64,000 nt of DNA from Petrachloros mirabilis ULC683 (GTDB taxonomy: Bacteria; Cyanobacteriota; Cyanobacteriia; Thermosynechococcales; Thermosynechococcaceae), in contig NZ_WVIC01000014.1 in NCBI RefSeq assembly GCF_009939295.1, positions 1 to 64,000 of the forward strand, in the 5' to 3' direction. The notes under the pieces are model-generated. The model was not told the origin of the DNA and made no database searches. It saw only the letters and a program-made list of their open reading frames with translations. A program made the position numbers and the translations under genes. Shown here piece after piece: positions 1 to 64,000 of the stretch; within the stretch, counting starts at the first letter, position 1, and every line of letters begins with the position of its first letter.

Positions 1-54
1 AAAGACTGGAGAAGCCCGCCCTCTACGCGAAGCGTGAGGGTCGGGAGTATGTCA
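1..54 (+). mobile_element. IS200/IS605-type right end (remnant at window edge)
   Basis: Bases 11-54 read GAAGCCC, a hairpin (CCCGCCCTC at 14-22 against GAGGGTCGGG at 36-45, inner ACGC/GCGT), then GGGAGTATGTCAC. This GAAGCCC-stem-GGGAGTAYGTCAC layout is the usual 3' end of cyanobacterial IS200/IS605 elements, where the guide-RNA scaffold of TnpB also ends. A similar tail lies at 20688-20731. The tnpB gene would lie left of the window. The element abuts coding sequence of the next gene directly, so it appears to be inserted in that gene. The family call is from memory of these ends. Confidence 0.5.
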
Positions 55-567
55 CCCTACACCCCCGTAGTTTACGAAGATGTCAATGCCACCTATGCGG
101 CCTACGCCGAAGGTCGGTGTGATGCCGTCACCTCAGATCGCTCGCAATTGACCTCTCGCCGTACCGCCCTCGCCGACCCCGATAACCACGTCATTTTAGA
201 TCAAACACTCTCCAAAGAACCCCTAGCCCCTGCCGTTGCTGCTGGAGACTCTGCCTGGACTGACGTGGTGCGCTGGGTGGTGTTTGCCACCCTAGAGGCA
301 GAGGAACTCGGGATCACCACCGCAAACCTAGCTGAGTTTGCCAACAGCAACGACCCTGTAATTGCCCGATTTTTGGGTTTAGAAGGTGAACTTGGTGCTG
401 GCTTGGGCTTAACCAACGACTTTGCCGCCCGAGTGATTCAGCATGTAGGCAACTATGGTGAAATCTATAACCGCAATCTCGGCTCTGAGACGCCCTTGAA
501 TCTCCCCCGAAGCGATAATCAACTGTGGACCCAGGGAGGGCTGCTCTACTCCCCCCCCTTCCGCTAG
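55..567 (+). pseudogene. Amino-acid ABC transporter substrate-binding protein, C-terminal half
   Basis: From about base 55 the frame encodes the C-terminal half of a periplasmic general amino-acid-binding protein of the AapJ/BztA type. Recognisable stretches are TPVVYEDVNATYAAYAEGRCDAVTSDRSQL (read in parts), SKEPLAPAV, FLGLEG and the C-terminal LWTQGGLLYSPPFR. The family is usually about 340 residues, so roughly 170 are missing. The open frame continues upstream only into the IS-like end at 1-54, not into binding-protein sequence. The gene is therefore probably disrupted, although a GTG at 34 keeps a 177-codon frame open. Its stop overlaps the convergent cupredoxin gene by 4 bases. The window edge prevents seeing whether the N-terminal half survives further left. 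Confidence 0.7.
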
Positions 568-1037
568 CCGTCGATCTCGAGAACTCCTACCATCCCTGCT
601 TCCGCATGACCAGGAATAGTGCAGCGGAGGCTGTAGCTTCCGACTCTCACCGGTACAAAAACCCACTCTGCTTCGGTATCGGGGCGCAACTCTAGTTCGT
701 GAATCGCCCCCTTAATTTCGACATTTCCGGCATCTACCTTCTGAGACCAGATGGCATCGGCAAAATCCTTGGCGGTGAAGTAGTGTTTTTGAGAACTGTC
801 ATTGCTGAGCACGAGCTTGTACCGTTGACCTGACTCAAAATTCAAGTGATCCGGAAAAAATTTGAGGGCGCCATCGGAGTTACCTAAACTCACTTGAATC
901 TCAGCAGTTGGTTGTTTGGCCAAATTTGTAGCCCCAGCCGGAACCGCCCCCATCCCCATCCACCCCATCACCAGCCCCAGTGCCCAAAGCAGCCCTACCC
1001 CTAGTACCTTGAACTGCCATCGCTTTTGATATGCCAT
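564..1037 (-). CDS. Exported cupredoxin (plastocyanin/azurin-like)
   Basis: A 157-residue protein with an N-terminal signal peptide (KRW n-region, long hydrophobic core, AGA near residue 37) and a blue-copper fold. The likely type 1 copper ligands are a His in QKHYFTAKDF and the C-terminal Cys, His and Met of RCTIPGHAEAGM, spaced C-x4-H-x4-M. Plastocyanin normally has C-x2-H-x4-M, so this is not classical PetE and is closer to azurin- or halocyanin-like domains. The ATG at 1037 is preferred over 1076 because it starts directly at the signal peptide. It probably binds copper in the periplasm or lumen; its partner is unknown. Confidence 0.75.
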   Translation of the reverse strand: MAYQKRWQFKVLGVGLLWALGLVMGWMGMGAVPAGATNLAKQPTAEIQVSLGNSDGALKFFPDHLNFESGQRYKLVLSNDSSQKHYFTAKDFADAIWSQKVDAGNVEIKGAIHELELRPDTEAEWVFVPVRVGSYSLRCTIPGHAEAGMVGVLEIDG

Positions 1038-1150
1038 GATTGCTTCATCCCAACGCCACAGGTGTCTAAACCCCACTTCTTGAGTCTACCAATATGCCGG
1101 TTCCCGGTACTATAGACCCATAACTGAACCGATCGCGTGGACAAGTCAGT

Positions 1151-2626
1151 ATGTATATTGTTCAGATTGCCTCCGAATGCGCACCCGTTATTAAAGCCGG
1201 TGGGCTAGGCGATGTCGTGTATGGCCTCAGTCGTGAACTTGAAGTTCGGGGGCATTGCGTCGAGCTGATCTTGCCCATGTACGACTGCATGCGCTATGAC
1301 CACATTTGGGGTCTGCATGATGCTTACCGAGATCTGTGGGTGCCCTGGTATGAGGGAGCGATCCATTGCTCAGTTTTTTGCGGCTGGGTGCATGGGCGAT
1401 TATGTTTCTTTATCCAGCCCCATTCCAGCGATACCTTTTTTGATCGGGGCTATTACTACGGTGGTTCTGACGACAATATGCGCTTTGCCTTCTTTAGCAA
1501 AGCGGCCCTAGAGTTTTTACTGCAAAGCAACAAGCGTCCGGATATTCTCCACTGTCATGACTGGCAAACGGGCTTAGTTCCAGTTTTGCTCTACGAAATG
1601 TATCAGTGGCATGGCATGGATCACCAGCGGGTTTGCTATACGATCCATAACTTTAAGCACCAAGGTATTTGCGGCACCGAAATGCTGTGGGCAACTGGAC
1701 TGAATCGAGAGTCGTATTATTTTGCTTACGATCGCCTACGCGATAACTTTAATCCCTTTGTTTTGAACTTGATGAAGGGGGGAATTGTTTACGCTAACTA
1801 CGTCAATACGGTTTCGCCCCATCATGCTTGGGAAGCCCGCTTTTCAGGGGTCAGTTATGGCTTGGGTCACACCCTGGAGCTGCATCAGAGCAAGTTTGGG
1901 GGTATTCTCAATGGGATTGACTACACGGTCTGGAACCCAGAAGCTGACCCCCATATTCCCTACCCTTACTCCCTCGAAGATTTTGAGACCAAGGCAAATA
2001 ACAAAAAGGTGCTGCGGGGTCGCTTGCTGCTGCAAGATGTGGATAAGCCTCTGGTGGCCTTTATTGGACGCTTAGATGATCAAAAAGGGGTGCATCTGGT
2101 GCACCATGCCATCTACTATGCTCTGAAGCGGGGCGCTCAGTTTGTGCTCCTTGGCTCTGCGACTGAGGCTAGTATTAGCCGTTGGTTTTGGCATGAAAAG
2201 GGCTTTCTCAGCAGCAATCTTGATGCCCATCTAGAGCTAGGCTTTAACGAAGAGTTGTCTCATCTGATCTATGCAGGGGCGGATATGATCGTGGTGCCCA
2301 GCAACTTTGAACCCTGCGGGCTCACCCAAGTCATCGGTTTACAATACGGGACGGTTCCGATTGTGCGAGGGGTGGGAGGTCTGGTCAATACGGTGTTTGA
2401 CCGAGATTATGACCCTGATCATCCCCCGGAAGAGCGCAATGGCTATGTGTTTTATCAAACGGATGCTGAGGCACTCGAATCAGCGATGGGGCGGGCTTTT
2501 GATCTCTACTCTGAACATCCGGAGGACTTTCGGCAATTGGCCATCCAGGGGATGCGGTATGACTATTCCTGGAATCAACCGGGGGAAGAATATGTCAAGT
2601 TGTATGAGTTGATTCATGCTAAATAG
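1151..2626 (+). CDS. glgA: Glycogen synthase (ADP-glucose), GlgA2-type
   Basis: A 491-residue GT5 starch/glycogen synthase, which transfers glucose from ADP-glucose to the growing alpha-1,4 chain. The N-terminal KAGGLGDV motif (about residues 15-22) is the ADP-glucose loop. The C-terminal half carries FIGRLDDQKGVHL and the PSNFEPCGLTQ donor-site motif. The opening MYIVQIASECAPVIKAGG resembles the second cyanobacterial paralogue (GlgA2) rather than GlgA1; that assignment is from memory. GlgC, which supplies ADP-glucose, is at 61697. The stop codon TAG at 2624-2626 lies inside a 7-bp target duplication of an inserted element. Confidence 0.93.
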   Translation: MYIVQIASECAPVIKAGGLGDVVYGLSRELEVRGHCVELILPMYDCMRYDHIWGLHDAYRDLWVPWYEGAIHCSVFCGWVHGRLCFFIQPHSSDTFFDRGYYYGGSDDNMRFAFFSKAALEFLLQSNKRPDILHCHDWQTGLVPVLLYEMYQWHGMDHQRVCYTIHNFKHQGICGTEMLWATGLNRESYYFAYDRLRDNFNPFVLNLMKGGIVYANYVNTVSPHHAWEARFSGVSYGLGHTLELHQSKFGGILNGIDYTVWNPEADPHIPYPYSLEDFETKANNKKVLRGRLLLQDVDKPLVAFIGRLDDQKGVHLVHHAIYYALKRGAQFVLLGSATEASISRWFWHEKGFLSSNLDAHLELGFNEELSHLIYAGADMIVVPSNFEPCGLTQVIGLQYGTVPIVRGVGGLVNTVFDRDYDPDHPPEERNGYVFYQTDAEALESAMGRAFDLYSEHPEDFRQLAIQGMRYDYSWNQPGEEYVKLYELIHAK

Positions 2627-2780
2627 ACGTGAGTTCGACAGCTCTCGTCTGCCCTCACCCCAACCCCTCTCCCAATCCTGGGAGAGGGGCTAAAACGTTG
2701 AATTTCTGCTCTGTTCCCCCTCTCCCAATGTTGGGAGAGGGGGCTAGGGGGTGAGGGCGGATAAGTCGTCGAACTCACGT
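2627..2780. mobile_element. MITE-like element with 13-bp TIRs and 7-bp target duplication
   Basis: A 154-bp element ends in perfect inverted repeats ACGTGAGTTCGAC (2627-2639) and GTCGAACTCACGT (2768-2780). It is flanked by a perfect direct repeat TAAATAG (2620-2626 and 2781-2787). Inside are two hairpins made of CCCCTCTCCC and GGGAGAGGGG blocks. There is no open frame of note. The left duplication contains the glgA stop codon, so insertion left the protein unchanged. The hairpins could also act as the 3' end of the glgA transcript. Confidence 0.8.
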
Positions 2781-2907
2781 TAAATAGGGTTGGGGCACCC
2801 GCGACCTCAACTCTCTGAAATATTCATCTCAAAACACCTCGGTGTACCAGTAAGTTTAGCGACGTTAGGCGATTGATGTGCGTTGCGCACCATGCTACGA
2901 TGCGCGC

Positions 2908-3186
2908 ATGATTCAGTCTTTTCGCCACAAGGGTCTGGCTAAATTCTATGAAACGGCCTCGATAACAGGGATTCAGCCGAATCATGCCAAGCGCCTGAGG
3001 ATGCTAATGGCGGCATTGGATACCGCTGTCACCATTCAGGATATGGATATTCCAGGCTTCCGACTGCACCGGCTCAAGGGCAAGGACTCGGAGCGATGGT
3101 CAGTCCGAATCAGTGGGAACTGGCGGTTGACCTTCGAGTTTCATGATGGCCAAGCTCACATTGTTGATTATGAGGATTACCACTGA
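2908..3186 (+). CDS. higB: HigB-type toxin (RelE-like mRNA interferase)
   Basis: A 92-residue protein of the plasmid-maintenance killer family: MIQSF, HRLKGKDSERWSVRISGNWRLTFEF and a C-terminal VDYEDYH. This family cleaves mRNA on the ribosome. The ATG at 2908 is chosen because homologues begin MIxSF; an upstream in-frame start at 2878 would add ten unrelated residues. The stop overlaps the next ATG by one base, and toxin-before-antitoxin order is usual for higBA. The short GC-rich imperfect palindrome just upstream (about 2880-2907) could be the HigA operator. Confidence 0.88.
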   Translation: MIQSFRHKGLAKFYETASITGIQPNHAKRLRMLMAALDTAVTIQDMDIPGFRLHRLKGKDSERWSVRISGNWRLTFEFHDGQAHIVDYEDYH

Positions 3187-3479
3187 TGACCATGCACAAT
3201 CCCCCACATCCTGGTGAATTCATCCGTGAGGTATATCTAGAGCCTCATTCAATGACCGGTAGACACCTTGCTTTAAAGTTAGGAGTTTCGCCTTCCACGC
3301 TCAACCGCGTTCTTCAAGGGCGGAGTGGTATTAGCCCGGAAATGGCGCTTCGCCTGTCCAAAGCACTCGGGCGTTCTCCTGAGAGCTGGCTAGCGATGCA
3401 AGACAATTACGAGCTTTGGCATGCTCGACAGTCAGTTAATCTTGCTTCTGTCGAAAAGGTTGAGTTCCATACGGCCTAA
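3186..3479 (+). CDS. higA: HigA-type antitoxin (HTH, XRE family)
   Basis: A 97-residue helix-turn-helix antitoxin. The start MTMHNPPHPGEFIREVYLEP is typical of the HigA/VapI family, followed by an XRE-type HTH (LALKLGVSPSTLNRVLQGRSGISPEMALRLSKALG). It should bind and neutralise HigB and repress the operon. Both genes look intact. The next gene downstream is convergent; a 40-bp dispersed repeat lies at 3488-3527. Confidence 0.88.
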   Translation: MTMHNPPHPGEFIREVYLEPHSMTGRHLALKLGVSPSTLNRVLQGRSGISPEMALRLSKALGRSPESWLAMQDNYELWHARQSVNLASVEKVEFHTA

Positions 3480-3487
3480 AGGGAGTA

Positions 3488-3527
3488 GTGCAAGGTCTGT
3501 AAAGTTACAAATCATTTAGAATCGCTA
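3488..3527. repeat. 40-bp dispersed repeat, copy 1
   Basis: The sequence running GTGCAAGGTCTG ... ATCATTTAGAATCGCTA recurs with a few changes at 61280-61319. Its last three bases are the stop codon of the cpcT-like gene on the opposite strand. It looks like one end of a degraded small mobile element. Confidence 0.55.
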
Positions 3528-4106
3528 CGCTATCGGTAAGTCTGCGCCGAAGTCTTGGACTTTGGTGAACTGATAGGGCTCCATGATGGCTCCCCATAGA
3601 GATTTGCCGGTTTCGGGGTCGATGCCGCGATCGCAGCTCCAAAATTCCCGTTCACTGACTTCAAATCCCAATACCACTTGTCGTCGTTGACCGGCGTATT
3701 GAAAATAGCAGTTGCAGCCCAGTTCGGGGCTGGCGATAAAGCGGCTGGGCTGGGCTTGTACTCGCAGCAGACAACCGGGCAATTTTTGCAGTTGGTCGGG
3801 GCTGAGGGTTCCCAGGCGCGCGGGATCTGCCCCTGCCCCTCGAAACTGCTCAGGATGCTGGCAGGCAAAGTATTGCACGGTGATGGTGTCGTTGGTGCCT
3901 TGCAGCATCAGCACCCGCTGACGGTAGGGCTGATCGAGCTGGAGGATATTGGCCTGCTCGGCAAAGAGGGCTAGGTTGCCTTCCAACAAAAATGGCAGGG
4001 GACGATGCCACCAGCGCAAATGGACATACCAGGTGGGGTCAGCGAGGGCTTGAGCTGGGTTGTGAAATTCACCCGCCAACCATTGGGCTAAGAGTCGTTG
4101 CGTCAT
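3525..4106 (-). CDS. cpcT: CpcT/CpeT-type phycobilin lyase
   Basis: A 193-residue member of the chromophore lyase CpcT/CpeT family, which attaches phycocyanobilin (or phycoerythrobilin) to a Cys of a phycobiliprotein beta subunit. Seen here: LAQWLAGEFHNPAQALADPTWYVHLRWWHRPLP, LLEGNLALFAEQANIL, QPYRQRVLML and GCNCYFQYAG. The ATG at 4106 is preferred over 4160; the extra 18 residues do not fit the family and lie next to an inserted element. It implies a phycobilisome-bearing host. Whether the substrate is CpcB, PecB or CpeB cannot be told from sequence. The gene is flanked by two small repeats. Confidence 0.85.
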   Translation of the reverse strand: MTQRLLAQWLAGEFHNPAQALADPTWYVHLRWWHRPLPFLLEGNLALFAEQANILQLDQPYRQRVLMLQGTNDTITVQYFACQHPEQFRGAGADPARLGTLSPDQLQKLPGCLLRVQAQPSRFIASPELGCNCYFQYAGQRRQVVLGFEVSEREFWSCDRGIDPETGKSLWGAIMEPYQFTKVQDFGADLPIA

Positions 4107-4143
4107 GGGTGCATGCTTCAGTAGGGGGTGACCCGTTTTTACC

Positions 4144-4317
4144 CTACCGTGTACACACAAGTCATGAAAAATTCAAAATCTTTGCACTCGCCCCCCTAGC
4201 CCCCCAATTCTGGGGGGAACTAGTTCTAACTTTCGGATTTCTCCCCCCAATTTTGGGGGGTTGGGGGGGCTAATGCAGCGTGGAACACGGAGAATTAGAG
4301 ATGTGTTTACACCGTAG
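4144..4317. mobile_element. MITE-like element, CTACGGTG family
   Basis: A 174-bp element with imperfect terminal repeats CTACCGTGTACACACA (left) and TGTGTTTACACCGTAG (right). Flanks are GTTTTTACC (4135-4143) and GTCTTTACC (4318-4326), a 9-bp target duplication with one mismatch. The core is a C-run/G-run palindrome shared with elements at 21084, 31910, 49008, 58665, 60942, 61340 and 62991. The right duplication contains the azoR stop codon (4322-4324). The left end lies 37 bp upstream of the cpcT-like start, so it may affect that promoter. Confidence 0.75.
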
Positions 4318-4321
4318 GTCT

Positions 4322-4951
4322 TTACCAGGTTTGAGCCAGGGTGTCGAGGGCGGTCGTCACCGTTGCCAAGGACTGCTCCGGGGTCGGTGCTGTTGCCGCC
4401 AACCGATCAGCATGTAAAAAGGTGAGGTCTTGGATGCCCAGTAGGGTAAAAATGTCTCGCAGGTAGGGTTCTAGAAAGTCGCGGTCTTCTCGACCAGAGC
4501 CGGGGCGGTAGTCGAATTTGCGGGTGGTAATCACCAGCAGTTTTTTGCCTTGGAGCTGTCCCTGGGGGCGGCCTTGGGGGTCAAATTTTAAGATGCGATC
4601 GCGCCTCACCACCTGGTCAATATAGGCTTTCAGGGTAGCCGGCAGGGTCAAGTTGTACATGGGCACGCCCAAGACATAGCGATCGGCGGCCATCAGTTCG
4701 TCGATCAGTTGATCAGAGAGTGCGATCGCAGCTTGCATTTCCGGCGTCCGCGCTTCAGGCTCAGCTTCGTAGGCCGCCACCCAAGTGTCATCCAGATGGG
4801 GCACAGGCTGTTGCCCTAGATCTCGATACATCACCTGAGCCTGGGGATGTTGCTGTTGCCACGTCGCCACAAAGGTGGCTGTGAGTTTACGGGACTCAGA
4901 GCCGTGAACCCGGGCACTGGCATCCAGGTGGAGGAGAGTTGGGGCAGCCAT
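4322..4951 (-). CDS. azoR: FMN-dependent NADH-azoreductase
   Basis: A 209-residue flavodoxin-fold quinone/azo reductase. MAAPTLLHLDASARVHGSESRKLT is the FMN phosphate-binding start, YVLGVPMYNLTLPATLKAYIDQVVR contains the conserved PMYN and IDxVxR motifs, and RDFLEPYLRDIFTLLGI is the family C-terminal block. It transfers two electrons from NAD(P)H to quinones or azo dyes in the cytosol. The stop codon of the upstream FAD oxidoreductase lies two bases before this start, so the two genes are probably one transcript. Confidence 0.9.
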   Translation of the reverse strand: MAAPTLLHLDASARVHGSESRKLTATFVATWQQQHPQAQVMYRDLGQQPVPHLDDTWVAAYEAEPEARTPEMQAAIALSDQLIDELMAADRYVLGVPMYNLTLPATLKAYIDQVVRRDRILKFDPQGRPQGQLQGKKLLVITTRKFDYRPGSGREDRDFLEPYLRDIFTLLGIQDLTFLHADRLAATAPTPEQSLATVTTALDTLAQTW

Positions 4952-4953
4952 GC

Positions 4954-6942
4954 TTACCAGCCCTGCCAGTCGAGATTAAAAATAGACATATCCGGAAAAG
5001 CTGTGGGATTCCCTTGGGCATTGAGGCGTTGCTGGAGCTGCTCCAGTTCCGGGCTGTGGCGGGGCAGATTTTCTACCAGTTGGTAGGGCAAAATCCCTGT
5101 TTCCAGGGCGTAGACGGCGGTGGTGCCCGCAGCGGCCCCCGCTGACCACTCAAACCCATGGACACGATAGGTGGCGGCACTGATGTGGCTGGTGGCGATG
5201 CTCTTGCCCGTGACCAGCAGATTATCAATCCGCTGGGGAATCATCGCCCGTAAGGGAATCTGATAGGGGTAGGTGGTGGTAGCGCCCTGGCGTTCTCCCG
5301 GTCGCTCGATATTGCCGGGTTTCTCAGGGGGGTGCTCTAACATGCAGGGATGGAAGTCAATGGGGTAGTGGCCAATGCCAACGCTATCGGGGTAAAGGCG
5401 CGATCGCGTCCGCCACTCCAGCTCCGAAACCGGCACCCGTCCCAAAATCACATCCAGGGTGTGCAGCCCCGCCATGGAGGTAGCCAAATCTCGGTAGCCG
5501 CGTCCGGGTAGCGCCGACTGATAGTAGGGCTGGCGAAAATCCTGACGCGATACATCTGTCTCCCGAATTTTGAAACTCTCAGGATAGGCATAGCTAGGGC
5601 GACCAATCACCCGACGGCTCTCCCGAATATAGGGATACTTTGACAGACCATGTTCAGTACCCATAGGGGAATCTAGCCCCTGCAAGTAACGCACATTGGG
5701 CCAGGGCTGCTTGACGTTATCTCCCAGTTTGGAGTCCGTTGTGCCCGCCCGCAGCCAGTAGAAATAACCCTGAGCCAATTCTTCACCACCGCGCAAACTG
5801 CTGATCCGCAAGCCCCCCTGCCAGCCCCCTGGCTGTAGTTGACCCGAGGCCGCCAACTGCTCCCGGGTCAAAATAAAATTATCAATGGGCGTGCCGGGGC
5901 CGTAGTCGTTGCCGCCTCCCCAGTTCTGCATGGAAATATCCCCCGGATTGACGGTGCGAAAATCCGTGCCCTCTTGGGCGCTGTAGATGCGGCGGTAGGT
6001 AAACACCAGCTTGGGTTCCTCGCCATAGCGGGGCAGATCCAGACTATAAAACGGCTCATACTGGGCATAAAAAGCGGGAGGCTCAGCAGGCTGAGGCGTC
6101 TCTGTGGCCTCCATGGCAAAGGTATAGGTAAAAGCTTGGGTGCAGTAAGGATAGGGTTCAGCACTAGAAGCAGAGGGGTCGCGGTAGGTGAGCGGATCAA
6201 TCCCCAGGCGATAGGGTACATCGGCCAAAGCCAGCAGTTCCCCAGTTTCCGTGGCTTCAATCACCAACCAGTTGCCGTCTGCTGGGGGCACAAATTCCAA
6301 AATTGTTTTGGTGAACCGCTCTGAGTCCGTTTCGGTATAAACATCTGCGAGGATTTCAGAGAGGGGAAACCGGTTGAGGGGGGGCGCACCCGGCGCAGGC
6401 TGGTGCTGAATGGCGCGCACGGCCTGAATTTGCTCGCCATTGCCCACCGGGTTAATTTGTAAGTCTTTGACCACCGTGTTGGGAAACCAGTGTAGTTGGC
6501 CTCGCCCTCGCTGCTCAGCCTCTTGAAGCATGGTGGTCAATTTTTCGTGACCCTCTCGGGGCAGAAAGCATACTAAGCTCACCCAGCAGTCTCCAGGGCG
6601 CTCACGACCCGTGCGCTGGATCAGGCGCTGGCGCATCTCCAGATAGCCACGTGGAAACCATTGTCGGGTGCGCTGTCCCACGGTTTCATCTAGGGCCGAG
6701 GTTCCCTGAGCCGAAATTTGCCCCCCCACCCAGTCGGTCAGCTCCGTCATGCAGACCTCTCGACCCCCCAGCAGGGCTTCGTAGGCGGTAGCAACCCCAG
6801 AGATGCCGCTGCCTACCACCAACAGTTCACAGTCAATGGTTTGAGCCACGGCACGCGCCATGGCGTTTTGGGCTGGGGCGATCAGGGTCATACCCGTTCC
6901 TAGAGCAAAGGCGACGATGCCAGAAAATGGATGCCAGTTCAT
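4954..6942 (-). CDS. FAD-dependent oxidoreductase, possibly exported
   Basis: A 662-residue FAD-binding protein of the family annotated as FAD-dependent oxidoreductase. A Rossmann motif VVGSGISGVATAYEAL is followed by GREVCMTELTDWVGGQISAQG. A hydrophobic segment (about residues 8-28, ending near AMARA) precedes the Rossmann fold and looks like a signal sequence. The C-terminal part has IPLRAMIPQRIDNLLVTGKSIA and HISAATYRVHGFEWSAGAAAGTTA, typical of this group. The substrate is unknown. The start at 6942 (MNW) is chosen over 6948. It is likely co-transcribed with azoR. Confidence 0.8.
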   Translation of the reverse strand: MNWHPFSGIVAFALGTGMTLIAPAQNAMARAVAQTIDCELLVVGSGISGVATAYEALLGGREVCMTELTDWVGGQISAQGTSALDETVGQRTRQWFPRGYLEMRQRLIQRTGRERPGDCWVSLVCFLPREGHEKLTTMLQEAEQRGRGQLHWFPNTVVKDLQINPVGNGEQIQAVRAIQHQPAPGAPPLNRFPLSEILADVYTETDSERFTKTILEFVPPADGNWLVIEATETGELLALADVPYRLGIDPLTYRDPSASSAEPYPYCTQAFTYTFAMEATETPQPAEPPAFYAQYEPFYSLDLPRYGEEPKLVFTYRRIYSAQEGTDFRTVNPGDISMQNWGGGNDYGPGTPIDNFILTREQLAASGQLQPGGWQGGLRISSLRGGEELAQGYFYWLRAGTTDSKLGDNVKQPWPNVRYLQGLDSPMGTEHGLSKYPYIRESRRVIGRPSYAYPESFKIRETDVSRQDFRQPYYQSALPGRGYRDLATSMAGLHTLDVILGRVPVSELEWRTRSRLYPDSVGIGHYPIDFHPCMLEHPPEKPGNIERPGERQGATTTYPYQIPLRAMIPQRIDNLLVTGKSIATSHISAATYRVHGFEWSAGAAAGTTAVYALETGILPYQLVENLPRHSPELEQLQQRLNAQGNPTAFPDMSIFNLDWQGW

Positions 6943-7075
6943 GTACAAATTCTTGGATTTCAGTCCCTTAAGATATTAGCCTGCCTCACCCGACTGTCCA
7001 GAGGCTTCTCTGTTCTGGCGCGATCGCCCTACCCCCAGCGATACAATTAGCAATAACACGCTGTTCAGGTACCCT

Positions 7076-7663
7076 ATGGTTTCAAGCATAGACTTCACGG
7101 CGGCGCATCTCACTTTGAATTTGGGAGACATGCGCTTGAGCGATGAACAATTTCAACAGCTCTGTGTTGCCAATCCAGATCTGCGTTTGGAAACCAGTCC
7201 CATGGGAGCACTGATCGTGATGCCACCAATGTTTGGCGATACAAGTGCCCGAAACTCTGAGTTAGTTACGCAACTAGGGATGTGGAATAAAGTCCATCAA
7301 TTGGGCAAGGTTTTTGACTCATCTGGAGGATATTGTCTGGCCAAGGGCTTTCGCCCCTCTCCCGATGTCTCATGGATTTAAAACAGTCGGTTAAAGGGAA
7401 TTTCGCTGAACCAATTCTTACCCATTGCTCCTGATTTTGTCATCGAGTTGAGATCTTCAACGGATCGGCTGCTTTCCCTACAGCAAAAAATGCAGGCATA
7501 TTTGGAAAATGGGGTGCCTTTGGGTTGGCTGATCAATCCTCAAGACCATCAGGTTGAAATCTATTGTCTCCACCAGGAAAAGGTGGTTCTCACGGAACCC
7601 ACAGCACTCAGGGGCGAAGCAGTGTTGCCGGGCTTTACCCTGGATTTGACCCCTGTGTGGTGA
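7076..7663 (+). pseudogene. Uma2 family endonuclease with an in-frame stop
   Basis: The frame from 7076 encodes a Uma2 (DUF820) protein, a restriction-endonuclease-like fold common in cyanobacteria. It is interrupted by TAA at 7379-7381 immediately after PDVSWI. The same frame resumes with NSRLKGISLNQ, then APDFVIELRSSTDRL, LENGVPLGWLINPQ and LPGFTLDLTPVW. No base shift is needed; one nonsense change explains the break. Catalytic-type residues (PDVSW, VIELRS, the Q/K-rich helix) are present on both sides. A downstream GTG at 7448 could express only the C-terminal piece. About 195 codons in total, the normal family length. Confidence 0.8.
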
Positions 7664-7964
7664 GGTTAGGCACTTCGATGTTGTTAGCTGGCTCCGCTGA
7701 AAGTCCTTACACTCATTCTTTGAGGTTGTCTGCAAGTCCAAAATGCCCAGAAAATTGTCTGTAAGGCAATGGTTTCAGTATTGTCTGTGGATGCAAAATT
7801 ACCCAGAGGTTTGTAAGTGAGGGCAGTGGCAACGGGTGATCTAGTTGGTTTCCGTTCAGAGAGCCTCAAGCTATACTGAAGGCTAAAGGGTAGAAATTAT
7901 CTTTCCTTCAGGGTTCTGTTCCGAGCAGCTAGCGATCTCGATATTTACAAGAAGGCTGGGTGCA
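7664..7964. other. Intergenic region with half of an attC-like site
   Basis: No gene is seen. At 7680-7692 GTTGTTAGCTGGC is the exact reverse complement of GCCAGCTAACAAC at 9788-9800, the left end of the attC-like site behind the ParA-HEPN genes. No matching second half was found here. The rest holds the upstream region of the ParA-like gene. Confidence 0.35.
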
Positions 7965-9035
7965 ATGGTTCAAAAAATTGCCTTATTCAACCACAAGGGC
8001 GGAGTTAGCAAGACTACAACCACCTTCAACTTGGGCTGGATGCTTGCCTCGAAAGGAAAAAGAGTAATTCTTGTGGATAGCGACCCACAATGTAACCTTA
8101 CGGGCATGGCTTTGGGAGAAGAAACTGAGGATGACGAGGCGCGAATTCAAGAAATTTATAATACGACTTCAAACATAAAGAAAGGTTTAGCTCCGGCATT
8201 TGAATCACAACCTAGAGCAATTGAAGCTATCGATTGTATTCCAGTACAAGGTCGGGATGATTTATTTTTATTGCCTGGTCATGTTGGTTTTGCTGAGTAT
8301 GAAGTAACTCTTGGTATTGCTCAAGAATTAAGTGGTTCAATTCAAGCCCTTAAGAACTTGCCAGGTTCTATCAATGATTTATTTGAGAAAACAGCAGCCA
8401 AGTTTAATGCAGACTATCTTTTGATTGATATGAGTCCTAGCTTAGGCTCAATTAATCAAAATCTGTTGATGATTAGTGACTTTTTCTTGGTACCTACGAC
8501 TGCCGACTTTTTTTCTGTAATGGCAATTGATTCTTTGGCTAAGGTACTGCCAAGATGGTATGCCTGGGCTAAGTCAGCAAGTTCACTTCAAATTTTAAGA
8601 GAAGCTAATTATCCTTTTCCTGATGTTAAGTTGCATTTCTTAGGAACGATCGTTCAAAATTATCGAATTATCCGAGGTAAAGAAACAGCCGCGTTTCAAA
8701 CGTGGATCGAGAAGATTGAGAAAGCTGTCTCTGAAAAGCTAATTCCAACTCTAAGGCAGAGCAATATGATGTTGCCAAATCAGATTTACAGAGATCAAGG
8801 AATTGAAGACAACTTCTCTCTTGCAAAGATTTCCAACTTCAATAGCCTCATTGCTCTATCTCAGGAACATCGAACCCCAGTCTATGACTTAACCCCTGAG
8901 CAGTTAAGACAAACAGGCATCGTTTTGGAGCAAAATCAGCAGAAACAGGAAGAATTTAGGCAAAACTTTTCAGATTTGGCAGACAAAATCATTGCATTAA
9001 GTTTCGACAGCTCCGTCTATGCAGTCAGCGCTTGA
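7965..9035 (+). CDS. ParA/Soj-like P-loop ATPase
   Basis: A 356-residue ParA/MinD-superfamily ATPase. FNHKGGVSKTTTTFNLGWMLA holds the deviant Walker A (K11 and K16), VDSDPQCNLTG is the A' motif, and DYLLIDMSPSLGSINQNLL the Walker B region. It lacks a recognisable ParB partner or parS. Instead its last 17 bases overlap the start of a HEPN-domain gene, implying coupled translation. Codon use and AT content differ visibly from the flanking GC-rich genes, which suggests horizontal transfer. In conflict systems such ATPases can regulate a paired toxin or nuclease; that role here is inference. The C-terminal 60 residues are Gln/Glu rich and probably helical. Confidence 0.8.
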   Translation: MVQKIALFNHKGGVSKTTTTFNLGWMLASKGKRVILVDSDPQCNLTGMALGEETEDDEARIQEIYNTTSNIKKGLAPAFESQPRAIEAIDCIPVQGRDDLFLLPGHVGFAEYEVTLGIAQELSGSIQALKNLPGSINDLFEKTAAKFNADYLLIDMSPSLGSINQNLLMISDFFLVPTTADFFSVMAIDSLAKVLPRWYAWAKSASSLQILREANYPFPDVKLHFLGTIVQNYRIIRGKETAAFQTWIEKIEKAVSEKLIPTLRQSNMMLPNQIYRDQGIEDNFSLAKISNFNSLIALSQEHRTPVYDLTPEQLRQTGIVLEQNQQKQEEFRQNFSDLADKIIALSFDSSVYAVSA

Positions 9036-9774
9036 CCAATTTCGCATTAGCATTGGTCGTGTCCGAGACCTAATTGCACTTCATAATTCTGTCAAAGCCC
9101 AAGCTACAGGCGCACTTGATGCGTCAGACATGTTACGTGCTGCGCTGGTTCTCGCTGTGAGCGCATTGGATTATTATGTGCATGAAGTTGTAACGCTAGG
9201 AATGCTGGAAATTCATCGAGGACATCGTTCTGAGCCAATACCTTCAGCGAATACAACTCAGTCAGCATTTTCACGCTTTCAAGTATCGTTGGGCGGTGCG
9301 CGTCAAGATCGACTGACAGCGATTGATATTGCCTCTTGGCTCGAAGCTGATATTCAACAAACTCAAGGATATGAGTTTCTCCAGCAATCCCAGACGATTT
9401 CAGCTTTGATCCCCACAATATCGAGTAGCATTCTAGCTAGACTCAATAATACTTCTTGGTTAGAGAGCGAAATCAGAGAACGTTTGTGATATCAGAGTTT
9501 TCAACAAGCAGACAAAATTGCTGATGCAATCAGATACATTTCAGACAAAAAGTTATGGGATGAAGTGGCTATCCAAATGACTAAATCTGCAAAAGATATT
9601 AAGCAGCAACTAAATTCAATTGTCGATCGAAGAAATAAAATTGCGCATGAGGCTGACATAGACCCAACTTTTAATATCGGAAGTCGATGGAATATTGATG
9701 AGGTACTTGTTGATGATGCAATTGACTTTATTGAGAAGCTTGTTGAGAATATTCATCAAGTGCTGTCGAAATAG
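9019..9774 (+). pseudogene. HEPN-domain (RiboL-PSP-HEPN-like) protein with one in-frame TGA
   Basis: One frame runs from ATG 9019 to TAG 9774 with a single internal TGA at 9487-9489. The first part (156 aa) has MLRAALVLAVSALDYYVHEVVTLG, resembling the N-terminal helix of RiboL-PSP-HEPN domains. The part after the TGA has QLNSIVDRRNKIAHEADID, a clear HEPN RxxxxH ribonuclease motif (R-N-K-I-A-H). Both halves therefore belong to one protein of about 250 residues. The TGA separates the active-site helix from the rest. It may be a nonsense mutation, a sequencing error, or two co-translated pieces (ATG at 9577 inside the second part). HEPN proteins of this kind are RNases in TA and anti-phage systems; the paired ATPase gene overlaps by 17 bases. 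Confidence 0.65.
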
Positions 9775-9790
9775 CAAAACGGGATAAGCC

Positions 9791-9877
9791 AGCTAACAAC
9801 CCGGTTCGAGCGGACTGGCAAAGTTGGACGGTATTGCGTCATAGGATCTTGGCAGCCGCTCAACCGGATCGTTGGGT
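9791..9877 (+). other. attC-like cassette recombination site
   Basis: An 87-bp imperfect palindrome begins 17 bp after the HEPN stop. Outer boxes are AGCTAAC (9791-9797, six of seven matches to RYYYAAC) and GTTGGGT (9871-9877, matches GTTRRRY). The arms pair as CCGGTT, GAGCGG and CTGxCA, with single unpaired bases C9807 and A9814 on one arm only, six pairs apart. Such one-sided extrahelical bases are a hallmark of integron attC sites. Position at the 3' end of a cassette-like gene pair and orientation also fit. No integrase gene is visible in the window. Confidence 0.5.
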
Positions 9878-9888
9878 GTCAGCAATTG

Positions 9889-10441
9889 CTACACGGTGAG
9901 ATTTAAGTTGCCCTGGGCAGGAGATGCCAGATCATCTTGCCCTTGCCGGATCATTGGTTTGCCGTAGGTGCCGCTCTGCATGAAAAAGACGGTCACAGTA
10001 CCCAAAATAGGGTCTACAACCCAAGACTCCGGCACGCCAATTTCCTCATACTGTCGGCGTTTGTCAATATAGTCGTGCTGTCGTTGTAATTCGCCCAGCC
10101 TCACGACCTCCACGACTAATTGTGGGGGTGCCATCGAGCATCGGATCGTATTGCGTGGCTTTAGCTGCTGAATATGCTCCGCTCGAAATAATCGTTAAGT
10201 CAGGGTAACGGTTTTTGGGTTCGCCTAGCACCTCCAGCTCTAGGCCATGACCTCTAACGCAATCAATGCCCAACAACAAACCGAATTGGAGAAAAAGGCG
10301 ATTAGCAATCTGCACATTCTCTCCAGATTCTGGCGGCACTTCCATGAGTTCTCCATTGAACAACTCGTAGAGTCGATCACTATCGTCGTCATAGGCAAGA
10401 TATTCATCAAAGCTCAAGAAGCGCTGCTTAGACTGAATCAT
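9889..10441 (-). pseudogene. Uma2 family endonuclease, frameshifted
   Basis: The N-terminal frame (MIQSKQRFLSFDEYLAYDD ... YELFNGELMEVPPESG ... YPDLTIISSGAYSAAKATQYDPMLD) is Uma2 and is lost near 10134. The family then continues in another frame as MAPPQLVVEVV ... DYIDKRRQYEEIGVPESWVVDP. Together they give a normal-length protein, so a small indel around DPMLD/MAPPQ broke it. Start at 10441 rather than 10477 because homologues begin close to FLSFDEYL. Convergent to the ParA-HEPN pair and just past the attC-like site. Confidence 0.8.
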
Positions 10442-10473
10442 GACGTTCCCTGTGGGTTGATTGAAAGGGATTA

Positions 10474-12591
10474 TCAATACTCAAGTTCAAGACGGGTCTC
10501 GTCCAAGGCATCCCACCCATTGGATGTTTCCGCCTCGAACGACTCGGGGTCAGCCTCTGGAGTTGGAGCTGACATTGAGAGGGTATACATCGAACCGGGG
10601 GTAACAGGTTGGGCGACGATGCTGCCTTTGCGGCCAGCCAGGGGAGGTAAGGACGGAAACGATTCCACGGGAATTTCGGGGGCGATTTGAGCCATAAAGC
10701 GTTTCCAGGCAACGGCGGCGGTGCTGCTGCTGCCTTGGGTGGGGGTGTTATTGTCATTGCCCAGCCACACCCCAGCCGCCAACTGAGGCACAAACCCCAC
10801 AAACCACAGATCCCGAGATTCCTCTGAGGTGCCGGTTTTACCGGCTACGGGGCGACCGAGTTGGGCAGGTTTACCGGTGCCGTCGGCGACGACCTGCTCT
10901 AACATCCAGGTCATGATGGCAGATGAGCTGGGGTCAAGGGCTGGTTTTTTTGGAGAGGGAGCCTGGTACAAAACCTCTCCTTCGCGACTGATTACTTTAC
11001 GAATGCCGTGGGTGGGGGTACGAACTCCCTGAGCGGCCAAGGTGCCGTAAGCACTGGTTAGCTCTAACAGTGTGAGTTCATTGGCACCGAGGGCGGTGGC
11101 ATAAAAGGGGTCGAGCTTGGACTGAATGCCGAGTTCCCGAGCCAAATTGATGGTTGGCTCAAACCCGACTTCAATCAATGCCCGCACAGCAGGTATGTTG
11201 GCGGACTGACTGAGAGCCCGATGCATAGAAATCCAGCCCCGGTATTCCTGGCCGTAGTTGTTGGGCTGGTATCCGTCCACCACGAGAGGGGCATCTAGAA
11301 AGGTGTCGTAGGGGGACAGACCCGATGCGATCGCAGCTGCATAGACAAACGCCTTAAAGGTGGAACCGGGCTGGCGCTGGGCTTGGGTAACTCGGTTAAA
11401 CTGTGACTGGTTAAAGTTGGCACCGCCCACCATCGCCTTGATTTCGCCATTGCGGGGGTCGATGGCGACCAAAGCCGCTTGCTCGAACCCCTGAGCTGAG
11501 CCATCGAGGGCTACCGTATCTTGCACCGCTTGGGTGGCAGCGGCTTGCCACTTCAGATTCAGGGTCGTGTAAACAGTGAGGCCACCATCTTGCAAGGCTT
11601 CGGGGGGTAACAATTCATCCAGTTGCTTTTGAATATAAGCCTGAAAATAAGGCGCTCGGTTATCCAGGTTGGGTGGGGGCTGAGGATTGACCTGGATGGG
11701 TTCTGACTGCGCGGCTACTGATTCCGCAAAGGTAATAAACCCCTCGCGCACCATGCGTTGCAACACTTCACGGCGACGTTGCTCTGCTCGCTCTAGGCTC
11801 TCCAAGGGCGAATATAAACTAGGAGCTGCTGGCAACCCAGCCAACAGCGCCGTTTCTGATAGGCTGAGCTGAGCCACTGATTTGCCAAAATAGACCCAGG
11901 CGGCATCTGCTACCCCATAGGCTCCTGAGCCGAGATAGACCTGGTTCAAATACCGCTCTAGAATTTCAGCTTTGCTGAGATGTTGCTCAATCCGCAAGGC
12001 CAATTGTGCTTCCCGAGCCTTTCGCAGGATGGATTGCTCCTGATCCAGGTAGCTAATGCGAGCCAATTGCTGGGTGAGGGTGCTACCTCCTTCTGTGACC
12101 CGCCCCGAAAGGAGGTTACTTGTTATGGCTCTGACCACCCCGACCCCATCGACCCCAGGATGTTGATAGAAGCGCCGATCTTCAGTGGCAATAAATGCCT
12201 GCTGCACCCACTGGGGAATGGCTTCAATATCCAGATATTGTCGGGTGGCAGGGCCAGATTGGAACACGACCCCGCCATCGGCAGACTGTACCGTCAGGGT
12301 ACCTCGACTCACTGTAGTGGACTGGGCAATCTGAGGGGTTTCGGGCAAGGTCTTGGCTACCCACCACCAACTGCCCCCCACCACAGCCGTGGTGCCCAGA
12401 ACCAGGTAGCTGAGTCGCCGTAGCCGACGGCCTCGGGTTTCTCGACGACGTTTTTGCAGCAGCTTACGGCGTAAACCCTGGGGCGAGTCCGGTACGGGCT
12501 CAAGGGTAGAAGTCGTTGTCAGCGGCTCAAGGGAGTCTTGAGTCGCTGAGGTGTCTGCGTGAGTCTTGGTTTCCCTCGGGGATTTGGTCAT
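10474..12591 (-). CDS. Class A penicillin-binding protein (PBP1A-type)
   Basis: A 705-residue bifunctional peptidoglycan synthase. A basic cytoplasmic tail precedes one membrane segment (about residues 61-79). The GT51 glycosyltransferase domain has EDRRFYQHPGVD (E137), GGSTLTQQLAR (about 168) and LERYLNQVYLGSGAYGV (about 211). The transpeptidase domain has GSTFKAF (S410/K413), SQSANIP and AGKTGTSEESRD, so all three penicillin-binding motifs are present. It polymerises and cross-links glycan strands at the outer face of the plasma membrane. Cyanobacteria usually carry several paralogues, so I give no ponA/mrcA symbol. Standing alone on this strand, with a broken Uma2 gene behind it. Confidence 0.92.
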   Translation of the reverse strand: MTKSPRETKTHADTSATQDSLEPLTTTSTLEPVPDSPQGLRRKLLQKRRRETRGRRLRRLSYLVLGTTAVVGGSWWWVAKTLPETPQIAQSTTVSRGTLTVQSADGGVVFQSGPATRQYLDIEAIPQWVQQAFIATEDRRFYQHPGVDGVGVVRAITSNLLSGRVTEGGSTLTQQLARISYLDQEQSILRKAREAQLALRIEQHLSKAEILERYLNQVYLGSGAYGVADAAWVYFGKSVAQLSLSETALLAGLPAAPSLYSPLESLERAEQRRREVLQRMVREGFITFAESVAAQSEPIQVNPQPPPNLDNRAPYFQAYIQKQLDELLPPEALQDGGLTVYTTLNLKWQAAATQAVQDTVALDGSAQGFEQAALVAIDPRNGEIKAMVGGANFNQSQFNRVTQAQRQPGSTFKAFVYAAAIASGLSPYDTFLDAPLVVDGYQPNNYGQEYRGWISMHRALSQSANIPAVRALIEVGFEPTINLARELGIQSKLDPFYATALGANELTLLELTSAYGTLAAQGVRTPTHGIRKVISREGEVLYQAPSPKKPALDPSSSAIMTWMLEQVVADGTGKPAQLGRPVAGKTGTSEESRDLWFVGFVPQLAAGVWLGNDNNTPTQGSSSTAAVAWKRFMAQIAPEIPVESFPSLPPLAGRKGSIVAQPVTPGSMYTLSMSAPTPEADPESFEAETSNGWDALDETRLELEY

Positions 12592-12767
12592 CCAGGTCGG
12601 TTGTGAATCAAGCTTAGACTGAGGCTAGCTCTCCAGCCCCTACGGCAAGGAGGAAAGCCGCTACTATTTTATGGCTTTCAGATCATTTAAATAGTGTAGC
12701 GTTCTCGATCTTGAACCCAAAGAGAACTCCTGTCCTAGTGCCCTGTCCTGGATTTCCTGGTGTGATT

Positions 12768-13550
12768 ATGCCTAGCTTACTGTCAACCCTCACCCAAATT
12801 TTACGCCAATGGGGAGGTGCGATCGCATTCTATACTTGCATTCCTCTTCCCAGAACCTGGAGCCTGGATCTAGATCGCATTGCGCGCTGGGCACCCTGGG
12901 TTGGCTTGGGTCTGGGGGGGCTGTTGGTGGGCATGGATGCGATCGCAGCCACTCTAGGAATGCCACCGCTTACCCGTAGCGCCCTCTTGGTCGCCCTCTG
13001 GCTAGGACTCACTGGCGGACTTCACCTAGACGGTGCCATGGATACCGCCGATGGCCTAGCAGTATGGGATCCTCAAAAGCGATTAACCGTCATGGCCGAC
13101 AGTCGCACCGGAGCCTTTGGGGTGATGGCCGGAGTGCTCGTGCTCTTACTCAAAACTTGCGCCTTAACTGAGCTGACTGACTTTCGGACTCTAGCTTTGC
13201 TCAGCGCCATGACCTGGGGGCGCTGGGGACAAATCCTCGCCATTGCCTGTTACCCCTACCTCAAATCCCAGGGAAAGGGGGCCAGCCACAAAACGACCCA
13301 GCAATTTCCCTGGGACTTTCTTCCTGGCCTGCTAGCCCTTGTTTTGCTCAGCACAATCTCCCTCATAGGGCCACTCTGGAGCCCTTACAACTGGAAGACT
13401 GCCATTGCCGTAATTTTGGGTTGTAGCCTCATCAGTTGGGGCACTGGTGCCTGGTTTAACCGTCAGCTTCAAGGCATGACCGGAGACCCCTATGGCGCAG
13501 TGGTGGAATGGACAGAGGCATTCATTCTTTGTGGCTTTACGCTTCTATAA
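12768..13550 (+). CDS. cobS: Adenosylcobinamide-GDP ribazoletransferase
   Basis: A 260-residue integral membrane cobalamin synthase, joining adenosylcobinamide-GDP to alpha-ribazole in the last steps of (pseudo)cobalamin synthesis. FYTCIPLP near the N-terminus, GGLHLDGAMDTADGL (metal-binding acidic motif) and MADSRTGAFGVMAG are family signatures. Several hydrophobic helices follow. The ATG at 12768 is preferred because homologues start near LLSTLTQILRQW; an in-frame start at 12711 would add 19 residues without similarity. No cobalamin riboswitch was recognised in the short upstream gap. Confidence 0.9.
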   Translation: MPSLLSTLTQILRQWGGAIAFYTCIPLPRTWSLDLDRIARWAPWVGLGLGGLLVGMDAIAATLGMPPLTRSALLVALWLGLTGGLHLDGAMDTADGLAVWDPQKRLTVMADSRTGAFGVMAGVLVLLLKTCALTELTDFRTLALLSAMTWGRWGQILAIACYPYLKSQGKGASHKTTQQFPWDFLPGLLALVLLSTISLIGPLWSPYNWKTAIAVILGCSLISWGTGAWFNRQLQGMTGDPYGAVVEWTEAFILCGFTLL

Positions 13551-13561
13551 TTTTTCGGAGC

Positions 13562-13647
13562 GCCTAACGGTGAAGCTGTGCGGCGGCAGATAACCTTGAA
13601 CTCAGCACCAGCAGCTTTCGTCCGTCCGCTGCCACGTAGTGTTAGCT
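13562..13647 (-). other. Possible second attC-like site
   Basis: On the minus strand this 86-bp stretch begins AGCTAAC (13647-13641) and ends GTTAGGC (13568-13562), which match the outer boxes of an attC site. It shares the GCCAGCTAAC start with the site at 9788-9797. It lies directly downstream of the VapC reading frame (stop at 13654) in the same orientation, as a cassette attC would. Arm pairing is weaker than in the 9791 site, so this is a lower-confidence call. Confidence 0.35.
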
Positions 13648-13653
13648 GGCGGG

Positions 13654-14068
13654 TTAAGGGAATAGCTCAAAGTAATCGCAGTGACTTGGACGAATAATCG
13701 AAAAATCTCGACGATCGAGCGTATAAACGCGAGTAATAGCAAGCCTTTCAGCTATGGCAACGATCGCCGCATCTGTAAAATCAAGCTGACTATCAGCATA
13801 TTGCTCCAAGATCTCATGCGTTCGTGCCAAGTCCTCTGTGGTTACAGACTCAACTTGAACCGCATCAGGTGTCATTTTGGATACAAAACGGCGCATAGCT
13901 TGATGCCCCAGCCTTGATGCAATCAGATAGCAGACTTCAGGCAGGACAACGACAGGCAGAACCAATAGCTCATTCAAGCTTTGAGCAACAGCCAGTACCC
14001 GTTGATGGTTGCGATCGCCCTGATTCAGTTAAGGCGAACAGAAAACTGGTATCGAGTACCGCTGTCAT
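13654..14068 (-). pseudogene. VapC-like PIN toxin, frameshifted near its N-terminus
   Basis: The minus strand starts MTAVLDTSFLFALTESG, a PIN-domain start with the first catalytic Asp. It goes out of frame at about 14020, where GGGCGATCGC appears to carry one extra G. The correct continuation is RNHQRVLAVAQSLNELLVLPVVVLPEVCYLI and LDFTDAAIVAIAERL ... TLDRRDF, with the remaining acidic residues intact. Removing one G restores a protein of about 137 residues. The start overlaps the antitoxin stop by 4 bases. An ATG at 13977 could express only a piece without the first Asp. Confidence 0.75.
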
Positions 14069-14337
14069 ACTACGTTGCTTGACCTGGAACTCCAGCCATG
14101 CACAGAGTCAATTTCATTCCGGAGGATTTCTTCATCCCGCTCTGAAACATCCGGTTGACCAGAATGACCTAAGCCTGCAATTGCAAGTAAAAAATTAGCA
14201 GATTGATTGTTGGCTTCCGTGCGTGGGGCTGATTTATAGCGAAGATAGTCGAGAAAACTGGCAAGCTCTGCCAAAGCCTCTTCAGGAAGAGCGCTGACTG
14301 TTTCAAGGAGCCGTTGCCGTTCTACAGTACTTTCCAT
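14065..14337 (-). CDS. Putative antitoxin paired with PIN protein
   Basis: A 90-residue protein (MESTVERQRLLETVSALPEEALAELASFLDYLRYKS) resembling the DUF2281-like antitoxins found before PIN toxins in cyanobacteria. Its stop overlaps the PIN start (ATGA), indicating an operon. No frameshift is seen, so the antitoxin is open while the toxin is broken. Assignment rests mainly on context and the LPEEALAELASFLDYLR pattern. Confidence 0.6.
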   Translation of the reverse strand: MESTVERQRLLETVSALPEEALAELASFLDYLRYKSAPRTEANNQSANFLLAIAGLGHSGQPDVSERDEEILRNEIDSVHGWSSRSSNVV

Positions 14338-14375
14338 CGCTAAATCTCAGGATTAAATTTGCTCCATTTTAGCTC

Positions 14376-14957
14376 CTAGACAATAATGTAGTTTTTTACT
14401 CCAGAGTACACCACTGGCACATCGTCCACTGTCTCTACAGACTGACGTTTTTTGTAATCGAAGTACCGGCGTTCAACCAGCAAGGTTTGAGGCGGTTGTT
14501 CGGTGCTGGGCAAGGTGAGTGGCCTAGGCTCTGGCACAAAGGCTTTGAGCTTGAGTCGCAGATCCTCGGGCAATAAATTTGAGGCTGTATAGGTGCCGGT
14601 TGGGTAGAAAAACAGATCGAGCTTGGCGGCAGGCTGCTTGTAACTATACATGGAAGTGCGATCGCGCCATTTGGGCAATGCCCCATACTTGGCTCGGAAC
14701 TGCTCCGCCTGATGGCGGCCCCCGGTCAGATAAACCGCTTCAGCGACAGCCGCCTGCTGTCGCTGATCTAGTTCTTGCCACAGAGTGTTCAGGCCTGCCC
14801 CCAACAGGTAGCTGGCGATTGCGTCAACGAGCTCAACTTTACGGGTCGGCTTCTCTGGAATCGGCAGGAGTTGAAGCATCTTTTTGAGGTCATCTACCGT
14901 GCGGAAGTTCAGGCCTTCTGCAACAGTTTTGAGGGAGATGGGGGTGAAGGTTGTCAT
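14376..14957 (-). CDS. Hypothetical protein, probably an N-terminal fragment
   Basis: A 193-residue protein from MTTFTPISLKTVAEGLNFRTVDDLKKMLQLLPIPEKPTRK. The first 100 residues look like a helical, SAP- or WH-like region (TVDDLKKMLQLL, KVELVDAIASYLLG). From memory, similar sequence forms the start of much longer cyanobacterial proteins of unknown function, so this may be truncated. The C-terminal end (VVYSGVKNYIIV) is short and not recognised. Start at 14957 rather than 14999 because residues before MTTF look non-coding. No function can be assigned. Confidence 0.45.
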   Translation of the reverse strand: MTTFTPISLKTVAEGLNFRTVDDLKKMLQLLPIPEKPTRKVELVDAIASYLLGAGLNTLWQELDQRQQAAVAEAVYLTGGRHQAEQFRAKYGALPKWRDRTSMYSYKQPAAKLDLFFYPTGTYTASNLLPEDLRLKLKAFVPEPRPLTLPSTEQPPQTLLVERRYFDYKKRQSVETVDDVPVVYSGVKNYIIV

Positions 14958-15654
14958 AGGTCGGTGATGATAAAGACGGTTGCTTCTGGAATGAATCAAC
15001 AGGGTGAAAGCTATGCGCTTGGTGGTGCTCGACAGGATACTGGGCTAGAAAGCCTTGGCCTTTGGTCTTCTGTCTTCTCCAGGGTCAGTGACGTGATTGC
15101 GTATTTCCTTCACCCCGGATCGAAGCATTGGCATCAATTGTCACAAAGTAATTATTTTATAGCGGTTCTTTATTGAAGTGCACCTCAACCTAGGCAACTA
15201 TGAAAGCAATAGGATTGAGAGACTGGCTCGCACTCCATATTATTTAGATTCAATGAAAAAATAACAATCAAAAATACGTTTCTCTCAATATTCAATTAAA
15301 TAATAATAAGATAAAGCCTTGTTTTTTAGTAAATCTTTTTCAAAATCTTGTTCCGAATTCTACTCTACATTTCTCCTTGAATTCAAATCCGTAATATCAC
15401 TGAGGGCACCTCCTTTTTGGGGTGCCACTATGTAAAAAGCAGGACTAAGTTTTTGGCTTAACTTCGGAATGCAGCTCGATACAACTCAGTTTATAGCGGT
15501 TTACAGATCAATGGAGTATATGGGGTTCAGGGGCACTGCCCCCTGTGTGGAGGTCCCACCCCCACACCCCGCACCTCACTCAGGTGAGAACCGCTATAAA
15601 TACAAACTAACCAGTATCGAGATCTAATTGATTGAGTTGTGATGGCATAGTGGC
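14958..15654. other. AT-rich intergenic region upstream of pilin operon
   Basis: No convincing gene. The left part holds an isolated TATAGCGGTTCT end at about 15159. The stretch 15230-15400 is strongly AT-rich and may hold the promoter of the pilin operon. The only defined element is the inverted-repeat unit at 15492-15598. Confidence 0.5.
15492..15598. mobile_element. MITE-like element, TATAGCGGTT family, copy 1
   Basis: A 107-bp unit bounded by TATAGCGGTT (15492) and AACCGCTATA (ending 15598), with an internal G/C-run palindrome. The same unit occurs in reverse orientation at 39236-39344. Both ends begin or finish with TA, which would fit the TA target duplication of IS630/Tc1-type transposition. 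Confidence 0.65.
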
Positions 15655-16350
15655 ATGAAAAGTTCTCAGGGATTTACGCTTCCTGAAGCGATGGCGGTTA
15701 TCGCTGTTACCGGGATTCTCGCAGCCTTTGCGATTCCGCAATTCGGCTTTACGAATCGCCCCTTGCAAAACGGTACCTACCAATTAGCTGGGGTGTTTAA
15801 GCAAGCTCGGATGCGTGCCATCGCCACCACCTCAGCCACCCGCATCTATGCCGAGTCGCCCACTCAGCTCGTGGTGGAAACCTCCAGAAGTGCAAGCTGT
15901 AGTGCCCAGGCAAGACTCACCGAAGCAGCTACCTCCGATACCAAAGAACTAAAAGTAAACACCCTGGCTGGATTTAACGTCGGCCAGAAGCTGCGAGTCG
16001 GCACCAGCACCCAAAACAATGGAGTTCTTGGGGTCACCTCAGACCCTCCCACTCTGATCCTGGGTCAACCCCTGGGCTCAAGTCAGCCCCAAGATGCCGT
16101 TGTCGAACCCCTCGACGAATGGCGTCCTGAGCGGTCGTTTACAGACAACCTCAACTTTCCAGCCAGCGTGGCACTTGCAGAGACCAACTGGCTTCTGTGT
16201 TTTGACAGCCGGGGATTGGCCAACTCCTACAATCTCACCACTCGCGAAACTCTAACGGGCAACCTCAATCTGACCTTAACCGACGCCAAAACCAAGAGCA
16301 AAAGTGGTATTGAAGTCTTTCAAGGGGGGGCACTCAAAATTGACTTATAA
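15655..16350 (+). CDS. GspH/FimT-type pseudopilin
   Basis: A 231-residue prepilin. The leader MKSSQG is followed by FTLPEAMAVIAVTGILAAFAIPQF, a class III prepilin cleavage site (G/F) with the required Glu at +5 and a hydrophobic helix. The rest is a GspH/FimT-like periplasmic domain. First gene of a four-gene cluster whose order (FimT, PilV-like, PilW-like, PilX-like) matches minor pilin operons, which prime type IV pilus assembly. PilD would cleave it; PilD is not in this window. Confidence 0.8.
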   Translation: MKSSQGFTLPEAMAVIAVTGILAAFAIPQFGFTNRPLQNGTYQLAGVFKQARMRAIATTSATRIYAESPTQLVVETSRSASCSAQARLTEAATSDTKELKVNTLAGFNVGQKLRVGTSTQNNGVLGVTSDPPTLILGQPLGSSQPQDAVVEPLDEWRPERSFTDNLNFPASVALAETNWLLCFDSRGLANSYNLTTRETLTGNLNLTLTDAKTKSKSGIEVFQGGALKIDL

Positions 16351-16387
16351 CTCTCGTCAACGCAGACCAATGATCACTGGGAGAGCC

Positions 16388-17053
16388 ATGGCAAGGCCAA
16401 GATTTTTGCACAGAAAAAATACGCAGCATGAACAAGGCTTTTCCCTGGCAGAATCCATGGCTGGCCTGGTGATCGCCACAGTGACTCTGACTGCCGCTGC
16501 CCCTCTCTTCCTGAGACAGCATATCTCTAACATTAACAGCGAGATCCGCACTGGTGCCACTTCCGTAGCCCAGCAAATCTTAGATGATCTGCGTTTCCAA
16601 ACTCAAAGTAGAACGCACAGCTCTCCTCCTCCGGGAACCATTCAAATTAAAACTGAGCTGTCATCTATGGCTCCAGCCAATAGTAAAGTCTTGAATGTAA
16701 AGTCAACTCAAGGATTCCACGTTGGCCAGCGAATTTTAGTGGGGAGCAGTAAGAATTCTCATACAATTCAAAGCATTGAATCTGGCAAAATTGCACTTAC
16801 CGAAGCACTGGGATCTGACCAGGTCAAAGATGCCAAAGTTTCCTTAAGTGGTGAACTTGGACATCGCTTTGATGCAACGGTACATATTTGTACTGAACCC
16901 CCCAAAGTCAAGCCAGGTTCAGTCGATTGCCCCACCAGCAACGCCAGTAGCACATCTTCCAGATACATTGTGGTTCAAATTGAAAACGATGGCCAACCCA
17001 TTTACACCGTTGAGACATTTTATACCCCGCTTCGGGAAAACTCCGCAGATTAA
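16388..17053 (+). CDS. PilV-like minor prepilin
   Basis: About 221 residues starting MARPRFLHRKNTQHEQG, then FSLAESMAGLVIATVTLTAAAPLF: prepilin cleavage G/F with Glu at +5 and an N-terminal helix. ATG 16388 has GGGAG four to five bases upstream; 16370 and 16304 are possible alternatives. The segment LNVKSTQGFHVGQRILVGS parallels LKVNTLAGFNVGQKLRVGT in the preceding gene, so the two proteins share a repeated domain, probably by duplication. The stop lies 65 bases inside the next gene. Confidence 0.78.
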   Translation: MARPRFLHRKNTQHEQGFSLAESMAGLVIATVTLTAAAPLFLRQHISNINSEIRTGATSVAQQILDDLRFQTQSRTHSSPPPGTIQIKTELSSMAPANSKVLNVKSTQGFHVGQRILVGSSKNSHTIQSIESGKIALTEALGSDQVKDAKVSLSGELGHRFDATVHICTEPPKVKPGSVDCPTSNASSTSSRYIVVQIENDGQPIYTVETFYTPLRENSAD

Positions 17054-18062
17054 CACAATCAATGAGATTGCGTTTCAACATCGTAAGCTCAAATTGCGAT
17101 CTGCCCAAAACAACGAGCGCGGATTAAGCCTTGTTGAGTTATTGGTTGGCTCCGTTGTAGCCTCTGGAGTTTTGGGGATTGCCTTATCGGGTGCCCTCTT
17201 TAACCGGCAATTGTTTCTGCAAGACTTAAACCGTACAGAAGTCAATGACCGATTGCGGACAGCCTTAGACTTGGTTGGGTCTGACCTCAAACAAGTTGGC
17301 GAAAGTCTAAATCAAAAAGACTCCAAATTTCCAGTCTTTGCAGTTGCATCTGATGACAATGGCAACTCAGTAATCAAGATTCGACGCAATCTAAATTTGC
17401 CGATACTGCGTGTGTGCAACCCTAGTGGTATTAATGCTGGTTCTAGTCAGAATTCGATCTTTGTTTATGGGCAAGGAAACTCACAAAATCAAGCTCCGGG
17501 CTGTGAGAAACCACCTGGCCTAAATCATAATGAACTGCCACCGGACTTAGCAACCTGGATTAACCACCGTAATAATAGTGGTGGAAAGTTACGAGCCTTT
17601 ATTTATAACGGCGTTGACGGTGAATTTTTTACCTACGATCGTGAAAATCAATCAAACTTCAGCATCCATAGAGAAGCAGGATCTTGGAAATATGACTATC
17701 CTGCTAATGGCATTAGTCGCATCTATCTGCTCGAAGAAAAGAAATATCAATTAGATGAAGATGAAATTTTAAGGATGATTATAGATGATAAAGAATCTGT
17801 CAGTTTAGTAGGCGGAATTTCTTCTTTTGAAGCAACCGTGCTCGTCGAGGATCCAGCTTCCAAAAACAACAACCAAAAGCAGGCGGCTATTTTTAAGAAC
17901 ACCTTTAACTTTAGCGATGACTGGACAACGATTAAGTCTGTTGAAGTCACCCTGGAATCGACTAATCCTTCAGACGCAGACTCAGCCATCAATTCTCGAA
18001 AATCACCTGATGGCTTGCGCCTGACCCGTCAATTTTTCCCTCGCAATGTTTTGTCAAATTAG
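16989..18062 (+). CDS. PilW-like minor prepilin
   Basis: About 357 residues from MANPFTPLRHFIPRFG. The prepilin motif is RSAQNNERG/LSLVELLVGSVVASGVLGIALSGALF, Glu at +5. The leader is unusually long (about 44 residues) because no nearer ATG exists; the start at 16989 overlaps the upstream gene by 65 bases. The long soluble part is PilW-like and ends in TRQFFPRN. Composition is more AT-rich and Asn/Ser-rich than the neighbours. Confidence 0.75.
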   Translation: MANPFTPLRHFIPRFGKTPQINTINEIAFQHRKLKLRSAQNNERGLSLVELLVGSVVASGVLGIALSGALFNRQLFLQDLNRTEVNDRLRTALDLVGSDLKQVGESLNQKDSKFPVFAVASDDNGNSVIKIRRNLNLPILRVCNPSGINAGSSQNSIFVYGQGNSQNQAPGCEKPPGLNHNELPPDLATWINHRNNSGGKLRAFIYNGVDGEFFTYDRENQSNFSIHREAGSWKYDYPANGISRIYLLEEKKYQLDEDEILRMIIDDKESVSLVGGISSFEATVLVEDPASKNNNQKQAAIFKNTFNFSDDWTTIKSVEVTLESTNPSDADSAINSRKSPDGLRLTRQFFPRNVLSN

Positions 18063-18082
18063 CCCTGACCAAGAGCAGCGTC

Positions 18083-20419
18083 ATGAATGCACCTTTCCTT
18101 CAGCCCCGCCTCGTAAAACAGATGCTACTGCGATGCCGCCAACTGCGAACCCAGCAGCAGGAGTCTGGCTATATTGTTGTCGTCACAGCTGGGTTGAGTC
18201 TGGCCCTTTTGGGCTTGCTGTCTGCCTATGCCCTACTGGCCAAAGTTGAAGACACCAGCGCCCGAGCCTCAACCGACAGCCAAAGCGGGTTCTATGCGGC
18301 TGAAGCGGGGTTAAATCGCCGCGCCCAAGAGCTACGGGAGAACTTCCAGTTTGGGAACCGCCCGGTAGGAACCAGTCCTAGTTCCATTGATGCCTGTCTG
18401 GGTAGCAATTCACAAGCCCAAGGTTCAGGGGATTTTGGATGCCAGCGCTATGCCTTTACCGGGGCGCGACCGGGGCAAATTCCCCACAGTGCGACGACCT
18501 ATGTGGTGCCACGCAATAATGGGGAACCCCTTTTGACTGGACGGGTGCCGCCCGGTGAGCAGTTCCAGAACCTGCACATGATTGAGTATGGATACAGTCT
18601 TTATTCAGTGGGACAAAAGGATGTTGAGGGGCAGCCCCAGACTGAAGCCGTCCTGGAAATGGATATTCGCAGCCGCGAAATTCCCATGTTTCAGTTTGCG
18701 GCCTTTTACCGAGATGACCTGGAGTTATGGCCAGGTCCACCGATGGTGTTGACGGGCCCTGTGCATTCCAATTCCAGTATTTTCTTTGGCGCGAATGAGC
18801 GGCTAGACGTCAATAGCCAGATTACTGCTGCTGGGCAATTTTTCTTAAAGCGCAAGTACGACAACAGCACAACGCCTGGGAGTAACCGGGTGAGTGCAGC
18901 CAATCCGGTGGGAGCGCTCATCGACCTCTGGCAGGCGATTGGTAACCCCAACACGGCTCCCCTTCAGGAGTCGGTGCTGAAGCAAACCTGGGGTACCCAA
19001 ATTCAACTTGGCATTGATCCGGTGGAGCTGCCGACTGTGAATGCGCTAGATAAGTCAGGGCAGTACTATAATCTGGCCGATATTCGGGTTGAATATAAAC
19101 CGGGTCAAACGATTCCCTTTGCTATTTGGTCTAATGATCGCAGCAGCAATAAGGATCTCTCAGACGATGAACTAAAAAGCCTCAGACAGCCGGTATTGAT
19201 TTCTAAGGCCATGGCAGATGCTGGGCTCTGTGATGCCGCGGTCGGTACTGTTCCAGTGACCTTAGCTGGACTCACTACCCAGCAGCGGACTGCGGTTGTC
19301 AATGCGCTGCAAGCAGCGATCTTGCAGGATAGCAACACAATTGCTTTTTCTACATTGGGAACCGCTCTCAATCAGCCTCCCCACAATGCCTCAGGGGGTT
19401 TAAGAGCAAGATTTGTGACCAATTTGCAGAGCCAAAGTCTGCTATCAGCAGTATTGACAACACTCTTGACGACGATTTCCAATCAGTCACCCCACAATTT
19501 AGCAGCGCTGACGGGGCAGTGCTTTGTAGCGCCACCGGTTCAGAATGTCACCACGTTCTTCAACAATCGCGAAGGCCGACAGATGCAGTTGCTTCAGATG
19601 AATATCAAAGGTTTCACCCTTTGGAATCATGATGGTCGATATTTAGACGGTTCAGGGCAACTAGTTTCTGCAAAAGAGCGACTCTTTAAGCAAGCTGCGG
19701 CTGACTCCAACGCCCCTACGGGGTCTTTTCAACGGCTAGGTCTCTCAGGAATCGATGGCAAAGATGGCACCAGCCAGGGTGGATTTGTGATGCACGCCCG
19801 GGTGGCAGACAACACCGCCAATGCCAACGGTAACCAAAGTCCCTATGGTTTTGTGCTTACGGGTGGCTCTCAACTGTTTGGGTTGGCTCGGTCTACCAAT
19901 ATCTCCGATCCCACCGGGCTGACCGTTGCCTCAGACCAGGCCATCTATGTTCAGGGGAATTACAACAGCGTTAACAAGCAGCCTGCGGCCTTGCTGGGAG
20001 ACAGCATGAATGTGCTGTCAAATAGCTGCTTAAATAGTGATTTTGTCGTGAACTGTGGGGTGCAAAATTCTAGTCCCAATGCTTCTGATGCAACCACCAT
20101 TCTCAATGCGGGGCTGTTGGGCGGCACTGATATAACCCGTACTGGGCAGAGTGGTCAGACGGGCTATAACGGTGGGTTAGAAAACTATCCTCGTTTCCAT
20201 GAGACCTGGGGTAGCAACAGAATACTGCGCTATCGTGGATCTTTTGTCAGCCTGGGGCAACCCAACCGGGTTCGCGGTCGATGGATCGATCAGCGATACG
20301 CTGCCCCCCGGCGAGATTGGGAGTATGACACCGACTTTAATGATGCGCGGGATCTGCCGCCTTTGACGCCAAAGTTTGTCTTCCTGCGCCAGGAAACCTT
20401 TGTGCGCAAGTTTGATTGA
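18083..20419 (+). CDS. Large PilX-like pilus-associated protein
   Basis: A 778-residue protein with the N-terminus QQQESGYIVVVTAGLSLALLGLLSAYALLAKVED, a hydrophobic helix after Gly as in PilX/GspK-type components that lack the +5 Glu. It continues with SQSGFYAAEAGLNRRAQELREN, a PilX_N-like signature. The remaining 650 residues are a large exported domain (FQFAAFYRDDLELWPGPPMVLTGPVHSNSSIFF) and far exceed normal PilX length (about 160-200). It is the last gene of the operon, 20 bases behind the PilW-like gene. It may act as tip adhesin or assembly factor; that is inference. Confidence 0.7.
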   Translation: MNAPFLQPRLVKQMLLRCRQLRTQQQESGYIVVVTAGLSLALLGLLSAYALLAKVEDTSARASTDSQSGFYAAEAGLNRRAQELRENFQFGNRPVGTSPSSIDACLGSNSQAQGSGDFGCQRYAFTGARPGQIPHSATTYVVPRNNGEPLLTGRVPPGEQFQNLHMIEYGYSLYSVGQKDVEGQPQTEAVLEMDIRSREIPMFQFAAFYRDDLELWPGPPMVLTGPVHSNSSIFFGANERLDVNSQITAAGQFFLKRKYDNSTTPGSNRVSAANPVGALIDLWQAIGNPNTAPLQESVLKQTWGTQIQLGIDPVELPTVNALDKSGQYYNLADIRVEYKPGQTIPFAIWSNDRSSNKDLSDDELKSLRQPVLISKAMADAGLCDAAVGTVPVTLAGLTTQQRTAVVNALQAAILQDSNTIAFSTLGTALNQPPHNASGGLRARFVTNLQSQSLLSAVLTTLLTTISNQSPHNLAALTGQCFVAPPVQNVTTFFNNREGRQMQLLQMNIKGFTLWNHDGRYLDGSGQLVSAKERLFKQAAADSNAPTGSFQRLGLSGIDGKDGTSQGGFVMHARVADNTANANGNQSPYGFVLTGGSQLFGLARSTNISDPTGLTVASDQAIYVQGNYNSVNKQPAALLGDSMNVLSNSCLNSDFVVNCGVQNSSPNASDATTILNAGLLGGTDITRTGQSGQTGYNGGLENYPRFHETWGSNRILRYRGSFVSLGQPNRVRGRWIDQRYAAPRRDWEYDTDFNDARDLPPLTPKFVFLRQETFVRKFD

Positions 20420-20639
20420 TGATAGCTCGGTTCAGAGGGTGAAGCCTTAAAAGACGTCACCCCTGCCAGTTGGTGTGAGCAACTCCGCAGATAGAGGATG
20501 TTTTGGCCCTTTAGCTTTCTCGGCGGGAAGCCCCGCACCATACCCGATAGGGTCGGTGTCGGGATGATAGCCAGTCTTCGGCGTATTCCGCACGGTTTGG
20601 ACTAGCCGACCAATTCTTGCTATCTTAATTTGAAGTGGG

Positions 20640-20731
20640 GTTGGGCGTCGCCTCACTATAAAACGCGAAGTCCTGAATAGGGATGGAGAAGCCCACATCC
20701 TATGCTTGCATCGGTGTTGGGAGTACGTCAC
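20640..20731 (+). mobile_element. IS200/IS605-type right-end remnant without tnpB
   Basis: GAAGCCCACATCC, a hairpin loop, then GGTGTTGGGAGTACGTCAC (20688-20731) is the canonical right-end tail of cyanobacterial IS200/IS605 elements. The preceding 50 bases look like the usual tnpB 3' margin. No tnpA or tnpB frame remains upstream, so this is a solo end or decayed copy. Confidence 0.5.
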
Positions 20732-20757
20732 AAACTTCGTCGGGAAAACCCCGTCCC

Positions 20758-20946
20758 CTGGTTGACTGACCTTTGTGCTTGGCGGTTGAAACCGGAACGA
20801 CAAGAACGAAATCCGCCTACGCGGATTGCCGGAAGCTTTGATACATTTAGTCTGCGTAGGCAGACTTTGTTTTTGTGGACGGGAATTTATTCGCTGGTCT
20901 CAACGACCAATTCATAGGGGTTTCAGGAGTTTTGTCAGTCAACCAG
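20758..20946. mobile_element. MITE-like element, CTGGTTGACTGAC family, copy 1
   Basis: A 189-bp unit bounded by CTGGTTGACTGAC (20758-20770) and GTCAGTCAACCAG (20934-20946). Flanks CCCCGTCCC (20749-20757) and CCCCATCCC (20947-20955) form a 9-bp target duplication with one mismatch. It contains short internal palindromes such as CCGCCTACGCGG. A second member is at 27510-27686. Confidence 0.75.
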
Positions 20947-21083
20947 CCCCATCCCCTTGTGGGTGGGGATGAGAGGCGAGTCGTTGGTGTAGCCTGCACG
21001 GAGCGCATAAACGAAGTGCCCCCTTGAGCAATATTGACTTTTAGCCGATGAGTGATTAGGGTCGCTGGGGAATCGACAAACTC

Positions 21084-21227
21084 CCAATACTGTTCGGATA
21101 AGAGGAATAGACGTTGCATTCGCCCCCTAAATCCCCCATTCTGGGGGACTTTGAGTTCAGAACCCCCCAATTTGGGGGGGCTGGGGGGCGAGTGCAAGGA
21201 TGCTGAGACTTAACCGAACAGTATTGG
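21084..21227. mobile_element. MITE-like element with CCAATACTGTTCGG ends
   Basis: A 144-bp unit with perfect 14-bp inverted ends CCAATACTGTTCGG (21084-21097) and CCGAACAGTATTGG (21214-21227). Flanks ACAAACTC and ATAAACTC give an 8-bp duplication with one mismatch. Its core (CGCCCCCTAAATCCCCCATTC ... GGGGGGCGAGTGCAAG) is the one found in elements with different ends at 4144, 49008, 58665 and 60942. Confidence 0.75.
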
Positions 21228-21386
21228 ATAAACTCCTATCGAGCAACGGTTAGATGTTTGGTACAATTACACTATGGTTATACTGCCTCAAGTCTTTGGT
21301 AAGGACACCCCAAAAACTTATGTGTCAGTAAAGTGGCTTGGCAATGGGAAAAGTAAGAAAATAGGGTAGAGCATCAAGATGTTTCG

Positions 21387-21611
21387 ATGCCTAGAAAGAT
21401 TCGAGAATTGAAAACTCAAATAACCCGTGAGGGATTTGTTTACTTACCCAAGCGTGGCAAGGGTAGCCATGAGCGTTGGCGACATCCTTTGATCGGAAAA
21501 ACACTGACAATTCCAGGCAAGGATGGAGATGATGTGCCGCTCTACCTAGAAAAACAACTAGCAAAACTACTGACTGAACTGGAAGAGTTGAGGGAGGATG
21601 AGGATTCATGA
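21387..21611 (+). CDS. hicA: HicA-type mRNA interferase toxin
   Basis: A 74-residue HicA protein: MPRKIRELKTQITREGFVYLPKRGKGSHERWRHP holds the double-stranded-RNA-binding-like fold and the catalytic His in GKGSHERW. LYLEKQLAKLLTEL is the usual C-terminal helix. It cleaves mRNA when free of HicB. The stop overlaps the hicB start by 4 bases (ATGA), so the two genes are translationally coupled. Both look intact. Confidence 0.88.
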   Translation: MPRKIRELKTQITREGFVYLPKRGKGSHERWRHPLIGKTLTIPGKDGDDVPLYLEKQLAKLLTELEELREDEDS

Positions 21612-21826
21612 ATCAATACAGCATGATTGTTCAATGGTCTGATGAAGATCAACTTTTCTTGGTCACGATCCCAGAGTTTTCTGAGCTTGTTGTGATGCCC
21701 TGTACTCATGGAAAAACTCGTGAAGAAGCTATTCGCAATGGTGAAGAAGTGATTGAAATGTACCTGGAAGCGTGGCAGTCAGAAGGTGAAGTCATTCCTG
21801 AACCCAGAACACTTCAGGTTGCTTAA
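21608..21826 (+). CDS. hicB: HicB-type antitoxin
   Basis: A 72-residue HicB antitoxin, with YSMIVQWSDEDQLFLVTIPEFSEL as the partial RNase-H-like fold and HGKTREEAIRNGEEVIEMYLEAW as the conserved helix. It lacks an added C-terminal DNA-binding domain, as in many cyanobacterial HicB proteins of this size. Coupled to hicA. Confidence 0.88.
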   Translation: MNQYSMIVQWSDEDQLFLVTIPEFSELVVMPCTHGKTREEAIRNGEEVIEMYLEAWQSEGEVIPEPRTLQVA

Positions 21827-21927
21827 TATTCTCGGTGAGTCCGACGGCATGACAATACCCGTACACCTGGGATGAGTGGAGATGGCACAATGAAGGTGAC
21901 CCTGGGGTCTAAAGTAGGGTGAAGCTA

Positions 21928-22530
21928 ATGACGACGTTGCGGATTCAAGCAAAGAGTGTGCCATTAGCCATTCACGTTCCGGCAATGGTGCAAACGAGTG
22001 AAGCAGAGTTTTACGAATTTTGCCAGGCAAACCAAAATCTTCGTATCGAGCGCACGGCCACCGGAGATGTGATCATTGTGCCCCCTACGTCGTCAGAGAC
22101 GGGCAATCGCAACAGCAAAATTTGCCAACAATTATCAAACTGGGCAGATCGAGATGGAACGGGTGAAGTCTTTGACTCTAGTACGGGCTTTACCCTCCCC
22201 AATGGGGCAATTCGCTCGCCCGATGCGTCCTGGATCCGACGCGATCGCTGGGATGGATTGACCGCACCAGAACAAGCCTCTTTTGCCCCCATTTGCCCTG
22301 ATTTTGTGATTGAACTGCGCTCTGCTAGTGATGCACTCCCGGACTTGCAAGCCAAGATGCAGGAATATATCGGCAATGGTGCCTCGCTGGGTTGGCTGAT
22401 CGATCGCATTCATCAAACCGTGCATATTTATCGTCCCCATCAAATGCCTCAAGTTCTTAACCATCCGGATATGATCAGTGCTGACCCAGATTTGCCGGGA
22501 TTTACCCTGCCCTTGGCAAAGATTTGGTAG
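21928..22530 (+). CDS. Uma2 family endonuclease (intact)
   Basis: A 200-residue Uma2 (DUF820) protein with the restriction-endonuclease-like core: LRIERTATGDVIIVPPTSSETG, SPDASWIRRDRW, CPDFVIELRSASDALPDLQAKMQEYIGNGASLGWLID and a C-terminal LPGFTLPLAKIW. It is the closest intact relative of the broken gene at 7076-7663. The family is very abundant in cyanobacteria; its role (often speculated to be mobile-element or defence related) is not established. Start taken at ATG 21928; 21919 is possible. Confidence 0.85.
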   Translation: MTTLRIQAKSVPLAIHVPAMVQTSEAEFYEFCQANQNLRIERTATGDVIIVPPTSSETGNRNSKICQQLSNWADRDGTGEVFDSSTGFTLPNGAIRSPDASWIRRDRWDGLTAPEQASFAPICPDFVIELRSASDALPDLQAKMQEYIGNGASLGWLIDRIHQTVHIYRPHQMPQVLNHPDMISADPDLPGFTLPLAKIW

Positions 22531-22597
22531 GGCTTCGTTGCGGGCAGGTCGTTCACAATAGAGAAGTAGACCCGAGTCAAAATCTCAGTAACTTTCC

Positions 22598-23782
22598 ATG
22601 CAGTATCGACGATTTGGCCGCACTGGACTCTCAATGCCTGTATTTTCCTGTGGGGGGATGCGCTATCAGTTCAAGTGGCAGGATATGCCTTTTGACGCGA
22701 TTCCTTCAGACAGTCAGCGCAATTTAGAGACTACGATTCGTCGATCTGTTGAGGTGGGGATCTGCCATATTGAAACTGCTCGGGGCTATGGTAGCTCTGA
22801 AGTGCAACTGGGGCAGATTTTGCCGCAGCTTCCCCGTGAGCAGTTGATTGTACAGACTAAGGTCTCACCCAAACCTGATGCGCAGCAATTCCAGGATGCT
22901 GTGGAGCAGTCGCTGCGAAATTTGCGCCTGGACTTTATAGATTTGCTCGGGCTGCACGGGATTAACACTGCTGAAATTCTGGCGGATGCTTTGCGTCCTG
23001 GGGGTTGTCTAGAGGTGGCGCAGAAATTGCAGGCTCAGGGGAAGGTACGGTTTATTGGTTTTTCGACCCATGCTCCCACTGATGTGATTATCCAAACCAT
23101 TCAGACGGGGCAGTTCGACTACGTTAATTTGCATTGGTACTACATCAAGCAAGAAAATTGGGCTGCGATCGCAGCCGCCACCACTGAAGACATGGGGGTT
23201 TTCATCATCAGCCCCTCAGATAAGGGGGGAAAGCTCTATGACCCACCCCAAAAGCTAGTGGATCTCTGTGCGCCCCTGAGTCCCATGGCCTTTAACGATT
23301 TGTTTTGTCTCAGTCACTCTCAGGTACACACCCTCAGCATTGGGGCTGCCCGTCCTTCAGACTTTGATGAACATCTCAAGGCACTAGAGTGGCTGGATCG
23401 CGCTGATGAAGTGTTGCCGTCTATCTTGCAGCGATTAGAAGCATCTGCGATCGCAGCCCTGGGGGAAGACTGGTACAAAACCTGGTCAGTCGGACTGCCT
23501 AGCTATGCACAAACCCCTGGCCAGGTCAATATTCCTGCCATTCTCTGGCTGTGGAACCTGGCCACTGCCTACGACATGGTTGAATTTGCCCAGGCTCGTT
23601 ACAACCTGCTGGGCAGCGGTGGCCACTGGTTTCCAGGGCAATCTGCCGCAGGAGTTGACCCTGGCGCTTTAGAGCCTTATCTGGTTCATAGTCCGCACCG
23701 CATGGTGATTCCTGCACGGCTTCAAGAGGCTCACCAATGGCTAGGTGGGCAATCGGTGCAGCGTCTTTCCCAGTCTTCTTAG
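22598..23782 (+). CDS. Aldo/keto reductase family protein
   Basis: A 394-residue aldo/keto reductase with an extra C-terminal domain. MQYRRFGRTGLSMPVFSCGGMR starts the TIM barrel. HIETARGYGSSEVQLG has the catalytic Tyr but Glu in place of the usual Asp. TKVSP gives the Lys, and LLGLHGIN the His. RFIGFSTHAP is strand-5 sequence. The C-terminal part (GEDWYKTWSVGLPSYAQTPGQ) is longer than a minimal AKR barrel. It should use NADPH; the carbonyl substrate is unknown. Confidence 0.85.
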   Translation: MQYRRFGRTGLSMPVFSCGGMRYQFKWQDMPFDAIPSDSQRNLETTIRRSVEVGICHIETARGYGSSEVQLGQILPQLPREQLIVQTKVSPKPDAQQFQDAVEQSLRNLRLDFIDLLGLHGINTAEILADALRPGGCLEVAQKLQAQGKVRFIGFSTHAPTDVIIQTIQTGQFDYVNLHWYYIKQENWAAIAAATTEDMGVFIISPSDKGGKLYDPPQKLVDLCAPLSPMAFNDLFCLSHSQVHTLSIGAARPSDFDEHLKALEWLDRADEVLPSILQRLEASAIAALGEDWYKTWSVGLPSYAQTPGQVNIPAILWLWNLATAYDMVEFAQARYNLLGSGGHWFPGQSAAGVDPGALEPYLVHSPHRMVIPARLQEAHQWLGGQSVQRLSQSS

Positions 23783-23807
23783 TGGCCTGTCTAGCCCCCG
23801 ATGTGAA

Positions 23808-24263
23808 CTAGGCGGCAGACACCACCTCTTTGAGAGGGCACCAGCTAAATTGACGATCGCCACCAAGTTCAATGACCACCTTGAGTTGGGGTTGGTTGGC
23901 AGTCAATTCACAGAGGTAAGCCAGTTCTTGGCGAGATAGGCGTTTGCCATCGTAGAACCAGAGAGCCAGTCCCTTCACATCCGAAGGTAGCTTTTCTAGG
24001 GGGTAGTCTAGAGCCGGGGGCAAAAAGAAGGTGCGAATGTCGTTTTTGCCCACATGGGCGGGGCGCACGCCATGAACGGTGGTCAGGTAGGCGGCCAAAT
24101 CTCCCATGCCAGGTGCAGATATAAATTGGGTATACCAGCCTGCGGCTCGCAGTCGCCGCTTATATCGGCCTTCAAAGCCACCTTCTGGCGGCACGTAGAC
24201 GGCAACGGCTCCCAGATTTTCGACATCGCGGATGAACGTTTTTCCTGTGGTCAGGAGAGACAT
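23808..24263 (-). CDS. ndhN: NAD(P)H-quinone oxidoreductase subunit N
   Basis: A 151-residue NdhN, a cyanobacteria/chloroplast-specific peripheral subunit of NDH-1 on the stromal side of the thylakoid complex, used for respiration and cyclic electron flow. Seen: LLTTGKTFIRDVENLGAVAVYVPPEGGFEGRYKRRLRAAGW, GDLAAYLTTVHGVRPAHVGK and KVVIELGGDRQFSWCPLKEVV. The start at 24263 (MSLLTTGK) is favoured because homologues start MALLTTG; 24278 would add five residues. Divergent from purS. Confidence 0.92.
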   Translation of the reverse strand: MSLLTTGKTFIRDVENLGAVAVYVPPEGGFEGRYKRRLRAAGWYTQFISAPGMGDLAAYLTTVHGVRPAHVGKNDIRTFFLPPALDYPLEKLPSDVKGLALWFYDGKRLSRQELAYLCELTANQPQLKVVIELGGDRQFSWCPLKEVVSAA

Positions 24264-24406
24264 AAAAGAAAGTGCCATGAGCGGATGTTGCCCTTGTGAG
24301 TTCCTCCACTTATTTTGCCGAATTTTTGAGCGATGGCATCAGTAATTTCCAGTCCACCTCCAAATCAGGTAGAGTCAAAACGGAAATCCATTTGGGTCAA
24401 TGGGCA

Positions 24407-24685
24407 GTGACGCAGACTTTTCAAGCCAAAATTTATGTAACCCTGCGGCCTTCGGTGCTAGATCCGGCTGGCACGGCGGTGCAGTCTGGACTCAGCCACC
24501 TCGGTCATGGGAATGTAGGCTCGGTGCGCATTGGCAAATATATTGAACTGACCGTGACTGCTACCGATGCTGATGCGGCGGCGACCCAAGTGGATCGCAT
24601 GTGCGATCAACTCCTGGCCAATCCGGTGATTGAAATCTATCGGTTCGAGGTGCAGGCCGTCACCCCTTCAGGAGCACCGACATGA
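24407..24685 (+). CDS. purS: Phosphoribosylformylglycinamidine synthase subunit PurS
   Basis: A 92-residue PurS, the small structural subunit that links PurL and PurQ in the fourth step of purine synthesis. [31 protein letters not shown] and [17 protein letters not shown] are typical. The start is probably GTG 24407; an in-frame ATG at 24296 would add 37 residues unlike the family. The stop overlaps purQ by 4 bases. Confidence 0.9.
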
Positions 24686-25374
24686 AGTTTGGCATTGTGG
24701 TGTTTCCGGGGTCAAACTGCGATCGCGATGTGGCCATGGTGACCCGAGATGTGCTGGGTCAACCCACCCGGATGATCTGGCACGAAGACACTGACCTCAG
24801 CGACATTGATGTGGTGGTGATTCCGGGGGGCTTTAGCTATGGCGACTATCTGCGCTGTGGGGCCATTGCCCGCTTCTCGCCAGTGATGCAAGCGACGGTG
24901 ACCCATGCCCAAGCAGGCAAACCCGTCTTGGGGATTTGCAATGGCTTTCAAGTGCTGACCGAGGTGGGGCTGTTGCCCGGTGCCCTGGTGCGGAATCGGG
25001 GGCTGCATTTTATTTGCGATCGCGTCCCCCTCAAAATTGAGCGCACCGACCGACCCTGGACCCAAGGCTATCCCCGCTCAGAGGTGATTACGCTCCCCAT
25101 TGCCCACGGCGAAGGTTGCTACTACGCCGATGCTGAGACCCTGCAAGCGTTGGCAGACCATAACCAAATTTTATTCCGCTATTGCCACCCCGACGGCACC
25201 GTTGCCGACACCGCCAATCCTAACGGCTCCCTGGCCAATATTGCCGGAATTTGCAATCGCCAAGGCAACGTCTTGGGCCTGATGCCCCATCCCGAACGCG
25301 CCGCAGATCCAGTGCTGGGCAGTACCGATGGACTGGCTCTATTTAAGGGGTTGTTAGGTCTTAACTTCCCATAG
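24682..25374 (+). CDS. purQ: Phosphoribosylformylglycinamidine synthase, glutaminase subunit
   Basis: A 230-residue class I glutamine amidotransferase feeding ammonia to PurL. The catalytic triad is visible: C86 in LGICNGFQ, and H and E in [25 protein letters not shown] and [15 protein letters not shown] are PurQ-specific. Coupled to purS by ATGA overlap; purL is not in the window. Confidence 0.95.
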
Positions 25375-25401
25375 CCAGACCGGAAGAGCCAGAAAGTTCA
25401 A

Positions 25402-26154
25402 TCAATTCTGGTTAAAAATATTTTGAATACGGGCTTGAATGTCTGTAGCGGCCTTATAAGGATCGGCTGCCTGTTTAATGGGTCTTCCTACGACAATATA
25501 ATCTGCCCCTTTCTGAAAGGCTTCTTCTACATCAACGGTGCGCTTTTGGTCGTCCACATTGGCCAGGGGACGAATGCCAGGGGTGATGATTAAAAACTGA
25601 TCGCCAAGATGTGCTCTCAGGGGTTCCGCTTCCAGGCCAGAGGAGATCACTCCATCACACCCCAGTTCAATGGCTCGCCTAGCCCGTGACAAGACCAATT
25701 GCTGCACATCACACTGAAAGCCTAAGTCGTTTAAGTCTTGCTGATCGAGGCTGGTCAGGGCTGTCACTGCCAGAATTTTCAGATTCCCTTTCTCTGCCAC
25801 TGCTGCCTTCAGAATGGCATCATTGCCGTGCACCGTGGCAAAAGTCACGCCCTTGTGCTGGAGTTGGCGCACCGCAGACCCTACGGTTTGGGGCACATCA
25901 AAAAACTTTAGGTCCACAAAGACTTGCTTCCCTTGCTCTAGTAGCCAGTTCACCAGCTCAAAATAGCTCCCGGCCATGAACAGCTCTAGGCCCACCTTAT
26001 AAAAGCTGACGGCATCACCCAACTGTTGCACCATCGCCTTGGCTTTTTCTGGACTTTCAAAGTCAAGGGCAAAGATGAGCCGAGTACGTACATCTATATT
26101 TTGGGTCGTTCGAGGCAAGGATGCAAACATGGGCAATATGGGGCGATGCGCCAC
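25402..26154 (-). CDS. pyrF: Orotidine 5'-phosphate decarboxylase
   Basis: A 250-residue OMP decarboxylase making UMP. The TIM barrel carries RLIFALDFESPEKA, the catalytic KFFD/DLK tetrad in FVDLKFFDVPQTVG, and the phosphate-binding ITPGIRP and YIVVGRPI. The N-terminal 20 residues are poorly conserved, so the start may be MFASL at 26127. Convergent with purQ, 27 bases apart. Confidence 0.93.
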   Translation of the reverse strand: MAHRPILPMFASLPRTTQNIDVRTRLIFALDFESPEKAKAMVQQLGDAVSFYKVGLELFMAGSYFELVNWLLEQGKQVFVDLKFFDVPQTVGSAVRQLQHKGVTFATVHGNDAILKAAVAEKGNLKILAVTALTSLDQQDLNDLGFQCDVQQLVLSRARRAIELGCDGVISSGLEAEPLRAHLGDQFLIITPGIRPLANVDDQKRTVDVEEAFQKGADYIVVGRPIKQAADPYKAATDIQARIQNIFNQN

Positions 26155-26184
26155 TCTAAACGCTACAAAACACTATGCTCAAGC

Positions 26185-27327
26185 TTAGCGTAGTAAAACC
26201 TTGGGACGAGTTGCGACCTGGGCATAGAACTTTTCTAGGCTGTCAATGTTGCGATCGAGGCTATAGCGCTCGATCACCCGCGATCGCGCCTTTCGACCTA
26301 GAGCATCAATCATTTCCGGTTGCTGAGCGAGTACAGGCAGCAGCGTTTGGATCTCACTTTTGGCTCGCTGCGGATTCAGGACAATGCCAGCCCCCCCTTC
26401 CAAAACCTCGCCATCGGCTCCCGCATCTGTTGCCAGACAGGCAAGACCACACCCCATAGCCTCCAATAACGAGAGTGACAACCCCTCTACAAAAGAGGGC
26501 AACACAAACACATCCGCTCCCCGCAGGATCTCAATCCGGCGCTGCTCATCTGCGATCGCACCCATCCAGAGAATATTATGTTCAGGGCCATAGGCAGGCA
26601 TCAACGACGTAATCAAAGCACCATCACCGACAATCACCAACTTACAATCATTCGGTAAATTCGCCAGTCGCCAAGCCTTCAGTAACGACTCCACATTTTT
26701 CTCAATGGAGATGCGGCCCTGGTAGACAAAAATCTGCTGGGCTTTGAGTTCATGTTTGAAACTAGAGATTCCCGGCGAATACTTCTGGGTATCTACCCCA
26801 TTGGGAATCACCACCAATTGGGTGTCAGGCACCCCTAAGCGCGATAACAACTCTTTCTGAACCTGAGAAAAGACGATGACCGCATCATAATTGGCCAGAA
26901 AAGGCGCATAAAGCTGATACATAAAATGCTGCGTCCCCGAAGTCAGATTGCGGTGCTTATGACTGAAAGGGGGATGGAACGTCGCCACCAAGGGAACTGC
27001 CAAGGCCTCACAGATCTCGGGCAACACAAAATCTAACGGAGACAGGGTTAAAGACGCATGCACCAAGTCTGGCTTGAGGGATCCGAGTGCCGCCGCCAAA
27101 ACCTTACTAGAGCGCGGAGATGGAATGGTATAAACCTGTGACTTATAGAGAAACGGCAGAGAAACTTCCTGTAGGTCTGTGATCTGGGCTCCATCACCCG
27201 GTTCATCTTGAGCAAAATGCAAAAAACTAACTCGATAGCCGCCCTCTAACAGGGCATTGGTAATTTCACGACTGTAAGTCACATTTCCGCAAGGCGGCGA
27301 TTTTTTCCCAATCCAGGCAATGTGCAT
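26185..27327 (-). CDS. GT4 family glycosyltransferase
   Basis: A 380-residue GT-B fold transferase. MHIAWIGKKSPPCGNVTYSREITNALLEGGY is the acceptor-side start and DAVIVFSQVQKELLSRLG and VIPNGVDTQKYSPG mark the linker. VYQGRISIEKNVESLLKAW and VLPSFVEGLSLSLLEAMGCG provide the nucleotide-sugar site with the E-x7-E pattern. The sugar and acceptor are unknown; envelope or exopolysaccharide synthesis is likely. The upstream gap holds a MITE-like element. Confidence 0.85.
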   Translation of the reverse strand: MHIAWIGKKSPPCGNVTYSREITNALLEGGYRVSFLHFAQDEPGDGAQITDLQEVSLPFLYKSQVYTIPSPRSSKVLAAALGSLKPDLVHASLTLSPLDFVLPEICEALAVPLVATFHPPFSHKHRNLTSGTQHFMYQLYAPFLANYDAVIVFSQVQKELLSRLGVPDTQLVVIPNGVDTQKYSPGISSFKHELKAQQIFVYQGRISIEKNVESLLKAWRLANLPNDCKLVIVGDGALITSLMPAYGPEHNILWMGAIADEQRRIEILRGADVFVLPSFVEGLSLSLLEAMGCGLACLATDAGADGEVLEGGAGIVLNPQRAKSEIQTLLPVLAQQPEMIDALGRKARSRVIERYSLDRNIDSLEKFYAQVATRPKVLLR

Positions 27328-27509
27328 CTAGTCTCTGCCCAATAACTTACTCAAGGCTGCAATGAGCCGCTTGAACCTCTATCCCACCCAAAATCATGCT
27401 GCTCAGTCTAAACCCCATGGGACAGCTCTTCATAGGCTGGATGAATTATGACATCTCTTGAGGGGGAAAAATGGGGAACCTCAGAGATCCTCACAAATAT
27501 CCAAAACCC

Positions 27510-27686
27510 CTGATTGACTGACAAAAGTTGTACGCCCTCACCCCCAACCCCTCTCCCAAGGGGCTTCGGTGTAAACACAAGTCTGAGAAAAACGATTTCA
27601 CCCTGCATTCGCCCCCTACATCCCCCATTCTGGGGGACTGTGAGATAGTCAGAACCCCCCAAATTGAAGTTTTGTCAGTCAACCAG
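27510..27686. mobile_element. MITE-like element, CTGGTTGACTGAC family, copy 2 (composite)
   Basis: A 177-bp unit with ends CTGATTGACTGACAAAAGTT (27510) and a right end whose complement is CTGGTTGACTGACAAAACTT (ending 27686). It is flanked by a perfect 9-bp repeat CCAAAACCC (27501-27509 and 27687-27695). Inside lie a CCCTCACCCCCAACCCCTCT block and a fragment of the CTACGGTG family (TTCGGTGTAAACACAAGTC plus the shared core, about 27567-27665). It is thus a composite. The remaining gap to 27722 holds nothing else recognised. Confidence 0.75.
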
Positions 27687-27722
27687 CCAAAACCCTGGGG
27701 CATTGCTTAGATTTAACCGACC

Positions 27723-29264
27723 CTAATGGGAGTCTACATCTGCTGTAAACCAGGACAGGACTCCGCCCAATATAACGAGAATAGCTAAGGACAAAAAGAC
27801 GGTCTGAAGCCCCAGCCAAGTTTCGGCTAATCCTGCCAGGGCTAAGGGCAAGCTCAGGGCAATATTGACCGCATTATTTTGGAGTCCAAAGACCTTACCC
27901 CGCATTTCTTCAGGGGTCTTTTCTTGAATCGTCGTTTGCATGGGTACCCCAGCCAACGAGGCAAAGAATCCCAGACCCACTAACAAGATCAGAGCCGTTA
28001 CCAAATGATGGGTGGCGCAGGAGATTCCCCCCAACATCACTGCCATGCCAATGGAGCCATAAAGGCTGAGGCGACGGCGGACAAACTGCTGACCGATCTG
28101 CCCCAAAAAGGCCACACCAATGGCCATACCCACACCACCCGCAGCCAGCAAAAATCCAAATTGGGATGCTTTCAGCGTAGGCAACACTTCAGCGAGGCGC
28201 ACCACTAACACGGCCAAAGCCGCGATGATTGAAAATAAAATCACCAACTGAATCAGGGCACCGCGCACCTGGGGCTGCTGCTTGAGATAGCTCACCCCTT
28301 CGCGAATATCGCGCCAAACATGTTGGGTACTGGGGGTATGGTGCTTTTGAGATTCCCCGGTCACGATTAAACACAACAGTCCCCCTGCGATCGCATAGCT
28401 GCCGCCCACAGCCACCGCCTGACCCCACTCAGGATGTTGACTCCAGTGAGCCATCATCTGATTGGCCACCGATAGCAGCGGTTCCCCAGCCGCAAAGCCG
28501 AGAATAACCGCCAACATCATCGTCAAGGTATAGAGTGAATTGGCACTGAGTAAATGCTGCCGCTCCACAATCAGGGGAATCACCGATTGCTCAGCCGGGG
28601 CAAAAAATTGAGTCAGAGTTGAAACCCCAAAAGTGACCCCCAGCAGCATCCAAAACCCTAGAGGAATCTGTAAAAATGTGCCCCATCCCTGAGCCAACCA
28701 CAGCAGCAGGGGTACAGCCATCACCAGCCCCCCCCGCAGAAAATTGGTCAAGACCAAAAGCTGTTTCTTCGACCTGCGATCGACAAAGACCCCCGCCACA
28801 GACCCAAATAACACAGCCGGAACCGTAAATGCGATCATCACCGAAGAGACCCACCCGCTCACCGTCTGCCCAACCGTTTGAAACTCACTGGTAATCAGGG
28901 CAATCATCAGCACCAGATAAATTTTGTCGGCCACCTGAGAAAATAACTGCCCCAACCACAGCAGCAGAAAGTTCCGGTTTCGCAGCACCGGGCCAAACCC
29001 TGTTTCTGGGGTACTCTCTGGGGTACTCTCTGGGTCAGCTTCAGCAATGGCCTCTGACGCTGATGGCAAGGGCTCTGGTGGCAGATCTGCCGTCCTTAAC
29101 TCCGCCGTCTGCGGAGAAACCGCCGCCCCATTGTCTGGAGCGAGGGACGACCCCATGGGCCAAGCGTCTCTGGGGGTGGTGTGAGATCGGGGGGAGGAAC
29201 CTACTCGCGGCTTGGGGGCAGGGGTCTCGGAGTTGGGTTCAGCCCTATCGTGCAGTCGAGTCAT
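27723..29264 (-). CDS. MFS transporter
   Basis: About 513 residues: a Pro/Ser/Glu-rich cytoplasmic tail of roughly 100 residues (containing a PESTPESTPE repeat) followed by 12 predicted membrane helices. NRNFLLLWLGQLFSQVADKIY and FGSVAGVFVDRRSKKQLL (the MFS loop 2-3 motif) place it in the drug/macrolide-efflux-like MFS group. Start at ATG 29264, which overlaps the recO stop as ATGA and gives translational coupling. The substrate is unknown. Confidence 0.82.
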   Translation of the reverse strand: MTRLHDRAEPNSETPAPKPRVGSSPRSHTTPRDAWPMGSSLAPDNGAAVSPQTAELRTADLPPEPLPSASEAIAEADPESTPESTPETGFGPVLRNRNFLLLWLGQLFSQVADKIYLVLMIALITSEFQTVGQTVSGWVSSVMIAFTVPAVLFGSVAGVFVDRRSKKQLLVLTNFLRGGLVMAVPLLLWLAQGWGTFLQIPLGFWMLLGVTFGVSTLTQFFAPAEQSVIPLIVERQHLLSANSLYTLTMMLAVILGFAAGEPLLSVANQMMAHWSQHPEWGQAVAVGGSYAIAGGLLCLIVTGESQKHHTPSTQHVWRDIREGVSYLKQQPQVRGALIQLVILFSIIAALAVLVVRLAEVLPTLKASQFGFLLAAGGVGMAIGVAFLGQIGQQFVRRRLSLYGSIGMAVMLGGISCATHHLVTALILLVGLGFFASLAGVPMQTTIQEKTPEEMRGKVFGLQNNAVNIALSLPLALAGLAETWLGLQTVFLSLAILVILGGVLSWFTADVDSH

Positions 29265-30163
29265 GGGTTTACAGAGATAACAGCAGCGTCGGTTGGAAAA
29301 CAAGTTTCAATTAAGGCTGCAGAGCGGATGGGACGCTCCAGGTAATATTCCAAATATTGCCGTAAGGCTCGCTCTACGCTAAGCCACACGGTCAAGGGAA
29401 CGGTCTGCAACATCTTCTCAAACAGGAGCGCATCTTCCAGAAGCACGAAGGCATCCTCGGTGGCCACGGCTGCTGCAAACGCTTGTAAAAGATGTAACCC
29501 TGCCTCCCCTAGAACTACCCCATCCCGGTGGCGACGGGGCAGGCCAGCAAAAGGGGCTGAGGGCTCGGCCAGCCGGAACGGTCTACCCACACAGCCCACT
29601 AGCGGCTCTAGCAGGACTGTGCCACCTGCTCGGGGACTCAGAGCCACCGGGGAATAGGAACCTGGCTCCGTGGGTAGAGGCACTTGTGTATCGCAGCAGG
29701 CTTGCACTTGGGGGGCAATGCCTGCCCAAGTCAGCAGGTGCAGCAGGCTATGGATGAGCAGTGCTGGCACGGCTTGAAGGCTCACCTGCTCTAGTTGCGC
29801 CAACTGCTGACAGAGCAGTTCAAAGAGATCGCCTTGGGGTTGATCTCCTAGGGCTTGATAGAGGACTACTTCGGCGAGATATTGTCCAACCGTGAGTTTA
29901 GCTAGGGTTTGGCTCAGCTTGGGATAGGAAGTCAGGGTTTCTGCCTGGGTGATGCGATCTAGGGATCGGCCTTTGGCCAGCACCAGCTCGTTGACCACAA
30001 ATAAAGCGGTGCGTCCCCCCAATTTTGACTTGGGTTTGCGCGCACCGGGGGCAACCACACGAATCAGGCCCCTCTCTGGGGTTAATAGGGTAATGAGCCG
30101 ATCAGTTTCACCAAGCGGCATACTTTTGAGATTAATGCCAGTTGCTTTGTAGTTTCGACTCAT
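29261..30163 (-). CDS. recO: DNA repair protein RecO
   Basis: A 300-residue RecO, which loads RecA on SSB-coated DNA with RecR in recombinational repair. The N-terminal OB fold is seen in [50 protein letters not shown]. The central helical part is [28 protein letters not shown] single Cys pair region ([11 protein letters not shown]) is reduced compared with zinc-binding RecO. It overlaps deoC upstream and the MFS gene downstream by 4 bases each, so the three form one operon. Confidence 0.92.
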
Positions 30164-30879
30164 GCTAATTGGGAGGGAGCATCCACAAAGGGGGCAGAAG
30201 CAATAGGCTGCTCTTTCAGCCTATCGCGCTGGTGCAGCAACTGAACACCATAGGAAGTTCCCAGTCGCGTGGCTCCAGCGGCAATTAAGGCTAGGGCTTG
30301 CTCTGGTGTCCGAATTCCCCCAGAGGCTTTGACGCCGATGCGATCGCGCCCCACCTGGCACAGCAGTTTGACATCGGCAACGGTAGCTCCCCCATGCCAG
30401 CCGGTGCTGGTTTTGAGATACTGAACACCAGCATCCAAGCAAATTTCTGCGGCCAGTTTCTTTTCAGCATCTGTCAGCAAACTGGTCTCTAAAATCGCTT
30501 TCACCGTCTGCCCTGTAGCCGCACAAATATCGGCAATTTCGCGATGAACCGCTTCGGTTTGACCCGCTTTGAGCCAACCCAGGTTAATCACGACATCCAG
30601 TTCTGCCGCCCCAGCCTCTACGGCGTCTTCCGCTTCAAAGCGTTTGACGGCTGATGTGGTTGCCCCCGTGGGAAACCCAATTACGGTACACACTTTGGGG
30701 TCTTTGTGATGTAATAAGCCCACAGCCTGACGCACATGGGTCGGGTATACACATACCACTGGAAACCGGAGTCGATCGGCCTGGTCACACAGTTGCTCAA
30801 TGGCCTCTGGGGAAGCCAAAGGGTTCAGCAGCGTGTGTTCAATATATTCAGCTAAGTTGATCTCTGCGTAGGCATCCAC
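30160..30879 (-). CDS. deoC: Deoxyribose-phosphate aldolase
   Basis: A 239-residue class I aldolase splitting 2-deoxyribose 5-phosphate to glyceraldehyde 3-phosphate and acetaldehyde. VCVYPTHV and [12 protein letters not shown] are the N-terminal strands, [12 protein letters not shown] holds the Asp of the proton relay, [14 protein letters not shown] carries the Schiff-base Lys, and [14 protein letters not shown] the second Lys. First gene of the deoC-recO-MFS operon. Confidence 0.94.
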
Positions 30880-31106
30880 ACGAAACCCTCAAAAGGCTAG
30901 CGCAACTCACGGGAGCAGCATGCAGCTAAGTTGCTTTGCCACTGAAGGTCAATTTTGAACCGACGATGGCTGCGAATTTAGGGGCACTCAAGTCTAGGAA
31001 CATTGCTCATGACCACCGCACTAAGACTCTCTTGCTTTACTGTACCAGGTGTGACCTCCTTGGCGATGCTGACTCAGCAGTTGAGGGGTGCCCGTTGGAG
31101 AGTCCG

Positions 31107-31272
31107 CTATCCCTGTCGGAAGTAGCACGACAGGTGGGGGGGAGCGATCGCACCTTTCAGCGGAGGTTTAAAGTGCTTTTCAACGCATCGGTTATGGGGT
31201 ATTGAACTGAGTAGCGGTTAGTTTGCTGTGGCGTTTAAGCAGCGGTTGGGCATTGCACCGAGCCAGTGTTGA
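31107..31272 (+). pseudogene. AraC-family regulator, C-terminal remnant
   Basis: LSLSEVARQVGGSDRTFQRRFKVLFNASVMGY (read in parts) is the first helix-turn-helix of an AraC regulator, ending in a TGA after GY. Fifteen bases on, in another frame, FAVAFKQRLGIAPSQC (31222-31269) is the family's C-terminal end. The about 30 residues between are deleted. No complete AraC gene exists here. Confidence 0.65.
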
Positions 31273-31325
31273 GCGGGCATAGAATAGTGAAATGACACAG
31301 CTCGCTGTTGTTTTAGGAGGTCGGA

Positions 31326-31874
31326 ATGGTTCTGACGGTGAAAGATCTAGAGCAGGTGCAGGCTAAACTGGGCGACGACTACCGGGTTGAACTGGTCGAT
31401 GGTGAGATTGTTGTCATGAGTCCGTCAGGCTATGAATCAGATGAAGTCGCGTTTGAGTTTGGTGCTCAACTTCGCAATTGGGCTAAACCTCGCCAGCTTG
31501 GACGGGTGACGGGTGCAGGGGCAGGGTTTATTTTGCCCAACTCCGATACTCGTGCGCCAGATGTGTCGTTTGTGCAGGCAGAGCGACTGCGGCGTAGCCC
31601 TCAGGGCTTTGCTGAGCTAGCACCGGATCTGATCGTAGAGGTAAAGTCGCCATCAGATAGCTTAGTTGGGCTGCGAACTAAGATCGAGCGGTTTTTGGAG
31701 CAGGGGACACAAATTGGGATTTTAATTCACCCGGAGCAGCGCTGGCTGGAAGTACGGAGATTAAACCAGGAGCCAATTCTGCTCAAGGATGGGGATAGAT
31801 TGACACTACCAGACTTGTTGCCAGGGTGGGAGTTGCTAGTGTCTGAGCTGTGGCCGCCCGTATTTGAGCCATAA
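31326..31874 (+). CDS. Uma2 family endonuclease (intact, divergent)
   Basis: A 182-residue Uma2 protein: YRVELVDGEIVVMSPSGYESDEVAFEFGAQLRNWA, RAPDVSFVQAERL, APDLIVEVKSPSDSLVGLRTKIERFLEQGTQIGILIHPE. The PDVSF / VEVKSPSD / K-x-E pattern gives the nuclease-like core. It has a strong Shine-Dalgarno (AGGAGG, six bases before ATG), unlike its neighbours. It is more divergent from the other Uma2 genes here. Confidence 0.85.
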   Translation: MVLTVKDLEQVQAKLGDDYRVELVDGEIVVMSPSGYESDEVAFEFGAQLRNWAKPRQLGRVTGAGAGFILPNSDTRAPDVSFVQAERLRRSPQGFAELAPDLIVEVKSPSDSLVGLRTKIERFLEQGTQIGILIHPEQRWLEVRRLNQEPILLKDGDRLTLPDLLPGWELLVSELWPPVFEP

Positions 31875-31909
31875 ATGGTGGACTTTAGGCAGCCCCTTGA
31901 TGGGGTGTC

Positions 31910-32087
31910 AGAGCTTGTTTGAGAAGTTGCTTAGACCTTGCACTTGGCTCCCTATCCCCCCTCGCGCAGCGTGCCCGCAGGGCGTAATTCTGGGGGGAAA
32001 TGATCAGAGTTTTTGGCTTTCTCCCCCCAATTTTGGGGGGTCGGGGGGGCTAATGCAGGGATGAATGAGGCTTTTCAGATGGCCTCT
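31910..32087. mobile_element. MITE-like element, AGAGGC/AGAGCTTG family (copy 1)
   Basis: A 178-bp unit with degenerate ends AGAGCTTGTTTGAGAAGTTGC (left) and, complemented, AGAGGCCATCTGAAAAGCC (right). The core palindrome is the shared C-run/G-run type. A short palindrome-rich insert (about 31962-31985, TCGCGCAGCGTGCCCGCAG) interrupts the left core arm at the same point as in the copy at 61340-61472. It begins 35 bp after the Uma2 stop. The following gap to 32385 is the leader of the microprotein gene; nothing else is recognised. Confidence 0.6.
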
Positions 32088-32385
32088 CAAGGTTTTTGGG
32101 CTGATCGGGGACGGTTTTCAGATCACTGTGCCCATGGACTGGCACAGTAAGTTGCTCGGTTGCACCAGCTTAAAAATGCTACTCTATAGCGGGAACTGCG
32201 CAATTTTACAGACGTCTTTCATCTTGAAGGATCAAATCATCGCTAAATTTCCGTAAATTCCCGAGCGTGATTTCTGAACCCAAGTGTCAATATTAAAAGT
32301 GTCAACCCTCACAGACCTAAATTTACCCACTGGGTTGATCTAGGTGTTCCCCCTAGCTATCCCAGGGGACATGGAGTACAGATTC

Positions 32386-32490
32386 ATGTTTGAAGCTTTT
32401 GCTATTCAGGTTCTTAGTTTTTGGCTAGCCTCTTGTGTCTTAGGCTGCTTTTTTGCTTTAGAAATGCAGCAAGAAGATCAAGACTTCTAA
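32386..32490 (+). CDS. Single-span membrane microprotein (34 aa), unknown
   Basis: ATG 32386 with GGAG nine bases upstream opens a 34-codon frame: MFEAFAIQVLSFWLASC, then VLGCFFALEMQQEDQDF. One hydrophobic helix (about residues 5-25) is followed by an acidic tail. Size and shape resemble small subunits of photosynthetic or respiratory complexes, but I do not recognise it as a known Psa, Psb, Pet or Ndh protein. An in-frame ATG at 32371 would add five residues. It stands alone behind a long leader that ends in a CCCCTAGC...AGGGG hairpin. Confidence 0.5.
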   Translation: MFEAFAIQVLSFWLASCVLGCFFALEMQQEDQDF

Positions 32491-32700
32491 GTCTCCTCAA
32501 AAACTCTGAGTTCTACTATCTAATCATAAAGTGCTGACATTGATCCCTGACAAAAAAGACAGGCGTTGGCATTGTTCCCAAGGCATATTTCGCCAAATCT
32601 TAAAATTTTTCTCTACTTATATTTGAGCAATCATAGTTTCTGGCCAGGGTTTACCCTGACCCCAGGTGATTGCTGTTGTCATGACCCGAGAGGAACCGTG

Positions 32701-32976
32701 ATGCATGTTCTCAAATCGCAAACCCACACACTCCTCCAGCGGCTTTTTGCTCACATTCGCATTGAAACCCCGGAGGCGGCTCACCGAATTTGCCGCTTGA
32801 TCCCGGCGCAGTGTCCGTTTGAGCGAGATATTGTGGTCTTTGGTCAAACGGTTGCTCATATCCCCCCCCTCTGCAAGCTGAACCCGATCTACGAAGAACT
32901 GATGACCCTGCGCTTTCGAGCCCTTTGTTTCCTGGCAGATTGCTGCGGTGAAGACATCAGTCCTTACTGTCGCTGA
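32701..32976 (+). CDS. Mo-dependent nitrogenase C-terminal-domain protein
   Basis: A 91-residue protein: LLQRLFAHIRIETPEAAHRICRLIPAQCPFERDIVVFGQTVAHIPPLCKLNPIYEELMTLRFRALCFLADCCGED (read in parts). This is the small domain named Mo-nitro_C in cyanobacteria, conserved cysteines in PAQCPF, PPLCKLN, RALCFLAD and a terminal YC. Despite its name the function is unknown and no nif gene is nearby. ATG 32701 has AGAGGAA upstream; the longer frame from 32566 is not family-like. Confidence 0.8.
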   Translation: MHVLKSQTHTLLQRLFAHIRIETPEAAHRICRLIPAQCPFERDIVVFGQTVAHIPPLCKLNPIYEELMTLRFRALCFLADCCGEDISPYCR

Positions 32977-32997
32977 GTTGCTGAAGACACAAGGGCG

Positions 32998-34593
32998 CTA
33001 ATGCAAGGCTCCCCCTAGAAGCAGTAGACCCACAAAGGAGCCTGCATTCCACAGGCTGTGGAGAATGATCACGGCAATCAAGCTGCGCGATCGCAGGTAA
33101 ACCAGTCCCAAGATGATCCCCAGCACTGTTAAAGGTAGGACATCGGATAAATTAAGGTGTGCGATCGCAAACATGACCGCACTGACCCCAACTGCCTTCC
33201 AAACTGGCAGATATCGCGTCAGCGAGGTCAGCAAAAAGCCCCGAAACAAGATTTCTTCAAAGAAGGGAGCCAACCCCGCCACCATCAAAAACAGCACCCC
33301 AATCGTCAAACCCCCCTGATTCTGCAAAATAATTTCCAGCAGTGGGTTACCCCCCCCTTGGTTTTGCAGCAATCGCTGGTTCAACAGCGACACCAAGGTC
33401 ACCAAGGGAAGTGCCACCCAATAGCTCCCCAACCCCCAAAGCACAGACTTCACCGAAACCCGAAACGGCAGCCATCCCAGCGGCTGGGCAACAAAAGCGC
33501 GCAACACCAGATAGAGAATGGCAAAGCCCACCCCCATCAGCGTCAGATAACTCCAGAGCGCTGTATAGGCTTGCATTTGGGCATCAAAGGTACGGGGATT
33601 GAGTCCCAATCCTTGAATGACCAGGGGAACCCCCAAAAAGCTCACGCCAAAAAAGCCCGTAAACCAAAGCACCATCACCTGCCAAATCGTCTCCGGGGGC
33701 CAGAGCACTGAATTTACCAAGCTAGAGGTCTCGATCCCCAGAACAGGCTGCACCGCTCGACTCAGCCCCCCGCTCTCCTGTCCCTTCGCCGCATCCGAGA
33801 GCCTTAAGACATCCTCATCACTAGCCCTTCGATATCGCTGCCAGAAAAATCGCCCGATCCCAATCACGAGCAGGACAATGCCCACCCCCAGACCCACGAC
33901 ATTCAAAGCACTGACCAGCAGTAAGCGAATAAATGCCTGCCGTGCTCTGATTTGCTCCGTAGCATGTAGACGCACCCATTCACTTTGGCGTTGTTGAAGA
34001 TCATAGAGCTGCTGTAAAGCTCGGTATCTAAACCAACCGGAGAGGTGGGTCTGTAACTGCTGTTGAGCATCCGGCAACAACCGGGGGGGATCACTCCAAA
34101 GACCCACCAAAACCCGAGCCGTAACTTCAGATTGATTTTCCGTCTCAGTTGCCAAGGATGGGATCACCTGGTTCCAGGTTTGGAGCGCCTGACTGGGTTG
34201 CTGGTTTGCTGCATATAACAGTCCGAGCCGCAAATCCAACTCATTCACCAAGGGAGAAGGCATTCCTGCCAGGTCTGATCCAGAGCTTTGGGGAACCGAC
34301 GAAACAGCATCCTGCTGTCGTTCCCAATCTCGCTGTGCCGCCTTGCGAACCTGGCGATAATTCTGAATCGCATTGTCAAAGGGATCTCCATCGATCAACG
34401 CCTGCCGCCAGGGATTAGGGTCATCCCCCACTCCATCTCCTTGCCATTCAGCCGCGTAGAGCAGTAAATCAGTTTGGTATAAACTTAACTGGCTTTGGGT
34501 TTGGGGTTTATTCCAACTGGCCAATAAGGTGCTGGTCATCACAATGACCACCCACACCGTGAGGATGCCTAAAATAAGTCGCTTGAGGGTCAT
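32998..34593 (-). CDS. CPBP-family intramembrane metalloprotease
   Basis: About 531 residues. An N-terminal membrane anchor (LILGILTVWVVIVMTSTLLASW), a roughly 200-residue soluble helical domain with TPR-like composition, then a C-terminal CPBP/Abi domain with several membrane helices. Its active-site motifs are FFEEILFRGFLLTSL (EExxxR), AHLNLSD and HSLWNAGSFVG. The CPBP domain is related to Rce1 prenyl-protein proteases. The substrate is unknown. Start at 34593 is favoured over 34677 because it begins right before the anchor. Confidence 0.82.
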   Translation of the reverse strand: MTLKRLILGILTVWVVIVMTSTLLASWNKPQTQSQLSLYQTDLLLYAAEWQGDGVGDDPNPWRQALIDGDPFDNAIQNYRQVRKAAQRDWERQQDAVSSVPQSSGSDLAGMPSPLVNELDLRLGLLYAANQQPSQALQTWNQVIPSLATETENQSEVTARVLVGLWSDPPRLLPDAQQQLQTHLSGWFRYRALQQLYDLQQRQSEWVRLHATEQIRARQAFIRLLLVSALNVVGLGVGIVLLVIGIGRFFWQRYRRASDEDVLRLSDAAKGQESGGLSRAVQPVLGIETSSLVNSVLWPPETIWQVMVLWFTGFFGVSFLGVPLVIQGLGLNPRTFDAQMQAYTALWSYLTLMGVGFAILYLVLRAFVAQPLGWLPFRVSVKSVLWGLGSYWVALPLVTLVSLLNQRLLQNQGGGNPLLEIILQNQGGLTIGVLFLMVAGLAPFFEEILFRGFLLTSLTRYLPVWKAVGVSAVMFAIAHLNLSDVLPLTVLGIILGLVYLRSRSLIAVIILHSLWNAGSFVGLLLLGGALH

Positions 34594-34837
34594 GCACCGA
34601 GTCCTAAGGAACAGCATCTTGATCCCCGAGGGTAAGGCCACACTCAGCCTGGGGATGCAGTCAAATCTATCCCTCAAGATAAGCTGAGTCGTCCCCTGAA
34701 GCGCATCTTCATGACGATTTTCTCCGAAGCGCTCAGTAATCTGTCAACTTTGTCTTGAAGGATGGCTTAGTATTCAGAAGTTGATGGGGGTTAAATTTTG
34801 AGGGTCTGCGACCCCACAAAATTTTTCTGGCGGAACA

Positions 34838-35431
34838 TTAAGGCGCTTCAGCCTCTGATGTATCCTCGGCTGAATTCAACCCCTGATCTTTGGGCGCTAC
34901 CAGAGCATCGGGATCAGTCGTGAGACTGACTGGCTTTGACTCTTGAGACTCTGACTCTTGAGACTTTGACTCCTCAGCCTCCGACTCCTCAGACACGGGC
35001 ACAGGGGATGAGGCTAAAGGTGGCGCAGAAGACGACGTTGACTTAGGCATCGTTTCTAAAGTTGATGCCAAGGTAGGGCGTGACCCAGTGTTGGCTAACC
35101 CCAACTGCGCTCTAGCTTGCCAGAGCGCCAGTAAACCCGCCGTTTTGCCGATCGCAATTAAGGTGCGCCCAGCCTCAGGTAACAGGTGACTCGATTTAGG
35201 GTCTTCCAGTTGATCAACCCAGGCTCGAACACTACGCCCTAAACGGATGGAGCCGTTCCAAAAGCCCGTAAAGACCACCAATCCCAAACATAGGACTAGC
35301 CACAGCAATTTCGCGGTTTCCTGAAGAATCTGCCAAGTCCGATCTAAAGTTTTTTGGTAGGTTCCCAGGGTCTCACTACTGGTAATGAGCCGCCACCAAG
35401 CTGCTGTTTGGGTCTGCAATTGACCATTCAT
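34838..35431 (-). CDS. Hypothetical membrane protein with acidic Ser-rich tail
   Basis: A 197-residue protein with one hydrophobic segment (LLWLVLCLGLVVFTGFW, about residues 42-58). Residues 130-170 form a low-complexity Ser/Glu/Gln tail with an SQESESQESK repeat. The N-terminal part (TAAWWRLITSSETLGTYQKTLDRTWQILQETAKLL) is probably amphipathic. I do not recognise a family. It lies between a PucC-like carrier and a CPBP protease on the same strand, about 90 bases from the former. Confidence 0.6.
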   Translation of the reverse strand: MNGQLQTQTAAWWRLITSSETLGTYQKTLDRTWQILQETAKLLWLVLCLGLVVFTGFWNGSIRLGRSVRAWVDQLEDPKSSHLLPEAGRTLIAIGKTAGLLALWQARAQLGLANTGSRPTLASTLETMPKSTSSSAPPLASSPVPVSEESEAEESKSQESESQESKPVSLTTDPDALVAPKDQGLNSAEDTSEAEAP

Positions 35432-35517
35432 GTCAGATCTCCGTCGTCCCTGTTTTTACCGATTTGTGCTTTCTCATTCTCGGATGTTAGCAACCCTGGT
35501 GCCGATTGTTACTTGAC

Positions 35518-36921
35518 TTAAGATAACTCCCCTTCCATCGCCGCGATCACGGCCTTGCCCGCTTGCTCTCGAAACTCGACCACATCCACCCGGCGCAGCA
35601 GGATTGTGGCCAGGGAAATGACAATTGCTTCTAGCCAAAACACAAAACCGTAGGCAAACAGGGGTGCTGTAAACACCTGTCGTCCGACATCAAGTAGCAC
35701 ACCCCCCACAAAGGAAGACGCCGCCTGAGAGAAGGCTTGGGCTAAACCCCACAGTCCGGTGAAGGTGCCTGCCGTTTCTGCGGTGGTCAAGTCTAGCATC
35801 AGGCTAACCGAGCTACCAGTCGCCACCCCCAGGGACAGCCCAAAGAGTACTAACCCCACCTGGAGTAAGAGCGGTTGACCCAACAGACCCGTAATCGGGA
35901 GCAGAATAAAACACACGGCCATACAGTAGCACCCCAGCTTGGCTGTGGGTTTTTTGCCCAAGCGTGGCACCAGCCAAAACCCTGTCACACTCAGACTCAC
36001 CAGGCTACCCAGACTCCAAAAGATGTTGAGGGCTGTACTTTGGGCAATGGTCATGCCAAAGACTTCCCCCGCAAAGGGTTCTAAAATGGGCTGCTGGATG
36101 AACATCCCCAAAATCAACATCACCAGGTAGGTAAAGAAAAAACCCGTCTGGCGGCTGGCAGTGAGAATGGCAATCCCTTCTTTGAGGTTCAATCGCTTAT
36201 TGTCACGGCCTTGGCGACGGTAGGACAAACGCGAATATTTTTTCTCGATGCCCCAGGTGGCCACCACCACCATCCCAAACACAATTAGCGGTACGATCAG
36301 AAAGAGCTGATTGATGCGAAGCTGGAGCGTTTCTGCTGTCAGCCCTCGCAATAGCCCCGCACTTACTCCAGCCCCAGCGCCAATGCCGAGGGTCAGCATA
36401 GACCAGACAATCCCCACCAGCTTGCCCCGGTTGTCTTCGTCCGAAACATCTACCATCAGGGCAAAAAACGGCGTGGAGGTGGCACTGATGCAGAGTCCAT
36501 AGATGGAAAAGGCGAAGGCCAACACGCCTACCCAGCCATAGGACATCGCACCCCAGCCGCTACTTTGCACACTCTGGTTGAGAAACCACACCACTTGCAC
36601 GGCCACAAAGGCCATAACTGCAAACAGAGCCGACCCAATCCAGACGTAGCTGGTGCGGTGATAGCCCAAGAGCTTCCGGGAGTCGGTCATCTGGCCAAAC
36701 AAGATCCGCGCCGGTGCCACCACCTGATACATGGCAATACTGCCGCCGACGATGGTGGCTGGGATGGTGAGCTCCTGGATCATGACGCGGTTGAGAACCC
36801 CCAACATTAAAATAGCCATGATCCCCAAGCCCATTTGCACCAGGCCCAACCGAAACATGGTGAAGAGATTGATGCGAGGCAGGGGCAAAACAGAGGCTTC
36901 AGAGGCGTTGTGATGGGTCAT
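35518..36921 (-). CDS. PucC/BCD-type major facilitator
   Basis: A 467-residue, 12-helix MFS protein of the PucC (bacteriochlorophyll delivery) family. FRLGLVQMGLGIMAILMLGVLNRVMIQELTIPA, FGQMTDSRKLLGYHRTSYVWIG and TSTPFFALMVDVSDEDNRGKLVGIVWSMLTLGIG are signatures. Cyanobacteria have several such proteins, thought to handle chlorophyll or to help assemble pigment proteins; the precise role is not established. No neighbouring chlorophyll gene is seen. Confidence 0.85.
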   Translation of the reverse strand: MTHHNASEASVLPLPRINLFTMFRLGLVQMGLGIMAILMLGVLNRVMIQELTIPATIVGGSIAMYQVVAPARILFGQMTDSRKLLGYHRTSYVWIGSALFAVMAFVAVQVVWFLNQSVQSSGWGAMSYGWVGVLAFAFSIYGLCISATSTPFFALMVDVSDEDNRGKLVGIVWSMLTLGIGAGAGVSAGLLRGLTAETLQLRINQLFLIVPLIVFGMVVVATWGIEKKYSRLSYRRQGRDNKRLNLKEGIAILTASRQTGFFFTYLVMLILGMFIQQPILEPFAGEVFGMTIAQSTALNIFWSLGSLVSLSVTGFWLVPRLGKKPTAKLGCYCMAVCFILLPITGLLGQPLLLQVGLVLFGLSLGVATGSSVSLMLDLTTAETAGTFTGLWGLAQAFSQAASSFVGGVLLDVGRQVFTAPLFAYGFVFWLEAIVISLATILLRRVDVVEFREQAGKAVIAAMEGELS

Positions 36922-36970
36922 AGAGTGCGTTGGGGGGGGTGACTTTCAACTACGACGGATGCTCAACTTC

Positions 36971-37258
36971 TTACACCATACGAGAAATTGATGGTTGTGT
37001 TGCAGATCTTCTTGAGCAGGCCGAATCAACACAGATGGCGATCGCTCTGCTGTTGCCGCGACGATACGCCTCACTGTCGCTGTAAACGCGATCGCGCTCA
37101 TAGGCTTCAGCGGTAAAGCTCTTGATGGTGGCCATGCCAGAGAGGTTGTTCGAGAGGCGATCGCTGATCAGTCCGGCTTGGTCGCGCACGGCATCGTAGC
37201 GAGGTGCAAGGCGCGACTGAAACGCAAAGGTGCCCCACAAAATGAACCTAGCCCACAA
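36971..37258 (-). pseudogene. ABC exporter membrane-domain fragment
   Basis: The frame encodes FAFQSRLAPRYDAVRDQAGLISDRLSNNLSGMATIKSFTAEAYERDRVYSDSEAYRRGNSRAIAI (read in parts). That is the cytoplasmic-loop region of an ABC transporter transmembrane domain (SGMATIKSFTAE is characteristic). There is no Walker A, signature motif or remaining helices on either side. It is a short relic, overlapped at its upstream end by an antitoxin gene leader on the other strand. Confidence 0.7.
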
Positions 37259-37274
37259 AGGATTGGAGAGGACG

Positions 37275-37511
37275 ATGACTCCGAAAGAAGCATTGATTCA
37301 AACGATCGAGCAATCTCCCGACGACTTGGTTCAAGCACTGCTGGCGTTGCTCAAGGTGTTGCAGCGGCAGCAATCCATTGAAGTGTTGCCGTCTCATTTA
37401 TCCGAAACAGGTTTGAAGAAACCAGACTATGATTTTTCTAATTTGGCAGGGCGACTAACCTGGACGGGAGATGCCGTTGGGATGCAAAGGACGCTACGAG
37501 ATGAATGGTAA
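37275..37511 (+). CDS. Putative antitoxin paired with PIN toxin
   Basis: A 78-residue protein from MTPKEALIQTIEQSPDDLVQALLALLKVLQRQQS, ending in DAVGMQRTLRDEW. The helical start and position directly before a PIN gene (11-base overlap) mark it as the antitoxin. ATG 37275 has GGAGAGG upstream. The frame is intact while the toxin is frameshifted. Confidence 0.6.
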   Translation: MTPKEALIQTIEQSPDDLVQALLALLKVLQRQQSIEVLPSHLSETGLKKPDYDFSNLAGRLTWTGDAVGMQRTLRDEW

Positions 37512-37886
37512 TCGTTACATACTCGACACCAATGCGATTGTGGCGCTTTTGCAGGGTAATGCTCAACTGCTTCAACTGCTTCAATTGCTTCAAAAGGCAG
37601 ATTGGATTGGGATTTCTATTATTAGTCGAATTGAGTTTCTGGTATTCGCTGGGCTGACAGAAAGCGATCGCCAACTTTTCGGGAATTTCTCCAACGTGTA
37701 GAAGTTATAGACTTGACAACGACAAATTCAACTTTGATTCATAAGATTATTAGAATTCGTCAACAGTACTGTTTAAAGTTGCCAGATACAATCATTGCTG
37801 CGATGACAATTCATTGTTCAGCAAGTTTGATCACGGCTGATCAAGAGTTTTCTAAAGTGAATGTTTTAACTGTTGTTAATTGGTAG
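37501..37886 (+). pseudogene. VapC-like PIN toxin, frameshifted
   Basis: MNGNRYILDTNAIVALLQGNAQLLQLLQLLQKADWIGISIISRIEFLVFAGLTESDRQLF is a PIN start with D (LDTN) and E (SRIEFL). The frame is lost at about 37680 (CTTTTCGGG), where one base appears missing. The family continues in the next frame as REFLQRVEVIDLTTTNSTLIHKIIRIRQQYCLKLPDTIIAAMTI ... LITADQEF, with the remaining acidic residues. The CTTCAACTG repeat codes the QLLQLLQLLQ tract. Intact length would be about 129 residues. Confidence 0.75.
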
Positions 37887-37982
37887 AATCCTCCTCAGTT
37901 GCCCCAATATTTGTTAGGTGCAATTGCCCCTTCCTCCCGGTGCTTCACTGAACCCTAGCGATCGCCCCTTCTCTAACCGATC

Positions 37983-38235
37983 GCCCCACTCACCCTTTCA
38001 CCTATTTGACCGCACTGTTTAGCTAAGCGATCGCTCGGTGCTGAGTGATGGTAGCAACATGGGTTATGTAGTTGAGCTGCGGATTGGTCGGGTTTTGGTT
38101 TTCGTTGGTATGTGGCTCATGGGGTTTACTCAGTTGGTGGAGGATTGCTGAGAAGGGTGATTTTACCGGTTGAGGTTGGACGTGAGTTTTAGATGATGGG
38201 TTACGCTGCGCTAGTGTGGTCTGCGAGAGGGGCGA
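37983..38235. repeat. About 200-250 bp degenerate repeat, copy 1 of 3
   Basis: The stretch with GCGATCGCTCGGTGCTGAGTG, GCTGCGGATTGGTCGGGTT, GTATGTGGCTCATGGGGTTT and GGTTGAGGTTGGACGTGAG recurs at 38945-39189 and, shorter, at 40110-40278. It lies directly before an intact VapBC pair. In copy 3 one frame stays open over a hydrophobic stretch (FWFLLVCGLWGLLSWWGL), so the unit may derive from a small membrane-protein gene. Confidence 0.7.
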
Positions 38236-38320
38236 TACTCCTTCGGAGTCGCTGCGCGATCGCACTATACAATGGTAAGATCACCCAGCTTGATAGTGTC
38301 AGTGTTGGAGGGGCGAACCG

Positions 38321-38521
38321 ATGATAACGAATATTGAAATTGATCCGACGTTGATCCAAGAAGCGTTGACTCTAGGCGAACATCAAACAGAGAAGATAGT
38401 GATTGAAGCAGCTTTGCAGGAATATATTCAGCGGCGTAAACAATTGAAAGTTTTGGAACTTTTTGGCACGATCGACTACGAGCCAGACTATGACTATAAG
38501 CAACAACGGCGGCAAGCATGA
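38321..38521 (+). CDS. vapB: VapB-type antitoxin
   Basis: A 66-residue antitoxin: MITNIEIDPTLIQEALTLGEHQTEKIVIEAALQEYIQRRKQLKVLELFGTIDY. The type II VapB family (DUF2191-like ribbon-helix-helix) has this ALxLGExxTEKxVIEAALQEYIxRRK pattern. Strong ribosome-binding GGAGGGG upstream. The stop overlaps the vapC start by 4 bases. Both genes are intact, unlike two of the other PIN modules here. Confidence 0.85.
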   Translation: MITNIEIDPTLIQEALTLGEHQTEKIVIEAALQEYIQRRKQLKVLELFGTIDYEPDYDYKQQRRQA

Positions 38522-38919
38522 AGGTTGTTGTTGATACTTCTGTCTGGTCACTGGCTCTGCGACGAAATCGAATCCTGGAGGAGTCACGCCAAATTCTGAG
38601 GTTGCGTGAGTTGATTGCCGATGACAGAGTTGCTCTGTTGGGCGTGATTCGGCAAGAGGTACTGTCAGGAATTCGAGAGGTCGAACAGTTTGTTCGTTTG
38701 AGAGAGTATTTACGGGCATTTTCCAACCTTGAACTGGCGATCGAAGATTATGAGTTGGCTGCTGAGTTTTACAACACTTGCCGCCGCAATGGGATTCAGG
38801 GAAGCAACACAGACTTTTTGATCTGTGCAGTTGCTCACCGTCGTGATTACAGCATTTTGACGACAGATGGTGACTTTGTGCTGTTTGGTGAATATGTTCC
38901 GATTACTTTGTGGCAATAA
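38518..38919 (+). CDS. vapC: VapC-type PIN toxin
   Basis: A 133-residue PIN ribonuclease: MKVVVDTSVWSLALRR (first Asp), GVIRQEVLSGIRE (Glu), QGSNTDFLICAVA (Asp) and LTTDGDFVLFGEY (final Asp). All four acidic metal-binding positions are present. Expected to cleave tRNA or other RNA when not bound by VapB. Coupled by ATGA to vapB. Repeats flank the pair on both sides. Confidence 0.88.
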   Translation: MKVVVDTSVWSLALRRNRILEESRQILRLRELIADDRVALLGVIRQEVLSGIREVEQFVRLREYLRAFSNLELAIEDYELAAEFYNTCRRNGIQGSNTDFLICAVAHRRDYSILTTDGDFVLFGEYVPITLWQ

Positions 38920-38944
38920 TTTTTGCATTATTAGCATAGACTCG

Positions 38945-39189
38945 ATCTCCCCACTCACCCATTTGATCGCACTATTTAGCCAAGCGATCGCTCGGTGCTG
39001 AGTGATGGTAGCAACATGGGTTATGCAGTTGGGCTGCGGATTGGTCGGGTTTTGGCTTTTGTTGGTATGTGGCTCATGGGGTTTACTTAGCTGGTGGGGG
39101 GTTGCGGGGAAGGGTGATTTTACCTGTTGAGGTTGGACGTGAGTTTCAGGTGATGCGTTACGCTGCGCTAACGTATCCTATGAGAGCTG
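38945..39189. repeat. Degenerate repeat, copy 2 of 3
   Basis: Same unit as 37983-38235, in the same orientation, about 85-90 percent alike by eye. It lies between the VapBC pair and the TATAGCGGTT element. Together with copy 1 it brackets the vapBC genes as direct repeats. Confidence 0.7.
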
Positions 39190-39235
39190 GAATCTCACTA
39201 GTCTAGGGGTAGGCGTTAATAACCTAATCTTTTGA

Positions 39236-39344
39236 TATAGCGGTTCTCACCTGAGTGAGGTACGGGGTGTGGGGGTTCCACCCCCACGCAGGGGGCAGTG
39301 CCCCCTGCACCCCATGTACTCCATTGATCTGTAAACTGCTATAA
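39236..39344. mobile_element. MITE-like element, TATAGCGGTT family, copy 2
   Basis: A 109-bp unit bounded by TATAGCGGTTCTCACC and, at the right, AAACTGCTATA. It is the reverse complement of the unit at 15492-15598, sharing the CACCCCCACGCAGGGGGCAGTG-type core in parts. It lies about 80 bp upstream of the next TA pair. Confidence 0.65.
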
Positions 39345-39423
39345 ACTGATGTCATAGCAAATTGTTCGGCAGTACTTTTGCTCTAGCTTTAGAACATAGT
39401 TAGCTTTCTTTAAAGTCAACCCT

Positions 39424-39663
39424 ATGGTCATTCGCGAAGCCCTCAAACAAAAACTTGACACATTCACCGACGATCAACTTCGTCAAATTGCCGATTTTAT
39501 AGAGTTTCTGGAATTTCGCATCCAAAAGACAAATACCCTAAATTCGCTTGACGACACCCCTAAAGAACAGGTTCTGTCCGATTTTCGGCAAGCATGGCAT
39601 GAGGCAATGACGGATCAGGGAATGCCAGTTGCTCAACTTTGGGAAGAGCTGAGAAATGAGTGA
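39424..39663 (+). CDS. Putative antitoxin of a RelE-type pair
   Basis: A 79-residue protein (MVIREALKQKLDTFTDDQLRQIADFIEFLEFRIQK ... AWHEAMTDQGMPVAQLWEELRNE). The LTDDQLRQIADFIEFLEF pattern is seen in cyanobacterial antitoxins. It overlaps the toxin gene by 8 bases. The name is based on context and helix pattern. Confidence 0.65.
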   Translation: MVIREALKQKLDTFTDDQLRQIADFIEFLEFRIQKTNTLNSLDDTPKEQVLSDFRQAWHEAMTDQGMPVAQLWEELRNE

Positions 39664-40003
39664 TTCAAGTATCACAATCATCGCCTTACCTGCCCTCACT
39701 CGCAATATTCGAACGCTTAAAAAGAAATACCGAAGCATTCTTGAAGACATTCAGCCGGTCATCAATCAACTAGAAAACGGAGAAACACCTGGCGATCAAG
39801 TTTCTGGTATTGGTTACCCAGTGTTCAAAGTCCGCATTAAGAATACTGATGTTCAGAAAGGAAAAAGTGGCGGTTACAGACTTATCTACTATCTCAAAAC
39901 TACAACCTCGATTTTGCTCCTAACGCTCTATACAAAGTCAGATCAAGATGATGTTTCTGCCGAAGATCTACGAAGCATTATTGAAGACTATGATCAACCC
40001 TAA
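39656..40003 (+). CDS. RelE/ParE-superfamily toxin
   Basis: A 115-residue protein: FALPALTRNIRTLKKKYRSILEDIQPVINQLENGETPGDQVSG (read in parts), VFKVRIKNTDVQKGKSGGYRLIYYLKTTTSILLLTLYTKSDQDDVS. The basic KVRIKNTDxxxGKSGGYRLIYYL segment and TLYTKSDQDD end are typical of RelE/HigB-like mRNA interferases or gyrase-targeting ParE relatives. Intact and coupled to the preceding antitoxin. Confidence 0.78.
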   Translation: MSDSSITIIALPALTRNIRTLKKKYRSILEDIQPVINQLENGETPGDQVSGIGYPVFKVRIKNTDVQKGKSGGYRLIYYLKTTTSILLLTLYTKSDQDDVSAEDLRSIIEDYDQP

Positions 40004-40109
40004 ACCTCACAAAAAGTACTGAGTCATATTCTTGTGTGGGTTTGTAGAGAGCAGATGTGCCGAGGTTGCCCTAATACCCGAAGCCCGGCACCTGAAACCT
40101 TCAATCTTA

Positions 40110-40278
40110 TGGTGCAGTTGGGCTGCGGATTGGTCGGGTTCTGGTTTTTGTTAGTATGTGGCTTATGGGGTTTACTTAGCTGGTGGGGATTGCGGGGAAG
40201 GGTAATTTTACCGGTTGAGGTTGGACATGAGTTTTAGGTGATGGGTTACGCTGCGCTAGTGCAGTCTACGGGAGGGAC
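40110..40278. repeat. Degenerate repeat, copy 3 of 3
   Basis: A shorter copy of the 37983 unit, same orientation, starting at the GTGCAGTTGGGCTGCGGATT part. It follows the RelE-type pair and runs to the transposase remnant. Confidence 0.65.
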
Positions 40279-40296
40279 GATTGCACTCGATCATCC

Positions 40297-40786
40297 GTGT
40301 ACCAGCGCAATAACATCGTCGAGGTGCAAGACCTGCTGTGGGACTACTATCAGCAGCTCAAGCACTATCAGCTTGAACCGAGCAGCCTTGATAAAACCAT
40401 CCTAGAGCAGGCGTTTGAACAACTCTTTGGGCGTTGCTATTTGCATCATGGCACGTTGAACACTGTGCTCAAAGGGTTTAGAGAACACAAAGCCCAATTG
40501 CTATTGGTCTTGGAGTATCCTCAGTTGCCATTACATAACAATGACGCAGAAACCGATATTCGGGGTGCTGCGGCGTAAAATCAGTGGGGGCACAAGGTCT
40601 CAGGCCGGTCAACGGGCCAAGGATACCTTGATTGGACTGAAAAAGACTTGTCGGAAGTTAGGGATATCCTTTTGGCAATTCTTGCTGTCTCGATTACGCC
40701 AAGACGAAGAAGTTCCGCCTCTACCTGATATTCTCTGCGATAAGGCCAAGTCTGTTGTACCAGTCTCTGTTGCTGCTGTGACCTAG
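40297..40786 (+). pseudogene. Transposase C-terminal remnant, frameshifted
   Basis: Frame 1 encodes DLLWDYYQQLKHYQLEPSSLDKTILEQAFEQLFG and LLLVLEYPQLPLHNNDAETDIR. The family continues in another frame as RRKISGGTRSQAGQRAKDTLIGLKKTCRKLGISFWQFLLSRL. The HNNDAETDIR and RKISGGTRS motifs are the C-terminal catalytic region of a DDE transposase group (IS66-like or an unclassified relative). A small deletion joins the frames and the N-terminal two thirds are absent. Confidence 0.7.
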
Positions 40787-40946
40787 GGCATCCCGTATGG
40801 GGTGACTCTACCAGCGGTTATTGAGATGTTGCGGCGAATCCATTGTCTGAAATTCCTGAAACGGGCTTTTACCGAAGGACTACGGCCCCGACCACTAAGG
40901 AGTGAACTCCTTGGCTCATGGATAAAGTCGGGGCGGCAGGTATCCA

Positions 40947-41666
40947 TTAAGTCTGATTTTCCAGCACCAGTTCCATGCGATCGCCCCGAAACCTGGTGAC
41001 ACCGTACTCAATTACTACGCCATTTTGATCGACATTAATCGACTCTGATAGCAAAATTGGCCCATTAGCAGGCATTTTCAGCAGTCGTGCATCATTAGCC
41101 TGGGCTAGGCGAGCCGAGAGGCGCGTGCTGCGGCGAATGCGATCGCAGTCATATTCCTGCTGCAGCATCTTAGAAATAGAGCGATAAGTCTCACAATGCT
41201 CTACTAATTCTGGAAAGTGGTGGCCTGGAAAGTGGCTGCTGGCAATACTGATGGGTATATCATCAATGGAACTCAGGCGCTCAAACAATATGACTGCCAC
41301 TCCGACCACAATCTCCAACCGTTTTGACAGCTTGGCATCGGCATTGATCTCGACAATACGTAGCACCTGCCACAAAGGTTGCAGAGATTGAGCCTTGAGG
41401 GATTCATTAAATCGCACCCGCTTGCCAATCGGAACGGCAATCGGATCTGCCATAACGAAAGTGCCTCGACCCCGCTCTACGCCAACGATTCCTTCTTGCC
41501 GCAAAACCTCTATCGCCCGTCGCAGGGTGTGACGGTTTACCCCAAATCGCTCGCTGAGCTCGGTTTCCGTAGGTAAACGATCGCCGACTTTAAACACAGG
41601 TTCTTGAATGTTGCGACGCAGCTGACCGGCAATTTGCAAATACAGAGGCAGGGCTTCTTGATGCAT
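40947..41666 (-). CDS. phnF: PhnF-like GntR/UTRA regulator
   Basis: A 239-residue GntR-family regulator. The winged helix is LPLYLQIAGQLRRNIQEPVFKVGDRLPTETELSERFGVNRHTLRRAIEVLRQEGIVGVERGRGTFV. The UTRA effector domain covers residues 80-239, ending RFRGDRMELVLENQT. It resembles PhnF, which controls phosphonate uptake and C-P lyase genes, and it is divergent from phnG. ATG 41666 is preferred; an upstream start at 41735 adds a hydrophobic stretch not found in GntR proteins. Confidence 0.85.
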   Translation of the reverse strand: MHQEALPLYLQIAGQLRRNIQEPVFKVGDRLPTETELSERFGVNRHTLRRAIEVLRQEGIVGVERGRGTFVMADPIAVPIGKRVRFNESLKAQSLQPLWQVLRIVEINADAKLSKRLEIVVGVAVILFERLSSIDDIPISIASSHFPGHHFPELVEHCETYRSISKMLQQEYDCDRIRRSTRLSARLAQANDARLLKMPANGPILLSESINVDQNGVVIEYGVTRFRGDRMELVLENQT

Positions 41667-41811
41667 GTTGATTAGGTGAGGCTCAGACAGAAGCAATAAA
41701 AGAAGTATAATCGCCTCCCAACGGCAGGGAATCACAAGACTGCTTTAGAATAATCAACCCCCAGTAGATCTAGCACGATACTCTAACTCAACAGAATAGG
41801 GATTGCGTTCT

Positions 41812-41846
41812 ATGGGAATATGTCCCATGATTTATCTAGACATCTA
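41812..41846. promoter_or_regulatory. Candidate operators between phnF and phnG
   Basis: Two palindromes lie in the divergent intergenic region: ATGGGAATATGTCCCAT (41812-41828) and TAGACATCTA (41837-41846). The second resembles the TATAGAC-type half sites bound by PhnF-like UTRA regulators. Regulation is inferred from position and symmetry only. Confidence 0.4.
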
Positions 41847-41882
41847 TACAAATTTAAGTTGCTGTTAATCTTTGGTTAAGTG

Positions 41883-42365
41883 ATGGTAGACACAGCCCCA
41901 GCCCAGTCAAGATCGAGATGGATGTCGGCCTTGGCTAAGGCACCTCTGGCGCTTTTAGAAGAGCGAGTCGCCACATTAGGGGTGCTGCCCGAGTACCGCT
42001 TTTTGCGATCGCCTGAAATTGGTTTAGCCATGGTGCGTGGACGCACAGAAGGTATGGGTCAGCCCTTCAACCTGGGAGAAATGACCCTAACTCGCTGTGT
42101 TATTCAGTTGTCACTGGTAGTCAAGGATCAGAACGGAGACGACTCCGTCTCAGGCTTTGGTTATGTAGCGGGACGGTCGCAGCGCCATGCCGAATTGGCC
42201 GCCGTTTGCGATGCTCTGCTGCGACACCAAGGCTGGCAATCTAAGGTTCAAACACAAGTAATTGAGCCGCTTCAGATTGCTACCGATGAGAAGCGGGCAT
42301 TTGAAACGGCTGAGGTAGAATCTACCCGCGTTAATTTCTTCTCCCTGCTGCGAGGAGAAGCTTGA
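41883..42365 (+). CDS. phnG: Phosphonate C-P lyase subunit PhnG
   Basis: A 160-residue PhnG, one subunit of the C-P lyase core (PhnGHIJ) that breaks carbon-phosphorus bonds. WMSALAKAPLALLEERVATLG, GLAMVRGRTEGMGQPFNLGEMTLTRCVI and GYVAGRSQRHAELAAVCDALLRH are diagnostic. GTG 41880 is an alternative start. The operon normally continues with phnHIJKLM, but here a transposase remnant follows 65 bases later, so C-P lyase cannot be complete at this locus. Confidence 0.88.
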   Translation: MVDTAPAQSRSRWMSALAKAPLALLEERVATLGVLPEYRFLRSPEIGLAMVRGRTEGMGQPFNLGEMTLTRCVIQLSLVVKDQNGDDSVSGFGYVAGRSQRHAELAAVCDALLRHQGWQSKVQTQVIEPLQIATDEKRAFETAEVESTRVNFFSLLRGEA

Positions 42366-42429
42366 AATATAGCTTTGGCCAGTTTACTTAGAGGCAGCAT
42401 TAGGGCAACGCTAATCCACTCCATCTGGG

Positions 42430-42725
42430 TTGCTGTTTTATTTTGACCGAGGCTCTCAATAGGCCAGTGAAGATTACCAGGTTGTACTTTGGGGCGACGA
42501 CCGTTCGATTTCGCCAGCCCGCCACCATACTGATTCGTTGGGTGCGGTGATCCAATTTAAGAGCCTGGAATCGCTCCGTGTGATGACAGTAGGCATAGGG
42601 ATAGTCCTTATTAGTATCTTTAACACCGGCTTCATCGAGGTAGACGACCTGATTAGCCTCATACGACGTGATCTGACTTAGGCAGGCTTGGCGTTTGATC
42701 CCGTTGCGTTCTCGGTAAGTAGGTA
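42430..42725 (-). pseudogene. IS630-type transposase fragment
   Basis: On the minus strand LPTYRERNGIKRQACLSQITSYEANQVVYLDEAGVKDTNKDYPYAYCHHTERFQALKLDHRTQRISMVAGW (read in parts) is the central DDE region of an IS630 transposase; VVYLDEAG holds the second catalytic Asp. Both ends are missing. The gap from here to 42948 shows nothing else. Confidence 0.65.
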
Positions 42726-42948
42726 AGCTGGATTAAACGTAAGATGGGTTGGTGCAGCGTAACCCATGCCGGACAGGGGTTTTGCGCTTTGTGAAGAGCC
42801 TACGGCGTTTTACAATTAATTGAGCCCTCCTACTTAGCCATAGGTCTTTTTGGTGTACCTGCTACTGGCGGACATTGCGCGAAAGTGCTTCTTGTTATAA
42901 CAGCAGGGGATTGAAGTTCAAATTACTAGGTGCAAGATCTGAGTAGAC

Positions 42949-44312
42949 CTACTGATTTACAGAACTGGCCGCCAGGGCTTGCACCATTGGCGGTACCCGC
43001 TCAGCCCGAATCAGTGACAGGTTTGCCTTCAGGCTGGTGGCCTCTCCGGCGCGGATCGCAAAGAACTCGCCCCAGCTTGCTGGTAACGTCTGTTTTGGCT
43101 TCGCTGAGCATAGGCTTCAGCTTGTTGAGGGCGGTGTTTTCCTTCACCTTGCCGACAAACCAGGACGAGATTTGATCTCGACACCGGTAATCCAGATCGC
43201 TGGGGCTCTGAGTAGCGAGCAAAATACCCAGCCCGGCGGAGTGGGCTCGCTTCAGCAGGCTTTCCATCGGCGCTTTAGTGGAGCGTTTGCCCTGGGTGGG
43301 CAGGTACAGATCGGCCTCATCAAACAACACCACCGCCTGGATCTGGCTCGAGGGATGCCGCTGGGCATAGCGGTTGAGGTTGAGCAAAAACTGCGATACC
43401 CAAAACAGAATGCTGGCGTTATCGCCCAGGCTGCCCAGGTTGATCACCGATAGCCGGGTCTTCTGGGGGTGAGACGAGGCTAACAGCTGCTCGGTGGAGA
43501 GTTGTTCGCACTGGGGATTGAAGAGGTGCCCAGCTATCAGACTGAGGGTCTGGAGGTCTTCCGCCAGCTTTTTGCAGTGCTTCGGGTCTAACACCCCGAT
43601 CGCATTCACCAACAGCGGATCCTGCTCGGCAATAAATGAAATCAGCCGGTTGATGCTTAGGGGGTTATCGGTCTGAAGGGTGCTGAGTACGGCGATCGCC
43701 TGCCCCAGAACCGCCATCCGGTTTTTTATCCAACACCGCTGACATATAGCCCATGATGCCCCCCAGGGGGGCGGCACAGTAGTTGGCCATTTGCTGCCGC
43801 TCAGCGCCAGGTAGTTGCCCCAGACCCGGCGGGGTGATGGCAATGCTCAGTGGTCGCCCGGCGTCGACTAGGGTGCCAGGGGTGTAGACCGCGACATCGA
43901 TGTGGTCGTGCAGCAACTGCCGGTAGGCCATCAGCCGAGGATCGTCGGTGGGCATTTCCCAAGCCTCGGAGTTGGCGTAGCTGCACAAATCGCCTTTGCG
44001 ATCAAGCAAAATGGCGGGCACGCCCCGCAGCAGCAGTTGTTCGATCAGGGGCAGGGTGGTTTTGCCGCTGCCAGATCCACCGAGAAATGCGGTGTGGCGC
44101 ACCAGCGTTTCCCGAGGCAGATCCACCGGAGTCGGCACTGTGGTGCGAGTTTGGCCCAGGGAAATGGCTGATGCTGGTATGGGTAGAGTCGGCACAGGTT
44201 CAGTGCCGAAAGTTGGTTTTGATATTTTGTAAGGAGGTTTCTCCAAAAGCTTCGTAGCTAGTGGCTGAGCAGACGATTGGGGCGTGGCAATCTTCAGGTT
44301 GGTCAAATCCAA
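42949..44312 (-). pseudogene. HerA/FtsK-like DNA-translocating ATPase, two frameshifts
   Basis: The first frame has a proline-rich start and HTAFLGGSGSGKTTLPLIEQLLLRG (Walker A) and AILLDRKGDLCSY. It is lost at about 43730 in a run of six A (extra base). The second frame carries ISFIAEQDPLLV, LINLGSL-like sequence and QIQAVVLFDEADLYLPTQGKRSTKAPMESLLKRAHSAGLGILLATQSP (Walker B). A further slip at about 43080, in GGGG, restores the family end FFAIRAGEATSLKANLSLIRAERVPPMVQALA in a third frame down to TAG at 42949. It resembles DUF87/HerA or conjugation-type ATPases. Both slips lie in homopolymers, so sequencing error is possible. Confidence 0.7.
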
Positions 44313-44551
44313 AATTCGCTGGAGCGAGGGCAGCTAAGACAGGGGCTGTTCGACCTCTAGCAGCATTGGCCATGGTGAAAGCCCTACAGAGATTGGATCG
44401 AATGGATCAAGAAATCTTTCCATCCATTTTCGATCCAAATTTTAACCAAAATGGCCAAAAGTGGCATAACAGTGTCTAGCCCCAGGAACTCAGCAAGGCT
44501 CTAAATATTGATGGGCGATACAGCCCTTGATCTGTATGGGTTTGAGAGAAT

Positions 44552-44654
44552 GGAGAATAGGAGATTCGTTAGCGCAGCTCCTCCGGAGGAGGCACTCCTG
44601 ACCTCTGCGGTGCGAGTTGCTTTCAGCAAGGCTGCGCCAACGCAGCGCTCTACC
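44552..44654 (-). other. tRNA-Ala relic with two palindromic insertions
   Basis: This stretch repeats the 3' two thirds of the tRNA-Ala at 44679-44751. Matching blocks are 44552-44568, 44594-44615 and 44642-44654. They are split by a 25-base insert (44569-44593, contains CTCCTCCGGAGGAG) in the T-loop and a 26-base insert (44616-44641, contains CTTTCAGCAAGG and CTGCGCCAACGCAG at its end) in the anticodon loop. The D-arm is replaced by a palindrome. It cannot fold as a tRNA. Confidence 0.75.
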
Positions 44655-44678
44655 CGCGCTGGAGCGCACCAAAGACAA

Positions 44679-44751
44679 TGGAGAATAGGAGATTCGAACT
44701 CCTGACCTCTGCGGTGCGATCGCAGCGCTCTACCAACTGAGCTAATTCCCC
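44679..44751 (-). tRNA. tRNA-Ala (CGC)
   Basis: A full cloverleaf on the minus strand: acceptor GGGGAAT/ATTCTCC with the alanine-identity G3:U70 pair, D-arm GCTCAGTTGGTAGAGC, anticodon stem CTGCG/CGCAG around loop ATCGCAC (anticodon CGC, reads GCG), and T-arm AGGAG TTCGAAT CTCCT. CCA is not encoded. The anticodon arm contains a HIP1 octamer GCGATCGC. Confidence 0.9.
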
Positions 44752-44901
44752 GACAGGCTACAGATGCCCTATCTGCGCCAAATTATTGTAGTGACTGACT
44801 CTATTCCCTGTCAATTCAATACCCTACCCCATCAAAACTTAACCTCTTGCGCTTCGATCCCAAGTTGAGTATGATGTCAAAGGCTAAATTGCGGTGCCCT
44901 A

Positions 44902-44974
<73 letters not shown>

Positions 44975-44998
44975 TTTCATACTTAAACCCCGACTTTG

Positions 44999-45604
44999 AT
45001 GAATGGGTTGTCTCGCTTGAATCGGAGCTTCGCCCTTGGGTTTACCTTTGTAGAGCTGATGGTGGCTTTGTCGATGACTGGGGTTGTAGTCACCCTGGCG
45101 TTTACGGCATTGCAATATACCCTTCAGCGAGACAAGGCTGGCACACAGTTAGAGTCTCGTCAGGCCGAACTCAGTCGCGCCCTAGATTTTATTGCCGATG
45201 ATTTGCGCGAGGCGACTCAAGTCTCTGGCCTCAAAACCCCTCCAGAGTTGGTGATGCGAATTCATCGAGCTGATGGGTCTTGGGTGGACTATTTTTTGGT
45301 AGATCAGGTGGATCAACGCTGGCGGGGGCCAACCATCATCTATCGTCGCACCAGTGATCAAACCAGCAGTCAGGCACTAGTAGATGCGATCGCAGCCGAA
45401 GATGTAACCTGCCCTGGTGAAGGAGATCTGCTTGAGCGCAGAGGAAAAAGCAGCTCCTCTCATCGAGCCGGAGGCTTTCGAGTTCGGGTGCAAGCCCCAT
45501 CCAGAATTAAGGTTTGTTTATGGGGGCACCTGCCTGAAACCAACGAACGCGTCCTGGCCACAACCCAAGTATTTACCCGAGGTGACGCTAGTCCACAGCC
45601 TTAG
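44999..45604 (+). CDS. PulJ/PilW-type prepilin
   Basis: About 201 residues: MNGLSRLNRSFALG/FTFVELMVALSMTGVVVTLAFTALQYTLQ is a prepilin leader with cleavage after Gly and Glu at +5. The rest (SRALDFIADDLREATQVSG ... CLWGHLPETNERVLATTQVF) is PulJ/PilW-like. It stands apart from the 15655-20419 pilin cluster, just after tRNA-Phe. Its stop overlaps the convergent PAP2-like gene by 4 bases. Confidence 0.78.
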   Translation: MNGLSRLNRSFALGFTFVELMVALSMTGVVVTLAFTALQYTLQRDKAGTQLESRQAELSRALDFIADDLREATQVSGLKTPPELVMRIHRADGSWVDYFLVDQVDQRWRGPTIIYRRTSDQTSSQALVDAIAAEDVTCPGEGDLLERRGKSSSSHRAGGFRVRVQAPSRIKVCLWGHLPETNERVLATTQVFTRGDASPQP

Positions 45605-46062
45605 ACTGCTCCGATGGGGCCAGTAAACCAGGCAATGGCAATGCCCAAGGCCGAGCCCACCAAAACCTGGACGGGGGTGTGCCCCAATAACTCTTTGAGC
45701 CGGTCTTCATTAAAGGAAGAGTGCTCTTGAAACATCTCGTCTATAATTTGGTTGAGAATTCGCGCCTGCTTGCCTGCGGCTTGGCGAACCCCCGCCGCGT
45801 CGTACATGACCACAATGGCAAAGACAACTGCGATCGCAAACTCAGTACTAGCCCATCCCTTCGTTTGACCCACCCCCGTTGCCAAAGCAGCCACAAGCGC
45901 CGCATGAGAACTGGGCATTCCCCCCGTTTCCACCAATACCCGAAAATTGATCTTGCCGTGACGGAGGTAATCAATCAAAAGCTTAATAGTTTGAGCAATG
46001 ATGCTAGAAGCAAACGAGACAATCAATATGCGGTTGTAGATAATATCACCAAAATTGTGCAT
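45601..46062 (-). CDS. Divergent PAP2-family membrane protein
   Basis: A 153-residue protein of the divergent PAP2 (DUF212) family: FRVLVETGGMPSSHAALVAALATGVGQTKGW holds the phosphatase-like GGMPSSH motif, and VVMYDAAGVRQAAGKQARILN the conserved AxGVRxxxGxQA block. It has about four membrane helices. It follows crtE and folD in the same order seen in many cyanobacteria, so a link to isoprenoid or lipid phosphate metabolism is plausible but unproven. Confidence 0.85.
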   Translation of the reverse strand: MHNFGDIIYNRILIVSFASSIIAQTIKLLIDYLRHGKINFRVLVETGGMPSSHAALVAALATGVGQTKGWASTEFAIAVVFAIVVMYDAAGVRQAAGKQARILNQIIDEMFQEHSSFNEDRLKELLGHTPVQVLVGSALGIAIAWFTGPIGAV

Positions 46063-46148
46063 CTTGTCTGCGTCCTAAGGAATTGCGATTGCCCCTAAGG
46101 GCCAGGTTGTAACCATCGCAACATACGGGTTGATCACCTGAGCGTCCT

Positions 46149-47099
46149 TTAAGATTTTCGAGCCGTAATAAAGTCAGCAATTCCCAGCAACGGCAATGCC
46201 TTGGCACCATAGGGCACCAAAACTTCCTTAGCTTCATCAATGAGAGCCTGAGCTTGCCTTTGAGACTCCTCAATGCCCCAAAGGCTTGGATAAGTCGCCT
46301 TTTGCGACTGAATGTCTTTCCCTGCTGTTTTGCCCAGTTCTTCGTAAGTGGCTGTAACATCCAAGACATCATCAATAATTTGGAACGCCAACCCAATATT
46401 GCCCGCGTAAGTAGACAGGCGTTGTAATACCGAAGTGTCTGCTCCTGCCAATTCCGCCCCAGACAGAACCGAAGCCTCCAAAAGTGCACCAGTCTTGTGG
46501 GCATGAATAAAGTTCAGGGTCTTTAACGTAATGTTATCAGCCCCTTCCGATTCCAAATCCACCACTTGTCCGCCCACCAGCCCAGTCGCCGCCACCGCGT
46601 GCCCCAATCGAGCCACCACCTTTAGCAACCGCTCCGCAGGCACACCTTTGGTTTGAATCGCCAGAAACTCAAAGGCATAGGCTAGCAACCCATCCCCCGC
46701 CAAAATCGCAATATCCTCACCAAAAACCTTGTGATTGGTTAACTTGCCCCGCCGATAGTCATCATTGTCCATGGCTGGGAGGTCATCATGAATCAGCGAC
46801 ATCGTGTGAATCATCTCCAGGGCACAGGCCGTAGGCATCGCCATCTCAGGTGTACCCCCAGCCAAATCACAGGTGGCAAGACACAAAATAGGGCGCAGCC
46901 GCTTACCCCCCGCCATCAGCGAGTAGCGCATAGCCTCATAGATCTTCTCAGGATACGTGACCGGAATAGACGCATCCAGAGACTCCTCCACCCAAGCTCG
47001 CCGCACAGCCAAAAACTCCTTCAGGTCAAAGGAGGTGCCATCCACCGCCATTTTGGCTTTGACAGAAGACGTGAAGTGAGGATTGTCAGCAGAAATCAT
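46149..47099 (-). CDS. crtE: Geranylgeranyl diphosphate synthase
   Basis: A 316-residue trans-prenyl synthase. The first Asp-rich motif is [16 protein letters not shown], the second [12 protein letters not shown], with [11 protein letters not shown] upstream. It condenses IPP to GGPP for carotenoids, chlorophyll phytol and quinone tails. Start at 47099 (MISADNPHF) because earlier codons lie in an unrelated hydrophobic stretch. Downstream of folD on the same strand, a conserved cyanobacterial arrangement. Confidence 0.93.
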
Positions 47100-47198
47100 G
47101 GAGATTATCCTTTGTGACAGGACAAATATCAGTGACCCAAGCAACAACATCATCCCGCGGGCTAACAAGATTCAGCCCAGTGTCTCACAGACTCAGGC

Positions 47199-48107
47199 TC
47201 AACCATTGTAAGATGCTTTGGACTGCTCACTGTAGGTCAAAACGGTATTGTAAAGCAGCATCGTTACGGTCATGGGTCCCACACCGCCAGGGACAGGGGT
47301 AATCCAGTCACACCGAGATCTCACCCCTTCAAAATCTACATCTCCGACCACGCTAGCTTTTCCCCCAGCATCCTCAACCCGGTTAATTCCCACATCAATC
47401 ACAACGGCACCGGGCTTGACCATCTCTGCCGTAATCAATCCCGGTTGACCCACCGCCGCCACTAAAACATCGGCTTGACGGGTCAGGGCGGCCAAATCCT
47501 GAGAACGAGAGTGGGCAATCACAGGGGTAGCATTAGCTTCCAGAAGCATCAGAGCCAAGGGCTTCCCCACAAGAATACTACGACCAACAACGACAGCCTG
47601 TAAGCCCGCTAGCGGGATATTATAGGCCGACAGCAGTTCCATAATCCCAGCCGGGGTACAACTCCGTAAACCGGGTTCCCCTCGCACCAGCCGCCCAAGA
47701 TTTTCAGGGTGCAGTCCATCGGCATCTTTGCGGGGGGTAATTGCATACAGAACCGCAGTCGCATCCAGATGAGAGGGCAGAGGTAACTGCACCAAAATGC
47801 CATCAACCCGAGGGTCTGCATTGAGCTGATGAATCGCGGCAATCAACTCTGCCTGGGAAACCGATTCCGGAAAATGCTGTCCAAAGGAAGCAATGCCCAC
47901 CCGCTCGCAAGCCCGCTCTTTATTGCGGACATAGGCCGCACTGGCCGGATTATTGCCCACCATCAAAACAGCGAGCCCTGGGGGGCGTCCTTGTTGGGGT
48001 TGCTGCTGCTGAATTTGCTGTGCCAAGACCTGCTGCATCTTCAGAGCGAGGGCTTTACCATCTAGAAGCTGAGCGGAGGGCGTGGGCATAAAAATTCTCA
48101 AAGCCAA
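47199..48107 (-). CDS. folD: Methylenetetrahydrofolate dehydrogenase/cyclohydrolase
   Basis: A 302-residue bifunctional Fol[29 protein letters not shown] carries the active-site Lys region, [10 protein letters not shown] and [16 protein letters not shown] are signature blocks, [18 protein letters not shown] is the NADP-binding loop, and [19 protein letters not shown] is the C-terminal motif. It interconverts methylene-, methenyl- and formyl-THF for purine and formyl-Met synthesis. The first six residues may be non-coding (alternative start 48089). Confidence 0.94.
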
Positions 48108-48129
48108 CGATTGCAGCCGCCAGAAAATC

Positions 48130-48348
48130 TTAGTTGATCTTGAGGGCGCTGGCGGGCACCTCTTCCCAAGACGATACTGTGCGCAACTGCGCCGTCCAAC
48201 CTGCTGCCTTCTGCTCTAAGGTGAGGTTGGTAATAAAAGACTGATGACAATCTTGGGCTTGCTGCTCATCACAGCAGGCAATGCAGGCATAGAGCAACCC
48301 CATTGGATCGCGTTGTTCATTTACCCAAATGGTGGCAGAGGGTTCCAT
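48130..48348 (-). CDS. Small conserved-looking hypothetical protein
   Basis: A 72-residue protein: [42 protein letters not shown], then a [22 protein letters not shown] end. Its cysteines (CIACC, C) could bind metal but the pattern is not one I recognise. It lies 22 bases upstream of the folD frame on the same strand and could be co-transcribed. Confidence 0.5.
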
Positions 48349-48401
48349 AGGCCAATTTTCGTGGGATTATAGGGTCGGACAGAATTGCCCCTAAACATAA
48401 C

Positions 48402-48428
48402 AAAAAGAGGAAGCAGTTGCTCCCCCTT
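48402..48428 (-). terminator. Rho-independent terminator of psaC
   Basis: On the minus strand a GGGGGAGC/GCTTCCTC stem (two G-U pairs, loop AACT) is followed by TTTTTG. It lies about 60 bases after the psaC stop. Confidence 0.7.
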
Positions 48429-48484
48429 CCCGTCAAACCACACGGCCAAAACCCACTCTAGATCAAGAAAGGATTGTAAGCGGT

Positions 48485-49540
<1,056 letters not shown>

Positions 49541-50875
49541 ATGTCATTTCCAGATCAAGCTGCCATACTATGCTCTGATGGCCTAAGATTTCAAAACCCG
49601 CCCAGGGCGATTGCTTTGGTTTCCGTTCACGGTGATCCGGCAATCGATGTGGGGGGAGAAGAAGCGGGGGGGCAAAATGTCTATGTTCGCCAGGTGGGGG
49701 AGACACTTGCCCAAATTGGGTGGCAGGTCGATATGTTTACCCGCAAAGTTCATGGTGAGCAGCCTGAGATTGTGCAGCACCATCCCCGCTGCCGAACGGT
49801 TCGGCTAGTTGCGGGCTCCCAGGATTTTGTCCCTCGGGATCAAATTTTTGACGATCTTCCTGAGTTTGTGGCACAGGTTCTAGATTTCCAGCGCCAGCAG
49901 CCCTATGACTATGCCCTTGTCCATAGTAACTATTGGTTGTCGGGCTGGGTGGGCTTGCAGCTCAAGCAAAAGCTGGGGATTCCGCAAGTGCATACCTACC
50001 ACTCCCTAGGGGCAATTAAATATCGTAATGTCGAGAATATTCCCTTGATTGCCACCACGCGCTTGGCGGTTGAGAAAGCCTGTCTAGACATCGCTGATCG
50101 CGTGGTGGCCACTAGCCCCCAAGAGAAAAACGACATGAAGAGATTGGTCTCCGAGCAGGGCAGGATTGAGATTATTCCTTGTGGCACCGATGTAGAGCGG
50201 TTTGGACAATTTTCCAGGGCGGCGGCACGCGCCCATCTTGGAATCGATCCGCAACGCCAGGTCATTTTTTATGTGGGTCGTTTTGATCCCCGCAAGGGGA
50301 TTGAGATCTTGGTGCGGGCAGTGGCCCATGCCCAAGCCCGAAAAACTGGCAATTTAATTTTAGTGATTGGGGGGGGTAGCCGCCCCGGACGCACTGATGG
50401 GTTAGAGCGGGAGCGCATTGAGTCTCTCGTAAACGACTTGGGTTTGGCGGATCTAACCCAATTTCCGGGTCGAATTTCTGAGGCGGATTTGCCGGCTTAC
50501 TACGCGGCAGCGGATGTGAGTGTGGTGCCGAGCTACTACGAACCTTTTGGCCTAGTGGCCATTGAAGCGATGGCCAGCGGTACGCCCGTGATTGCCAGTG
50601 ATGTGGGGGGGCTGCAATATACGGTAATTCCCGAGCAGACTGGGTTGCTGGTGCCCCCCCGAGCAGTGGAGTCTCTGGCCGCTGCCATCGATCGGGTATT
50701 GACCGATGAAGGCTGGCGCTTACAGCTCGGCCAAGCGGCTCAAGCGCGGGTCAGAACTTACTTTAGCTGGCAGGGGGTGGCACAACAGCTCAGTGGCCTT
50801 TATGCCCGACTGTTGGCGTTAGATTCACAGGATATGCCAGCTCATTCAACTGAAGCTGATGTCAAGCTTTATTAG
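49541..50875 (+). CDS. GT4 glycosyltransferase (MshA/sucrose-phosphate-synthase-like)
   Basis: A 444-residue GT-B protein. RAIALVSVHGDPAIDVGGEEAGGQNVYVRQVGETLAQIG is the N-terminal glycine-rich donor/acceptor loop typical of GT4 enzymes related to MshA and sucrose-phosphate synthase. FYVGRFDPRKGIEILVRAV, then PSYYEPFGLVAIEAMASGTPVIASDVGG with the E-x7-E motif. Substrates are unknown. ATG 49541 has GGAG five bases upstream; the frame extends to 49448 but that part looks non-coding. Ends overlapping mutL by 4 bases. Confidence 0.85.
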   Translation: MSFPDQAAILCSDGLRFQNPPRAIALVSVHGDPAIDVGGEEAGGQNVYVRQVGETLAQIGWQVDMFTRKVHGEQPEIVQHHPRCRTVRLVAGSQDFVPRDQIFDDLPEFVAQVLDFQRQQPYDYALVHSNYWLSGWVGLQLKQKLGIPQVHTYHSLGAIKYRNVENIPLIATTRLAVEKACLDIADRVVATSPQEKNDMKRLVSEQGRIEIIPCGTDVERFGQFSRAAARAHLGIDPQRQVIFYVGRFDPRKGIEILVRAVAHAQARKTGNLILVIGGGSRPGRTDGLERERIESLVNDLGLADLTQFPGRISEADLPAYYAAADVSVVPSYYEPFGLVAIEAMASGTPVIASDVGGLQYTVIPEQTGLLVPPRAVESLAAAIDRVLTDEGWRLQLGQAAQARVRTYFSWQGVAQQLSGLYARLLALDSQDMPAHSTEADVKLY

Positions 50876-52608
50876 AGGCCATGACTTTTGCCAATCACCC
50901 AATGGCGGCGAAAGAATCGTGCTAGTTGATGCTCTTCTAAAGTGAAGTAAATTGGACGACCATGGGGGCAGGTACGAGGATGATTCGTGGCCTGCCATTG
51001 GTCGAGCAGTGCTTGCATTTCGGGTAGGGAAAGGGGGGTGCCATTGCGCAGAGCGCTGCGGCAAGCGGTGGCCACTAGGGCGGGTTGTAGGCCATTCCCT
51101 CGGCTGAGTTCTAGTAGGGCGGCGACACAGTCTTCGCGGTTGCTCAAGAGGGCGGGGGCAGAGCGGGCAATCCAGTCTTGGGTACCGAAGGGTTCAAGGG
51201 TCAGCCCCAGATGTTGAAGCTGCTTGACCTGTGCTTCGGTGAGGGTGGGCAGAAGGATTGGGGTCTCCAGGGTTTGGATCTCCCAGTCTAGGCATAGTTT
51301 TTCGTAGAGGACGCGCTCATGGGCAATATGTTGCTCTACTAGCCACAGGCCAGTGGGGTGCTCCGCCAGAATATAGGTCTGGTGGAGTTGGGCAATCGCC
51401 CGTAGGGGGAGCTTGGGGCTGGAGGACTCAGGAGTGGGTAGGGGGTCAGATAGGGGGTCAGATAGGGGAGATGCGATCGCATCTCCCCTACCCAGCCCAT
51501 AAATACCCGCTTGTTCTGTCGCCTTTACCCACCGAGCCAAGTGCTGGGCATGGGTGCGATCCCCGACTTCGGGTTGCACCTGAAGTAGGGTCCGAATGGC
51601 CGCCGCCAAGGCGTCCTGCCATGGAGCCAGGTGGTTGAGATAGATGCTGGTTTTGGCTGGGTGTCGATTCCAGTCCACCTGGGACGGCTCCGCATGGATG
51701 TGAACAAAACACAGGGGGTATCGATGGCGAGGGAGGGTCTGTCGAAAGGCAGTGATAATGGTTTGCTCGAAAGGGCGCAGTTGCCCATTGCGGCTGGGAT
51801 CGGCACCACTGACCTGCACACAGCGACCGTTGACTGCCACTCGTAACCAGTCAGGCCGACCTCGATGACAGCGATCGGGTAACCCGATGACGACTTCTAT
51901 GGTGCCTGGAAGCAACGGCCTCAAGTCTTGGTGGATATGGCGCAGATCACCTGGCTGCACTGTGGCCAAAAGCTGAGGGAAAATGGTCAATGCAGTGCGC
52001 CCAGGGCTGATGCTAAACCACAACCTGTCCTGACGCTGTACCCGCCAGGTCACCTCTGGGTGGCAGAGTGCCTGGTCGTGAATAATCCCCTGAATCGCCC
52101 GCATCTGCTGCGTCAAAGAGGGCATCATCTGGCGACGCTGAGGATACCTGGCAAACACCTGATCAACGGTCACCACCGTGCCGGGAGCAATGGCGATGGG
52201 AGTGATGGCCTGCACCTGGCCATCGGACTGATACGTGGCCTGCCAGCCAGAGTTCTCCTCTGGGCAGCGACTGCAAATGCTCAGGGTGCCCAGTTGAGCT
52301 AGGCTATGCAGGGCTTCACCACGAAATCCTAGGGTTGTGATCCGCTGCAAAGCCATCGTTGACGAAAGTTTGCTGGTACTGTGCGCCATGGCCGCTTGCT
52401 GCAAATTGAGACCGCTCAACCCGTGTCCATTGTCTGAAACCTGCACCCGCCACTGATCTGGCCAAAGTCCTAGAGTCACTCGGGTGGCCTGGGCATCCAG
52501 GGCATTATCGACCAGCTCTCGCACCACAGCGGCCAGGGAGTCAATAACTTCCCCAGCCGCAATGTGATGCACTAAATCACGCCCTATCGGATGAATTTGG
52601 CGGCTCAT
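50872..52608 (-). CDS. mutL: DNA mismatch repair protein MutL
   Basis: A 578-residue MutL. The GHKL ATPase domain has HHIAAGEVIDSLAAVVRELVDNALDA, DNGHGL and TLGFRGEALHSLAQLG. The C-terminal dimerisation domain has WLVEQHIAHERVLYEKL, ATACRSALRNG and CPHGRPIYFTL. The endonuclease motif DQHA(X)2E(X)4E is present only as EQHIAHERVLYE, with D to E and A to I changes, while ACR and CPHGRP are kept. Start at 52608 (MSRQIHPIG) because the longer frame has no family sequence. Confidence 0.92.
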   Translation of the reverse strand: MSRQIHPIGRDLVHHIAAGEVIDSLAAVVRELVDNALDAQATRVTLGLWPDQWRVQVSDNGHGLSGLNLQQAAMAHSTSKLSSTMALQRITTLGFRGEALHSLAQLGTLSICSRCPEENSGWQATYQSDGQVQAITPIAIAPGTVVTVDQVFARYPQRRQMMPSLTQQMRAIQGIIHDQALCHPEVTWRVQRQDRLWFSISPGRTALTIFPQLLATVQPGDLRHIHQDLRPLLPGTIEVVIGLPDRCHRGRPDWLRVAVNGRCVQVSGADPSRNGQLRPFEQTIITAFRQTLPRHRYPLCFVHIHAEPSQVDWNRHPAKTSIYLNHLAPWQDALAAAIRTLLQVQPEVGDRTHAQHLARWVKATEQAGIYGLGRGDAIASPLSDPLSDPLPTPESSSPKLPLRAIAQLHQTYILAEHPTGLWLVEQHIAHERVLYEKLCLDWEIQTLETPILLPTLTEAQVKQLQHLGLTLEPFGTQDWIARSAPALLSNREDCVAALLELSRGNGLQPALVATACRSALRNGTPLSLPEMQALLDQWQATNHPRTCPHGRPIYFTLEEHQLARFFRRHWVIGKSHGL

Positions 52609-52881
52609 ACTAACCAGTCTAACCATCTGACCCACCTTCAACGAAGTCCGTGGTGGGCGGGTTTCTGCGCGCTTACCCAGATCATAGTCTCCGAGCGGGA
52701 TGGCTCTAGGCTCAAAGCCCAAAAATTCAATGTCCAAAAACTCAAAGCCCTCGTCTTTCTTCAGCCATCTTGCGCTGTAATTCTCTAGACTGGGAACAGA
52801 TCCCTCTTGTCGTCAGTTCAACTCCTCTAGAACTTCTCTCTCAAGGTGTGACGTCCGAGGTGTGACCTCAGGATTTATCCC

Positions 52882-53484
52882 ATGAAGCCACTGTCTTATT
52901 CCCTCCAAACAGGCAGCCGCATTCCCATTCAGGCCGTCAGAAGCACGATGAGCAAAGTCTTTCAAGGTTTGGGTAGCCTGCTACCCGTGTTGATGTTGGC
53001 TTCGGTGGCTGTCGCCACTGCTCCCTGTAATCCCTATCGAACAGACTACGAAAGTGCCATTGCCCAGGGGTTGTTAAAGCGCCCATCTTTGGTGAGTGGG
53101 TCGGCGGAATCTTGGGCGTTATTTGAAGCTGCGATCGCACAGGGCGATCGCATTGAAGTCGCAGCCCGTGCCGCCCAGTACTTAGTCATTGTCTCAGAAG
53201 GCCCCGGTATTGCCCACGCCGATCAGATGCGTCGCCAACTTGAAGACAAAATCATTACTCACTACCAACAACCCGTGGAAGTTGCCGTCCCCATGTTGGG
53301 CGTGATCTTGTCCTATGCCCAGCAATGCCCCATCAGTCCAGTTCCGCCCGAGTCATTGCAGACTGCTCCTGCAGGGGTGTCACAGGGAAGGCTGCTGGGG
53401 CAACCTGGGCTGGTGCATCCTGCCATCGTCGCACCCAAGTTTCGGGTGCCAGTTGACTTAACTGTTTCTGGAGCACAGTGCTAA
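52882..53484 (+). CDS. Hypothetical exported protein
   Basis: A 200-residue protein with a hydrophobic segment (LGSLLPVLMLASVAVATA, about residues 30-47) that looks like a signal sequence ending near ATA. The mature part has two Cys and no recognised family. Its last 152 bases overlap the convergent GTPase gene; one of the two 3' ends may really be shorter in translation. The in-frame MSKVFQGLG at 52948 is a likely alternative start. Confidence 0.5.
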   Translation: MKPLSYSLQTGSRIPIQAVRSTMSKVFQGLGSLLPVLMLASVAVATAPCNPYRTDYESAIAQGLLKRPSLVSGSAESWALFEAAIAQGDRIEVAARAAQYLVIVSEGPGIAHADQMRRQLEDKIITHYQQPVEVAVPMLGVILSYAQQCPISPVPPESLQTAPAGVSQGRLLGQPGLVHPAIVAPKFRVPVDLTVSGAQC

Positions 53485-54760
53485 CTCCAAAAGGCCCCCA
53501 AGTGCTGCCAGCCAAGAGGTACTGGCGTGCCACCTGTCCCACCCGATACGCCCCGTAGGCAGCCAATCCCCCCTGAATCATCGCACTCCCCACCCCAGAG
53601 AACTGTCCCAGGGGGCTCCCCCAACTCACCACCTCCAGACCCGAGAACAGGGAACCCGCCATTTCTCCCAGACAGAGCATAACCGCACTCCACAGCAACA
53701 CCGATCCCAGCTTACCAATCCCAGCTTGAGTCATCGGCAGGTCAAACTGCCGCGCGAGGGTGCGTATCCCCACCAAATCCAACAGCACTCCGAGGCTCAA
53801 GTCCAGTCCCCACCAAGGACTGAAGACAACACTCAACACCTTGACCTGAACCACTCGTTGATAGGCTTCGGTGGCCGTCGATGCCTGGGTTGCCATGATC
53901 TCAGCAGCAATGCCTTGTCCAACCCCTTGAGCCTGCAATAATCCATTGATGGTCAGCAAAGCTGAGCCTTCCTGAGTCAAAATCTGGGTCAACCGGTCTT
54001 GCAAGGCTCCTATCTGGGGTGGTGGCGATTCCCAGGTTTCGGTACGACGACCATCTGGCCAGTCCTCCCACACCTTAACAGGAGAGGGTGCCGCAGCAGT
54101 TGGCACCAAGTCTGCAACCGTTAGCCCCCCTTGCCGAATGTTGGGGGGCAGCTTTTGATAGATCTCACTGAGATCTAGATCAGGATGTAAGTCTATCTTG
54201 TTGACAATCAGCAACAGGGGTCTTCGAGCCTGCTGCAAATCAACAAAGGTTTCTAGCTCTGCCGAGGTGGGCACCCCTGATACCACAAAAAGAATCAAGT
54301 CTGCCTGCTGCGCAATGTCTAAGGCCATTTGGGTGCGACTTTGACCCTCCACCTCATCCAGGCCGGGGGTGTCTACCAACTCCACTTGCAGCGGCATTAC
54401 CATCCTGTCGGGGTTAGACCCAAGGGGCATCGTCCATCGGACTGCCCGGGGCCATTGAGTAACCCCATGGAGTGGCCCCACAGGAAACACCGGTTGCCCC
54501 AACAACCCATTCAGAATTGCCGATTTACCTCGCCCAACCCAGCCAAAGACCGCAATTTGCAGCAGAGACTGGCGCAGTTTATAGTCCACCCCTGCCAGGA
54601 TACTGAGCTGAGATTGAACACGAGTTTGGAACGCAACAGGCAGTTGGCCATACTGCTGCTGCAGGCGCTCAACAGCAGCCAAAGCCTCCGCTCTCAGGGT
54701 GGCTGGCTCCCCAAAAAAAGGCGAAGCGGGCAGGTTGTGTGGTTCTTTGGCCGTGGTCAT
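53333..54760 (-). CDS. Dynamin/Era-like GTPase with DUF697-type membrane domain
   Basis: About 475 residues. The G domain has AVFGWVGRGKSAILNGLLG (G1; GRGKS), VELVDTPGLDEVEG (G3), and LIVNKIDLHPD (G4, NKxD). The C-terminal half (WWGLDLSLGVLLDLVGIRTLARQFDLPM, then GGLAAYGAYRVGQVARQYL) is hydrophobic and DUF697-like, so the protein should sit on a membrane. Cyanobacterial relatives have unknown roles. Start at 54760, 19 bases after the preceding membrane-protein gene. Confidence 0.8.
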   Translation of the reverse strand: MTTAKEPHNLPASPFFGEPATLRAEALAAVERLQQQYGQLPVAFQTRVQSQLSILAGVDYKLRQSLLQIAVFGWVGRGKSAILNGLLGQPVFPVGPLHGVTQWPRAVRWTMPLGSNPDRMVMPLQVELVDTPGLDEVEGQSRTQMALDIAQQADLILFVVSGVPTSAELETFVDLQQARRPLLLIVNKIDLHPDLDLSEIYQKLPPNIRQGGLTVADLVPTAAAPSPVKVWEDWPDGRRTETWESPPPQIGALQDRLTQILTQEGSALLTINGLLQAQGVGQGIAAEIMATQASTATEAYQRVVQVKVLSVVFSPWWGLDLSLGVLLDLVGIRTLARQFDLPMTQAGIGKLGSVLLWSAVMLCLGEMAGSLFSGLEVVSWGSPLGQFSGVGSAMIQGGLAAYGAYRVGQVARQYLLAGSTWGPFGVSTVLQKQLSQLAPETWVRRWQDAPAQVAPAAFPVTPLQEQSAMTRAELD

Positions 54761-54779
54761 GAGCGTCCAGTCCCCCAAC

Positions 54780-55181
54780 TTAGCGCCAGTAGCGCCGACC
54801 CCGACTAAAGACCCCAATGAGTGTTCCCACTACAATGCCTTGATCTGGCCCAATTTGCCAAACACCCGGGGGAGAAATAACGCCCATCAGTAGCAAGCTC
54901 AACAGTAAACAGCCCATTAAAGCCCAAAGGGTGGCTCCTGAAATGATCACTCGCCTAAACGTTTCCAGCCCGATCACCGAAATAGCACCGATGCCCAGGC
55001 CAATCCCGACCTGAATCAACAGTAGACCCGGGAATTGTCGCCAGGGCGTAACCATCTGGAACAAGATCGGTGACCGCTGCACCCCGAGAAACAGCAGTAG
55101 ATCCAAACCAGCCACCGCAGCCACAGTCACTTGACTCACCGTAAACAAATACCACCAGGGAAAGGATTTGAGTTGATGCAC
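54780..55181 (-). CDS. Hypothetical four-helix membrane protein
   Basis: A 133-residue protein with four hydrophobic segments (YLFTVSQVTVAAVAGLDLLLF, LLLIQVGIGLGIGAISVIG, TLWALMGCLLLSLLLMGVI, IVVGTLIGVF) and a basic end GRRYWR. No family recognised. It precedes and is probably co-transcribed with the DUF697-type GTPase. Confidence 0.65.
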   Translation of the reverse strand: MHQLKSFPWWYLFTVSQVTVAAVAGLDLLLFLGVQRSPILFQMVTPWRQFPGLLLIQVGIGLGIGAISVIGLETFRRVIISGATLWALMGCLLLSLLLMGVISPPGVWQIGPDQGIVVGTLIGVFSRGRRYWR

Positions 55182-55296
55182 GATCTTGCGGAAGCAATTG
55201 AAACACCCTATCTGCCTGTCATCCTACACTTGATCTGGCTTTGGGTTTTGGTCTCTGAGGCGATAGGATAAAATCTGTTTTTGGGAGTTCTAATCT

Positions 55297-56529
55297 ATGG
55301 CACCACCCCCCATTCATTCTCCAGGGTCTTGGGGAACACCCTTGTCAATGGGGAGCCAAAAGCTTATGCTCTTGGGCTCGGGAGAACTCGGGCGGGAGGT
55401 GGCTCTAGAAGCCATGCGTTTAGGCATTGAGGTCATTGCCGTTGATGCCTATGCCCATGCCCCAGCCATGCAAGTGGCACACCGCTCCCATGTCATTCAG
55501 ATGCTAGAGGGAGGGCAACTCCGAGCCGTCATTGAGGCTGAGCAACCCCATGTGATTGTGCCGGAAATTGAGGCCATTGCCACGGATACTCTTCTGGAAC
55601 TGGAGGCTGAAGGTTGGCAAGTTGTCCCGACAGCCCAGGCCACTCGCCTCACGATGAACCGAGAAGGGATTCGTCGTCTGGCGGCTGAGACCCTGGGTTT
55701 GCCAACCTCTGCCTATCGGTTTGCAGACAATGAGGCTGATTATCAGGCGGCAGTCGAAGCTCTGGGACTGCCCTGTGTGGTTAAGCCTTTGATGAGTTCT
55801 TCGGGCAAGGGTCAGAGTGTCATTCGCACCCATGATCAAATTAAAACGGCCTGGACCTATGCTCAGGCAGGAGGGCGGGCTCAGGGAACCCAGGTGATTG
55901 TGGAAGGGTTTATCCCCTTTGACACCGAAATTACGTTGCTGACGGTGCGGGCTGTAGATGGCACCTTTTTTTGCCCGCCCATTGGCCACCGTCAGGTCAA
56001 CGGAGACTATCGAGAGTCTTGGCAGCCCTGCCCCTTAGCACCTCAAACCTGGGAACAGTGCCAAACCATTGCCGAAACTATCACAACAGCCTTGGGCGGC
56101 TGGGGAGTATTTGGGGTGGAGCTCTTTATCCAAGGCGAACCAGACTGGCCACAGAGGGTGTACTTTAGCGAGGTCAGTCCCCGCCCCCACGATACGGGCA
56201 TGGTTACTCTAATCAGTCAGTCTATGTCCGAATTTGAGCTGCATGTACGTGCCATTTTGGGGCTGCCCATTGGTTCGATCGACTTGGTGCAGCCGGGGGC
56301 GTCCGCAGTCATTTTGGCCTCGGAGGGCGGAGAAAATCCCCAGTTTGCAGGCATGGATGTGGCCTTGAAGGTGCCCACCAGCAAGCTGCGACTTTTTGGG
56401 AAACCCACCTGTCGCCCCCAGCGGCGTATGGGGGTGGCGCTGGCCTTGGGAAAAACCATCGCAGAGGCTCGGGCTCGGGCAACGGCTTGCGCGCAACAGG
56501 TGCGGGTTAAAGTCTCCCCCCAGACTTAG
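55297..56529 (+). CDS. purT: Formate-dependent GAR transformylase
   Basis: A 410-residue ATP-grasp enzyme making formyl-GAR from GAR, formate and [36 protein letters not shown] matches the PurT start; [33 protein letters not shown] (ATP-binding loop), GVFGVELFI and [18 protein letters not shown] follow. It is the formate-using alternative to PurN. The L19 gene follows by about 100 bases. Confidence 0.94.
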
Positions 56530-56626
56530 CAGAAACGAATCTGCAAGTTCGCAAGTTCCAAAAAACTTGGAGATTCGCAAGGCTCTAGAGTATGATGAGA
56601 TCTTGCGGCTTTTTTGTGAGTATCCT

Positions 56627-56989
56627 ATGAGTGCCCAAGACATTATCCGCTCCATTGAGGCGGAATATTACAAAAAAGAGACTCCAGAGATCTACGTCGG
56701 GGACACAGTTCGCGTCGGGGTGATCATTCAGGAAGGAAATAAAGAGCGAACCCAGCCTTACGAAGGTACTGTCATTGCTAAGCGCAATGGGGGGATCAGT
56801 GCCACCATTACGGTGCGCCGGATTTTTCAGGGGATCGGTGTAGAGCGGGTTTTTTTGGTGCACTCTCCTCGGATTGAGAGTATCAAGGTCATCCGTCGCG
56901 GTCGAGTGCGTCGGGCTAAGCTCTATTACCTGCGCGATCGCGTCGGTAAGGCGACCCGGGTGAAGCAGCGCTTTGATCGCAAGCTCTAG
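56627..56989 (+). CDS. rplS: Ribosomal protein L19
   Basis: A 120-residue bL19: [56 protein letters not shown], then [42 protein letters not shown]. Start at 56627; longer in-frame starts read through the purT tail in another frame. First gene of the conserved rplS-tRNATrp-secE-nusG-rplKAJL arrangement. Confidence 0.96.
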
Positions 56990-57118
56990 GCTGTTGTTTC
57001 CAAAGCTTGGGGGTATCTGGCTCACTCCCCTAACTTTCATGAGATGCGATCGCACGTTATGATGGTGTTTGGATGACCTCCAGTAGCGCCACAGCCGACC
57101 CGATTCAGGCCATTGCGT

Positions 57119-57191
57119 GCGTCCTTAGTTCAGTTGGTAGAACGCAGGTCTCCAAAACCTGATGTCGGGGGTTCGAGCCCTCCAGGACGCG
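57119..57191 (+). tRNA. tRNA-Trp (CCA)
   Basis: Cloverleaf with acceptor GCGTCCT/AGGACGC, D-arm GTTCAGTTGGTAGAAC, anticodon stem CAGGT/ACCTG around CTCCAAA (anticodon CCA) and T-arm GGGGG TTCGAGC CCTCC. Discriminator G73 as expected for tryptophan. Placed before secE, a common bacterial arrangement. Confidence 0.95.
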
Positions 57192-57348
57192 CTCTACTTT
57201 TTCCTTCAACGCGGGACAGTTTGGGGGGTACTAACGGTGTGCACTATAAAAAACATACCTGCACCCCAGTAGATTCGTCCTCTTTGCATGGCCTGCGATC
57301 GAATTTCGATCGGATATAGGTTCCAGTCCCCTGATTAACTTAGGGGCA

Positions 57349-57600
57349 ATGCACCTTGGAACAAGACAACAGGTGAGTACCGTGACCAAAAAAGAAGTCA
57401 GTGAGAAAAGTGTGACCGGTGGGTTAAATCCCAGCGACTTTCTCAAAGAAACAAAAGAAGAACTCGATAAAGTAGTCTGGCCTGATCGCCAGCAGCTCAT
57501 CAGTGAATCTGCTGCCGTGGTCTTGATGGTTTCTGTGTCTGCGGCGCTGATTTCCTTAATTGACCGATTATTTCGGTGGATTTCACAGTTGATTTTTTGA
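57349..57600 (+). CDS. secE: Protein translocase subunit SecE
   Basis: An 83-residue SecE with one membrane helix (AAVVLMVSVSAALISLIDRLF). GLNPSDFLKETKEELDKVVWPDRQQLISES is the conserved amphipathic region. It stabilises SecY in the plasma and thylakoid membranes. The start is uncertain: ATG 57349, or GTG at 57373 or 57382 giving a shorter N-terminus. Confidence 0.93.
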   Translation: MHLGTRQQVSTVTKKEVSEKSVTGGLNPSDFLKETKEELDKVVWPDRQQLISESAAVVLMVSVSAALISLIDRLFRWISQLIF

Positions 57601-57608
57601 GTCCGGTT

Positions 57609-58229
57609 ATGTCTGAAGTATCCATGAACGACCTGTCCCATTCTGAAGCCTCTGAATCTGTTCCAGAGGCGAGATCGTGGTATGCCGTGCAGGTCGCCTC
57701 TGGGTGTGAAAACAAAGTTAAGCAGACCCTAGAGCAGCGTCTCCAGACCCTAGATGTTGCCGATCGCATCATGCAGATTGAGATCCCGCAAACGCCGATT
57801 GTCAAACTGCGAAAAGATGGCTCGCGGCAACAGAGTGAAGAAAAAGTGTTTCCAGGATATGTACTCGTCCGCATGGTGATGGACGATGAAACCTGGCAGG
57901 TGATCAAAAATACCCCCAACGTAATCAACTTCGTCGGTGCAGAGCAACAGCACCGCTATGGGAGAGGGCGAGGGCACGTTAAACCGCTACCCTTGAGTTC
58001 CTCAGAAGTAGAACGAATTTTCCGACAGTCTCAGGAACAGGAGACTGTTATTAAAGTGAGCATGGCAATTGGCGATAAGATTCAAGTCCTCAATGGCCCC
58101 TTCAAAGACTTTGAAGGAGAAGTCATTGAGGTCAACGCCGAGCGCAGCAAACTCAAAGCATTACTCTCAATCTTTGGCCGGGATACCCCGGTAGAGTTGG
58201 AGTTCAATCAAGTTCGCAAAGAGAATTAA
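57609..58229 (+). CDS. nusG: Transcription termination/antitermination factor NusG
   Basis: A 206-residue Nus[27 protein letters not shown] begins the NGN domain; [34 protein letters not shown] is its core. The KOW domain is [45 protein letters not shown]. It links RNA polymerase to Rho or the ribosome. Start at 57609; eight bases after the secE stop. Confidence 0.96.
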
Positions 58230-58236
58230 TCATCAG

Positions 58237-58662
58237 ATGGCCAAAAAAGTAGTCTCAATCATCAAACTGGCAATTCCTGCTGGCAAAGCTAATCCTGCCC
58301 CTCCCATTGGGCCAGCCCTTGGGCAACATGGTGTCAACATCATGATGTTCTGTAAAGAATACAACGCCCGTACCGCTGACCAAGTTGGTCTAGTGGTGCC
58401 CGTTGAGATCTCAGTGTTTGAAGATCGAAGCTTTACCTTCATTCTGAAAACACCACCTGCCTCTGTGTTGATTAAAAAAGCCGCAGGCATTGAAACTGGC
58501 TCTGGTGAACCCAACCGCAAAAAAGTTGGACAAATTACCACCGCCCAACTGCGCGAAATTGCCCAAACCAAGCTTCCCGACCTCAACGCTAACGATGTTG
58601 AAGCCGCAATGCGAATTGTGGCCGGAACCGCTCGCAATATGGGCGTCACCGTCGCGGACTAA
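58237..58662 (+). CDS. rplK: Ribosomal protein L11
   Basis: A 141-residue uL11: [46 protein letters not shown] and the RNA-binding C-domain [48 protein letters not shown]. It lies seven bases after nusG. A MITE-like element begins two bases after its stop. Confidence 0.97.
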
Positions 58663-58664
58663 CC

Positions 58665-58812
58665 CTTAGAGACTGTTTTACAAGTCTTCCCATGCTCTAC
58701 ATTCGCCCCCCAACCCCCCATTCTGTGGGGCTTTGATCACTCTTAAGTCCCCCAGAATGGGGGGTTTAGGGGGCGGGTGCAAGGCGCTAGAATCTTTTCA
58801 AACCGGTTCTAA
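58665..58812. mobile_element. MITE-like element between rplK and rplA
   Basis: A 148-bp unit with degenerate ends TTAGAGACTGTTTTACAAG (left) and, complemented, TTAGAACCGGTTTGAAAAG (right). The core has CGCCCCCCAACCCCCCATT and GGGGGGTTTAGGGGGCGGG arms, the shared type. No clear target duplication. It separates two genes that are normally almost contiguous. Confidence 0.6.
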
Positions 58813-58916
58813 GTTTTGCGTCAAGATCCAAAGGATCCAACCATACCCAGCTCATCTGTATCTATTAACTATTTGGGGGAGAGGCGTTTGCTTCGTAAGC
58901 ACCCCAGGAGGAAAAC

Positions 58917-59633
58917 ATGGCCAAAAAAATATCTCGTCGTCTCAAAGCGCTTCAGCAATTGGTTGAAGATCGTCCCTATGCACCTTTAGAAGCCCTAGAG
59001 TTGCTCCAAAAAACAGCTACCGCTAAGTTCCCAGAATCAGCCGAGGCTCATATTCGCTTAGGCATCGATCCCAAATACACCGACCAGCAATTGCGTACCA
59101 CCGTTGCCCTTCCCAAAGGAACGGGGCAAGAAGTGCGAGTTGCGGTCGTTGCCCGTGGCGAAAAAATCTCTGAAGCCAATGAAGCCGGTGCTGATGTTGT
59201 CGGCTCTGAAGAGCTGATCACTGAAATTCAGCAGGGACGTATGGACTTCGACCTGCTCATTGCCACCCCAGACATGATGCCTCAGGTGGCCAAAGTCGGT
59301 CGCATTTTGGGGCCTCGGGGCTTAATGCCATCGCCCAAAGCCGGAACCGTCACCTTTGACCTGATCCAAGCGATCGCAGACTTCAAAGCTGGTAAATTAG
59401 AGTTCCGGGCTGACCGAACCGGGATTGTTCATGTTATGTTTGGCAAGGCAGCATTTCCAGCCGAGCACCTACTAATCAACCTGAAAGCACTGCAAGAAAC
59501 GATTGATCGCAATCGCCCGTCTGGTGCCAAAGGTCGATATTGGCGTAGCCTATTTGTGGCTTCGACCATGGGGCCAGCCATTGAAATCGATATTTCGACC
59601 TTGCGGGATCTGAAGCTCTCAGAAGTGTCCTAG
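58917..59633 (+). CDS. rplA: Ribosomal protein L1
   Basis: A 238-residue uL1. [30 protein letters not shown] starts domain [31 protein letters not shown] is the conserved hinge, and [18 protein letters not shown] follows. Strong Shine-Dalgarno AGGAGG. L1 usually regulates its own L11-L1 mRNA; the inserted element upstream may alter that coupling. Confidence 0.97.
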
Positions 59634-59639
59634 GGAGCC

Positions 59640-59856
59640 TCTCTGCCACCAATTAGAAACAAGTTTACTGAGGATTTGCCATTCAACACCCCCCTCACTG
59701 AAAGTGACCCAAATTCCATAAGAGACACCAAAGATGGTGGGTGCGTCATGCTTAATACCCTGCCGAGGTGGATCATTCCTGGATTCCTGGCCTTGCTTAA
59801 CTGGTCATGAATGGCACTCCTGGATTGAACCCCTCGGCATCCTACCGAGGGGTTTG
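59640..59856 (+). promoter_or_regulatory. Ribosomal protein L10 leader with attenuator-like hairpin
   Basis: A structured non-coding region before rplJ. It ends with AACCCCTCGG (59828-59837) pairing with CCGAGGGGTTT (59845-59855), a terminator-like stem with a short T run. Position and the multi-hairpin layout match the L10 leader, in which the L10-(L12)4 complex binds its own mRNA. Assigned by position and structure; I could not run a covariance model. Confidence 0.6.
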
Positions 59857-59921
59857 ATGTGAAGGCCAAAAATCCAGAACGAGCTTAGCAATCTACAAAT
59901 GAGCAAGGAGGTGAAATTAGA

Positions 59922-60449
59922 ATGGGTAGAACGCTAGAAAACAAACAGAAAATTGTAGCTGAGCTGAAGGAAATCCTCAGCGAGAACCAAATGGCACTGG
60001 TCATTAATTACCAAGGACTCAGTGTCGCTGAACTCACGGACTTGCGCAATCGGATTCGACCGAATGGTGCTACTTGCAAAGTGACTAAAAACACTTTGAT
60101 GCAAATAGCAATTAATGAGGATGAAGCTTGGAAACCCCTGTCCGAGTTTTTGTCGGGTTCCTCTGCCTTTGTGCTAATCAAAGAAGACTTTGGCGGTGCC
60201 ATCAAGGCCTACCAAGACTTTGAAAAAGCAACCAAAAAAACAGAACTGCGTGGGGGTGTCCTGGAAGGGCGTGCCCTTTCTACAGCAGAAGTCAAGGCCA
60301 TTGGTGACCTCCCGTCCAAGGAGGTGCTTATGGCACAAGTTGCGGGAGCACTCAATGCTCTGGCCACCCAGATTGCCGTGGGTATCAAAGAAGTTCCAAC
60401 TTCTATTGCTCGGGGCATCCAAGCTATGTCTGAAAAAGACGCCGCCTAG
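59922..60449 (+). CDS. rplJ: Ribosomal protein L10
   Basis: A 175-residue uL10: [60 protein letters not shown] is the rRNA-binding domain, with a C-terminal helix for L12 dimers ([32 protein letters not shown]). Shine-Dalgarno AGGAGGTG. Forms the stalk base with L12. Confidence 0.96.
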
Positions 60450-60522
60450 AAATTTTCTTGAAGTTTGGGCTAGACTCGAACTTCTTTTGCGAACTAATCA
60501 TCTAAAACTGGAGTATTGTTTA

Positions 60523-60915
60523 ATGTCTGCTGCAACCGATCAAATTCTCGACCAATTGAAAACCCTGTCTTTGCTTGAGGCGGCTGAACTGGTCAAGCAA
60601 ATTGAAGAGGCTTTTGGTGTTAGTGCTGCTGCTCCTGCAGGTGGCATGATGATGATGGCACCGGGTGCGGCTGCAGCTGCGGCTGAGCCCGAAGAAGAAA
60701 AGACTGAGTTTGACGTGGTGCTTGAAGAAGTGCCCGCAGACAAGAAAATCGCTGTGCTGAAAGTGGTGCGAACCCTAACGGGCCTGGGTCTGAAAGAAGC
60801 CAAGGAAATGGTTGAATCGGCACCCAAAGCCATCAAGGAAGGTGCTTCTAAGGACGATGCCGAAGCAGCCAAGAAGGATCTTGAAGAAGCAGGAGCCAAG
60901 GTCGCCATTAAGTAG
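60523..60915 (+). CDS. rplL: Ribosomal protein L7/L12
   Basis: A 130-residue bL12. The dimerising N-domain is [25 protein letters not shown]; an Ala/Met-rich hinge ([24 protein letters not shown]) leads to the factor-binding C-domain [37 protein letters not shown]. Start at 60523; the longer frame upstream is a shadow of rplJ. A MITE-like element begins 26 bases after the stop. Confidence 0.97.
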
Positions 60916-60941
60916 TCCTGTCCTGACCCTTTGGGATCAAT

Positions 60942-61090
60942 CTCAGAGGCGGTTTGAAAAGCTCCTAACGCCTTGCACTCGCCCCCTAAATTCCCCATTC
61001 TGGGGGACTTAAGAGTGATCAAAGCCCCCCAGAATGAGCCGGTGCGAGGCAAATGTAGACTATGGGAAGACTTTAAAGACAGCCTCTCAG
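60942..61090. mobile_element. MITE-like element, AGAGGC family
   Basis: A 149-bp unit with ends CTCAGAGGCGGTTTGAAAAG (left) and, complemented, CTGAGAGGCTGTCTTTAAAG (right). The core arms are CGCCCCCTAAATTCCCCATT and a decayed G-run arm. Close relative of the unit at 62991-63119; together the two flank the rplL-glgC intergenic region and glgC. Confidence 0.65.
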
Positions 61091-61279
61091 CAAATTGGGT
61101 CAGCCTAGGATTTCTGGCGGCGGCTTGAACGTCAACCTTTTTACTGGGAGACTTCAAGTAGCCGCTTCTCGTGGCAATCCTAAATCAGTTGTGGATAATG
61201 ACATCCTGCATAACTTCCGGGCTGTTGCCGTTCCCCACGCTTTGCGGCGTGGCGCTAGAGCCCAAGGAAACAGGGGGAA

Positions 61280-61319
61280 GTGCAGGGTCTATAAATTTAC
61301 AAATCATTTAGGATCGCTA
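61280..61319. repeat. 40-bp dispersed repeat, copy 2
   Basis: GTGCAGGGTCTATAAATTTA ... ATCATTTAGGATCGCTA matches 3488-3527 with about five changes. It occurs alone, 20 bp before a MITE-like element. Confidence 0.55.
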
Positions 61320-61339
61320 TATCTCTTTTTTGTCACTTT

Positions 61340-61472
61340 AGAGCTTGTTTGAGAAGTTGCTTAGACCTTGCACTTGCCCCCCTAGCCCCCTCGCGCAGCG
61401 TGCCCGCAGAGCCCAATTCTGGGGGGTCGGGGGGCTAATGCAGAGATGAATGAGGCTTTTCAGACTGCCTCT
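61340..61472. mobile_element. MITE-like element, AGAGGC/AGAGCTTG family (copy 2)
   Basis: A 133-bp unit with left end AGAGCTTGTTTGAGAAGTTGC and right end complementing to AGAGGCAGTCTGAAAAGCC. It carries the same insert (61391-61413) in the core as the copy at 31910-32087, but has lost the middle of the core. Confidence 0.6.
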
Positions 61473-61696
61473 TAGGAGTTTTGAACGTATTTGCGTCGTT
61501 TCAGCGAACGAAAAGTCAACGTTTGACCCCAGTTTGACAAAAGAGGGATATAACCTCATGACTTTGTTACCAATATAGTCAGGGAAGCACCAGGATCCTC
61601 AGAGATCTTAATCTCTTAACCGATTGCCTCTTGTCAACGGTTCCTTGCAGGCAGACACTAGAGGATAGAGGTGATTGGCAGTTACGAGGTCTGTTC

Positions 61697-62989
61697 ATGA
61701 AAAATGTATTAGCCATTATTTTGGGGGGTGGAGCCGGGACACGGCTTTATCCCTTGACCAAGCAACGTGCAAAGCCAGCGGTGCCTCTAGCCGGGAAATA
61801 TCGCTTGATTGATATTCCAATTAGCAACTGCATCAATTCGGAGATTACCAAGATCTATGTGTTGACGCAGTTTAACTCAGCGTCCTTGAACCGACACATT
61901 AGTCGAACCTATAACTTCGCAGGGTTTGATGAGGGGTTTGTTGAAATTTTGGCCGCCCAGCAAACACCTGAGAATCCTAACTGGTTTCAGGGTACCGCAG
62001 ATGCGGTACGTCAGTATCTATGGATGTTCCAAGAGTGGGCTGGGATTGAAGAGTTTTTGATTCTGTCTGGCGATCACCTCTATCGCATGGACTATTTTGA
62101 TTTTGTTCAGCGACATCGAGACATGAATGCGGATATTACGCTCTCGGTGATCCCGATTGATCTCGCCCGTGCTTCTAGCTTTGGCCTGATGAAAATTGAT
62201 GCTGGCGGTCGCGTGGTGGACTTTTGCGAGAAGCCCCAAGGGGCTGAGCTAGACCGGATGCAGGTTGATACCTCTTCTCTGGGGTTGAATGCTGAGGAGG
62301 CCAAACAGAAGCCTTTCATTGCTTCAATGGGCATCTATGTGTTCAAGAAAGAGGTGCTGTTTGATTTGTTGCGGAATTCGCCAGATTCGACAGACTTTGG
62401 CAAGGAGATTATCCCGGCTTCGTCTGGGGATTACAATGTTCGTGCTTACCTCTTTGATGATTACTGGGAAGATATTGGCACCATTGAGTCCTTTTTTGAA
62501 GCCAATTTGGCGCTGACCCAACAGCCTAAGCCACCCTTTAGCTTTTACCAAGAAGAAGCTCCAATCTACACCCGATCTCGCTATCTGCCCCCCAGTAAAA
62601 TTCTCGATTGCCGAATTACAGAGTCTATGATCAGTGAAGGCTGCATTCTCAAGGAGTGTCAAATTCACCATTCGGTGTTGGGGGTGCGATCGCGAGTCGA
62701 AACAGGCTGTGTCGTCGAAAATACATTGTTGATGGGAGCAGACTACTACCAACCCTTTGCGGAGCAGACAGCCCAAGACTCAGCGCCTAAAGTTCCCGTG
62801 GGTATTGGTCGAGATACGCACATCCGTCGGGCGATCATCGATAAAAATGCTTGTATTGGCCGGGATGTCAAAATCTTGAATAAAGACAATGTGGAAGAAG
62901 CTGATCGTGAAGATCAAGGCTTTTATATCCGTAGTGGAATTGTAGTGATTCTCAAAAATGCGGTAATTGCGGATGGAACTATTATTTAG
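61697..62989 (+). CDS. glgC: Glucose-1-phosphate adenylyltransferase
   Basis: A 430-residue ADP-glucose pyrophosphorylase, the controlled first step of glycogen synthesis. [48 protein letters not shown] is the catalytic start, [14 protein letters not shown] binds the sugar-nucleotide, and a left-handed beta-helix domain follows ([29 protein letters not shown]). The cyanobacterial/plant type, activated by 3-phosphoglycerate, has the C-terminal [20 protein letters not shown] 61697 fits homologues; an upstream frame to 61631 does not. Confidence 0.96.
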
Positions 62990-62990
62990 T

Positions 62991-63119
62991 CTCAGAGGCA
63001 GTTTGAAAAGTTTCTAACACCTTGCACCCGCCCCCTACATCCCCCATTCTGGGGAACTTAAGAGTATCAAAGCCCCCGTTAGAGGGCGAATGTAGAGCAA
63101 GACTTTAACGACAGCCACT
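62991..63119. mobile_element. MITE-like element, AGAGGC family, directly after glgC
   Basis: Starts one base after the glgC stop with CTCAGAGGCAGTTTGAAAAG. The right end (GACTTTAACGACAGCCACTC) is a decayed complement of CTGAGAGGCTGT. Core arms CGCCCCCTACATCCCCCATT and a shortened G-run arm. About 129 bp. Confidence 0.6.
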
Positions 63120-63160
63120 CAAAGACCCTGAACCGATAAACGGCTTCAGGGTCTTTGAGT
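63117..63160. terminator. Bidirectional hairpin terminator
   Basis: A perfect 16-bp stem, ACTCAAAGACCCTGAA (63117-63132) against TTCAGGGTCTTTGAGT (63145-63160), with a 12-base loop. It lies between convergent glgC and the MoeB-type gene. There is no long T run, but its strength and position suit termination for both. Confidence 0.65.
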
Positions 63161-63187
63161 GAAGGACGCAGGACTCTTTAGCGTGCC

Positions 63188-64000
63188 TTAATATTCTGGA
63201 ACCGTGGGGTCAATCTCACGACTCCAAGCTTGAATTCCCCCCTTCACATTGGTGCCAGTGATCCCTGCTGCTTGCAGGAAGCCCAATGCTTTGGCTGAGC
63301 GCCCACCCATCTTGCAGTGGGCAATCAAGCGATGGCCATTGACTAGTTCCTTGACCTTAGCAATCCCCGCTCCGTTCTCAATATCTGGGAGGGGCACTAA
63401 AACAGAGCCAGGAATACGGGCAATTTCGTACTCGTTAGGGTTGCGGACATCCACCAACACAAAATCATCTGCACCGCTGTCTAGGAGTGCTTTGAGTTCT
63501 TGAACCGTCATTTCTTCCATTTCAGCCTGCCGTTTTGCTTCCTCTGCTTTGGCTTGGGGAATGCCACAAAATTCTTGGTAATCTACCAATTTTTCAATCA
63601 CGGGCCGCACGGGGTTGGGGCGCAGCTTCAGTTCTCGGAATTTCATGTCTAGGGCGTTGAACAGCAGCAGCCGACCACTGAGGGTCGTGCCTTGACCCAG
63701 GATAATTTTGATGGCTTCGGTGGCCTGAATCACCCCAATAATGCCCGGCAGAATGCCTAGCACACCGCCTTCGGCGCAGGAGGGCACTAGTCCAGGGGGT
63801 GGGGGTTCGGGGTAAAGATCGCGGTAGTTGGGGCCACCCTCGTAGTTAAAGACGGTGGCTTGACCTTCAAACCGGAAAATAGAGCCGTAGACGTTGGGTT
63901 TATTGAGCAACACACAGGTGTCGTTGACCAGGTATCGGGTGGGAAAGTTATCGGTGCCGTCAATGAGAATATCGTAGGGTTCAGCAATCTGAAGGGCATT
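63188..64000 (-). CDS. MoeB/MoeZ-type adenylyltransferase with rhodanese domain (partial)
   Basis: The 3' part (271 codons) of an E1-like adenylating enzyme; its start is beyond the right edge. From 64000 the frame reads NALQIAEPYDILIDGTDNFPTRYLVNDTCVLLNKPNVYGSIFRFEGQATVF (read in parts), then PSCAEGGVLGILPGIIGVIQATEAIKIIL. The C-terminal rhodanese domain has the active-site Cys in LIAHCKMGGRSAKAL and ends GGIQAWSREIDPTVPEY. It activates a ThiS/MoaD-type sulfur carrier for molybdopterin, thiamine or cysteine synthesis; which one cannot be told here. Confidence 0.9.
   Translation of the reverse strand, partial: NALQIAEPYDILIDGTDNFPTRYLVNDTCVLLNKPNVYGSIFRFEGQATVFNYEGGPNYRDLYPEPPPPGLVPSCAEGGVLGILPGIIGVIQATEAIKIILGQGTTLSGRLLLFNALDMKFRELKLRPNPVRPVIEKLVDYQEFCGIPQAKAEEAKRQAEMEEMTVQELKALLDSGADDFVLVDVRNPNEYEIARIPGSVLVPLPDIENGAGIAKVKELVNGHRLIAHCKMGGRSAKALGFLQAAGITGTNVKGGIQAWSREIDPTVPEY

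Follow-up and report, generated by a model that had tools for sequence, protein, structure and literature searches.

A probable integron gene cassette with a ParA-HEPN pair standing alone in the chromosome of Petrachloros mirabilis ULC683

Introduction

Most descriptions of integrons are of compact gene-cassette arrays beside an integrase gene. The integrase, IntI, recognises the folded, single-stranded bottom strand of the attC site through its R and L boxes and extrahelical bases, and cuts the R' box at G/TT, so that the cassette moves as a circle. In a 64,000-nt stretch of the Petrachloros mirabilis ULC683 genome (hereafter the window), an 87-bp imperfect palindrome lies directly behind genes encoding a ParA-like ATPase and a HEPN protein. 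Is this palindrome an attC site, and if so, how did a cassette come to stand there with no integrase gene next to it?

Cyanobacterial integrons, an attC model for them, single-attC loci and insertion outside arrays are all already known. Among 11 taxon-specific covariance models of Ghaly et al. (2021, PMC8352920), one is for Cyanobacteria-type chromosomal attCs. As excerpted from the IntegronFinder 2.0 paper (PMC9024848), a CALIN is an attC cluster without an integrase, called by default from two attCs upwards, single-attC CALINs being acknowledged. Insertion at attG sites was described with E. coli cassette libraries (Loot et al. 2024, Nat Microbiol 9:228, as cited in PMC12901181 and PMC12444791).

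Results

The palindrome has the architecture of an attC site

The preliminary description had reported an 87-bp palindrome with outer boxes AGCTAAC and GTTGGGT and two unpaired bases on one side, and on re-reading its position and boxes proved exact (Table 1). The L''/L' stem is well paired over 6+6+3 bp, with AAC/ATC spacers and an unpaired central spacer, and its only bulges are C9807 and A9814, both in the 5' arm (G and T, respectively, on the bottom strand). The R'' box fits the RYYYAAC consensus at 6/7 positions and the R' box fits GTTRRRY at 7/7. As in aadA-type attCs of class 1 (mobile) integrons, the site has R''/R' boxes, an unpaired central spacer, a position directly behind the cassette gene and two extrahelical bases in the 5' arm, whose 6-bp spacing is the one we read from a plasmid integron (L013). 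In contrast to class 1 attCs, which are mostly 60-72 nt long, it measures 87 nt, its arm sequence differs and its setting is lone and chromosomal.

Table 1. Features of the ParA-HEPN cassette and of the second attC in the window.
Feature	Position	Strand	Remarks
Putative mobile cassette, 2188 bp	7684..9871	+	281-nt leader, parA, HEPN gene, attC
Left cassette end, G/TTAGCT	7683..7689	+	cassette from T7684; shared start of homology with L170, L204 and (to within 3 nt) L206
ParA-like ATPase gene, 356 aa	7965..9035	+	Pfam AAA_31, 103.5 bits
HEPN gene, RiboL-PSP / MAE_28990 class	9019..9774	+	TGA 9487-9489 interrupts the frame; ORFs of 156 + 94 aa
Probable attC closing the ParA-HEPN cassette	9791..9877	+	R1 86.1, R2 75.6, R3 45.0 bits (R3 E 8.7e-8)
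R'' box, AGCTAAC	9791..9797	+	from sequence; paired with R' in the covarying structure
L'' arm, CCGGTT-C-GAGCGG-A-CTG	9801..9817	+	extrahelical C9807, A9814; from sequence and architecture scan
L' arm, CAGCCGCTCAACCGG	9853..9867	+	partner of L''
R' box, GTTGGGT	9871..9877	+	expected IntI crossover G9871/T9872
Second attC	13562..13647	-	R1 49.0, R2 66.5, R3 19.1 bits (R3 E 0.052)
PIN toxin-like and DUF2281 genes	13654..14337	-	directly 5' of second attC; PIN 35.9 bits; DUF2281 21.9 bits, below cut-off

The folded attC architecture that had been proposed was borne out by two kinds of search. When scored by a scan for attC architecture, the palindrome reaches 15.7, which is above anything in 640 kb of window sequence resampled by a Markov model (maximum 13.3). 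The top-scoring class 1 attCs on the L013 plasmid integron lie at 13.0-15.2, and two attCs on a Kovacikia minuta plasmid score 15.5 and 17.3. Its fold on the top strand is more stable than that of dinucleotide shuffles (z = -3.5), with 1/200 shuffles equally good. A search of the whole window against Rfam returned tRNAs only, with no match to an attC family.

The second kind of search used covariance models, as the preliminary description had suggested; their E-values are rough. R1 draws on eight cyanobacterial attCs and R2 on 59 sites, the palindrome being among the training sites of both, while R3 was trained solely on 20 plasmid-integron attCs, in an alignment laid out with R2. The plasmid sites were aligned via the covariance model because MAFFT misplaced the long ones among sites of unequal length. 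At E <= 10, R3 finds just two matches in the window, the palindrome (the better one) and the second attC. R1 picks up plasmid-integron attCs that were absent from its training, and its stem covaries; it scores the palindrome at 24.2 bits in the reverse orientation, against the value in Table 1 for the forward one. For R2, 87% of cells are paired across 58 distinct cyanobacterial attCs, compared with 25-44% in slid registers, and doubly changed cells number 235 versus 80 in shuffles. In 126 kb of plasmid integrons, R2 makes 20 matches, 20/20 of them co-oriented with the cassette genes when compared with the annotations. Judged from sequence and structure, the palindrome is very probably a functional-type attC that terminates an integron gene cassette on its 3' side.

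The cassette carries a predicted toxin-antitoxin pair

The HEPN stop codon is 16 nt from the R'' box, and gene and attC are co-oriented, as in an integron gene cassette. The pair resembles the ParA/Soj-HEPN (MAE_18760) dyad, in which a HEPN protein likewise comes after a ParA-like ATPase and which was predicted to be a toxin-antitoxin system with ParA as the antitoxin (Anantharaman et al. 2013, PMC3710099). Both genes in the window have Pfam matches, and the Rx4-6H pattern of such pairs is present in the sequence as RNKIAH. The ParA-HEPN pair is, by the same prediction, a toxin-antitoxin. In contrast to the published dyad, which was described as an operon type, it is here assigned to an integron cassette, and its HEPN gene contains a stop codon. 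The motif, RRNKIAH, is located behind this TGA. Since the frame is broken, the window copy is probably inactive as a toxin, unless the TGA is read through. The intact HEPN protein of the copy in another cyanobacterial genome, G002 (L204), has 249 aa.

Related ParA-HEPN loci number 58 in cyanobacterial genomes. A search for the HEPN gene in phage records found none, a search for ParA in plasmids found only relatives at 36-40% identity, and PADLOC gave weak ParA matches only.

The cassette ends coincide with IntI crossover points

Placing the attC behind the ParA-HEPN pair as its cassette attC, as had been proposed, held when the ends were mapped against copies borne by arrays. The window copy is 90.7% identical over 2117 bp to a locus in Leptolyngbyaceae cyanobacterium SM1_4_3 (L170), from G7683, the G of GTTAGCT. 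In L170, the pair lies within an array, with attCs at 3657 and 5825, and in L206 (genome G205) it has attCs on either side, at 2597 and 4698; in both, GTTAGCT is the R' box of the preceding attC. The copy in G002 starts at the same base as the window copy, and no attC precedes the pair in the window or in G002. The right ends read CAATCG/ATATGT in G002, CAATCG/TTATAC in L170 and CAATCG/TTAGCC in L206, and homology among these three ends at, or at most 4 nt from, the same G of R'. The cassette ends thus lie at the expected IntI crossover points.

Despite genes that are about 91% identical, the window attC is unlike that of L170, L204 and L206 in sequence beyond R'', a mismatch that may reflect exchange of the attC or divergence. 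Window homology to the L207 locus (genome G067) extends further into the attC than that to L170. At most of the ParA-HEPN loci L116-L173 no attC was detected. In G002, an ORF of no assigned function on the cassette strand (L204 2904-3590) has its first possible start inside the ParA-HEPN attC, and the leader of this ORF may have been altered by the cassette insertion.

A lone insertion rather than part of an array

The preliminary description had assigned the site to an integrase-less cassette array. No integrase gene was indeed found beside the site, and in this respect the earlier view stands; the array does not, since a 322-aa IntI is encoded on a different contig of this genome and the cassette is solitary, with none of the detected attCs ahead of it. 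The nearest other attC is 3.7 kb off on the opposite strand, so that, when set against the default CALIN definition, the window offers two attCs 3.7 kb apart on opposite strands, and it contains no intI of a complete integron. Like a CALIN, the site is an attC without an adjacent intI; it differs from the CALINs of the IntegronFinder 2.0 excerpt in having one attC per locus and an intI elsewhere in the genome.

Since their ends lie at the IntI crossover and no attC is found upstream, the window and G002 copies are best read as putative insertions of one cassette each at a G(T/A)T site, in the manner of attG insertion. In both, the left junction is non-attC sequence with a G(A/T)T crossover. 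IntI would thus have inserted the window copy singly at a chromosomal attG-type site, GATGTTG/TTGGGTG, and the cassette (7684-9871) would have brought along its own leader, the ParA-like ATPase and the HEPN RNase. With attG insertion as reported in the passages cited above, the case would share a single cassette, a chromosomal location outside any attC or attI, and G(T/A)T junctions; unlike those E. coli libraries, it is natural and cyanobacterial. A search of 390 genomes for the joined window flanks found no empty site, the flanks matching only separately, as Uma2-type sequence, and a search with the G002 flank found none either. The cobS neighbourhoods of 28 genomes of the family share 50-60% protein identity.

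Uma2-family genes, both apparently broken, flank the cassette at 7076-7664 (+) and 9889-10477 (-). The left one has an in-frame stop at 7380, and the right one a frame change near 10064-10134.

The cassette might instead be what is left of a once larger attC array, a decayed CALIN whose integrase and other cassettes were deleted. We consider such a history unlikely, for the left junction coincides precisely with the crossover and lacks a preceding attC, in the window and independently in G002, where, moreover, the right junction G/ATATGT is not an R' box. The window right junction does keep a canonical GTTRRRY box, which fits attG insertion and a lost neighbouring cassette alike. Decay has occurred in this genome: a half attC lies on contig C37 behind DUF4160-DUF2442, the GTT of R' is lost in 10/26 single sites, and one of the two intI-bearing loci is truncated. 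Against a remnant speak the distance and opposite strand of the second window attC and the spread of sites over 20 contigs and both strands. As a separate matter, a difference between single and clustered sites confined to R' was considered as an attG signature and rejected, single sites being degraded in both R' and R''.

For the second attC, the nearby PIN frame looks frameshifted close to its 5' end, the ORF being found without the usual N-terminus. The window also contains a HigB-HigA pair (2878-3479, +) similar in general type to the HigBA carried by the cassette described below; no attC is detectable behind it.

The genome holds scattered attC sites and a full-length integrase

The search for intI elsewhere in the genome, which had been recommended at the outset, turned up two genes: one on contig C18, full-length and matching TIGR02249 with 480 bits (cut-off 265), and one on contig C78 that is truncated. 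Both have short attC repeats just upstream. These intI-proximal arrays (C18, L001 2700-3305; C78, L068) consist mostly of near-identical repeats of ~241 bp, each with an attC and no evident gene.

Genome-wide, R1 finds about 46 attC sites (E < 0.01). Grouped at 4 kb, they form 34 clusters, 26 of which are single sites, a few of them at contig ends and possibly cut arrays, the assembly being a 4.12-Mb draft in 79 contigs. The longer ORF is on the attC strand at 20/25 sites with a usable ORF near R'' (one-sided binomial p = 0.002, a value qualified by overlaps among the ORFs). Genes at attCs include PIN, DUF5615, YafQ, HigA/HigB, DUF4926, DUF4160/DUF2442 and an MqsA-like gene below cut-off, the scattered sites often lying behind toxin-antitoxin genes. 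One HigBA cassette occurs twice, once within the array of C78 and once on contig C1, with 91% identity that ends at ..CCGTT of R' and with different flanks.

Contigs C1 (L085) and C7 (L025) share at least 697 bp that are 100% identical, comprising an isochorismatase fragment, an attC and the start of HigBA; on C7, the match breaks off within HigA, and a transposase-like ORF follows immediately. On plasmid pB of Kovacikia minuta (L012), an integron integrase is 67% identical to that of ULC683, and the stretch has attCs behind other genes, together with TIR, methyltransferase and endonuclease genes.

attC sites are frequent in the class, often without intI

We surveyed 194 sampled genomes of the class with R2 at E <= 1e-4, scoring no more than 22 candidates in each, so that per-genome attC counts are minima. 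attC sites were found in 143/194 genomes and intI in 65/194: 62 genomes have both, 81 attC only and 3 intI only. Single sites are common in three near-closed genomes that gave no intI match, accounting, among the matches listed, for 16/29 (G002), 10/30 (G062) and 6/9 (G009). The genomes of one related genus mostly have no attC sites, which speaks for the specificity of the model.

The 81 genomes with sites and no intI, together with many copies per genome on both strands and some sites with no same-strand gene nearby, would suit a dispersed MITE- or REP-like palindrome that merely resembles an attC and spreads independently of genes. This is nonetheless very improbable, since the unit of homology between copies is not the hairpin, it is gene plus attC, ending at the R' crossover; the stem covaries and differs from site to site, in contrast to newly made copies of a single element; R3, trained on plasmid integrons, recognises most of the cyanobacterial sites; and sites occur in arrays beside intI. 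That the hairpin is an ordinary terminator or attenuator of the parA-HEPN operon, as its stable fold this close behind a stop codon might suggest, is scarcely credible, for no T-run follows it, its one-sided bulges are conserved, its loop is long and variable, its R boxes are conserved in sequence, and homologous parA-HEPN operons lack it.

Discussion

The lone ParA-HEPN cassette of P. mirabilis fits a broader picture, towards which we lean modestly: that cyanobacterial chromosomes commonly hold scattered single cassettes, largely of toxin-antitoxin and conflict genes, which IntI placed singly at attG-type sites, in many genomes that are now intI-less. The ParA-HEPN site would by inference belong to the sequence class of the Cyanobacteria-type attCs of the same phylum; scattered single cassettes are not described in the passage on that type in PMC8352920. 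No description of toxin-antitoxin cassettes scattered singly in cyanobacteria turned up in our incomplete collection of the literature.

If the picture is true, detection that needs at least two clustered attCs would miss many scattered single cassettes. The ParA-HEPN pair can be traced as one putative mobile cassette, array-borne in two genomes (L170, L206) and standing as a lone insert in two more (ULC683, G002). Should the pattern hold, it would become possible to test which carrier mechanism lies behind many "orphan" toxin-antitoxin genes, and attG insertion would be a natural way for conflict genes to spread through the chromosomes of cyanobacteria.
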